Positions 1-42,024 of a DNA stretch of 42,024 nt are shown piece by piece. The DNA is from Larix sibirica. Lineage: Eukaryota; Streptophyta; Pinopsida; Pinales; Pinaceae. Within the stretch, counting starts at the first letter, position 1. Every line of letters begins with the position of its first letter. The notes beneath the pieces were generated by a model that worked only from the letters and a program-made list of their open reading frames with translations, was not told the origin of the DNA and ran no database searches. The stretch covers positions 1-42,024 of the forward strand of contig NWUY0304649207.1 in NCBI GenBank assembly GCA_004151065.3, in the 5' to 3' direction. The translations under genes were made by a program, and so were the position numbers.

Positions 1-10
1 TGCATGCCAC

Positions 11-171
11 CATGCCATCTATCGAGGTGATGTCAGGTCTAGGTGCTTGACAGAGCGTGCAGAGTTTGATTTATAGGGCACACACCATTGGAAATCTGCA
101 TGCCATCTATCGAGGTGATGTCAGGTTTAGGTGCTTGTCATAGCGATCCTGCAGAGTTTACTTTACACGGC
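11..171. repeat. Imperfect tandem duplication, 88-bp period
   Basis: A block starting catgccatctatcgaggtga at 11 recurs at 99. The first 40 or so bases are nearly identical. Similarity then fades through the shared words gcagagttt and a short purine-rich tail near 171. The second copy has a small insertion. No gene is associated with it. Confidence 0.85.
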
Positions 172-439
172 AAGCGGGATAGACAATGGAAAAACGATAA
201 ACCAAACTTGGATTCCATTATCATGCAAGAAAAACGGGATTCATTCATTACATGCACTGTCCAAGACCTGCAATGTCTGTCCTCTGGGAAGGACCTACGT
301 CAGCTCGTCGCCCCCTCTTGGGAACCAAAAAACGAGGACGACGTCAACATCCTTTATCCAATAAGATTTAAAAAAAATGCTTTTTAATAATTCCATTTAA
401 TATATTAAATATTTTAGACTATAGACAAACTATAGTCAA
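172..439. other. Unassigned spacer
   Basis: A 99-codon open frame crosses this stretch (88-387), but it begins inside the tandem duplication, resembles no family I know and has no neighbouring signal. An AT-rich run follows from 370. I see no supportable feature. Confidence 0.4.
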
Positions 440-441
440 NN
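440..441. other. Two undetermined bases (N)
   Basis: The sequence reads nn here, one base before the first copy of a 25-bp direct repeat. It is probably an unresolved assembly or consensus position at a repeat boundary. Confidence 0.95.
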
Positions 442-442
442 G

Positions 443-553
443 TCTACGGCTCTTCTTTAGGACTGAAGTCCAGGGATGATCCAATCCCCTCACATGTTCA
501 CCAAAAACTTCATTCTCGAAGACATACATCTACGGCTCTTCTTTAGGACTGAA
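443..553. repeat. 25-bp direct repeat, 86-bp offset
   Basis: The word tctacggctcttctttagga and its next five bases (gaa at the end) occur at 443-467 and again, identically, at 529-553. The offset of 86 bp is close to that of the duplication at the start of the window. Confidence 0.9.
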
Positions 554-559
554 TACATA

Positions 560-2560
560 TGCAATTCTATTAATTGCTCTATGGGGCCTAGTTGGACCTG
601 GGATTCCGGAGGCTCCTCCTGGACCTACACCTGGAGTACCTAGAGTTGATGCCATACGGGGAAAATATATGATATAGCCCTATATCTATATAATTGTTCA
701 CATATGATATCGGCATGGATACGTGAAACCTGCCTAAAGCCACTAGTCGCAGGTGCTTATGCCATAGCTGGGCTCTAAGCTGACCGTGTAAGAACTACTG
801 CCAAAGCTGAACTAAGAGAATAGACTCTGCTTAGTTACCTAGTCTGCACTTGTCTCTCTAAATTGGTTCATATACGATGTTGGCATAGAGAACTTGTTCT
901 CATATACCAGGCCATATCTACTAGTTCATATAAGACACCTTGGACCTGGGACCTATGGAGAGGCTGCTCGCACCCCTCTACGTTGTTGAACTTGTCCAGA
1001 CCGATCTGGCTACTCTACTAGGACTACTACTACTCTCTTGTACTACTCTAATGGGCTCCTAGAACTAGTTTTACCATACATACGATCTCACATCTATACT
1101 TGGCTCCTAGATTGGCACCTTCCTAGATAATCTAGTTACACTAGCTCTATGGCTCTATACCTATGCTAGCCTTGTTTGCACTGTGAAAGCCAGCAGACCT
1201 AACTACAATATTTTGCATGGATACGTTGAAACTTGAACTTGCATATATACATGTGCATATATACCTGTTACTAGTTGCTGCTATGGGCCCTATTTGGACC
1301 TGGGACTCTTCTGGCTGACTCCTAATTGCTGCCATGGGGGACCCTAGGATCCTACTAGCCCTAGTCCCGTATGGGCGCATTGATACGTTGAACTTGGAAC
1401 TCGCATAAGTCCTGCTGGCTAAGACCTAGCTGGTAAACCTGGCCTGCATAAGACCTCGTCGTCATAGTGTGCAATAGACTTATATTCGTATATAGACATG
1501 CCGGACTAAAGCCAGCAGCCAGGTGCTGCTTATGCCAGAGCTGCTAGGTTCAGCTCCATTTGGACTACTATGATATATTGGCATATCTGCTTGGCCATCT
1601 CTTACTAGAGCAGCTCGCATAGAGACGTCTGCACCTTGCTTTGACAAACTAGTTTTAACATACTCTATAGCACATATACTCTAATAGCACATATAGACAT
1701 GTTCATATAAGATATCGGCATAGATATGATGTAAGCATATTGGCAATGCTTGCTATGCAGGTTGAACTTGCATCTTCTCTGTGCTAGCCTTGTGAGAAAG
1801 CCAGAATGCCAGTCCCAGCGGATTCACCTGGTCTTAGTCTCTTCACCGGTGGTGCAGCAGTAGAGAAACTATGTAGCATATAGACGTGTTCATCCATATA
1901 CGATGTCACATAGAATAGCTAATTGTTCATACATATATGATATTGGCATAGATACGTTTGCAATTTTACTAGCATATCTTCTACTAGCGCTAGTTGATCT
2001 AGTTGGTGCTGCTGTCCGATCCATGTTGGTGGTCTGGGGTCCGGCCATGCCAGTTATATACGATCCTAGACCTAGCTGGGATTGGAGACTACGCTGGGGT
2101 TGTTGTTGTGTCCGTCCTCCTAGCTGCAATTAACACTACTCTGAGGCCTCTACAATATGGCCTTACTAGTTCATACATATACGATGTTGCCATACAAACG
2201 TTGAACTTGCCCAGCAGACCGAGATCCACTATCCTCTGGGGCTATTCGACTCGAACTACTACTCGACTGGGATGGGACTACTACTTTACTAGGCTGCTGC
2301 TCCTGGGATTGATGGGAGACTTACTACGCTGGGACGGCTCGGACTACTACTCGATAGACTGGGCTCCTGGGGCGAAGACTACAGGATTCCCGCCGGCTGA
2401 TTCCACTAGCTCTACTTGGTTCATATACGATGTTTCCATCTCTACTTGGACCTGGGGCTGACTCCGGAAGCTTCTACTAGATCTCTACTAGTATCATATA
2501 CATATGATATATTGCCATGCATACGTTGAACTTGTCCAGCGGCCCGATCTACTATGGAGC
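560..2560. repeat. Cluster of decayed interspersed repeats (cat-atacgat / acgttgaacttg family)
   Basis: A degenerate unit built on gttcatatacgatgttggca, often followed by atacgttgaacttg, recurs at about 696, 865, 1215, 1701, 1924, 2169, 2419 and 2493. The best pair is 2169-2231 against 2493-2554, which share the unit plus a following block (ccagc, then ga-c-actat). A piece of that block is also near 980-1010. The DNA between copies is rich in ctactact, tgggact and gctcctgg words. A 152-codon open frame at 2003-2461 lies wholly in this repeated sequence and is not credible as a gene. The unit spacing is irregular (70 to 335 bp), as expected of an old, eroded array. Confidence 0.75.
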
Positions 2561-3622
2561 AGGCTCTTCTACGGCTACTCCACTTGGACTACAAGGTTCC
2601 TACTAGTGAAACTATGCTGCTGCTGGACGTAAGGAGTAGTAGTGGCCAGGGGGAAGTGAGTGAGGTGTTAGCGCTCATTCCCCAAAATAACACATTCCAA
2701 GTTCCCAACAGACGATGAGAAAAGAGATAGAGATGTCCAACAGACGAGATAAGGACACATTCCACAATCATAACCTAAAAAAACATACCCGAAAGAGAAG
2801 GCCCATCATTGCATGCGTACCCGAGGAACCTTCAACACATACCCCTTCAGCGGCACACCCATACCCGGAAAAAAAGCCCCCCAAAAATATAGGTTGGAAG
2901 CGTCATTACTATTCAGTGGTAAGCAAGCGTCAAGGGGCAAGCATCCATTCTTCTTACTGCCTCTTTCCTTGTTACTTCCTTACCATATTGGTTTATTTAA
3001 AGGGTGGGTGCTATAATGGAGATGATAGGTTAATGAGGAGCCGTCTTTCCTTCCTCCTTAAGAGTTGGATTGGAGCCTTCCTTCTTGAAGCTGCTGGTTC
3101 ATGAGTGGCTTTAAAATAAGAATTCTCCTTTGCATCAACGTCATTCATATCGAGCATTGAAAGGTAAGGGCCATCGTTCAGTAGCAGGTAAGGCAGCATT
3201 CCTTTCTTTCTTTTACTAACCGATAGAAAGTATAGGTGAAGCATAATCACTAGCATCATCGCGTCGCTCTTCGATGGTAAGCGTGTGGTAGCGTAAGGGA
3301 GGGTAGGGTGAGAACCCCCGTAAGGGAGAGATCGAGAGGTGGCACAGGCACAGGTAGTGCATCATTTATAACGAGAAAACGCTAAATCCACGAACCATGC
3401 TGTGTTAACTGTACCTCGTATCGCACCTAAAGCAATCAAATACTAGTGCAAGCAACCTTACCTGCCTACCTCTCTCTACTAACTGATTCACTGAACCATA
3501 CATTCAAGCAATCTCACCATTGCTAAAAATAGTAATTTGAAAGGGAAATTCAGGGATTCGATCCAGCCAGGTGCCGATCCAGGTGTACATGCATTCTACG
3601 GTACTCGCTGGTAGGCCATGCC
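2561..3622. other. Unassigned spacer
   Basis: There are open frames of 129 codons on plus (2715-3104) and 82 codons on minus (3011-3259), but they overlap each other and show no motif I recognise. The 129-codon frame is Lys/Arg/His/Pro-rich at its start and has no continuation in other frames. Purine-rich words (gtaagggag) occur at 3290-3330. Confidence 0.4.
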
Positions 3623-3766
3623 AAGTGTCAATGCCAGGTGTAGATCCAAGTGGTTTAGGCACTCGATGCTTAGCTTGAATTTATACTTGAATCTCTATCA
3701 CTCCCAATACGAGGTCTAATCTATCGTCCCAATACGATCCAATCTCACGTACCCATCATTCCCAGC
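3623..3766 (+). repeat. Dispersed repeat, copy A (partner at 35.24 kb)
   Basis: Ordered blocks shared with 35241-35458 are gtgtcaatgccaggt, the gatgcttagctt region, atcactcccaatacgagg (3697-3714) and cccatcattcccagc (3752-3766). The order and orientation match, but the spacing differs by insertions in the other copy. The two copies lie over 31 kb apart. Confidence 0.75.
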
Positions 3767-5827
3767 AGCTCACTCCCGATAAGTGTATGCATAGCCAAAC
3801 TACTAAACTACCAACTCCAACAACTGCCATATCTTCTGCGGGAGAGGCATTTCTTTAGCGACGAGCTGATTGGATTGGTGAATTTTATCTTATTAGTTTT
3901 TTTTCTCTCTCCCATATATCCTAATCCATCTGGCCGCTCCGATACGACCACGCAGTAACCTATTCGTTTCAAACCCCACCACATGCGATATATATATATA
4001 TTATTCTCTCCTCGTCCGGTGGCCAACGCACGCCTGCCCTACCCCTTTGTCCTTGGTCGTTGCGTGCTTCCTCCTCATTCCACTTTTTTTATTCTTTCTA
4101 TTATGGTAGAGCCAGGGGTGAGCGTAGACCTGTAGTATTCTCAGCTCGTGGTAATTTCCCATCTTGTTCCCAGTAGTCCTATCGAGGTGGAGTTATAGAT
4201 CGAGGGTCGAGGGTATAGGTTGTTCGGCATGTTGAAATCAAGTTTAGCATCCTGGTACTTGTCCAGCATATAGGTGGTAGAGGGGCGAAGCCGTGCAGGT
4301 CTGGTGCGGCAGACAGAATGGGAACTTACAATGGCGAACTTAAAGGGGAAGTAAAGGTGTAGGGACTAAAGGTTCGGTCAGAGGGACCCAAGTAAGAGTG
4401 TAAGAAAGGTTCCAAGGCAGAGTCCAAAGGCAGTACCCAAGGCAGAGTTTCAGGAAGGTCCCACCAAGGAGTGTAAGGTCCAAAGGAGGAGGGCATAGGC
4501 TGAGGGCGGAGGGCTAATTATTGAGGTTAGGTCTCCTCGAGGTCAGTGTCTCAGTGCAGTTCTGTTCAGTAAGCCAATACCGGTCAGTGGGAACATGTCA
4601 TGCCTGGTAGGTTTAATAGGGTTATCACTGCACCTCTTTCATTTATTGGACCACCCTGCTCTGAATATGTGTTGGCAATTCAATATCTATCTATCCAGAG
4701 CTTCCACGCTACTAAGTCTGTTGGTGACGACCCGCCTGTGTCTTCTCCCTTTGATTCACTCACACTCCTTCTTCCCATTGTACTTTCCCCGTACCGTGTG
4801 CTGAACCGTGCTGGGGAACATATGCCACTAACAAAATCATCCCATTCACTGAAGCCGTTCATTAACAGTGAGAAGCCATTTACTTAAGCCATTCAATTTC
4901 GCTTTTAACTCACTGGATGAAGCAACTAGCTTAACCCGATTTACCGTATGAGTTATTTAGGGCAGGCTAATAAGAGGCACCTACATAGATTGGATGGATG
5001 GAAGATTATATTGAGGAAGGTAGCTGGTATAATAATATAGAGTGAACGGAGGAGCCCGGCCCTTAGTTCCTGGGGCGTGGAATAATTGTATTGGTTGTGG
5101 AGAAAGAAAAGAAGGGTTTTTGCATAAATGCCAAATGCTCCCTTTCTATTCTTTTTTTCTACCTATAAATTAGAAATAAATGGTGTGACTACTCATGGGT
5201 CATAAGAGTTACCTATCAGGGAAAATACTAATCGTTGTGAGGGTTATGGACCGCCGACTAGAAAGGACTAAGTCCCTGTTTGTTAAGAAGTTGACTCAAG
5301 AGAGTCCCCAGTGTAAAGAGAAAAGCCCTACCCTAGTAGTTTGAACTGAACCGATGGAGAAAACAACTAACTACCTGGGAAAACTAAGCTTTTCTGGGTT
5401 GGCTCGCTTATAAAAAAAAGTAGCCCTATTTCTTTTTTCATTGGGAATCAATCAGATCATTCTTTTTCCCCGCACCCGAGTATAACAACTATATATTCCA
5501 TTATGTTCAAATCCGAACTGGGTTCAGGTCAAGGCATTGCTTACCCCGGCAGAACGAAAGCAAAACCAACAGGTTTAGGAGGTGAGGCTTGAACGGAAAG
5601 AGAAGCAGGGTTATAAAATTATAAGCTAGCGCGTTGTTTTTATAAGCCCCTCCATCCATCACTCAATCAATCCCTCGCTCAATCAATTGCATTCTGACTG
5701 GCATGAATAAGATAATCTGGCTGGCCCTGGGAGAGGTACACAAATTTCCTTATTCTACGTTCCCTTAATCACCGTACCGACACACACGTTCAAAGCAGTA
5801 GATCTAATGTTTTATCAAGCCACTTCT
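3767..5827. other. Unassigned spacer
   Basis: Only short overlapping open frames are present. Features seen are a tatatata run at 3990-4002 and a purine-rich stretch at 4370-4510 in which caaggcag and aaggtcc words recur. The stretch 5040-5640 is less repetitive and could hide an intron or gene remnant, but I could not match it to any mitochondrial gene or find a group II intron domain V. Confidence 0.4.
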
Positions 5828-5898
5828 AAGGGTGTAGCGTAGTCTGGTTAGCGCATCTGTGTATACAGAGAACATAGGTTCGAATCCTGTAACCCCTC
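5828..5898 (+). pseudogene. trnP: Relic of native mitochondrial tRNA-Pro gene, anticodon deleted
   Basis: The D arm (gcgtagtctggttagcgc), the anticodon stem (tctgt paired with acaga) and the T arm (ataggttcgaatcctgt) match the native plant mitochondrial tRNA-Pro(UGG) as I know it. The anticodon loop has shrunk from seven bases to four (gtat), so the UGG anticodon is gone. The variable loop has also lost about one base, and the acceptor stem (aagggtg against aacccct) has two mismatches. The molecule cannot read a codon or fold normally, so this is a dead copy. In plant mitochondria trnP often lies near trnF or trnS, but I see neither here. It is the best single indication that the window is mitochondrial. 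Confidence 0.85.
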
Positions 5899-5972
5899 CC
5901 ACCTAGTTTCTACCTTCTTAATTGATTTCATTTATTATGAGCCTTAGTGTTAGTAATTGAATGTGTCTTAAT

Positions 5973-6000
5973 GAGCCTCCCCTAGAATGAGGGGGCACTC
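5973..6000 (+). repeat. Hairpin repeat family, copy 1
   Basis: The sequence gagcctcccctagaatgag continues into a G run. The stem is cccct paired with aggggg-side bases around a six-base loop (agaatg). Copies are at 6903, 7911 and 32380. Confidence 0.75.
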
Positions 6001-6050
6001 CTTCATCAATTGTAGTTAGCGGGAGCACCCCTTCATCAATTATAGTTAGC
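5995..6050. repeat. Tandem duplication of 26 bp, 30-bp offset
   Basis: The unit gcactccttcatcaattgta and its next six bases at 5995-6020 recur with two changes at 6025-6050. The repeat starts inside the hairpin element at 5973. Confidence 0.9.
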
Positions 6051-6377
6051 CATAGTATAGTTAAAAGCGGTAGCAGAATTGTATAGTTATTTTACTATAG
6101 TTTAATTTTACTATAGTTCTTTTTACGTACTGCTCAATTTGATTGTACCAAATTCGCACTGTTGAACCATCATGTCTATCTATGCTCAGGATATAAATTG
6201 TGTAATGCAAAGGTGACAATAGCGATGAAATTGAACTATAGTGAACTAGAATATAGTTCTTGTAGTGAATTGTTGTTTCTAAGAATTCCATAGTCTAGTT
6301 ATATTAGTTTAGTATAGTTAGTATTATTCCATTAGATTCAATTATCTATTATATATATATATTATTCTTATATATTA
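6051..6377. other. AT-rich spacer with ctatagtt words
   Basis: Repeated short words (actatagtt, tagtatagtt) and an atatatatat run near 6350 occur here. A 76-codon minus open frame is a by-product of AT-rich sequence. There is no gene evidence. Confidence 0.5.
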
Positions 6378-6511
6378 GTATAGTATAGTATTATATTAGT
6401 ATTAGTTATTAAATATGTAATAAGGAGTTATAAGTGTTTCTTTTATTTCTAGTATGTATAGTTAGTATTTTATTAAAGTATAGATTGTATAGTATAGTAT
6501 TATATTAGTAT
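6378..6511. repeat. 25-bp AT-rich direct repeat, 109-bp offset
   Basis: The word gtatagtatagtattatatt plus agtat is present at 6378-6402 and, identically, at 6487-6511. The surrounding DNA is built from the same tagtata words. Confidence 0.9.
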
Positions 6512-6864
6512 AGATTGCTAAGTAATGCTTGGTCGTCTTGGTTTTTAATGCTTGGTGTTTTATGACTTAATATATAACCGGAAGCTGTTTGAATGACTGA
6601 ATCATCATGGATTCTTATAGTGTTTCCATGTGCTACATTACATAGGGAATAGTCTCCATGCGTAATGAATCTCATCCATCGCGTAATCAATATATAACTA
6701 ATCCGCGTTCTATCCACAGCCCCAATCAATCTTTCACAACTAATCTTTGCATCTATGCAAATACTAAATACTGAGGCTATCGCGATGAACCTATCTTTGC
6801 GTTGTCTCCAGCTGCTTTGTTTCCACCTGATACCGATTTGACCACCTTCTGAATAACCAACCAC
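6505..6864 (-). other. 119-codon open frame, no recognised family
   Basis: This is the longest minus frame in the 6-11 kb spacer. The predicted product is basic to neutral with no membrane segment, signal peptide or motif that I recognise. It overlaps the AT repeat at its 3' end. There is no sign of continuation in other frames, so I cannot call it a decayed gene. It is kept only because the region around it (6540-6860) has a more balanced composition than its flanks. Confidence 0.2.
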
Positions 6865-6902
6865 TACATGTTTGTTGTTTCCTGACGTGAACCCCGACCT
6901 AT

Positions 6903-6930
6903 GGGAGTAAGAGCCTCCCTATATTTAGGG
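6903..6930 (+). repeat. Hairpin repeat family, copy 3
   Basis: The copy reads gggagtaagagcctccctat and on to tttaggg. The arm is one base shorter than in the other copies, and the stem is still perfect (cccta with taggg). The gggag-gagcc prefix is shared with the copy at 32380. Confidence 0.6.
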
Positions 6931-7910
6931 TAAAGATCCCAACCGTAGTTAACGTGAACCAATGAACATATTCTACTCTCCCAATTCTACTCCGTACTTA
7001 TACTGATACTCCGTACTGATACTGAACATGTTCTCCGCTCAGACCATACCAGTGAATTAGTATATTAAGATTTCCCCCGCAGTGACCGTATCTCCAGTGA
7101 CCATATATTGATTGTACGCTCAGCTCTTGTTCAACATACCCTCACTTATTAATTAAAGGCCATACCCTCTGAACTTGATGAACAAAGAATTCATAGGCCA
7201 GTTACACTCCAATACTTTAGCGAAGGCAGTGCCAGTCTCGAATCCTCTCTATGTTTCAAGCTATTATCAATGAATTGAACTAGCAATAGGAACTATCCGA
7301 ACAAGTAGTTATCCTTTGTTTCATGGACACCTGAACCCCCAAACTATGTGAGGTGCTTAAGCTCGAGGGTAAACATAGCTTATATCCACTCCTAATATCA
7401 TACTAGAAATAGAAATAATAATAAAGCTAGTTCCAGTCAGCTAGTTCCACCACTTAATAAAGCTCCCCGCAGTCCTACTAATTGAAACTACTAATCTTGC
7501 CATCTATAAAAACTCTTTTTTGCGAAGAGTTAATTTCATAGCATGCTACTAATTTGAAAGCATGAATCTATTCTCTTCCACGCTCCATCTGTTCCATGCA
7601 TAATAAATATCTACTCTTTCAGAAGCTAGTCTACTCTTCATCTCATAAGACGCAAGGAATAACTATTCAAGAATCAATCCATGCAAGTCAATTCCACCAC
7701 TTTGAAACTACGGGACAATTTATAAGTGACAAGCGACTAGGCTTCGCCCCTCCGCTCCGCTGTGTTATCTCCCCTGTGTTGTCAGTGAAAAGCAACGTAA
7801 AAACTCTCCGCAATGGGTTGGTCGAGCCTAGCCGGCCTAAGGAAGCTGCTCTAAATGACAAGCAATAAAGAAATTCATCTTTTTTAGGCGACCCCATAAA
7901 CCGTAGGAAG
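6931..7910. other. Unassigned spacer
   Basis: Short open frames only. The word actgatactccgtactgata gives a small tandem repeat near 7000-7020. The frames at 7596-7868 (plus) and 7688-7897 (minus) overlap and neither is recognised. Confidence 0.4.
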
Positions 7911-7936
7911 GAAGAGCAACCCCTATACTTAGGGGA
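7911..7936 (+). repeat. Hairpin repeat family, copy 4
   Basis: The copy reads gaagagcaacccctatactt then agggg. The stem ccccta/taggggg-side is six perfect pairs around the loop tact. The gagc prefix is shared with the other copies. Confidence 0.6.
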
Positions 7937-8807
7937 AACATAACATGATCCAAGCTATTGATGAACCTCCTATCTCTCAACCAACGAATATGAACCTATC
8001 TCATAAACTCCTAGTTTTCATGGCTCATCACATTTAATAGTGCATGTTCCATCCAATAAGCTCTCTGTGACAAACAATGCGATTCATCTCTCTATGTAAA
8101 CCAATGAATCATCCGCGTTCTCTCTCTATAAAACATCTATCGGAAATCTATCTGTCAATCAATTCATCTATCTCTATCGAATCTATCTATCCGCTAGCAT
8201 TGGGTTCCGGCCCATTGGTTCCGCTTAGTGATTGCCTTCCACACTCATTCAATCGTCGGGAGCTCGGGACATGTTCAGTAGGGGCACTAAAACTCAAGCA
8301 TTGCTAAGGTAGAAGATAAAAGCAGGGAAGAAGCATTAGGATATTGCGAGGTGTAGGGAAATAATTAAGATATTCATGTTGTTCATGGATGGACATTCAG
8401 ATTCAGATATGGAAGCAGCGCATAAAGATATGAAACAACCGCTAAGAACAATCAACGAGAACTAAATAACTTACCTTCTTATGTTTTAATTAAGCTTGGC
8501 TAAGAGATAGCTTTAGGAGATTGAATAAAGGTTAGGGTTAATAGATCAGTCAGAACTTTAGCTAGTAAAGAGAAACCAGGTGCTAGTTATTTATGTTAAT
8601 TGGGAAACATGAGTTAGTTAATAAGTGTTAGGTGATTAGGAAGTGTGAGGTGATGAGGAACAACTTATCCTATTTTATGATAGCAATAAGATGATAGACC
8701 AATAAGACAACTCAACAATAAAAATGACCTATTAAACACAAAGCCAACCTACCCTTATATATATATATATTTTTTTTTCTCTTTATACCGGAGAGGAGCT
8801 TAGTCAG
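7937..8807. other. Unassigned spacer with ATCT-type microrepeats
   Basis: Recurrent atctatct words at 8140-8195 and a (ta)n-t(n) run at 8755-8780. A plus open frame at 8077-8307 is made of the atctat words and is not credible. Confidence 0.45.
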
Positions 8808-9135
8808 TTTCAAGTTGGGAACCAATAAACTATTACTATTTATTTATTACTTGGCTAACAACGAAACCATTAAACAGGGATTAATACATAGCAGCAGTTA
8901 GTTTTAGATATAAGTCCTTTCATTATCATCCGTGTTGCAGAGAGAGCTCAGATACAGGACATAGGAAACAGATCTATTTATTCTTTGACTGCTTGGTAGG
9001 CTAAGATAGAGAGAGCAACCTAAGCGCTATGAAGAGGATTGGTTTTTCTAGTTACGCGTGTTAAGCTTGGAACCAATAAGACCCATCACTAGTTTAGTAT
9101 CACTTGGCTAAGAAAGACAACCAACCATGTAAATA
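8808..9135. repeat. Diverged direct repeat, about 70 bp, 250-bp offset
   Basis: Copies at 8808-8877 and 9058-9135 share the framework caagttggga/taagcttgg, aaccaataa(a/g)ac, actt ggctaa(c/g)a and aaccat. The same framework is found inverted at 32133-32204 (ttcttagccaagt, then tcttattggt). The family therefore has at least three members. Confidence 0.6.
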
Positions 9136-11504
9136 AGGAAAGCAGCCGGATAGATCAAGTTGTTGTATTACGTTGGATAGAGGAAAGCCGGATAGAAGTA
9201 TCACCACGTTGTCAAGATGCAAGTTGGATTAAGTTGTAAAGATAGGGGGGTTCCCGGAGTTAACATCTCCGAAATAAAAAATTACCTATGTTCATCATTA
9301 TGCCAACAAAACTATACCATTTGCTATGATAAACAGACCAAGGGTGCATGGTTATATAAAAAATAATACAATTATATCTCTGTAAAGCTTAGCAGGCTCA
9401 GCAGCGGGGATAAATTTGTGGTTGTGTTAGCGCCCTCATTCACGCACTGTTATAACTGTAGGGCAACGGGAAATTGGTGAGTGATGTCGGAGGATGATCG
9501 AGGTTACTTCTGTCTATCTTTTTCACTGGTAGCTTGTAAGAGACATTACTAACGATGCTCCCTACTTGACTTGCTGGTGATGGATTTATAGTTGTATTTA
9601 TTTATGACTGATAAACCTGGTCTTCATTGAGACTCCTATTGATTATAAGATAGATAGAAAGATAGGATTATTAATTGGTTAAGATAAACAGTAGGAATAG
9701 AAATAAACCCAAATAAGAATAAGAATAATAATTTATAAGAACAATAAAAAGCTAGGAACAAACCCTCATCATATAAAATGAAATATTCCTAACATAAAAA
9801 GATATTCTTGTTCTTCCTCTTCATCTCTAAAAATAATACTACCTAAAATACTACAAGGGAGACTAAAGTCCTAAATCCCAACCTAAGGAGCCAAAGAGGA
9901 TATAAACACCTAAAAGTCTAACCGGGTCTGTCTGGGGCTTACCGAGAAGACGTCATACCCTTCTTAGTGGAGAGGAGTTAATTCCTAGTTCCCTTGGTCG
10001 TTGGAGCCTCTTATCCTTACTGACCAGGTCTATTTATTAATGAAATCTTGACTTCAAGGATGTCCTGAGGGTTAGGGTTGTGTATCAGGGTCTCTCTGTA
10101 TCTAAGCTTAAAATGACTCAACTATTTCTGATCTCCCGCTATAAAAGTAAAAGAACATAAAGCTACTATCTATATAACAGACCCTTTACACTAGAAATAT
10201 CCTAGAAGTTCTCTCAAAATCTCCCAAATAAAGTCTGTATTGTACGTTAAAAAGTAGTCTATGAGAATAAAAGCGAGATTGTATTACCATTGTGTTCGCA
10301 CGGTAAACCAACCATGAAATTTCCACCACCCATAATTAGAACTTTGTAACAACTCTTAAGACTTATATCTTTTCTAAGGAGTCTTACTATTAAAATAAAA
10401 TAGAAAGACTTACTTATCCTAATATTAACTTATTAACTTCTGATTCCTCTACTTCCTAAAGACTATCTATATATTATTGTTACTAAATATTATAATACCT
10501 AGCTAAGCTTCTAGATATATATCCTAAAGTCTTAACCAACTATGGATAAGGAATAAAGAATCCCCTATCTTTCATAAAGCAATGGTAAAGCATATACTAA
10601 TAAACCATAAGAAATACCTAATCTTCTCTTTATTCCGTACAATCTTAATCCCAATATAGTATAGAGTTATTATTACCTAAAGAGTATAAGGAGTTCCTTT
10701 TATCTAACTAAGTAAGTCTCTAGTTATAGCCTACAAAGCTAATAAATAGTTATAGTTCCCTGAGTTACTGGTTCCTTTAGTTATTAATCCTACTCTCTTA
10801 TTATTATTTCTATCCTTAATAAATTGATCTAAACTTCTTATTTATACCTTATACTTAAAGACTATCTTTTTTCTATTATTCCAAAGGTTCTATTTCTTAG
10901 TATACCTTCTATATCTAAAAAAAATATTATTATTGACTAATTCCCAAGATTCTTATGCACTTTTCATACATTATAAACTTATAGAATACTAAACTTATCA
11001 TGTTAATTCCTAGCTTATACAAAGACATACAAATAATAATACCTTGTTCTTATTCCTCTCTTAAATCCTATCTAGTGTATAAGAGTTATTCTTACCTCCT
11101 CCTAAAGAGTATAAGGAGTCTTCTGAGTTTATTATATCCCGGCCCACTAGTACGAAATGGATTCCAAGTGACATTTGAGTATTTCCTAGCCCAGTGTATG
11201 GGTATTATCCTCTAAAACGAGTAGCAGAGGCAGTACCGGTATCAAAACCAGTGGAAGAGCCAGTACCGGAATACCTGACCTTACCTTTTTATTTGAAAGT
11301 GATATAATGGCTATGTTAAGGATGGAATTTATAAGTGAACCCGGAGCTCCCGGCGAGAAACTACATGGGAGATACATAAGGGGAGGCTTTTAATGCCCAC
11401 CTACGCAGAAACAGGCTTCACAGAGCGGTATTCCTTATTGATCTAAGCTTCCCGGGAGAGAGAATGAATGACTGTATCGGTAAGCCTCCTTATTGACTTC
11501 AAAG
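9136..11504. other. AT-rich spacer without recognisable genes
   Basis: Stretches of 30-70 bp are largely composed of taa, aat and ctatct words. The word gccggataga occurs twice (near 9145 and 9188). Small open frames at 11000-11215 and 11186-11377 carry no recognisable motif. I see no RNA gene, intron boundary or retrotransposon motif here. Confidence 0.5.
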
Positions 11505-11815
11505 GCCCTAAACATTTTTGACAGGCCAGGGTTACAGGTCAGAAACAGGCCCTAAACCGGCTTAACAGGCCATGAACACGAAACAGGCTTAACAGGCTGG
11601 GTCCTAAATAGGCCATTAACTAAATAGGCTTAACAGGTCATCAATCAATGGGCTTGGCTCGGGCTTCGCCCTTGATAACACCATTAGTCTACAGGTTCAT
11701 AAAGAGGTTCCGTTGACAGGCTCCGTCGACAGATTCATAAATAGGTCGCGATAGGCTCATAAATAGGTTCCGTAATCCGTCGATAGGCCCATAAATAGGA
11801 TAGTATAAACCTTCC
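11505..11815. repeat. Degenerate short-repeat cluster (acaggc and ataaatagg words)
   Basis: The word cttaacaggc or a near match recurs four times at 11550-11640. Then cataaatagg recurs at about 11690-11810, interleaved with ccgt-gacagg. The array overlaps the 3' end of the minus-strand reading frame that runs to 11757. Confidence 0.7.
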
Positions 11816-12725
11816 TTCGTACAGCAACCCTTATTGATCCATCCGCCTGCCAACCAACATCTATCTCTAAGGGAAGGGGGTTAAATTCATTAATAAAGTA
11901 AGGGTTAAATGACATATATAAATATGGTTCTCTGGTTGACTTCGCTTAGCCCTCAAATAAATATTCAAACTTTTTAGCCCAAGGCTCGCTAGATGTCAGG
12001 GTAAACCCCCCAGTCCTGGGGTCATAAATGGTGATCAGCCTGGGCTGAGCCACTGCATCTGCTGGATCCATAGCTGATTAAAGGTCTTTCCTGGCCTGCT
12101 TTACCTCCTCCTTCCTCAAGAAAGAAATGGGATCAATAGAACTCAAAGGTTGGACTGCTTCCATCCTAGTGCCTGATGTACTAGGAGTGGGCACTGCCAG
12201 TGATAGCAACTCAGTAAACTGGGAGGAAGGTGTGCATGGAGTGGAGGGAGAGGCCCCTTCATCAGTGCCACCTGTTGGGGTCTCTATCCTTGCTTCTTGG
12301 CTCTCTATTCCTCTTTCTGTTTTCTTCTTCCTTTACTTTGTTCTCATTCTAAAAATTCCTTTGTCTTTATTCCTCAATTATATTATGCTCCTCCCGCTTT
12401 GCTTGATTTTCTCTTTATTCTTCCTCTCCCTTTTTTATTTTATTTTGCTGCCCTTAAGGAGATTCTTTATAAAAGGTAAAGGATGTGCTTTATTAATAGA
12501 TATCAGCCCAGCCTTAGCAAATCTAAACTCAAAAGCCTACATCTCAACTAGCTTAGGCAACCTTCACAATAGGTATAAGCCCTTCCTTATTAATTCAAAG
12601 TATTCCCTATTAGGATACGTTATCTTTCTATTGCAAGCCTCCATCTTAGCCGTGCAAGGATTAATTTGAGTTTCCGGACAAAGAGGGGGACTTAACAAAA
12701 CCATAGTGGCCAGGAAAGTCTTCTA
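11757..12725 (-). pseudogene. Decayed protein-coding remnant, family not recognised
   Basis: One minus-strand frame runs from a TAG at 12725-12723 to a TGA at 11759-11757 with no frameshift. It is broken only by about seven stops: 12723 TAG, a TGA, a TAG, several TAA, and TAA at 11948-11946. That is far fewer than chance gives in AT-rich DNA. The predicted product has three zones. First comes a mixed-composition start (about 12655-12480). Next is a Lys/Glu-rich, probably helical zone (about 12480-12300). Then comes a Ser/Thr/Pro-rich linker followed by an aromatic-containing globular-looking part that includes TIYDPRTGGFTLTS and EPWAKKFEYLFEG. The plus strand carries a 180-codon open frame with a very hydrophobic middle (12127-12669). 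I read that as the antisense shadow of the Lys/Glu-rich zone, because antisense Lys and Glu codons give Phe and Leu. It may be a transferred nuclear gene or a retrotransposon gag; I cannot say which. Confidence 0.55.
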
Positions 12726-12947
12726 TGGGAAACAACGTTGGAGTAAGCCGCGGCTTATGAATAATAGGAGGTGGTAACAATTTATGTTCTGCTGATGTTC
12801 TGCTGTATTTGAGTTGACTAAGTTATCGAGGTGGCAGGATTCGGACCTAAGTGCCTCTGCTATAATGTATAATAGGTGGTTCCGGATCAACCGATGAAAC
12901 AACTGGCACTTAATCTTTCTATTTTTGGGCTGCAGCTGCCTCTGCAT
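12723..12947 (-). other. 74-codon open frame in phase with the remnant below it
   Basis: This frame ends at the TAG (12723) that begins the decayed remnant and is in the same phase, so it may be the remnant's upstream part. Its composition (many Asn, His, Leu) does not clearly continue the same protein. A second frame across 12690-12770 also looks protein-like, which suggests a frameshift near 12720. Confidence 0.25.
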
Positions 12948-13465
12948 CTATGACCTCCGCCTCCGCTGCTGGGTCTACTTAAACAGGTAAAGCTACCATC
13001 AATTGGCTATTTATCCTAGAGGATGCGGGTTGATCAATAAGGTAAGCTGGTACTAGAGCATAAGCTGTAACTAACTTAGACGCTGGAACAAGCTTTCGAT
13101 CTCGATATGGATATGCAACTGAATCTACTCGATCTGCTGCTGGATATACTGATGCTAGCTCGTATGCTGCTATATGCTTCTTCTCTAAAATCCTTTCAAG
13201 GAGAGCACTCTCGGGTCTTAAAGCCTGCCTACAGGACCTTCTCTTTGGCTTGCCTTTCTACTGATGAGGGTGTCCAAGGTAGAGGGAGCTCGGCTCCAAA
13301 CTAACTGATCTGAGTGGATTAATTTATTGCTTGCTCGCATTGGGCAAGGATCACCCGTCACCTTCCTTCCCTATAATTGTGCCCTGCCTGCTAGGTGCGT
13401 GCCCTGCCTGACTGAGGGGTGCTTGCTATGGGTGAGGGATGACCATTTGTCGGGCCCGATTCATT
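12948..13465. other. Unassigned spacer
   Basis: ctgct- and ctcgat-rich sequence at 13090-13180 and a gccctgcctg word repeated near 13380 and 13400. No gene is supported. Confidence 0.45.
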
Positions 13466-13503
13466 GAGGGGAATAAGCGATGACGAGGGGAATAAGCGAT
13501 GAC
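13466..13503. repeat. Perfect 19-bp tandem duplication
   Basis: The unit gaggggaataagcgatgac is present twice without a gap (13466-13484 and 13485-13503). An 81-codon open frame (13480-13725) starts inside it and is not recognised. Confidence 0.95.
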
Positions 13504-14001
13504 ATTGATCCGGCGTGTCTCAGCAACACAAACGAGGGTTATATAACCAATGTGAGATCCCGAACCTGTTTAAAAGCGATTGAGATTGGCCTCATGGTCG
13601 TGTGTAAACTCGTCCCCCCGATAAGCAGGCTTTATTGGGTGCGGGTGAGCGTTAGCGAGGAGCCTACTCGTGTTTTACCAAAAGGTTATAAACGAATGCT
13701 CGACCAATTCTTTTATGAAGTGTGATGTGAATCTTCTTCACGAGTAGCATAATTACATATTAAATAATTGACTGTATTGAGTGATATCTCTATCGAGGAT
13801 TGGGTTTATACCGGTGGTGCAGGTGCTTGGTCGTGGTGCAGGTGCCCGCCCCTCCCAGTAAAAAAATATATATATTACTTTCTATTTTATTGGTGCGGGT
13901 GTAGGATGGGTTCTAGAGCAACTAACTATACGGACACACCAAGGGGAATGGGTTTTGTGGAAGATAAGCAACCATAGCATATATTTATTGGCAAGAGTAT
14001 A
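13504..14001. other. Unassigned spacer
   Basis: Contains the rest of the unrecognised 81-codon plus frame and a second one of 69 codons (13768-13977). The phrase ggtggtgcaggtgcttggtcgtggtgcaggtgc near 13813 is a short internal duplication. Confidence 0.4.
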
Positions 14002-14031
14002 GAAGCAACCAGTAAAGAAGCAACCAGTAAA
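14002..14031. repeat. Perfect 15-bp tandem duplication
   Basis: The unit gaagcaaccagtaaa is present at 14002-14016 and 14017-14031, followed by a partial third unit (gaaagaagcgacc). Confidence 0.95.
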
Positions 14032-15165
14032 GAAAGAAGCGACCATAGTTAGAAACTATTGATGTGGAAGTGACTCGAACAATGACGAACAACTGCTTGG
14101 GTTAGTTTGGTTTGGGGTGGAAATGGTTTGGGTTTCCTTGCCTCTTCAAACCTAACCTACGGAACCAACCTATGATGGTTTAGTATGTCCAGCCATTAAG
14201 ATAATTGTGTAAGCTTGTTACTACTTAGTCATGTTGATCAAATTTGTTTCAAACTAGACACACTTTTCTAGGGCATTTAAAGTAGTAAACCAAGTACTAA
14301 CCAATTCAATTTATATTTGTGTGAGTGCAAGATGGAAATGCAACTACTAACTATTGTGATGTAGGTAAAGCCACAATCAAGGATGGAAACACCACACTAC
14401 CCAAGAATAATAGGAAGCTAATGCATATAACAAAAAGGTATCAAACGGCCTATTGAATGTGGTTGGGAGATTCTACTATAATTTGATATAAACTAACTCA
14501 ACTCAAACACAAAAGCAACACAGTAAGATCAAAAGAGATCAGGCTAAAGATGTGCATGTAAACATATAGCTATTCACAGTACTTTAAAAACTCATCGTAA
14601 GGCACATATTCAGATAATGCGGAGGTTAGTATATCGTTTAAAGATCTTCTTATGCCTACCAAACTAGATACAAAACTATGGGATGATGTGGCATAAACAA
14701 CATTAAATAAAACTGGATATTAAAATAAAAAGATTAACATAACATGAATAAATAAGAAAACATAGGTTGAAAGTGTAAGAGTCGAGCTTATATAAATATC
14801 ACTAAGGAATACATGCTACTCATAACACTAAGATGGAAAAGGCATCGTCTAGAGAAAGCGGGTGGCTAGTCTACTTTATAGATAACTAGCTAGGGTTCCC
14901 ATTCTTATGCTCGCCATGCTAATAAAAAAAATACCTATACCAAGGCTCAGACTAACACTTGTTCTTTCAAGATTTTAGCTTATTGTGCTCCTAAAATCCC
15001 TATGGTGAATGAACTACTTCTATGTTTAATTATTCATAATACATTAACATATGCTAAGAAGCAAGGGTAATTGCTTAGCATCCTACCAACAAATAGCGGA
15101 ATTGCAACAAACAGCTACACTTAGTTTCATAGTGATAGTTAATGTGAAGGCTTCGCCTTGATTAT
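14032..15165. other. Spacer without recognisable features
   Basis: No open frame above 60 codons on either strand and no motif recognised. The sequence is AT-rich and complex, with few internal repeats. Confidence 0.55.
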
Positions 15166-15200
15166 ATAGTGTGAGTTAAAGCGATAGTGTGAGCTAAAGC
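15166..15200. repeat. 17-bp near-perfect tandem duplication
   Basis: The unit atagtgtgagttaaagc at 15166-15182 recurs as atagtgtgagctaaagc at 15184-15200. Confidence 0.9.
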
Positions 15201-15463
15201 TGAACTACAAACAACTAATAAGACTACCTATTGCCTATGTTTCTATTATTAAGTGCATATGTGACCGTGTGAATATGATTAACTCCCGGTAAAGGACATG
15301 TGCAGTAATAAGGAAAGGCCATAAGTAACAGTAGTAAAAAATAATCTTATTATTCAAATAATTAACTGAATTCATTGGAGTTCAGCATCCGCTTCCGCTC
15401 CTTTATCAGCTTTTCAGTTTAAGCTTCATTTTAAGATTAATATGAATATCCATATTACAAATT

Positions 15464-15571
15464 ACAATGGCAAAGGTAAACGCAGAGATGCGATTGATTA
15501 TTGTATATAAATGTATTTATTATATATGTATTTATTTCTTGCACAATGGCAAAGTGAAGCGTAGAGATGCA
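15464..15571. repeat. Imperfect direct repeat of about 29 bp, 79-bp offset
   Basis: acaatggcaaag followed by gt/tg-a-gc-gagatgc occurs at 15464-15493 and 15543-15571. A 62-codon open frame spans both copies and is a product of the repeat. Confidence 0.7.
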
Positions 15572-16314
15572 ATAACTAAATCTCTCCAGCGGCATCCCGC
15601 CTCTCATCATAGGTCAACTTCTAGAATTGTCCCTGATCCAACTAGTTCTAATTAGCTGTAGTGCAACTCTGAGTTCCAGTGGTATACGTGGAGTATAGGA
15701 AATAAGTAGGAGTATGGCACCTACCTAGCAATGAGTGATTGGCAATTATCTTCAATGACTACTTGGCACAGACTATAGCTTCATGCACTGACAAGAAAGA
15801 GTTTCATGCTGCGCCTTCTAGTTATGTGACATCGAGACTAGCGTTTTCGACTAGCGGCATCGACTCCTGGTCTCAACTAACGACATAGTTAAAACGATAG
15901 TTGATTCATCAAGTGTATAGAGATGTATTTATGTAGAGATATTGCTTCTCGAGGTGTTCAAGGAAAGAGAAAAAAGAGGAAAGAAAGACATCGCTCCAAA
16001 GGATACACTTTAAGAGCAACTAACGTTGGCATTGAACAGATTGGGTCTTCTCATCACCTCACCTGAGATATTTGAACAGCAATTAACCCTAAAAAAGAAT
16101 TGCACTGAAACGAAAGCTTTAAGATCCACAACGATTAGCCTTGACCATTGAGCATAAGGGCCTTAAGACACAATTTGTGTATGTGACCACTCCTCTTGGG
16201 AGTTGGTGTAGGCTTTATTATAAAATTACTCTTATTGGAGAATGCAACCTATGATTGGGTTTCGGAGCTTCCACTAATGACTTTCCCTTTTTAACAAATC
16301 AATTATGTAGGAAC
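15572..16314. other. Spacer, possibly with a short coding remnant
   Basis: A plus-strand frame at about 16130-16270 reads protein-like for some 40 codons (for example LTIEHKGLKTQFVYVTTPLG) but does not extend, and I cannot name it. The rest holds nothing I can support. Confidence 0.3.
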
Positions 16315-17106
16315 TTAGTCCAACTATTAGCCTTAGCCCAAGCAGTTAGTCTTAGCCTATTGGGCTGGACTAGCTTCGGGGGGCCCTATGAACAACAACT
16401 GGACTGTAAGGTATTATTTATATAGACTCTCTTAGTCTTAAGCAGTCAGTAAGTTCCTTCTTAGTTCCCGGTCTTTATGGGGTGGGTCACCACAAACAGG
16501 GTTGTAAATAAAAGCAGTAAAACCACCTCCTGTGATGAACATGGCTCCAATGAATGAATGTCTGATTCAGGTTAGATGAGTAACTAACTCATTAAGAGGC
16601 TCTTTAAGTACCCATTCTTTTCAAAAACAGGCCCGTAAGATTGATTGTTTAACATAGTGATTCCATTCGCTCTAGCGAAGCAGTCATACATAGTGGTTCC
16701 ATTTTCAATAGAGTGCGCCGCCATTTTGTTAAGGCCTTAAGAGTGCTGCTAGCCTTAAGCAGTAAGTCCCATGTAAATTAGCTAGCCTTAATAGACTAGC
16801 TCTAGTCTTAGCTTGCCGTTCCACGACACTTGCACTAGAGTGAAAGCCTTAGTCCGTGTCAATTGGCTAGAGATGCAAGTATAACGTAGATATTATAGTA
16901 TTATATGTATAAAGTCCACATGCACTACTAACTAAGAACACTACTCTTTAGTCCCCATGCCCTAAGGCCATAGAGAGTAGTTCAAGCCAAAAGTGAAAGT
17001 CTCCATTATTTTCATAATTAGAAATAATCACAAGAGGTAGGGTGAAAGGGATAGGGGGCCTTACTTAGCTCAGCTAAGGCCAAGGCTAATGCAACTAGTT
17101 GGACTA
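16315..17106. repeat. Widely spaced inverted repeat plus cttaagcagt words
   Basis: ttagtccaactattagcctt and on (16315-16339) matches the reverse complement of ggccaaggctaat-agttggactaa at 17078-17106, with a six-base insertion in the second arm. Between the arms, variants of agtcttaagcagtcagtaag occur near 16340, 16433 and 16750. Confidence 0.65.
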
Positions 17107-20100
17107 AATCCTAGAGATGTTGTGAGGATTTCTTATAGATGGATTTCACATAACATTGGACTAATGGCAAGGACGTATCGATGCGAGTATCATTTGTTAA
17201 AACGTCTAGAGCCGCCGTAGAGGACAGGCCCATGCACTATATATAGCAGCAGCCCTAATCTATAATGTTAGTAGTTCCTTTCTCTAAGGCCAGTTGCACG
17301 TAACTAGGGACTTGCATATTCTTCTTAATCGGAAAGGACGCCTCTATGGCGATATCATAAATGAAAATTATTCTGACTCCTTACAATAAATGAGAGGCTA
17401 TGAGTGGTACCAAAGCGCAAAACAATGACTAGCTGCGGCTATGATAGGTGCTAAAGACACTAAAAAGAAATTAGCTGATCACAAATTTGAACAACTGTGA
17501 ATTGAAAATCTTTGATTGATCTCTGACCCTTCTTTACTCATCCCCTAAGAACATGTGTTATATGCCGGGGCGGTAAGAATATAGTTGGAGTGTTCGACTG
17601 GGAATAATAGTTTATAAAGTGATTTTCTTTACTAATTTGATCCTTAGGTAATACAATAGAAGACAGATATCGGTCGGGGTCTCGTCAACCATAAGATATT
17701 TCCAGAACCTCCTCGAAGCGGCTGCTTGCGGTCGAGGAAGAATTGCTAAATTTTATATGTATTGCCGCGGATATTGCACTAGTTGCAATACTGGTGAACG
17801 AAAAGCTGCACGTATGCCATAGAAGATACATTATGTTCTGGTCGTATTCCCTATAAAGCATTTTATTATCAATGATCATTCTCTTGGCGCCCGCCTAGCG
17901 GAGGTATGTTTGGATATGTTTTTTATTTATAAGTTGGTTATAGTTATCGGGCATAGGGAAGGAACCCACCTTATTTCTGTTGGGTTTCAGCCAAGAGCCA
18001 GGGGTTAATGTATACTGAAGTATTTACCGTCTCGGGCTAATGCTAAGTGTGCTCCTCCCTTCAATTCATATGCCGTAGTTGTATAAAGTAACCCTAAGTC
18101 CGAAGGTAAAGTCAAATCTTAGGGATTACGAAGTCGAGCGATCCCCTGGCATTTTGCTCTAGCCGGGGGGCGGGCGTAGACGGAAGTGTGACCGTTTTGT
18201 GTGGCTTAAGATTCGTTTTGTAAAAGTGTGTATTAGTTATTTTGAAATAAGCAAATTCATCAATGCCGCGCTAATAGACTTTCTTAAATGGCAAAGTGTA
18301 GTAAGAAGGCCTTTAATTATTCCCTGCGAGAGCCCATCTGGGCCCCCTTCAAATAATATTTGACTTCAAAATAATGTCAAATTAGACTGTTTTGTTAAAT
18401 GCGTATCAAGGCAAATTGTTTCCTGCTCTGGTGTAGCTTATAAAAGCGTATCCACTCACTCTGCTCATAAAGTTATAAGTGTGTTAACCGGCATTATATA
18501 TGATCATATATAAAATATTTCTCTTTGTTTCTAAGTTTTGCACGTCCCTTTCTTTCCAAGTCCACTTCAAAAGCCCTGTCGAAGGCCCTGTCCTGTCAAA
18601 GGCCATTCTACTTCCAAGGCCCTGCCGCCCTTTTTTCCAAGTCCAATAAAACCAACCATCCTGGCAAATCAAGCGTAAGCGATCAGTCATCAAATCCGCG
18701 GGCAATTGTTAGTGCTCCAACCAGCCGGGGAGTATCTATAAAAGCAACCTCAAGGTTCAAAGCGTCTGTCCTGCTGAAGCGGGTTAACCACCAGGGTAAA
18801 TGTTCTTTCTGTAGCATATAAAAAGAAAGGGGCTGTGTCGATGCTTCCAACAATCCTAAAGGGTAAGGGTAGGCTGTCCAAGCGACCTTCAAGGGTAAAG
18901 GGTGTAAGCATAAGTCCTGCCTATCTGTTCATTAGTTTGCGGGGTGTGGACCACGTTCTTTTATTTCTTCATCAACCGGGGCGTTGCTCCATAAAGGGGG
19001 TAAGGGTATCTACAAGGGAAAGGGGTATCAATAAGCTAAACAAAATTCCGCGCTTATGTATAAAGTTTCTTAAATGCCAATGTTGAGAAATAATAACTTC
19101 ATTTCATTCCCCGCGAGAGTTCTTCAGGTCGCGCTAAAAAGAGAGATTTCGAAGGATGAAAATGCTAAATGCAAGTGTTTTTGTTTATCAGATAAAAGTA
19201 CTATGTTTCCTTCCCCGCCCGATCAATTGCTAAATATATATCCCCTGCCGTCCATCCTGCCCTGCCATCAATCCATTCAATTATATTCTTGCTTCTCGCA
19301 TGCGAAGGCTCCCGCCAAAGCGTTGTAGTATCCCCGGCCAGCCAATGTAAGCATCCTGCCAATTATAGATAAACGTAATGAAGGGCTAAAATTGAGTAAT
19401 AAAAAAGTTGATTTTAGTTCGTCCTACTATGTTCCCCCCTTATAAGAGGATTTCTCTTAATAAGAATGTCAAATTATAGCGTTTTGTGGAATCTTTATCA
19501 AGGCGACTTGGTGCTTGCTCCCGACGTTGTTGCTTTGGATGGTATAAAAAAGCGTATTTGCTTAAATAAGTCTATAGGTGCGGTAACTTGTAGCATTATA
19601 TATGAGATTATTAAAAGCATTAAAAAGCATCAAGCGTATAAAAACCTGGCTCTACTACTATGGCATCCTGTCAATGTCCTTCCCTGTGGTAAAACCCTCC
19701 TAACCTGCCTGCGTGGTGGATGATAACTGTAACGTCAAACTCCTCCCTCCTTCCCGGTCACGCACGTAAAAGCGTCCTGTGCACGTAAAACTGTCAACGT
19801 AGGGTAATGCACGATAAAATGGTTTTCCTCCTGGGCCTGGGGTATAGCTGTTCCTGCAAATAGAAGCACTACCCCCTTTTGTAACGCGCCCAGGCGCCTG
19901 TACTCAACTAGTATAGTTTGGACTATATTGAAAAGAGAGTAAGTATAAAACCTGGTAAATCTCTATGTATATAACACAAAACTTCGCAAAGTGAAATTGG
20001 CTCTGGCATATTGTGAAATCTAACAGGTTATGTTTTGACCCCGGTGCATTAATTCCGGCAAGATTCACTAACAATCGTCGGCCTGACTCATCTCCCCTAA

Positions 20101-20375
20101 GCAGAGAAGACCCTCCTTCCGCCAGGTGACTCATGGAGCACCAGGCCCTCTTTTTTATTCTGCCGAAGTCCTCAAATGAAATGCTGTTCAAAGCAGGTTA
20201 AACCTTGTTTAGCCTCCAAGACTAGTTGCAGTAAATAGGTGGTAACGGGGGCACGATCCAAGGCTTTATCTCTGTGTAGCATGAAAAAGCCGTAGTCTGC
20301 AAGCGTAAGGATAAGGGGTAAGTTTCAATATCAATCCGATCCAGCTCATGGGTTTATTATTTCAAACTAAAAAGC
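17107..20375. other. Spacer without recognisable genes
   Basis: Small open frames of 64 to 98 codons occur on both strands (17685-17879, 18484-18892, 18835-19328, 19466-19723, 19904-20191). They overlap, lack motifs and show no cross-frame continuity. ccaaggccctg and aaggg-taaggg words recur at 18560-19020. Words shared with 26.9-27.8 kb are listed as a finding. Confidence 0.4.
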
Positions 20376-20815
20376 TTATACGTCGGCCATAGCCCTGACC
20401 GTGCTGACAAATGTAAACACGTTAAGCTTCACACCTTCACAATGCATTTGATAAAAGAGCCTCAAAGCCTCCTGAGGAAACCCATTCTGTGCATATCCTG
20501 CAATCATTGCCGTCCATGACACTGTATTTATTTGGGACATTTTGTAAAACACTTGGCGTGCATCCAATAATATCCCACACTTTATATACATAGTGATAAG
20601 AATGTTACTCAAGAAGACGGCAGGCTTTAAACCCATTTTGATCATATGGGCATGTACGCGCTGGCCTTCTGGCCATGCTTTTACGTAAATACAAGTCTGC
20701 AAGAGAGAGACATACACAGTTGTGTCCACCCACATGCCCGGCTGCTCTGTGAAATGTCAAATATCTAGCGCCTCTTTCAATAAACCCACCTTAATTCTTT
20801 TTTTCCTGAATCCTC
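20376..20815 (-). pseudogene. PPR protein (PLS class) gene fragment
   Basis: The minus frame 20735-20376 encodes about three pentatricopeptide-repeat motifs. Recognisable pieces are YVSLLQTC, GQRVHAHMIKMG, LSNILITMYIKCG, DARQVFYKM, NTVSWTAMIAGYAQNG and QEALRLFYQM. The spacing is that of plant PLS-class PPR proteins, nuclear-encoded RNA-binding factors that act in organelle RNA editing and processing. Upstream, the same frame continues through an in-frame TGA (20759-20757) into KVGLLKEALDI, which is the expected preceding part. The fragment therefore starts at about 20815. Downstream it ends in VRAMADV and a TAA, and the E and DYW domains are missing. The 5' edge abuts or overlaps the plus-strand retrotransposon fragment. 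It is a dead nuclear gene piece, not an organelle gene. Confidence 0.9.
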
Positions 20816-20829
20816 CGTTAACAGCAATG

Positions 20830-21985
20830 TTGTTGGTAGTAGACAAGTTATTGTTCAAGGGGTGGTTATTGCTTTTACAAGAGTCTGACTTAACCATTGT
20901 GGATAAGCCTGGAAAAAGAATGTGGTAGCATATTTTCTGTCTAGACTAACACACACTGCAGAAAAGATATTATTTATTATGCATTCCCAGATGAACACCT
21001 ATTTTCCATCTAAGCGAAGACCCCATGGTTTGCTGACATGGCCAATTACTTGGCAACAGGGAAGTTTCCTCATCATTTCAGTTATAAAGAATGCTCCAAA
21101 ATAGTGAGACAAAGTGCTACTTACTCTTGGATCAATGGTTACTTGTTCAAACAGGGTCCAGATCATATCCTCAGAAGATGCATTAGAGAGGATGAGGTCC
21201 ATTATATACTGCATGCATGCCATGATGCACCTCCTGGTGGACATTACTCAGCCAAGAAAAGCCTACAAGATACTCCAAGCTTGCTACTATGGGCCAACAC
21301 TGCACAAATATGCACAACACTATGTGTCTCATTGTGATGATTGTAAAAGAATGGGCAAACCAACAAAAAGGGATGAATAACCACTACAGCCCATAGTTTC
21401 CTATGAACCATTTTATAAGTGGGGATTGGATTTTGTGGGGCCAATTGATCCCCCATCAAATAAAAATAACTACATACTAGTTTGCACGGATTATTTGACA
21501 AAGTGGGCAGAAGTGAAAGCACTCAAGTCAGCAAATTATAAAGCTGTAGCAGAATTTATGTATGAAATAATCTTATCAAGATATGGAGTCCCAAGAGAGA
21601 TAGTCACAGACCAAAGAGCACAATTCACTTCAAAGATGATAGAGGACTTGATGAGGACAAATAAAATCAGGCATAAAAAGTCTACACTCTACCATCCTAA
21701 ATAAAATGGGCAAGTTGAAGTCACCAATAGAGAACTGGAAAAGATAAACAAAGACAGTACAGCAGCATAAAAGGGATTGGGCAAATAGACTTCTTGAAGC
21801 AGTATGGGCTTATAACATCATCCACAAAAAAACTACAGGGTTCACCCCTTGCCCTCCCTTTGGTAAAGCAAGCCTTTCCTTATGAATTGGTCTTTGGAAA
21901 TAAAGTGATTTTACCCATAGAATTTGAACATAAGACACTCAGAACAGCCTCACAGTTAAACTTGGACATCAGCTACTGCAGGACT
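20830..21985 (+). mobile_element. Ty3/gypsy pol fragment: end of RNase H, HHCC domain, integrase
   Basis: The fragment opens with the end of RNase H (WLLLLQESDLTIVDKPGK, then a one-base frameshift to VAYFLSRLTHTAEK) and continues through FPDEHLFSI. The HHCC zinc-binding domain follows (HACHDAPPGGH, a frameshift near 21250, then SHCDDCKRMG). After a TAA at about 21379 comes the integrase core. The catalytic residues are all visible in one frame: D at 21429-21431 (GLDFVGP), D at 21609-21611 (VTDQ) and E at 21717-21719 (GQVEVTNRE). The D-to-E spacing is the standard 35 residues. A TAA sits just before GQVE. A frameshift near 21745 leads to DWANRLLEAVWAYN, and a 31-nt insertion at 21851 precedes YELVFGN and LNLDISYC. 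The element cannot be active, and no LTR is seen. Confidence 0.93.
21847..21881. mobile_element. 35-nt Bpu-like insertion with CCTT direct repeats
   Basis: In this integrase family the conserved TGFTP is followed directly by YELVFG. Here 31 nt are inserted at exactly that point. The target word CCTT (21847-21850) is repeated at the far end (21878-21881), which gives a 27-nt core between two CCTT copies. In reverse complement the ends are AAGG. Bpu elements of Cycas mitochondrial DNA are about 36 nt with terminal AAGG direct repeats, as I recall. This copy lacks a CCTNAGC (Bpu10I) site, so it is a relative or a different small element. A second copy is at 40003. Confidence 0.65.
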
Positions 21986-24900
21986 TTAAGGCTGTCCCCA
22001 AGTAGTAGTTCCTTAGTTGCGGATACGTAACCCTCATCCGCTTAACAGCCAGTGGGTGGTTGTGTACCCGGCGATAAACTACTATTTATATGCTATTTCA
22101 GGACCAACCTTTCAAATTGATTTCCTACCTATTCTTTCCTACCTACCCACTTATTACTAATGGGGAAGGAAGCTTCTCCGCTGCCACAACCACAACCTCC
22201 ACTTTGTGCTCTCCTTGCAACTTGAAAACATGCACCATTTAAACAAACACCATGCACCATGTACCACGCTGCAGCCTTCTCTGCAACAACTCGCAAGTGC
22301 CCTCTCAACAAAGGCTCACATGCAATCTTTTACCTATATAAAGCTTGATAAAATGATGAACATGGGGAAAACCATTAGACCCAACCCCGGCTTGTTTCTC
22401 TTTGGTTATCGTATAGCTTCTTGCCCCGATCAACTAAGCACTTATATTTCTTCTAGATTCATACTTAGATTTATGCTACGATTCATATCATGTGTACGTA
22501 CAAGTAATCGGGCAGGGGTATACGTAGTGAAAAGTAAAGGAAACAGGTGAGGGCGGGCCAGTCATGTCAACTAAGCGTCAATCATTAATGAACTTGGCCT
22601 TCCTTTTAGGTCAATTCCTGATTACAGATCTCTACTTAGACCTATCGTTGGTGATTTTACCGTTTTTAATATGGCAATATATAACATTTATCAGCATTAA
22701 TTCTTAGCCCGCGGGTGGGCAGGCACCAGGCACAAAGGGAGTATAGGTCGCAGATGCAGTTTATCCGGATCGAGACCCAGTGCCATCAGTAGCAGAACCA
22801 AAATGAGCCTCTGATCTTTGTAAACGAGACCTCTACCTTTCTGAGCTAGATCCATATTATGATGATCTTCGTAAGCGAAACCCAAAAGCGTAGGGAGCAG
22901 TTTTATACCCAGCAGCATAGGCAAAGGCATAAGTGGTATTATAGACAGGGGCAAGGGCATACCTAGGGGCTTGCGTAGGCATCTAAGGCAGAGGTAGCAG
23001 CCCTACTAACTATAGTTCCAAAGCGAGTCATTCAGTAACAGCCGTTGATTCAGACTTTCTTTTTGTTATTCGCTCAAGAAATAAATCCATGCATCCCTGG
23101 TCACTCACCCACTAACTAACTAACTTGTTTCTGGGAGGGCCTGATCTTAAAATGCTCCAAGCGGGCTTGCTTGCCGTCAGCCCTCACTCTAGCGCCAAAA
23201 TGTTGACACGGTAAAATACCCCTTGTAAACCACATATGCTTACCCGGCGCGGCGTCAGAACCATTTGTTTGTTGCAAGGGCGATAAAGGAAAGACACTAA
23301 CTAAAGGCACATCATAGGTCCCGGCCGGATAAAGAGAAAGGTGGCGCAACTCGAGTCGAGCTGGCAGCAGGTACCCAACCAAATCAAATTCATTAATTAA
23401 GACAGACAGCACTTGCACAACTCCAGCTTTTAGAATAGAAGTTTGGTACCAACCACTATTTAGATTTACCTTCTGCTTGACCTCTTCTGCCTACTTGCTT
23501 TATTTATGTGCATGCATGCCTTCGGCCTTTTTGTTTTAAACCACCCTTTACTTGCCGCCATCTTTTCTTATTGAATTTACCCACTTTTCAAGGACAGGGC
23601 TCACCTGAGGGTAGGAGGGTTAAGCATTAGCGGCTGCTAAGTAATATCTCCCATCAATCTACCATCAGCTAGTTATAAACCGTGCTAAAAAAGTCTACAA
23701 ATAGTAATTATTATACTTGTTTTTTTGCTACAGATAGATCAGCTGCTGAAACTACTGCTTTTGCTCGAAAAATTGCCTCTGCACCTAACAAATCTGCATA
23801 TGGATCTGGAGCTCGATCTGGACAAAGCAGTAACTAACAGGCTTTCAAGCGAGCTCTGTTGCCATATTATTGCCTCTGGTGCTGGGGAAACCCCTGTTCT
23901 ACCCGCCTTTGCCTTTACTGCAGAGCTTTGCTGCTGGTTCATCAACTGGATTATTATATTTCGGTATGTGAAGCTCACTAAACAAAGGCAAGAAAGAAAC
24001 TGTTAACGGTTCGTCTCGCCTTCCCAACCTGTAAATAAAGAGGCATAGCCGGTACCATAGGTGTTGTCCCCACTTGCCCATCTTCGGTAACTAGAGGAAG
24101 CTAATCTATTTCTTTTATTTATCTATCTCTTTGTCCGCTCTATCTTTGTATACAACTACTAAGATGGTTAGCTCTTTCTTGAAGCACTCCTTCCTAAAGG
24201 GTTTGCTATTAAAGCACTACTTCTTTGTAGCTCCCTACTTGTCCTATTCTAGCTACCTACTTTTTCTATGGCCCTACTTGTGCTAAAGCACCCTGTGCTA
24301 TTAAAGTGATACAACTACTAGAGCTAAGCAAGCTAGGAATTACTACAGCTAGAAAATAATCTTAGTAAAGCTAGCAACTACTATAGCAGTGATACAACTA
24401 CTAAGCTATGAACTGCTGTAGCTAAAGTCAGACCCCTGCTACAAAGAGAAGATAAAGCAGCCTAAACACCTGCCCCATACACCTGCTAGATAAATAAAAG
24501 GAAACCTAATAAAGGAAGGAATAAAGGGATAGCTACTCTACAGACCTACTAGAGGACAGATAAAAAATATACTAATAGAAGATACCTACTAGTAGAAACT
24601 GGAGTCCTAGAAATAGTCCTACTAGAAGACCTACTACTAAGAGTAAGAAGAAACCTACTATTATACGACCTACTCGACTATTAGACATACCTGCTAAGCG
24701 TTGACCTACTATCCTACTAGGTGGGAAAGATCAACAAGCTCAAAGAGAGCCTAAAGAGCTAGTAAAAGCGTTGTCTTGCTTGCTTATCAACAATCCCTAC
24801 TAGGTAATCCCAACGTTGGACCTATTAATCAACTAAGGTCAGGTAAGAAACCACCTATTTCCCGCCAACGATCAAGCTTTCAAAATGTGAATTCACCAAG

Positions 24901-25274
24901 ATAGTGACCTTGTGAAGAAGTTCGTAGTCTTAGCGATCCCTGTCTTAGTCTATAGAAGTAAAAGCTGTAGGGTATAAGTTTTTTGGGATCCAATGGTGCC
25001 ACTTCTCACTCCATCGGCGAGAAAGATTGTGATCGAAAAAACGACCTTAAACTCTTTTGGGTGGATCTAACCCCCGCGCCACCATTTTGAAAAGTGTTGG
25101 TTTCTTTTTTCTAAACACGTCTTCTTTACTAGGTTACTTTCTCGGAGTTGGAGCATACCCCGACGGTGAGGTTTTACACTGAACTTCTTTCTCAAACCTA
25201 CGTCGGGTGGAACTACCCTTCAGAAAGAGGTAGCGTTGGTTGGCTACAGTCACAAGGAATAGAAGGAGATGACA
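21986..25274. other. Spacer with low-complexity stretch
   Basis: No recognisable gene. Open frames of 60 to 114 codons (22206-22550, 22697-22960, 23116-23418, 23725-24081) are unrecognised and overlap in opposite strands. From 24230 to 24740 the DNA is rich in ctactag, cctacta and agctaag words and resembles the 950-1050 stretch in composition. The part 24880-25260 is more complex but matches nothing I know. Confidence 0.45.
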
Positions 25275-26138
25275 GAGTTGTTTTTAATAAAGATCAACAT
25301 GAAAAAAAAGCATTGTAGATTTATTGTTTGATCCCAGTTCGCAATCAAATTGAATCTCTACAAAATTGGTTGAGAAGCTAGGCCTAGAGACTCATGACCA
25401 TCTGCATCCATACCCCCTCTGCTAGGTAAGATAAGACGTGGAACCGAGAGTGAACAAACAATATAGGATTAAGTTTGTAATAAAGAAAAACTTCATGGAT
25501 GAGGTGGTAGCAGACGTAGTTTCATTGGACGTATGTGGAGTCATCTTGGGAAGCCCGTACTTGTATATGAGAGATGCCATCTTCAGGAGGAGATAAAATT
25601 AGTATCGGTTTTTCAAGGATGGGAAGGAATTTGCCATAAAAGCACACAGGGACAAGGCCAAACTCTATTGGATAAGTGCTCATCAAGCAAGGATAATCAT
25701 TGGCAGTACCAAAAAGATTGTCTTGTTGTTTTTTATAGAAGGAAAGCAACAAGGAGAAGGCAGTTAAGTGGAGATGCAGGCGTCCTTGGAAGGATGTAGT
25801 GGCAAGTAGCACCAACAATTACAATAACTAATTGAAGCCTACAAGGAGGTGTTTCGATAACCTTAATAGCTACCACCCAAGAAAGAGGTTGAGCATGATA
25901 TTCAATTGTTACCGGAGTCTCCATTGCCAAACATTGGGTTGTATAGGCAGTCCATCATCGAAGTAGATGAAGTAAAGAAGCAGTTACGGTAGTTGTTGCA
26001 GCAGGGAATCATCAGGCCTAGTACATCACCGTGTGGTTAACCCATCATCATGGTGCCAAAAAGGGATGGAAGCTTAAAATGTGTATTGACTACCGTGCCC
26101 TGAACAAAATAACCATCAAGAAGAGATATCCGCTACAG
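25275..26138 (+). mobile_element. Ty3/gypsy pol fragment, second lineage: protease and start of reverse transcriptase
   Basis: Conserved words appear in order across frames. The protease region has LFDPSSQSN, LVEKLGLETHDH, VSLDVCGVILGSPYLYMRDA and FKDGKEFAI. A linker with EAYKEVFR follows. The beginning of reverse transcriptase has LYRQSIIEVDEVKKQL, GIIRPSTSPCG, PIIMVPKRDGS and, after a frameshift, MCIDYRALNKITIKKRYPL. Similarity stops there, before the catalytic YxDD box. At least eight in-frame stops are present, and several are one transition away from Gln or Trp codons. The protease text differs from that at 37.0 kb, so this is a separate lineage. There are no LTRs and no integrase nearby. 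Confidence 0.92.
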
Positions 26139-28023
26139 TCCCTCGGTGGAGAAACTTCAAAGTATATACAGAAACTCTTAAGTCAATTTTATTGCATGAA
26201 ACCCCCTCATAGCCGGTGTTTTCGTAGCTTGATGGAGCTTCCTCTGATCACGGAGCTATCTTGTATTTTATTAGTACAACTCAAAGTGGCTCGACCAGAG
26301 GGAGAGGAGGCAACTAGCTCTTTCTTTACTCTCTTCTTTCCTCCCGTATTGTGGATGTACTGTTATTATATGTAATAACGCTATGCAAAAGTTTGTTTTT
26401 TATAGATAAAACACTGGGTGGAGGGTGGGCGAAGGTCATGCCTTGTGGTTTGGTTCACTAACGAGGGTTAGCCTTGCCTGTGAAAGCCTGTAAGCGCATG
26501 GTTGGATGCTGGTGGGCTTTGTGATTTTATATTCTTTATAAAGAGACACGTCAGAAGTTTGTGGTAGAGGATGGATTCCTCATTGGGATGCTGAAAGTGT
26601 AAATATTCTTAGTAAATAAAAATTCCATTTGGATTAGCACCCTTACCTTATAGCTTATCTTATAGCTAGGAATAACTCCGTCTGTCCTGAGGATTTACCT
26701 TATAGCCAGTATTAGTATAGTTATAGGATTATGACAGTGACGAGCACCCAGTGGATTGGTTTGCACCTGGTTGCTTAGCTTTCGCACAACGGTTCATGAG
26801 TCAGTGGGCATGTCCCGACTGGGTATAAAGACTATGTTCTACAGGGGTTCATGAGGCAAGCGAAAACAGGAGACTAGAGGAAGAGAGACGATCCCTTTTC
26901 CGGGTGGTTCAGGGGTAACCCCCAGGCTCATGAGGCAAGCGAACTCCGGCCCACAGGGTAATAAAGTATATGAAGGGTGGGTTCCTTCCTTAATAATGAA
27001 GATATACCTTTAATAATATAACATAAAAGCACGTATGTCTGCCGAAGGTCTTGAATCGTCCCTTGCTTCGTGGAGCGGTATCGAATAAAGAGACCTAGCC
27101 AGGGGTTAATGTAAAAAGATACCTAATGATCTCCTGAGGAGTCTGTGAGGTTCAATGTCTATGTCTCATGAGTCTTTGCTGAATGAATGGGTAAAGAGCA
27201 CGTCCACGACTATGTATCGAGAGTCTTTACTCAGTTGCTGAGGTTTAAACGCGGGTTGATGAGGGAAGAGTAGCCGGGCACCTGTCCCTGGGCACGTAAC
27301 CACTATCATTAATCTCCCTTTCCCAATGAAACCGATAGAAAGACGAAGCCCTTCTGAGCTAACTCTGTACTTGAATACTCTACTCTAGTATAACATAAAA
27401 TATCTAAATAGTCCAAGCCTCTAGCTCTACCCTGGCTAAGGAGAGTATCCAATCTGTAGGGTTCCTATGAGAATGTATTCCATTGGTGCTTCTTTTCTCG
27501 TTGGCTGGTTTATTTCTGATGCTTCCACGGCGAACTCGAGTTCGCGAGTTGGGTTGCTTGCACACCCGAATGTAGGCTTTCAGGGGCGATCTGTAGTTCA
27601 GGAAGACTACGATGCATTGTGAAATCTAATAGGTTGACCCACGTCTTAGGTTGGGTTAGCTCATCTTTAGGCATCTGTCACATAGTAAGTACCATAGTCC
27701 CGATAGCCACGAATGAGTTACCGAAGGTAATATAGGAGAATGCTTATCTTTCTCTAATGCTTATTTTTCTCTTAGGTCCAGCTGCACCCTGGGCGACTTA
27801 ATGGATACGTAACCCTGGGCCACTAATCTTTATGGGTAGGATAATGAGGGGTCTTAATGTAACACTTTAGGCAGCCTTCTTACTACTTAAGGCGCATTAA
27901 CCCGGTATTTCGCTGTCCCAGATACTTCGTATTAATTATTTCCTTGTCCCATAGACTGAACTGATATGCCTGTAGTGATGATAGCATTGCTAATCCGAAG
28001 CCTATAGCGGGTTAATCACTAGC
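26139..28023. other. Spacer without recognisable genes
   Basis: No open frame above 60 codons after 26375. The frame 26031-26375 beyond 26138 is a random extension of the retrotransposon frame. Short shared words link 26.97-27.82 kb to 17.95-22.03 kb. Confidence 0.5.
26849..26943. repeat. 16-bp direct repeat, 79-bp offset
   Basis: The word tcatgaggcaagcgaa occurs at 26849-26864 and at 26928-26943, identical in both places. Confidence 0.9.
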
Positions 28024-29221
28024 CTATAATATAGATAGGAATAGATATGCCATAAATATATAGTTATGCAGAGTCATAGCTCCAATCCCGATAAGGGGAC
28101 CTATAGTATCTAAAAGGTAACGAAGGATCGATACTTGGGTAGGTTCATATATAATGGTAACCAAAGCTAGTATTGAAATCATAACTAGTAACACTATGCT
28201 CTTAGTTAACTCACCTGTAGCTGTATTCACTGAACATACTGTAATTCCAGCTCTATTTTACGGATATGTAGTATTATATCCAGCTTTATGTAAGTGTATG
28301 TTTCCCATATGTTTCAGGTTTCATCATTACTGTATACACTCCATGCTTGAACACTATGTAGAATATGGTGTTTATTATGTGAAATAGCTTATCCCTAATT
28401 AATCATAACCAATAGTAACACATAAGCAGCCCAGTGTGGAATGTGCGTATCACTCTAATCCATTATATAAAGATCACTTATATGGAAATAAAAGCAAGAA
28501 CCTGTTGTAAAGGATAACACTAGATGAGCTTGTTTACAGCTTCTACATCTTATATAGAAACAATGGTTCCAACTATCATGCTTGGTTCATATACCATTAC
28601 TTACTTCCCAAACTAGTACTAAGTTATTACGATCAGGCTGTATGATACTATACTAATCAGTGTAATAGGTGAAGTATGACCATTATAATCACTAGAGCTT
28701 AAGTAATGTGATACAAGTAGCAACATAATTACGGATAGCTTGATTGGTTCTAGTAATACAAATGCCTTGCTTAGTTTAGAGTAACACATAGTCTGTAATA
28801 CACATACGACTCTACTCACTAGTTTCATTCATTATGTAAAATAAAAGAGCTTATGATTCCATAACAACAAGCTCATAGTGCGTACAGTATAAGCGGTTTT
28901 ATCTCACTATGCTCATGATCACTATGAACAAGAATACTTGGCTTATGGGCCGATCTTTTTCTTATTTAAGGCATAAGTAGATTCATATTTTATATGAAAC
29001 ATTGCCTAATGAACCTACACTGCCTTGTGTGCCGTCATCGTAGCTATCATCAACCCTTGTGTGAAAGCTATTGTGACATTCCTTTATTGTTACCTTACTT
29101 TATAAGGTACAAAATCCTTATTAAAGATGGAAGGAAGGATCTTCTTTATTCCCACTGCCTCATGATACGTTATTCCTAATGAACATGAACCGTTACCATT
29201 CCATTAGGGTATTCATCGTAA
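28024..29221. other. Spacer with unrecognised hydrophobic open frames
   Basis: The minus frames 28024-28230 and 28619-28828 would encode short hydrophobic peptides with one or two possible membrane segments. They lack ATG starts in context, do not extend beyond stops and match no mitochondrial subunit that I can recall. A plus frame (28154-28387) overlaps the first. I treat all of them as unproven. Confidence 0.35.
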
Positions 29222-29658
29222 TGGTCCTGAACTGTGGTCCTGAACTCCATATCGCCGTGGAAAGAACTCCATATTGCGGTGCAAGGTAAGCGTGCTACTA
29301 AAGTCTAAGGAAAGGAAGGGGATTCAACTGTGCCTCGATCTCATGGGCAGTTAATAAGATATAAATCGGCTGTCTACTCCCCTGCCTAGTTCGCTTGCCT
29401 AATGAACCTACCGGGGCAAAAGTAGTAATTGGCTGTACTAATCTCTGTGAATCTAAAGGTCACTTTACTTATTGCTATGATTCGGATGGCCTAAAGGAGA
29501 TCACACCACTGGGGACGGGGAGCTAGTGACCGAAGGATTTCTATAGTGACCGAAGGAGATACATATTCACGGTGAGCTAACCAACTGTGGACGGTGGGGA
29601 GTGGGACATGCTTTATCCGCTTCCTAATCCGCTGTGCTAAAGGAGATCACACCGCTGG
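29222..29658. repeat. Run of short duplications
   Basis: Tandem tggtcctgaact(g/c) lies at 29222-29247. The word gaactccatat(c/t)gc(c/g)gtg lies at 29242-29259 and 29264-29281. The word tagtgaccgaagga lies at 29524-29537 and 29544-29557. Finally ctaaaggagatcacacc plus (a/g)ctgg is at 29491-29512 and 29637-29658, with a weaker third form near 29757. Confidence 0.85.
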
Positions 29659-31212
29659 TAACGTATAGAAGGGCAATGGACTAATCTTCAACTGGGATAG
29701 ACTGTGCACGTGCTATATGGTCACTTTAATAAGCCTCTGGAATAAGCCTCTGGAATAAAGGAGATCCAACAACTGGTTATTTAATTAGTGAAATTGATGT
29801 GCTTTAGCAATAGAATTTTATTTAGTCCTAGCCCAACAATGATACTCTCCATAGCTTGCACCTGCACTACTGCCTTCGATAGATAGCACCACAAACAATA
29901 GCACTCACCCTTACAAAAATACGAATTTACACTTACCACTGAGAAACACTACCTACACTAACACTTCAACTACCTTACCAAACTCACACGGGATCCAAGA
30001 GGCACTAGAGATAACCTTTCTTAACCTTGCTTAACGATGCTTGCAGAGGCTTGCAATAGATATGCTTTCCTTATGCTTGCTTAAGCTAGATAAGAGATTG
30101 TATTATTGATTGATTATTGATTGGGATGTGCTTTATTAACTCGAACAGCTACTACCATTACCCTAAAGAACCTTCCTTTACCCTAGCCTACCTAAATATT
30201 ATCTATTTAACACTTCATATGCGGGCTGGCTCTCTATCCCTTTCTCACGAGCAAAACTATTAAACAAGGTAAATGGGTCGCTGCCATATATATATACCAT
30301 CCGTTCAAGGTGGTTCCGCCATCACGTTCCCAATATCCCTACTTCAATCGCTAGGCGTCACCAAATAGTTGGTTGGCCACGTGGATATCAGATACCCACC
30401 GCACGTTTCCCAATTCCTGGAATGATCTATCTTTTCAAAAGCAAAAGCTTATTATTTGAAAGCCCTCTCCCCTTTTACGGTTACCCCCGAAAAGAAATGA
30501 CTCAAAATTCTTTTCGGTATTATTTAAGCTTAAGAATAAAATAAGAAATTGTTTCCTTTCTATTCATTTATATTTTTATATAGAAGGCTTCAAAATAGAG
30601 GGGAGCTTACAATAATTTTTCATACGTATATAATACACTCTTTAAGCCCACCGACCTTAGAATAGATTAATGGAATTTGATTTATTAAACAGCATTCAGT
30701 TCTTATTCAGGGTATTTATTAATTAAGCCCAATAATATAATAAGGCTCGCAAATCGTTTCTCTTTCTATTAAGTGAGGGTTTTATATAAAAAAGCGCTCT
30801 CCAAATAATAAGAACTGTTATAGAGGCAAGAGATATCTCTATGATTTTAGCACTTACTGAAGAGTTCTTATAAAACCCACTTTATATCTTTGCTGTTTCA
30901 ATGTACCTATTTAATTGGTGTTCCGTCGTCTCTACTCCTTATCCGTCCCCGATCCAATCCGATCCCGGATCTTTTGTTTCAATCCTCTATTTGGACGAAT
31001 TATTTAACACGGGTTGTATGTAATGTCTATCTATTTCACCCTAATACTCTTTATTTACTTGGATACAAAGAGTTATAATGGTTTAATTTTTACAATATAT
31101 TTGATATTGACTTCCCTTTTATAGGAAATGTTTTGCAAGGTAACAAAACAAGCAACCCTTCTTTACGTCTTATGTTCATTAGTCATCAATCATAAAGTAG
31201 GAACCTAATGAA
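29659..31212. other. Spacer
   Basis: At 30013-30095 tgcttgc and tgcttaa words recur about seven times, a decayed microrepeat. No gene is supported; the 62-codon frame at 30890-31078 has no motif. Confidence 0.5.
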
Positions 31213-31285
31213 TTTATCAAGCTTGCAAAGAGAAGAGGAACCGATATAGGGTTTTATCAAGCTTGCAAAGAAATGAAGAGGAACC
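31213..31285. repeat. Near-perfect tandem duplication, 40-bp period
   Basis: tttatcaagcttgcaaagag with agaggaacc at 31213-31242 recurs at 31253-31285 with a three-base insertion. Confidence 0.9.
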
Positions 31286-32379
31286 AATCATAATAATTTA
31301 TCACTTGCACTTGTACTCTGAACGTCGGCCTTACAACAAAAAAACCTACTTACCTTATTCATTCATTCCTTGGCTATGAACCCTTAAATAAACCATGAAT
31401 AATCATATAACCATGAAGATATTATTTATTACATAGCTGCCACAACGAGAGAGAGACCACACCAATTAAGCTACGTTCCTAGATACAAGCAAGAATAACA
31501 AATAAGATTTCTAGTTCTTTTATAGGATAGATTCTACAAGCTATAGGAGGAAGACCATATCATCGCTAGTGGACACTAATAATTATGAATATTCCTTTGC
31601 ATCATGAAAGACGAAGCGTGGATAGATTCATTTATCCATAATGCTAGACCATTCAATATTCCTCATTGACCCATGCATCATGATTAGGAGGAGCATAGGA
31701 GATTAGGATGAATAACATAAAATATCAATATTTAGGATGGATGAGAAACACATATCATCAATTACATGTTCTTCGCTATGAGATGAGAAACACAACCATA
31801 TCATTTTGTTATATCGCTATGATGAGTTATTTATTTAGCAATTAGAAGTGAGCAAGGTGCATTGTTAATAACATTGCTATACATAGATACAAATGCATTT
31901 TTACTTATTATACGATGCATTCTCCTCAAGAGACTTTGAACTCCTAAGAGATCCTAGATACCTAACTTGACACAACATGAATCCTGGTTCCTAATCTTAT
32001 TGCTAACATCTAATACTTGCATAACCTGGTTCCTAATCTCGTATAGTTATTTACATACTACTTGTCTTTGCTAGTCTTTCCAACTTGTTAACACACGCAA
32101 CTTTTCCTTGGTCTTGGTTCTAGATCCTTCTCTTCTTAGCCAAGTTTTATAACAATGATGATAGGTTCCTGTTCCTAGTCCAGCTTTATAAAACTCTTAT
32201 TGGTCTTTGTTCTTGATGCACTATATCCCAGCTAGATAGAATTCTTATCGGGTCTTGATGCTATGATAGAAGAAAATATTATGTATGGTTTTCGTTGGTT
32301 TCTTGGTTGAAAGCTTCGCGTAACTTTCAAAACCAAATCTCTTAATGTAATGGCTTACTCCTCTTGGCGATAGGAGTGT
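31286..32379. other. Spacer with weak internal repetition
   Basis: gatgagaaacaca and cctggttcctaatct each occur twice (near 31740 and 31785; near 31983 and 32022). The inverted member of the 8.8/9.06-kb family lies at 32133-32204. There are no genes. Confidence 0.5.
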
Positions 32380-32407
32380 GAGCCTCCCCTAGATTGAGGG
32401 GACACTC
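32380..32407 (+). repeat. Hairpin repeat family, copy 2
   Basis: gagcctcccctagattgagg and on. It is the closest match to copy 1 at 5973 (one loop substitution plus one change downstream), with the same cccct stem and six-base loop, 26 kb away. Confidence 0.8.
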
Positions 32408-32848
32408 AACTAATAATTAATAAGGGTTTTTGGGGTAAGTCTTAATGCTGACAACTTAGATACGCAAGGGCTCCTGGGCTCCTGCTGACTTATGAACACT
32501 AAGAGATTCAGCTCCTATTAACACACTGCACCTGCTTTCCTTGCACCTTGCTGCTTGGTTCCTTTCCTGCTTTCCTACTGAACTTATAAACGGAAGATAT
32601 CAGTTGTTGTTGGTCAAGCTCCTCTATAAACTATATATCTCTCATAGCGAAGAATCCTACTGACTTTACTTGCAATATATCCAATTTCCAGTACTTTCCA
32701 CTTGCTTCATATCTGACTCTCAACTTGTAGTCTCCACTTGATGACTTGTCTCCACCTCACTTGCATCATAGATTCAACTCTCTCCTCGTGAAAGATATTC
32801 TACTCTCCTATAAAGATCCAACAAGCAATGAAGGATAAGGTAGTTCCA
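32408..32848. other. Spacer
   Basis: ctgcttgg- and ttcctgctttcc-type words recur; the stretch is rich in cttgc and actct. No open frame above 60 codons. Confidence 0.5.
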
Positions 32849-32922
32849 GTGTTTATTCAGTGGTCCCTCCATGCTAGAACATAGGAAGTGGTCTGGTGGT
32901 CCCCTGTGTTTATTCAGTGGTT
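32849..32922. repeat. 16-bp direct repeat, 57-bp offset
   Basis: The word gtgtttattcagtggt occurs at 32849-32864 and 32906-32921. Confidence 0.9.
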
Positions 32923-33373
32923 CCAACCTTCCTCCTTGCAAGCTGTAATAGAGATATCAGCAGGAGCTCCTCTACTTTTCTTAGTTATATAGTTTATTTG
33001 TGAAGAGTAAGATCTAAATTCTAATACTATGCTTTTAAGAGTAAAATCAAATTGCTAAGTCTAAGCTAACAATCCCTTTCGTCTAAGCTCAAGTTGTTCC
33101 AACTATACGCCTAGACCGTTTCTGTTGTTCGGAATCGACACTCCGTTCAAGTCGTTTAATAGTAGATCCGTCTTGCCTTATGACTTGTCTTATATCTTCT
33201 GGGCCTGTGTGCTTCTATGTTACTAATGGATATTCCTTTTGAAGGAGGGAAAAAGGGCCGGGCCCATTGAGTTAACGGAAAAAGCGTAATTAATCTATAA
33301 TGAGAGTCTTTAGGGGCTTAGTGATTTACCGTGTGCTCTCGAATTGGTTACTATAATGTGCCACTGGTGCTAG
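32923..33373. other. Spacer
   Basis: No feature recognised; no open frame above 60 codons. Confidence 0.5.
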
Positions 33374-33832
33374 GCTGATCCTACTAATGCTGGAAATTCT
33401 GCTCCTTCTTATGATCTTGGGAATACTGTTGGAAATGCCCCTCTTCAATTGCCCGTTTTCACTTATGATGGGAATTTTTTATTGGTACTGTTTATTCAAA
33501 TGCTGGTTTTTACGCTTATGCTGGGAATTATGTTGGAAAAAACTTATGATGGGAATGATCCTGAAACTGCTTATTCAAATGCTGTTGGTTCAACTGGTTC
33601 TGCTGGGAATTCTGCTCCTTCAACAGCTATTGGAAATGCTATGGCAAATGAGGCTGGGAATCCCGTTTCAACTGATTATTGGAATGATGCCAGTTCAATT
33701 ACTGCTAAGAATCTATTATGTTACTCATACGAAGAGATACCAGCAGATATTGATATCTTTAGTTTCTACAGATCTTGTTATATACGTATCATCCCCATCC
33801 TGAGTGTTTGTGTTAGGTTAGTCAGTGAGTAG
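33374..33832 (+). pseudogene. Decayed Asn/Gly/Ala/Ser-rich coding repeat
   Basis: The plus frame from 33374 reads ADPTNAGNSAPSYDLGNTVG and is low-complexity and repetitive. Units NAGNSAPS and SAGNSAPS (33387 and 33603), YDGN (twice) and (A/V)YSNA (twice) recur at about 72 codons. Between 33480 and 33540 the repeat text continues in the neighbouring frame (GTVYSNAGFYAYAGNYVGK), then returns to the first frame. The switches fall at a run of six T (about 33475) and a run of six A (about 33537). The last recognisable part includes NPVSTDYWNDASS. The composition resembles the glycine/asparagine-rich tails of nuclear RNA-binding proteins, but no folded domain is present, so the parent gene is unknown. 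No start codon is seen. Confidence 0.5.
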
Positions 33833-34296
33833 TAAGGGGGTCATTCCCAATAGCACCAAGCTTTTCAACGTTATCTGTTGGATACCATGTCCCAGGAAGG
33901 TGGGCGATTGTGTTTTACCTTCCCACGTGCCCTGTTAGTGAGATGAGTTAAGCGGCAGTCCCGATAGCCCGTGAGAAGGATGGTGTTCTATGTGAGACCT
34001 TTTATAAAGACCCCGTGCCCTGGAGGTGTTCGTGCTTTACCAGTTCAGTTAGTTAACAGGATAGGAATAGGAGGAAGAGGAGGAGGAATTATTATATACG
34101 TGCTTTTCTCAATTAAACATGCCCTGGAGGTAGTGGTGATTCTAATGCTTTGAGCTTTAGCGCTTTTAGGCCTTATAATAGCTTTTACCCTTGACTTTCA
34201 TACTTGAATCTTAGTAAGACCGTGGAATTGATGAATAGGTTTACCCACGTAACTTAGGTGTGGAAGATAGATAGATAGGATAGTCGAAATTCACTT
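33833..34296. other. Spacer
   Basis: Small unrecognised plus frame at 33971-34153 in aggaggagg-rich DNA. The word gtgccctg(t/g)(t/a)gg recurs. Nothing supportable. Confidence 0.4.
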
Positions 34297-34515
34297 TTGA
34301 CTGGTGGAACAAGGCAGTCACATAGAACAACCCACATATTTACATCACGCTACGGCGCTATGGCACACAGTACGGGAACAAATTATATCCTTACTTGGGC
34401 TGGACCGCATGGTTGGGCAATTGGTTGGACTTTGTTTGCAACTATAGAGGCCTATTTCGAGTGGATACCCGGCATCTTCAGCAACACTGTTGGGGGAAAC
34501 ACAAAGTTGGCTTAG
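34297..34515 (+). other. 72-codon open frame rich in Trp, Gly and Thr, unrecognised
   Basis: The product has four Trp and several Tyr and Phe in 72 residues. Its central stretch (GPHGWAIGWTLFATIEAYF) could form one membrane segment. The frame starts inside a gatagatagata-bearing stretch, and its apparent start is not a convincing ATG context. It resembles no mitochondrial, plastid or retrotransposon protein I can recall. The aromatic content is unusual for random AT-rich DNA, so it may be a coding remnant. Confidence 0.3.
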
Positions 34516-35240
34516 AACAGATTATTAAAACAATCTCTGTCACCATTTTCATTTAGCAACAACTAGGTTTTAGGAGGTCGGAGGCCCCTCATCACGGGTA
34601 CTAAAAAGAATTTATTATTCCTCAAACTTGCCATTTAATTAACTTTATCCATGTTTCTTTAGGCCGGATTGATTCAATTGCTTCTCGAGCCCCTTTACCC
34701 TTGAGACTATTTTACTTTCCCTTTTACTTTACGACTTGAGCACTACCGTTTGGAGCAGGTACAATGTTTCGGTGGAACAGATCTTTTCAAACCTTCTCTC
34801 CTTTTAGTCGAGTGGCTCCGCTCCTCATTCCCAATTTTCATTTTGTTAAACCTCGTTTTTAGGAGATCCAAGCAGGTATATAATCTGGGCCACTCAAATA
34901 TATTTTTTATTTGATAAATTTGGAGCGAAGCCGCTTGTCCTTCATAGGGCAAGGATTTGAAAAACTTTATTATTCGCAGGATGGAATCAATTGCTGGGCG
35001 GGGATACTCGACTGCGCTACTAGGCAGGGCGGCTTGGCTTTGATACCGGGCTTTGATACTTGTTGGCTGCTGGCATATTCGATCGACTGCGCTACTCACA
35101 CTGCTTTGCTTGGATACTCAGAATGGGATGGACACAGTCATTGCTGCAAGGTCATTGCTTGAAGATAAATTGACATAGCTGATAGTCAATACAGGTGGAA
35201 ATGCGCTCCATGCTGCTGATACTCAATCCAGTAGATCCAA
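34516..35240. other. Spacer with a small decayed repeat
   Basis: tcgactgcgctact occurs at 35008-35021 and 35083-35096, and ggctttgatac occurs twice between them. A 118-codon minus frame (34743-35099) and an 83-codon plus frame (34911-35162) overlap over this repeat. Neither is recognised. Confidence 0.4.
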
Positions 35241-35458
35241 GTATCAATGCCAGGTAGGTTCGATACAAACAAGTGTTGATGCATCGATGATTAGCTTTCT
35301 TTCTACTTTAAGCTAACACCCAATACAAGTACAATATATCATCACTCCCAATACCGAGGTACAATCTTAGCTACCCATAGAGGAGGTCTTATATATAGTC
35401 CCCATCATACCCTTATAACAGCACAATCATACCCTTCTTTCGTCCCATCATTCCCAGC
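35241..35458 (+). repeat. Dispersed repeat, copy B (partner at 3.62 kb)
   Basis: Same orientation and block order as 3623-3766: gtatcaatgccaggt, gatgattagctt, atcactcccaataccgagg (35341-35359) and cccatcattcccagc (35444-35458). It carries an extra 60-70 bp, including a duplicated catacccttat/cataccctt word. Confidence 0.75.
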
Positions 35459-36623
35459 GTCCCCACATTATAACATTCCCGCGCATTCAGTGCAATCCCC
35501 AGTACGCATTACCGCAGTCAGTACGCATTCAGTAAGCCCGCCATACCCGCTTTCTGTTCAAGCCACACCTGCCTAATAACAGGGGCCCTCAAAAAACCCC
35601 TGATACTGGACACATCCCAGGATGACACACCTCATTTAGATCCGCACCTGCCTTTAAACCTTTAAACTAAGTAGGCAGGATGGTAAATTCAGGAGTGAAA
35701 AGGTGGCCTTACTTTATAAGCTGGTCAGGACATAGCCATGCACCTGCCTTGTTACAAAGCTTGTTACAAAGACCACTCGTGAAAGTTATTGGCAGAGTTT
35801 TATTATGAAGTGAGAACCTTAAATTGCTTAATCCCTGCGAAGGTACCTATTTATATTTCCTCTTTAACAGCGTTTATTTAGGAGACCTACCTCTTAATTA
35901 TCAGAGTGATACTTTCGGAGCAGATTAGGAGTGAAAGAGCTCCAAATAAATCATCTCGCTTATTCAGGCGAGTCACAACTTACCTCATAGGCAAGCTAAT
36001 TCGCCCTTACTCAGGGAGAATCACTTTCTCTTCTCATCACTCGCGACAGGCACTAATTGTATCCCGCCTCATGGCAAGCCCTTGTTCACCCACTCATAAG
36101 GCGACTAACTAAATATCTCTCTCGCTTACACCCTCCTTTAATTAATAAGAGTACTCTAAAAGAACCCCACCTACTAAAGGAAGACCAACACTGGCTCACA
36201 CAATAATCACGCCCTCTATTCTGAGACCACACAAGATCACGTAGCCCGCTTCGTAGCACACACGCTACACTACCTGCCTTCCGCCTTTCATTATTAAGGC
36301 AGATTGCTTTTCCTATATAGTTCATCTCCTTGGATGAATCACTTGGCCCACTCTGGGGCACAAACATTACTACCTGCCTTCCCTTTAGGAAAGCTTATCT
36401 CTTATACTACATCGGGACTGTGTTGGACACCTTCTGTGGACCCCGAGTCTGTCATAGAGCCAACAAGTAAGGTTTTGGGGGCAGGTAATATGGCGATCTT
36501 CCATGGCCTAACAGTCCTCCATATGAAGCTTTCTAGGGAGCTCGAGTGTATACACCTTAGAGCTAGAGAGTAGGCTGGATGTTTACTCGAACATAAAACC
36601 ATTGATCACATGACCTATCATTT
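35459..36623. other. Spacer, with one possible coding remnant
   Basis: cacctgcct words recur at 35575-35745. The stretch 36390-36600 is open in both directions (plus 36304-36573, minus 36402-36602), has balanced composition and may be an old coding piece, but I cannot assign it to a family or a strand. Confidence 0.35.
35748..35771. repeat. Perfect 12-bp tandem duplication
   Basis: cttgttacaaag is present twice without a gap. Confidence 0.95.
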
Positions 36624-38048
36624 GAAAATATCATTGTCCCAATAAGTGAAGAACCCAAAGTGATTGAGCCGCCAAGGCACCCCAAGGAAAATGAAAAACC
36701 ACCTCAACAAAACCTTAGTAACCCAATGATATTCTGGCTAAGCCCCTGATGGTCTTTAAATCCTCAGATGAAACACCTCATTTGCCACCTCCTTGAAACT
36801 TCAGACACGAGCTAAGAGAACTAAAAATTCCATGCCTCTTTCAGAAGTGATAAAGAACCTTGTCCATAGAAAGTAAGTGTTTTAATTCCTAGGAATATTG
36901 GAGCAACCCCAAGCCCAATATGCAAAGACCCGAACAATTAAACACAAGAACACAAGTAAGACTGTAAATTTGATAGTTATTTCTTATTAGATGCCTCTAT
37001 AGCATGATTTGATTAACCTCCCAGATGATGCCCCAAAGCTAGTAATTGGGAACTTGCCTGAGGGAAATGACCAGTTGACTCCTCATTTTTCAATCACCCT
37101 GGAACTACAGAATCTCTACCTCCACAACTGCTTGGATTATTTAGGAGCATCTCATTCTTTAATTCCTTTTTCATTTATGGAGAAGATAGGTTTGAACATA
37201 ACCAAGCCTTACAAATACCTACACTTATTTTACTCTAAGAAGGTGCAGTGCTTGGGAATGCTCAAAGATTTAGTAGTGGGCATGGTGCTGATCCCAAGGA
37301 AGTTTGTGAGAATGGGTGTGGTGATTGCACATGTTCCCCCCGCATATGGCATGCTTATATCTAGACATTGGGGAATGCCCATTGGAGGCAATATTCAGTT
37401 TTACCTATAATATGCCACTATTCCCATTTTTGGAGGTGGTACTTGTTGCCTGTATAGCGAGCCCAAAATTACTATGTCATTTACAATTCAGAGAATCCCT
37501 CCAATTTCCCTTCATATAGCACTGATTACATTGGAAATTTTATTTTTAGTAATGAAGCTGCCCCTATTGATGGAGGGATATATTTATTTTTGTAAACAAA
37601 AAGAACTAGATCCTTCTAACCTTTGGACCCTACACCATGTAAAAGAGTTCCTGCACAGTTTAAGACTAGAGTTTTATTACACAAATAACATCGTCGAGTA
37701 TGAGGCATTTATCTTCAATTTGGACATGGTGAAAAAGATGGGCGTAAAGCAACTAAAGATCTTTAGGGATTCTTATATAGGTGTAAGTCAGGTGAGGGAA
37801 GCTTACAAATAAGGCACCCGAGGCTGAGGCAGTACAGACATGTTGTGTGGGACATATTTTAGAAATTCTTTTAAGCTGCCAAAATAACTGCCATACCAAG
37901 GGAGGAAAATAAAAAGGCTGCTAACTTAGCCAAATCTGTGGTAAGTTTCAAGCCACCTAATCTCAATAATCTCTATTATTCTTTCATAAAAGTGGCAGTT
38001 CCTTACAATATAAAGCAGTGGCTAGTATTTCAAAATGATGAAAAGAGA
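36624..38048 (+). mobile_element. Ty3/gypsy fragment: gag-pol linker, protease, archaeal-type RNase H
   Basis: From 36624 a Pro/Glu/Lys-rich linker reads across three frames (EEPKVIEPPRHPKEN, LAKPLMVFKSSDETP, MPLSEVIKN). The protease follows (37009-37410) with LINLPDDAPKLVIG and LHNCLDYLGASHSLIP. The usual D-S-G active-site triad is distorted to D-Y-L-G. PPAYGMLISRHW is the usual C-terminal part. From 37474 comes the N-terminal part of the extra RNase H (EAAPIDGGIYLF in a shifted frame), then FYYTNNIVEYEAF, KQLKIFRDS and, beyond a TAA, RHPRLRQYRHVVWD and IPREENKKA. Both the NNxxEYEA glutamate and the D of RDS are kept. The reverse transcriptase and first RNase H expected between protease and this domain are absent, so the copy has an internal deletion. 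The lineage is Tat-like by its domain set. Confidence 0.9.
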
Positions 38049-38783
38049 AAAAGGTTTAACAAAAAATATTATTTCAAAATTCTTGCCTAACAAATCTAAG
38101 TGGGTTTAGTTTGATGATCAACAGGCGATCATTTTCAAACATAGCGTTTATCTTGGTCAAGTTATGGCCAGATGAGTGTGTGAGGGCAGGAAGGATAGAA
38201 GATAAGAACCCCACCAAATGAAGCGAAGGCAATATACCATATTGGAAGGAGGTAACTGATTAAAGAGCTTATGGATCTTTAGGGGTTCCTACCGGTCCTG
38301 GCATATATGCGATTACATTGGATCTCATCTGATGGCCCGTGGTTGTTCCATTATATGCCATGGGGTCTAGGCCGATGCCTATGACTTAGGAACCTGGGAA
38401 CTGAGCTTTCCCAGTCTTGAGCTCTTGAAGTACACACGGGGAGTTGCTTTTAAGGTATCAGCCTTCCTTAGCCATAGAGTGCTTTATGCTCTACCCTGAG
38501 TAAGGTGCTATTCTTGTTCTTATTTGACGGGCATATAATATTACCCTATAAACTAATATAACCCTTACTTTTTGATAAATATAGTATACATTAATATGTA
38601 AAATAATCTATTCTTAATATAGGAAAATACCCTATATAAGGTAGGGGGCCCCAATACGCGCACACCCCGGTTATTCAGGTTACCTTATTGCAGGTTCCGC
38701 TTCGATATTCCCTCGGGTTCCACCCTCCGATCTAGGAAGATAAACATCTTAAAACATGCTGTCAGACCAGACACTTTTTCGAA
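38049..38783. other. Spacer
   Basis: The retrotransposon text fades after 38048. An AT-rich part (38520-38640) and a GC-richer part (38640-38760) follow. No LTR boundary could be recognised. Confidence 0.45.
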
Positions 38784-39650
38784 CTAAATGACCTCCGGCG
38801 CAATAGTGCCAAAAGACGTTATCAAAGTGCCTTGAGGAGCTACCTCAGGGATTACCTCCAATAAGTATAGGCTTAGAGCTAACCAAGTCAGCATTCTTCT
38901 GCCTCGCTCGAGCCTCCCACTTATCCAATAAGTCCGAACAGTCTTTAGTAACATGACCCATGGTCCCGCAGTGACCAAATCTTGGCCTTCTAGGGTGCAT
39001 ACAATCCCTAGATATATGTTCCACCTCATCATAATTAGAGCACCGCATTTATCCTGTTTTGCTGCCACCTCGACCTCCTTTTTAGAACCTCCTTGGCCGT
39101 GAACTCCCCCGACATTAGTATTACCTCTTTCCTCCACATTGAAGGAGGTATTATAAAACCTCTCTACTAGAGCTTGTAAGTCTCTACAATTATTAGTACT
39201 ATGGGTGTGAGATAAAAAAATAACAAACTAAGTTCACGAGTAAAATGAAGATTTTTGAAGGATAGGGCAGATGCGCGAGGGATGCCCATATGTCCGATAT
39301 ATATCACAATACTCACTTGAGGTCCCGCCGGCCAGAGTAGGATTATGCAGAACCCCTCCTATTAGTACTAGAAAATCGTGGGCCAGATGCCATTTTTTCT
39401 TGCATACAGTACACCTTACCTACTTGTTCCCAACCTGAGCTTTAGTCAATTCCTACATTTGTTTAGTCAAATAAGATAGTTGTTTCTCAAATTGGGATAT
39501 CTCTGGAACCATGTTGGATGTAGACGCAGATGCCGCATGGGAATGAGTGTTTCCAGGATATCCAGCCATCGACTGGATCCTCATAGCTTGTTATAAGGAT
39601 TCTATCCAAGTGCCCAATATCTGCTGCATCAATGGAATCCTGGTTAGAGA
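38784..39650 (-). mobile_element. Ty3/gypsy gag fragment with degenerate zinc knuckles
   Basis: Read on the minus strand from 39640: LMQQILGTWIESL, AMRIQSMAGYPGN, QFEKQLSYLTKQM and ELTKAQVGNK. Then come CCHC-type knuckles whose cysteines are partly lost: CTVCKKKWHLAHD-F, CDIYRTYGHPSRIC, CSNYDEVEHISRDC and FGHCGTMGHVTKDC. In the second and third, Tyr replaces the second Cys; in the first and last, Phe replaces a Cys. Knuckle 3 and 4 are read after a frameshift near 39050. Several stops are TAG or TAA at places where Gln is natural. Gag binds the element's RNA; here it is dead. It lies in the opposite orientation to the protease fragment at 36.6-38.05 kb. Confidence 0.85.
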
Positions 39651-40320
39651 CGGGAGTATGACCAGATATTTTTGGATCTAATGAGAAGAACGACCGCAAA
39701 TGGCCTTTGAAGCCATTTAAAGCCATCCAGTCAAGTTCCTACAACGTGGGTGAAGCGTACCCCATCTTTCTCTTAGTTCAATCCCCATTCTGTACCCTAT
39801 AGGTGCTCATGTTGAAAGTGCACCCGGGATTCGCTTTGTTGCATCCGGCTCAACAGACATTTGTCCATTTGGTTTTCCACCTGGCCAATTATTAAGTGAA
39901 GGCAGGCGCCCAGGCCCAAGGCGGAGGGACAATTCATAATTCATTGAGTTGGCTAAAGCAAAATGATAGTTCTCAACCCCAATGGCAATATGCCGACCTT
40001 CCCCTTGCTCTCCCTTTGGTCAAGCAAGTCTTCCGTCCACACACAGATTTGCTTTATAAAATACGCAGTTGGCGAAGGCTTTGGGGATATATACCGGAAA
40101 CACCCTCAAAAGAACCATTTAAAGGGCGCTGTTCGCATAATTTATTTAGAGTAGGCTTCGCTCCTCACTGCTGCGCGCCTCTTATGCTGCCCTCCTGGCC
40201 TTAGAGGAAGGAATCACCTTTTCACTGCTCCGCATAATAAAGTTTACTATTAAAAGCGTGAGTTAGTTCGATAACCCAGATGATGAATATGCCTACAAAC
40301 CCGTCAAAACCCACTCCGTG
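39651..40320. other. Spacer between two gag fragments
   Basis: Overlapping plus frames (39896-40204, 39963-40154) are unrecognised and span the second Bpu-like copy. A minus frame (39487-39726) is the gag fragment read out of phase. Confidence 0.4.
40003..40036. mobile_element. Second copy of the Bpu-like 35-nt element
   Basis: ccttgctctccctttggtca and the next bases match 21847-21881 at 26 of the first 30 or so positions. The right end is CCGT rather than CCTT and one T is missing. The flanks are unrelated to the integrase, so the shared part is the insertion alone. This supports a mobile or copied 30-35-nt unit. Confidence 0.6.
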
Positions 40321-40980
40321 CCTTCATTTTGTAGCCTCCCAATTCCACTATCATTTTCAACTTGGTTCATGTCCCCTTCTTCTTATTATCCCGTCTCACA
40401 CTATGCTCAAGAATAAGTGCATAGATGGGGTCATCATCCTTGAGCATTACTACCCATCTCATCAACACACCGGTTAATTTATTGGCTAAGTTTTGATTAA
40501 CTAATAATGTGATGCAACACTTGATAAAATAACTTACTTGGTTCGTAGACTCCTCTTAGCTTCTACTAGTTTGCACCTCATCATCATATACTAGCGCGCA
40601 TTGGGTTTTCTCTAATGCATAAGACAAAAATTGTTTTTGTTTGGCTACATAAAATTTTAGGTGACTTGTTTTAACTTTTTTAATATTTTATAAAATAACC
40701 TTCACATCCATTCTAGACCTTGCTCCAACTCTTGTCGTTACATGTATTTGCATTGTTTCCTTGTCCTTCTTGCATGACTATACTATGACCATGTGCACTT
40801 TGTTTTCTTCCCATTTCTTTTTTAGATTTAGAAACTCTTCAGTCTAATGCTCTGACCTATGGCATTAAGTGTAGAGTGTCTGGGGTTTCATATAGTTGCA
40901 TGCAATGTGCCCAACTTCTTCGTAATTGAAACAAACATGCAACCTTTAGCCACCACCAACTATGCTTTGTCCTCATCTTA
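40321..40980 (-). mobile_element. Ty3/gypsy gag-to-protease fragment, second gag type
   Basis: A single minus frame runs from about 40980 to 40321 with only about six stops. It starts with a zinc knuckle CFNYEEVGHIACNY (from 40933), in which the second and fourth metal ligands read Tyr, each one G-to-A change from Cys. A second cysteine/histidine cluster follows (LYT-CHRSEH-TEEF), then the charged run NLKKKWEENKVHMVIV. Further on are YVAKQKQFLSYALEKTQ, TNQVSYFIKC, DDDPIYALILEHS and KMIVELGGYKMK. That last phrase is where the protease begins in such elements, and similarity stops there. The text differs from the gag at 38.8-39.65 kb, so it is another lineage. Confidence 0.8.
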
Positions 40981-42024
40981 TGAAGCCACCTTAAAAACCA
41001 CACATCCTTTGCTACCATTCTCATTTGTTCCTTGCACTCAATAGACATCCGTTATTTGTTCCTTCACTAATTGCAGCAGCCGGGTTATTATTTCCAATCA
41101 CAATCGAAGCATGCACGCATACCCCTACCATGTTTAAGCACACTCTAAGGACCCCTATCCACAGTCCGCACTCTCACTCGCATATCCACTATAGGCCTTG
41201 ACGATCGCCCTAACTCACACGGCTCAATCAACCTAGCAGCAGGATAAGGCACCTATTCTCGCGACCTCTCACACAGGCTCGACAACCATTATGACTACTA
41301 TCCTGGATTCTACTTCTACTTCTACTATTACTTCTAACTGCCGGTCGAACCCTTCCAACTGAGGACCCTATGGCGATTCCCTTCTGGCTCTGACTGGCTA
41401 TCTATGACCGGCTGGAATGACCTTCCGACAATGACTAGCTATTGGCTGACCTTCTTACAATAACCGCCTTGATGCAATGATTGGCATGGGCTATGTGCCA
41501 GCTATGTATATGGCGTATGATCTTTGAATGGCGAATCGATGTATGTAAGCTTTGTAATAGATCCATTCGAGGTCGAAACTCTTTTTTTTGTAGCGGTAAG
41601 TGTTGTAGGAACCGGTGCTCCGTATTGTTGTCTTTCGTGCAGGGGTATGTCCTCTTCTCAGTCGGGTATGCCTTGAAAGGGTACTTTTCTCGTAAACATG
41701 TACTGGGTGATAGTAAGTTAGGTGAATCAGTGCACCCCACACTGGTACTACCTACCCACTCCCCTGACTGGTACACTACCTACCTGACCAGCGTGAATGA
41801 CTCAACCTCCCTGATCTGAAAGGCTCTCTGTTATGTTATATGATCCTCAACTGTTGAATTGTATATAACGAGCAGTAGTAACTCTCTCATGGTATTAAGG
41901 TTTTCCAAAGCATACCTTCCACTCTCGGAGTTCCAGCCCCAAGGCTCTGGATAGAGAGATAGTGAGGCAGGGTCAATAGCTTGCAAAAGGTGTGGGTGGG
42001 GTACCCATTTTGAATATAGGACGG
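40981..42024. other. Spacer to the window end
   Basis: A ttctacttctactattactt microrepeat lies at 41309-41337 and ctatgac/gactggct words at 41380-41440. Overlapping frames of about 112 codons on both strands (41435-41819) mirror each other and match nothing I know. Confidence 0.45.

What the first reader, a model, noticed from the sequence alone, without database searches (positions are those of the whole stretch)
21847..21881. 35-nt insertion in a fossil integrase with CCTT direct repeats, and a second copy at 40003
The integrase text before and after the insertion is contiguous in the family, so the empty site is known to the base. Thirty-one nt were added and the 4-nt word CCTT now stands at both ends. 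A near copy (one or two indels, four or so substitutions) sits 18 kb away in unrelated DNA. Size and terminal repeats (AAGG on the other strand) recall the Bpu elements of Cycas mtDNA, but the Bpu10I site is missing. It could be a related or undescribed family of miniature mitochondrial mobile elements, and it inserted after the retrotransposon arrived.
Basis: partly seen in the sequence, partly recalled or inferred. Interest (0 to 1): 0.75.

Follow-up and report, generated by a model that had tools for sequence, protein, structure and literature searches.

The report
Tiny hairpin jumping element in mitochondrial DNA
A 31-letter insertion inside a dead transposon gene belongs to a family of about three hundred near-identical tiny elements, apparently in this plant's mitochondrial DNA, built like the Bpu elements of cycads but different in sequence, which makes the unknown way such elements spread testable.

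Summary
The 35 nt at 21847-21881 are a 31-nt net insertion in a dead Ty3/gypsy integrase. Nine of 10 aligned relatives from presumed nuclear contigs lack exactly 31 nt there; two have one CCTT at the junction. The sequence is one of 320 copies (3 mismatches allowed; a lower bound) in the window's assembly, control 0; 215 share one 30-mer. One copy lies on the contig of an intact cox1, so the family occurs in mitochondrial DNA. Copies lie in unrelated flanks, in 31-nt tandem arrays and nested inside each other at an internal CCTT: a mobile element inserting at CCTT. Its ends are unequal: left CCTT in 215 of 219 exact core copies, right CCTTT+CCTT in 126 of 219. The AAGG strand folds into a short tail plus 7-bp hairpin, the architecture of Bpu, and a few copies have a Bpu-like tail. 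It fails Bpu's working definition (over 7 differences in the forms aligned), so I call it a probable sister family. Best mechanism, inferred: copying from an AAGG-ended hairpin RNA primed by a target CCTT end; DNA template switching is the main rival. Host lineage was not established.

The parts
21847..21881 (-). copy 1 of the element, 35 nt with terminal CCTT/AAGG repeats (net insertion 31 nt); the hairpin-forming AAGG strand is the minus strand
40003..40036 (-). copy 2, GCTC..AAGT form, right end changed (CTTCCGT), embedded in a larger dispersed repeat
21261..21377 (+). dead integrase, zinc-binding piece (Pfam Integrase_H2C2, 2.9e-05, 24.6 bits, just under its cut-off of 25.5)
21381..21701 (+). 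dead integrase, core piece (Pfam rve 4.6e-12)
21802..21846 (+). integrase coding text left of the insertion
21882..21967 (+). integrase coding text right of the insertion, aligned with nine relatives

Best explanation
It is a copy of a non-coding, miniature mobile element family of this plant's mitochondrial DNA. SHOWN: high copy number in unrelated sites, insertion at CCTT, a nearly invariant left end with a variable right end, a conserved hairpin on the AAGG strand. INFERRED: a short RNA of the AAGG strand (9-nt tail, hairpin, AAGG 3' end) is copied into DNA at a nick or break; the target's ...CCTT-3' end pairs with the RNA's AAGG-3' end and primes synthesis; copying ends at or near the RNA's 5' AAGG, whose CCTT copy rejoins the target by microhomology. 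This gives CCTT-27 nt-CCTT at a site that had one CCTT. The reverse transcriptase would be supplied in trans (mitochondrial intron maturases are candidates, recalled). I put the identification above 0.95 and this mechanism at about 0.45; the number below is for the whole statement.
For: 320 copies at up to 3 mismatches, reversed-pattern control 0; 215 identical 30-mers, control 0. In 242 kb (two contigs, chosen because they hold copies, and the window) 38 of the 38 non-simple 16-mers occurring six times or more are its words. Empty site: 9 of 10 aligned relatives lack exactly 31 nt, 2 with a single CCTT. Nested copies: a variant sits inside the internal CCTT of outer copies in different flanks. 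Tandem copies at 31 nt: 11 of 134 fetched copies are followed by another. Ends: left CCTT 215 of 219, right 126 of 219 (Fisher 4e-28); in the 242 kb 15 of 15 left, 9 of 15 right. AAGG strand of the major form as RNA -11.6 kcal/mol against -5.6 for the other strand; 0.12% of 5000 inner shuffles as stable, 0 with 80% of the pairs. Stem differences among nine forms keep pairing. cox1 and a copy share contig C19808.
Against: No transcript, enzyme or reverse transcriptase was tested. Exact repeats at both ends also fit DNA template switching. CGTA as right 4-mer in 7 of 67 copies, with no CGTA on the left, is not explained. The end asymmetry would also arise if the left CCTT is simply needed for the stem (three of its four bases pair). 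Some copies lie in larger repeats, so independent insertions are fewer than 320: of 75 isolated CCTTT-form copies examined, 62 were independent. No empty site was found among the other fetched copies.
Confidence: 0.55

Rival explanations
1. DNA-only template switching: during break repair or stalled replication a nascent strand ending in CCTT switches to an AAGG in an existing copy, copies one unit and switches back at the next AAGG. The hairpin and high copy number make existing copies preferred donors.
For: 31-nt tandem arrays, 4-nt repeats at both ends, graded right ends (CCTT 30, CCTA/C/G 12, CCCA 6 of 67), C enriched just before the left CCTT (23 of 62 against 0.148).
Against: Entry is almost always at one CCTT although the element has an internal CCTT; among 15 copies in 242 kb no left-truncated copy was seen apart from the outer part of a nested composite. 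A stem with G.U pairs on one strand favours RNA.
Confidence: 0.3
2. A CCTT-specific DNA enzyme (transposase, tyrosine recombinase or type IB topoisomerase acting after ...CTT; these preferences are recalled) moves the element and CCTT is target specificity plus duplication.
For: Strict CCTT on the left and one CCTT in two of nine empty sites.
Against: No terminal inverted repeats seen in the forms; the right 4-mer often differs from the left; 31 nt encode no enzyme.
Confidence: 0.15
3. Not mobile: one short word multiplied only as a passenger of larger repeats and recombination.
For: Larger repeat families around some copies, including window 40003; identical long flanks in L013/L014, L016/L017/L023, L033/L039; L030/L095 share only the left flank.
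Against: 62 isolated copies with unrelated flanks on either side, the empty site in the integrase, nested copies.
Confidence: 0.04

Closest known systems
Bpu elements of Cycas and Ginkgo mitochondrial DNA (original papers Chaw 2008 and Guo 2016 not looked up; consensus letters read in passages of PMC8297867)
   Same: 35 against 36 nt; AAGG direct repeats at both ends on the same strand; same RNA architecture as the Cycas consensus (9-nt tail, 7 against 8 bp stem, 2-nt internal loop, 2 bp, 3-nt loop); hundreds of copies, about 500 and 100 reported; a few copies here have tails AAGGATATC or AGGTTATC close to Bpu's AAGGTTATC.
   Different: Stem and loop sequence differ; more than 7 differences from the Cycas consensus in the three forms printed; 0 matches at 3 mismatches in this assembly; no Bpu10I site in nine forms.
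GC clusters of yeast mtDNA such as GC42 (PMC4478555, passages)
   Same: Structured non-coding mobile elements of about 40 nt with short flanking direct repeats, mergers of units and an unknown transposition mechanism.
   Different: Repeats there are AG or ACT; no sequence relation tested; fungal.
Repetitive hairpin-forming elements of sponge mtDNA and double-hairpin elements of fungal mtDNA (search listing only)
   Same: Small hairpin repeats in mitochondrial DNA.
   Different: Not compared in sequence.

Membership tests
Bpu elements | AAGG terminal direct repeats | tested here: met
   left end in 215 and right end in 126 of 219 exact core copies, counted in separate searches
Bpu elements | within 7 mismatches and gaps of the 36-nt Cycas consensus (definition in PMC8297867) | tested here: not met
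   13, 11 and 11 differences for the three forms printed (major, L005, TATA); 0 genome matches at 3 mismatches; 4 to 7 mismatches were not searched genome-wide
Bpu elements | Bpu10I recognition site (CCTNAGC, recalled; printed CCTGAAGC in the paper) | tested here: not met
   absent from nine forms; present in the Cycas consensus but, by this test, not in the printed Ginkgo consensus either
Bpu elements | high copy number in plant mitochondrial DNA | tested here: met
   320 copies, one on the cox1 contig; location of each copy not tested
Bpu elements | tail-plus-hairpin fold on the AAGG strand (my comparison, not a published criterion) | tested here: met
Bpu elements | common descent | tested here: inconclusive
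   alignment against 2000 inner shuffles: p 0.016 (Cycas) and 0.046 (Ginkgo) for the major form, about 0.04 for the second, 0.0005 or less for two variants picked after inspection; the opposite orientation is not significant
Target-primed retroelements | RNA intermediate and reverse transcriptase | not testable with these tools
   no RNA data held

The most novel reading that the evidence does not exclude
The family is among the smallest known retroelements: a 35-nt hairpin RNA with a fixed AAGG 3' end that inserts itself at CCTT by target-primed reverse transcription inside mitochondria. Bpu of cycads and Ginkgo would be its sister, so an ancient superfamily keeps fold and ends while its sequence turns over, and scans with the Cycas consensus miss it.
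Probability: 0.3. Interest if true: 0.85.

Novelty: new variant of a known kind. Interest (0 to 1): 0.62.

Why it matters
[quoted passage not shown] Two of these papers state that they searched with the Cycas consensus (PMC6971862, PMC8297867); that query would not find the family described here at 3 mismatches. A family with the same ends and fold but another sequence suggests searching by architecture, gives a second data set, and supplies an end asymmetry and nested insertions that constrain the unsolved mechanism of spread.

Tried and rejected
Exact scans outside the own genome: viral contigs and genome contigs gave 0 hits. No collection of plant mitogenomes was on hand, so relatives of the host could not be searched. 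Empty sites among the 89 sequences then held (L001-L088 and the window): none apart from self and tandem matches, in an output that was cut in the middle for other matches. The idea that the CCCA class shows right-end read-through: 7 places carry GCAAGCCTTTCCCACCAG, but three are one duplicated site, and L088 and L157 also share eight letters on the left, so I do not use it as evidence. Host lineage by chlB: no match, inconclusive. Single-strand DNA folding gave z-scores of -0.3 and -0.9 for the two strands of copy 1 and about -2.9 and -3.3 for copy 2; RNA folding of both strands was used instead. The 29-nt hairpin repeat at 5972 and 32379 had no other copy within 6 mismatches in 242 kb.

Full report
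What is there. Window 21847-21881 reads CCTTGCCCTCCCTTTGGTAAAGCAAGCCTTTCCTT. A second copy at 40003 matches 27 of 30 ungapped; its local score of 24 compares with at most 14 in five whole-window shuffles. Left of the insertion the integrase text runs to ...TTGFTP, right of it it continues YELVFGNKV... in another frame, as a 31-nt insertion requires. Pfam finds the integrase core upstream (rve, 4.6e-12).

Empty site. A search of the window's own assembly with 21640-22000 gave 47 matches from 40 of 217 candidates scored. Fifteen places on contigs numbered C17007 or lower are integrase relatives, which I presume nuclear; hits on higher contigs, the window aside, cover little beyond the element (query 199 to 276 at most). 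Of the 15, I cut out and aligned 10: 9 lack exactly 31 nt, 1 is not alignable at the site; 2 of the 9 read ACCTTATGA, one CCTT, the other 7 differ by a base or two in that word. So the insertion came after this integrase sequence was laid down, and CCTT was probably single in the empty site.

Family. The assembly (618 Mb, 19862 contigs) holds 320 copies at up to 3 mismatches with 0 for the reversed pattern; the tool calls such counts lower bounds. The dominant 30-mer occurs exactly 215 times, two others together 40 times (exact rows), so 255 of 320 are three sequences. In 242 kb of contiguous sequence (two contigs chosen because they hold copies, and the window), all 38 non-simple 16-mers occurring six times or more are its words (completing), and there are 15 copies.

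Genome. cox1 is intact on contig C19808 at 568-1902, which also carries a copy at 13665-13694; contig C17742, with nine places at up to 7 mismatches in 100 kb, has a group II intron match, while 100 kb of C17681 had no Rfam match. The places listed (100 each) lie on contigs numbered C17577 and above except two on C15448 and C15453. I take the family as mitochondrial; that each copy is so was not tested. The host is a plant; whether a gymnosperm was not settled.

Mobility. Of 134 distinct fetched copies (loci to L144 and the window), many have CCTT at both ends in unrelated A+T-rich flanks; of 75 isolated CCTTT-form copies 62 are independent. Eleven of the 134 are followed directly by another copy at 31-nt spacing. 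A variant of 30-nt unit, also found alone (L001), sits inside the internal CCTT of outer copies; the left outer part is visible in L062, L064 and L089, whose flanks differ, and L008 starts within the inner copy. The composite may itself have been multiplied.

Ends. Of 219 exact core copies, 215 have CCTT on the left; of the other four, two are seen in the list to be cut by contig ends and two are not listed. No exact core copy with the CCTTT end has a base other than T before it. Only 126 of 219 have the full right end. Among 67 isolated copies left after removing 6 two-sided duplicates from 73, right 4-mers are CCTT 30, CGTA 7, CCTC 6, CCCA 6, CCTA 5, others 13. The fetched set was chosen by patterns containing the left end, so the left-end claim rests and on the 242 kb (15 of 15, right 9 of 15). 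Right CCTT in 30 of 67 against a background of 0.7% is far from chance. CGTA is unexplained.

Fold. As RNA the AAGG strand of the major form gives a 9-nt tail and a 7-bp stem, -11.6 kcal/mol; the other strand gives -5.6. With four letters fixed at each end, 0.12% of 5000 shuffles were as stable and none had 80% of the same pairs; for Cycas Bpu these were 1.7% and 0.08%. All nine forms keep an outer stem of at least 7 pairs; the inner part differs in the window copy, L005 and the two loop variants of L107 and L037. Differences at stem positions keep pairing (G.U to A-U, U.G to C-G). The Cycas Bpu consensus folds the same way with 8 pairs; the Ginkgo one similarly with a 10-nt tail.

Relation to Bpu. 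In reverse complement the major form aligns to Bpu better than inner shuffles (p 0.016 Cycas, 0.046 Ginkgo), the second form at about 0.04; two variants do better (0.0005 or less) but were picked after inspection. Twelve places match AAGGTTATCGCTTGCTCGACC at up to 2 mismatches, control 0: 7 have tail AAGGATATC, 4 AGGTTTATC, 1 GAGGTTATC; Bpu has AAGGTTATC. I judge common descent likely, not proven. By the working definition the forms tested are not Bpu.

Literature. In the held library no main text contains CCTTTGGTCAAGCAAG or its complement. Supplements were not searched; the two original Bpu papers were not looked up. For PMC8297867, PMC6971862, PMC7517811, PMC10985005, PMC7486957, PMC4478555, PMC9174605 and PMC9703787 I saw passages only.

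Mechanism. Shown: insertion at CCTT, unequal ends, conserved hairpin. Inferred: an RNA with AAGG 3' end primed by target CCTT. Precise intron losses in Taxus mitochondria are attributed to reverse transcription (PMC6971862 passages), so such activity is plausible in plant mitochondria; which enzyme is unknown. DNA template switching explains nearly as much.

Noticed in passing
window 5972-6000 and 32379-32407: 29-nt repeat TGAGCCTCCCCTAGA(A/T)TGAGGGG(G/A)CACTC, 93% alike, with a hairpin core; no other copy within 6 mismatches in 242 kb.
   Followed up: partly
window 34798-34821 (+), 26281-26304 (-); L027, L052, L005 and others: An older, diverged family CTCCYTTTGGTCGAGCGGCTCCGC, 17 places at up to 7 mismatches in 327 kb of fetched, partly overlapping sequence, reversed control 0; it shares CCTTTGGTC(A/G)AGC with the element and may be its ancestor.
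   Followed up: partly
window about 39950-40130; L005, L008, L009, L010, L015, L022, L140, L143: A larger dispersed repeat carries the element at a fixed place, three times within 800 nt on contig C18254.
   Followed up: partly
L030 and L095: Same left flank for the 45 nt compared, different right flanks: a recombination breakpoint at the element.
   Followed up: no
L019, L025, L085, L096, L108, L119, L144: Seven copies end in CGTA on the right with unrelated further flanks.
   Followed up: partly
window 20376-20735 (-): PPR-protein fragment (Pfam PPR_2 7.9e-17) beside the integrase, presumably nuclear DNA taken up.
   Followed up: no
window 5828-5898 (+): Rfam tRNA match of 36.2 bits not called by ARAGORN.
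   Followed up: no
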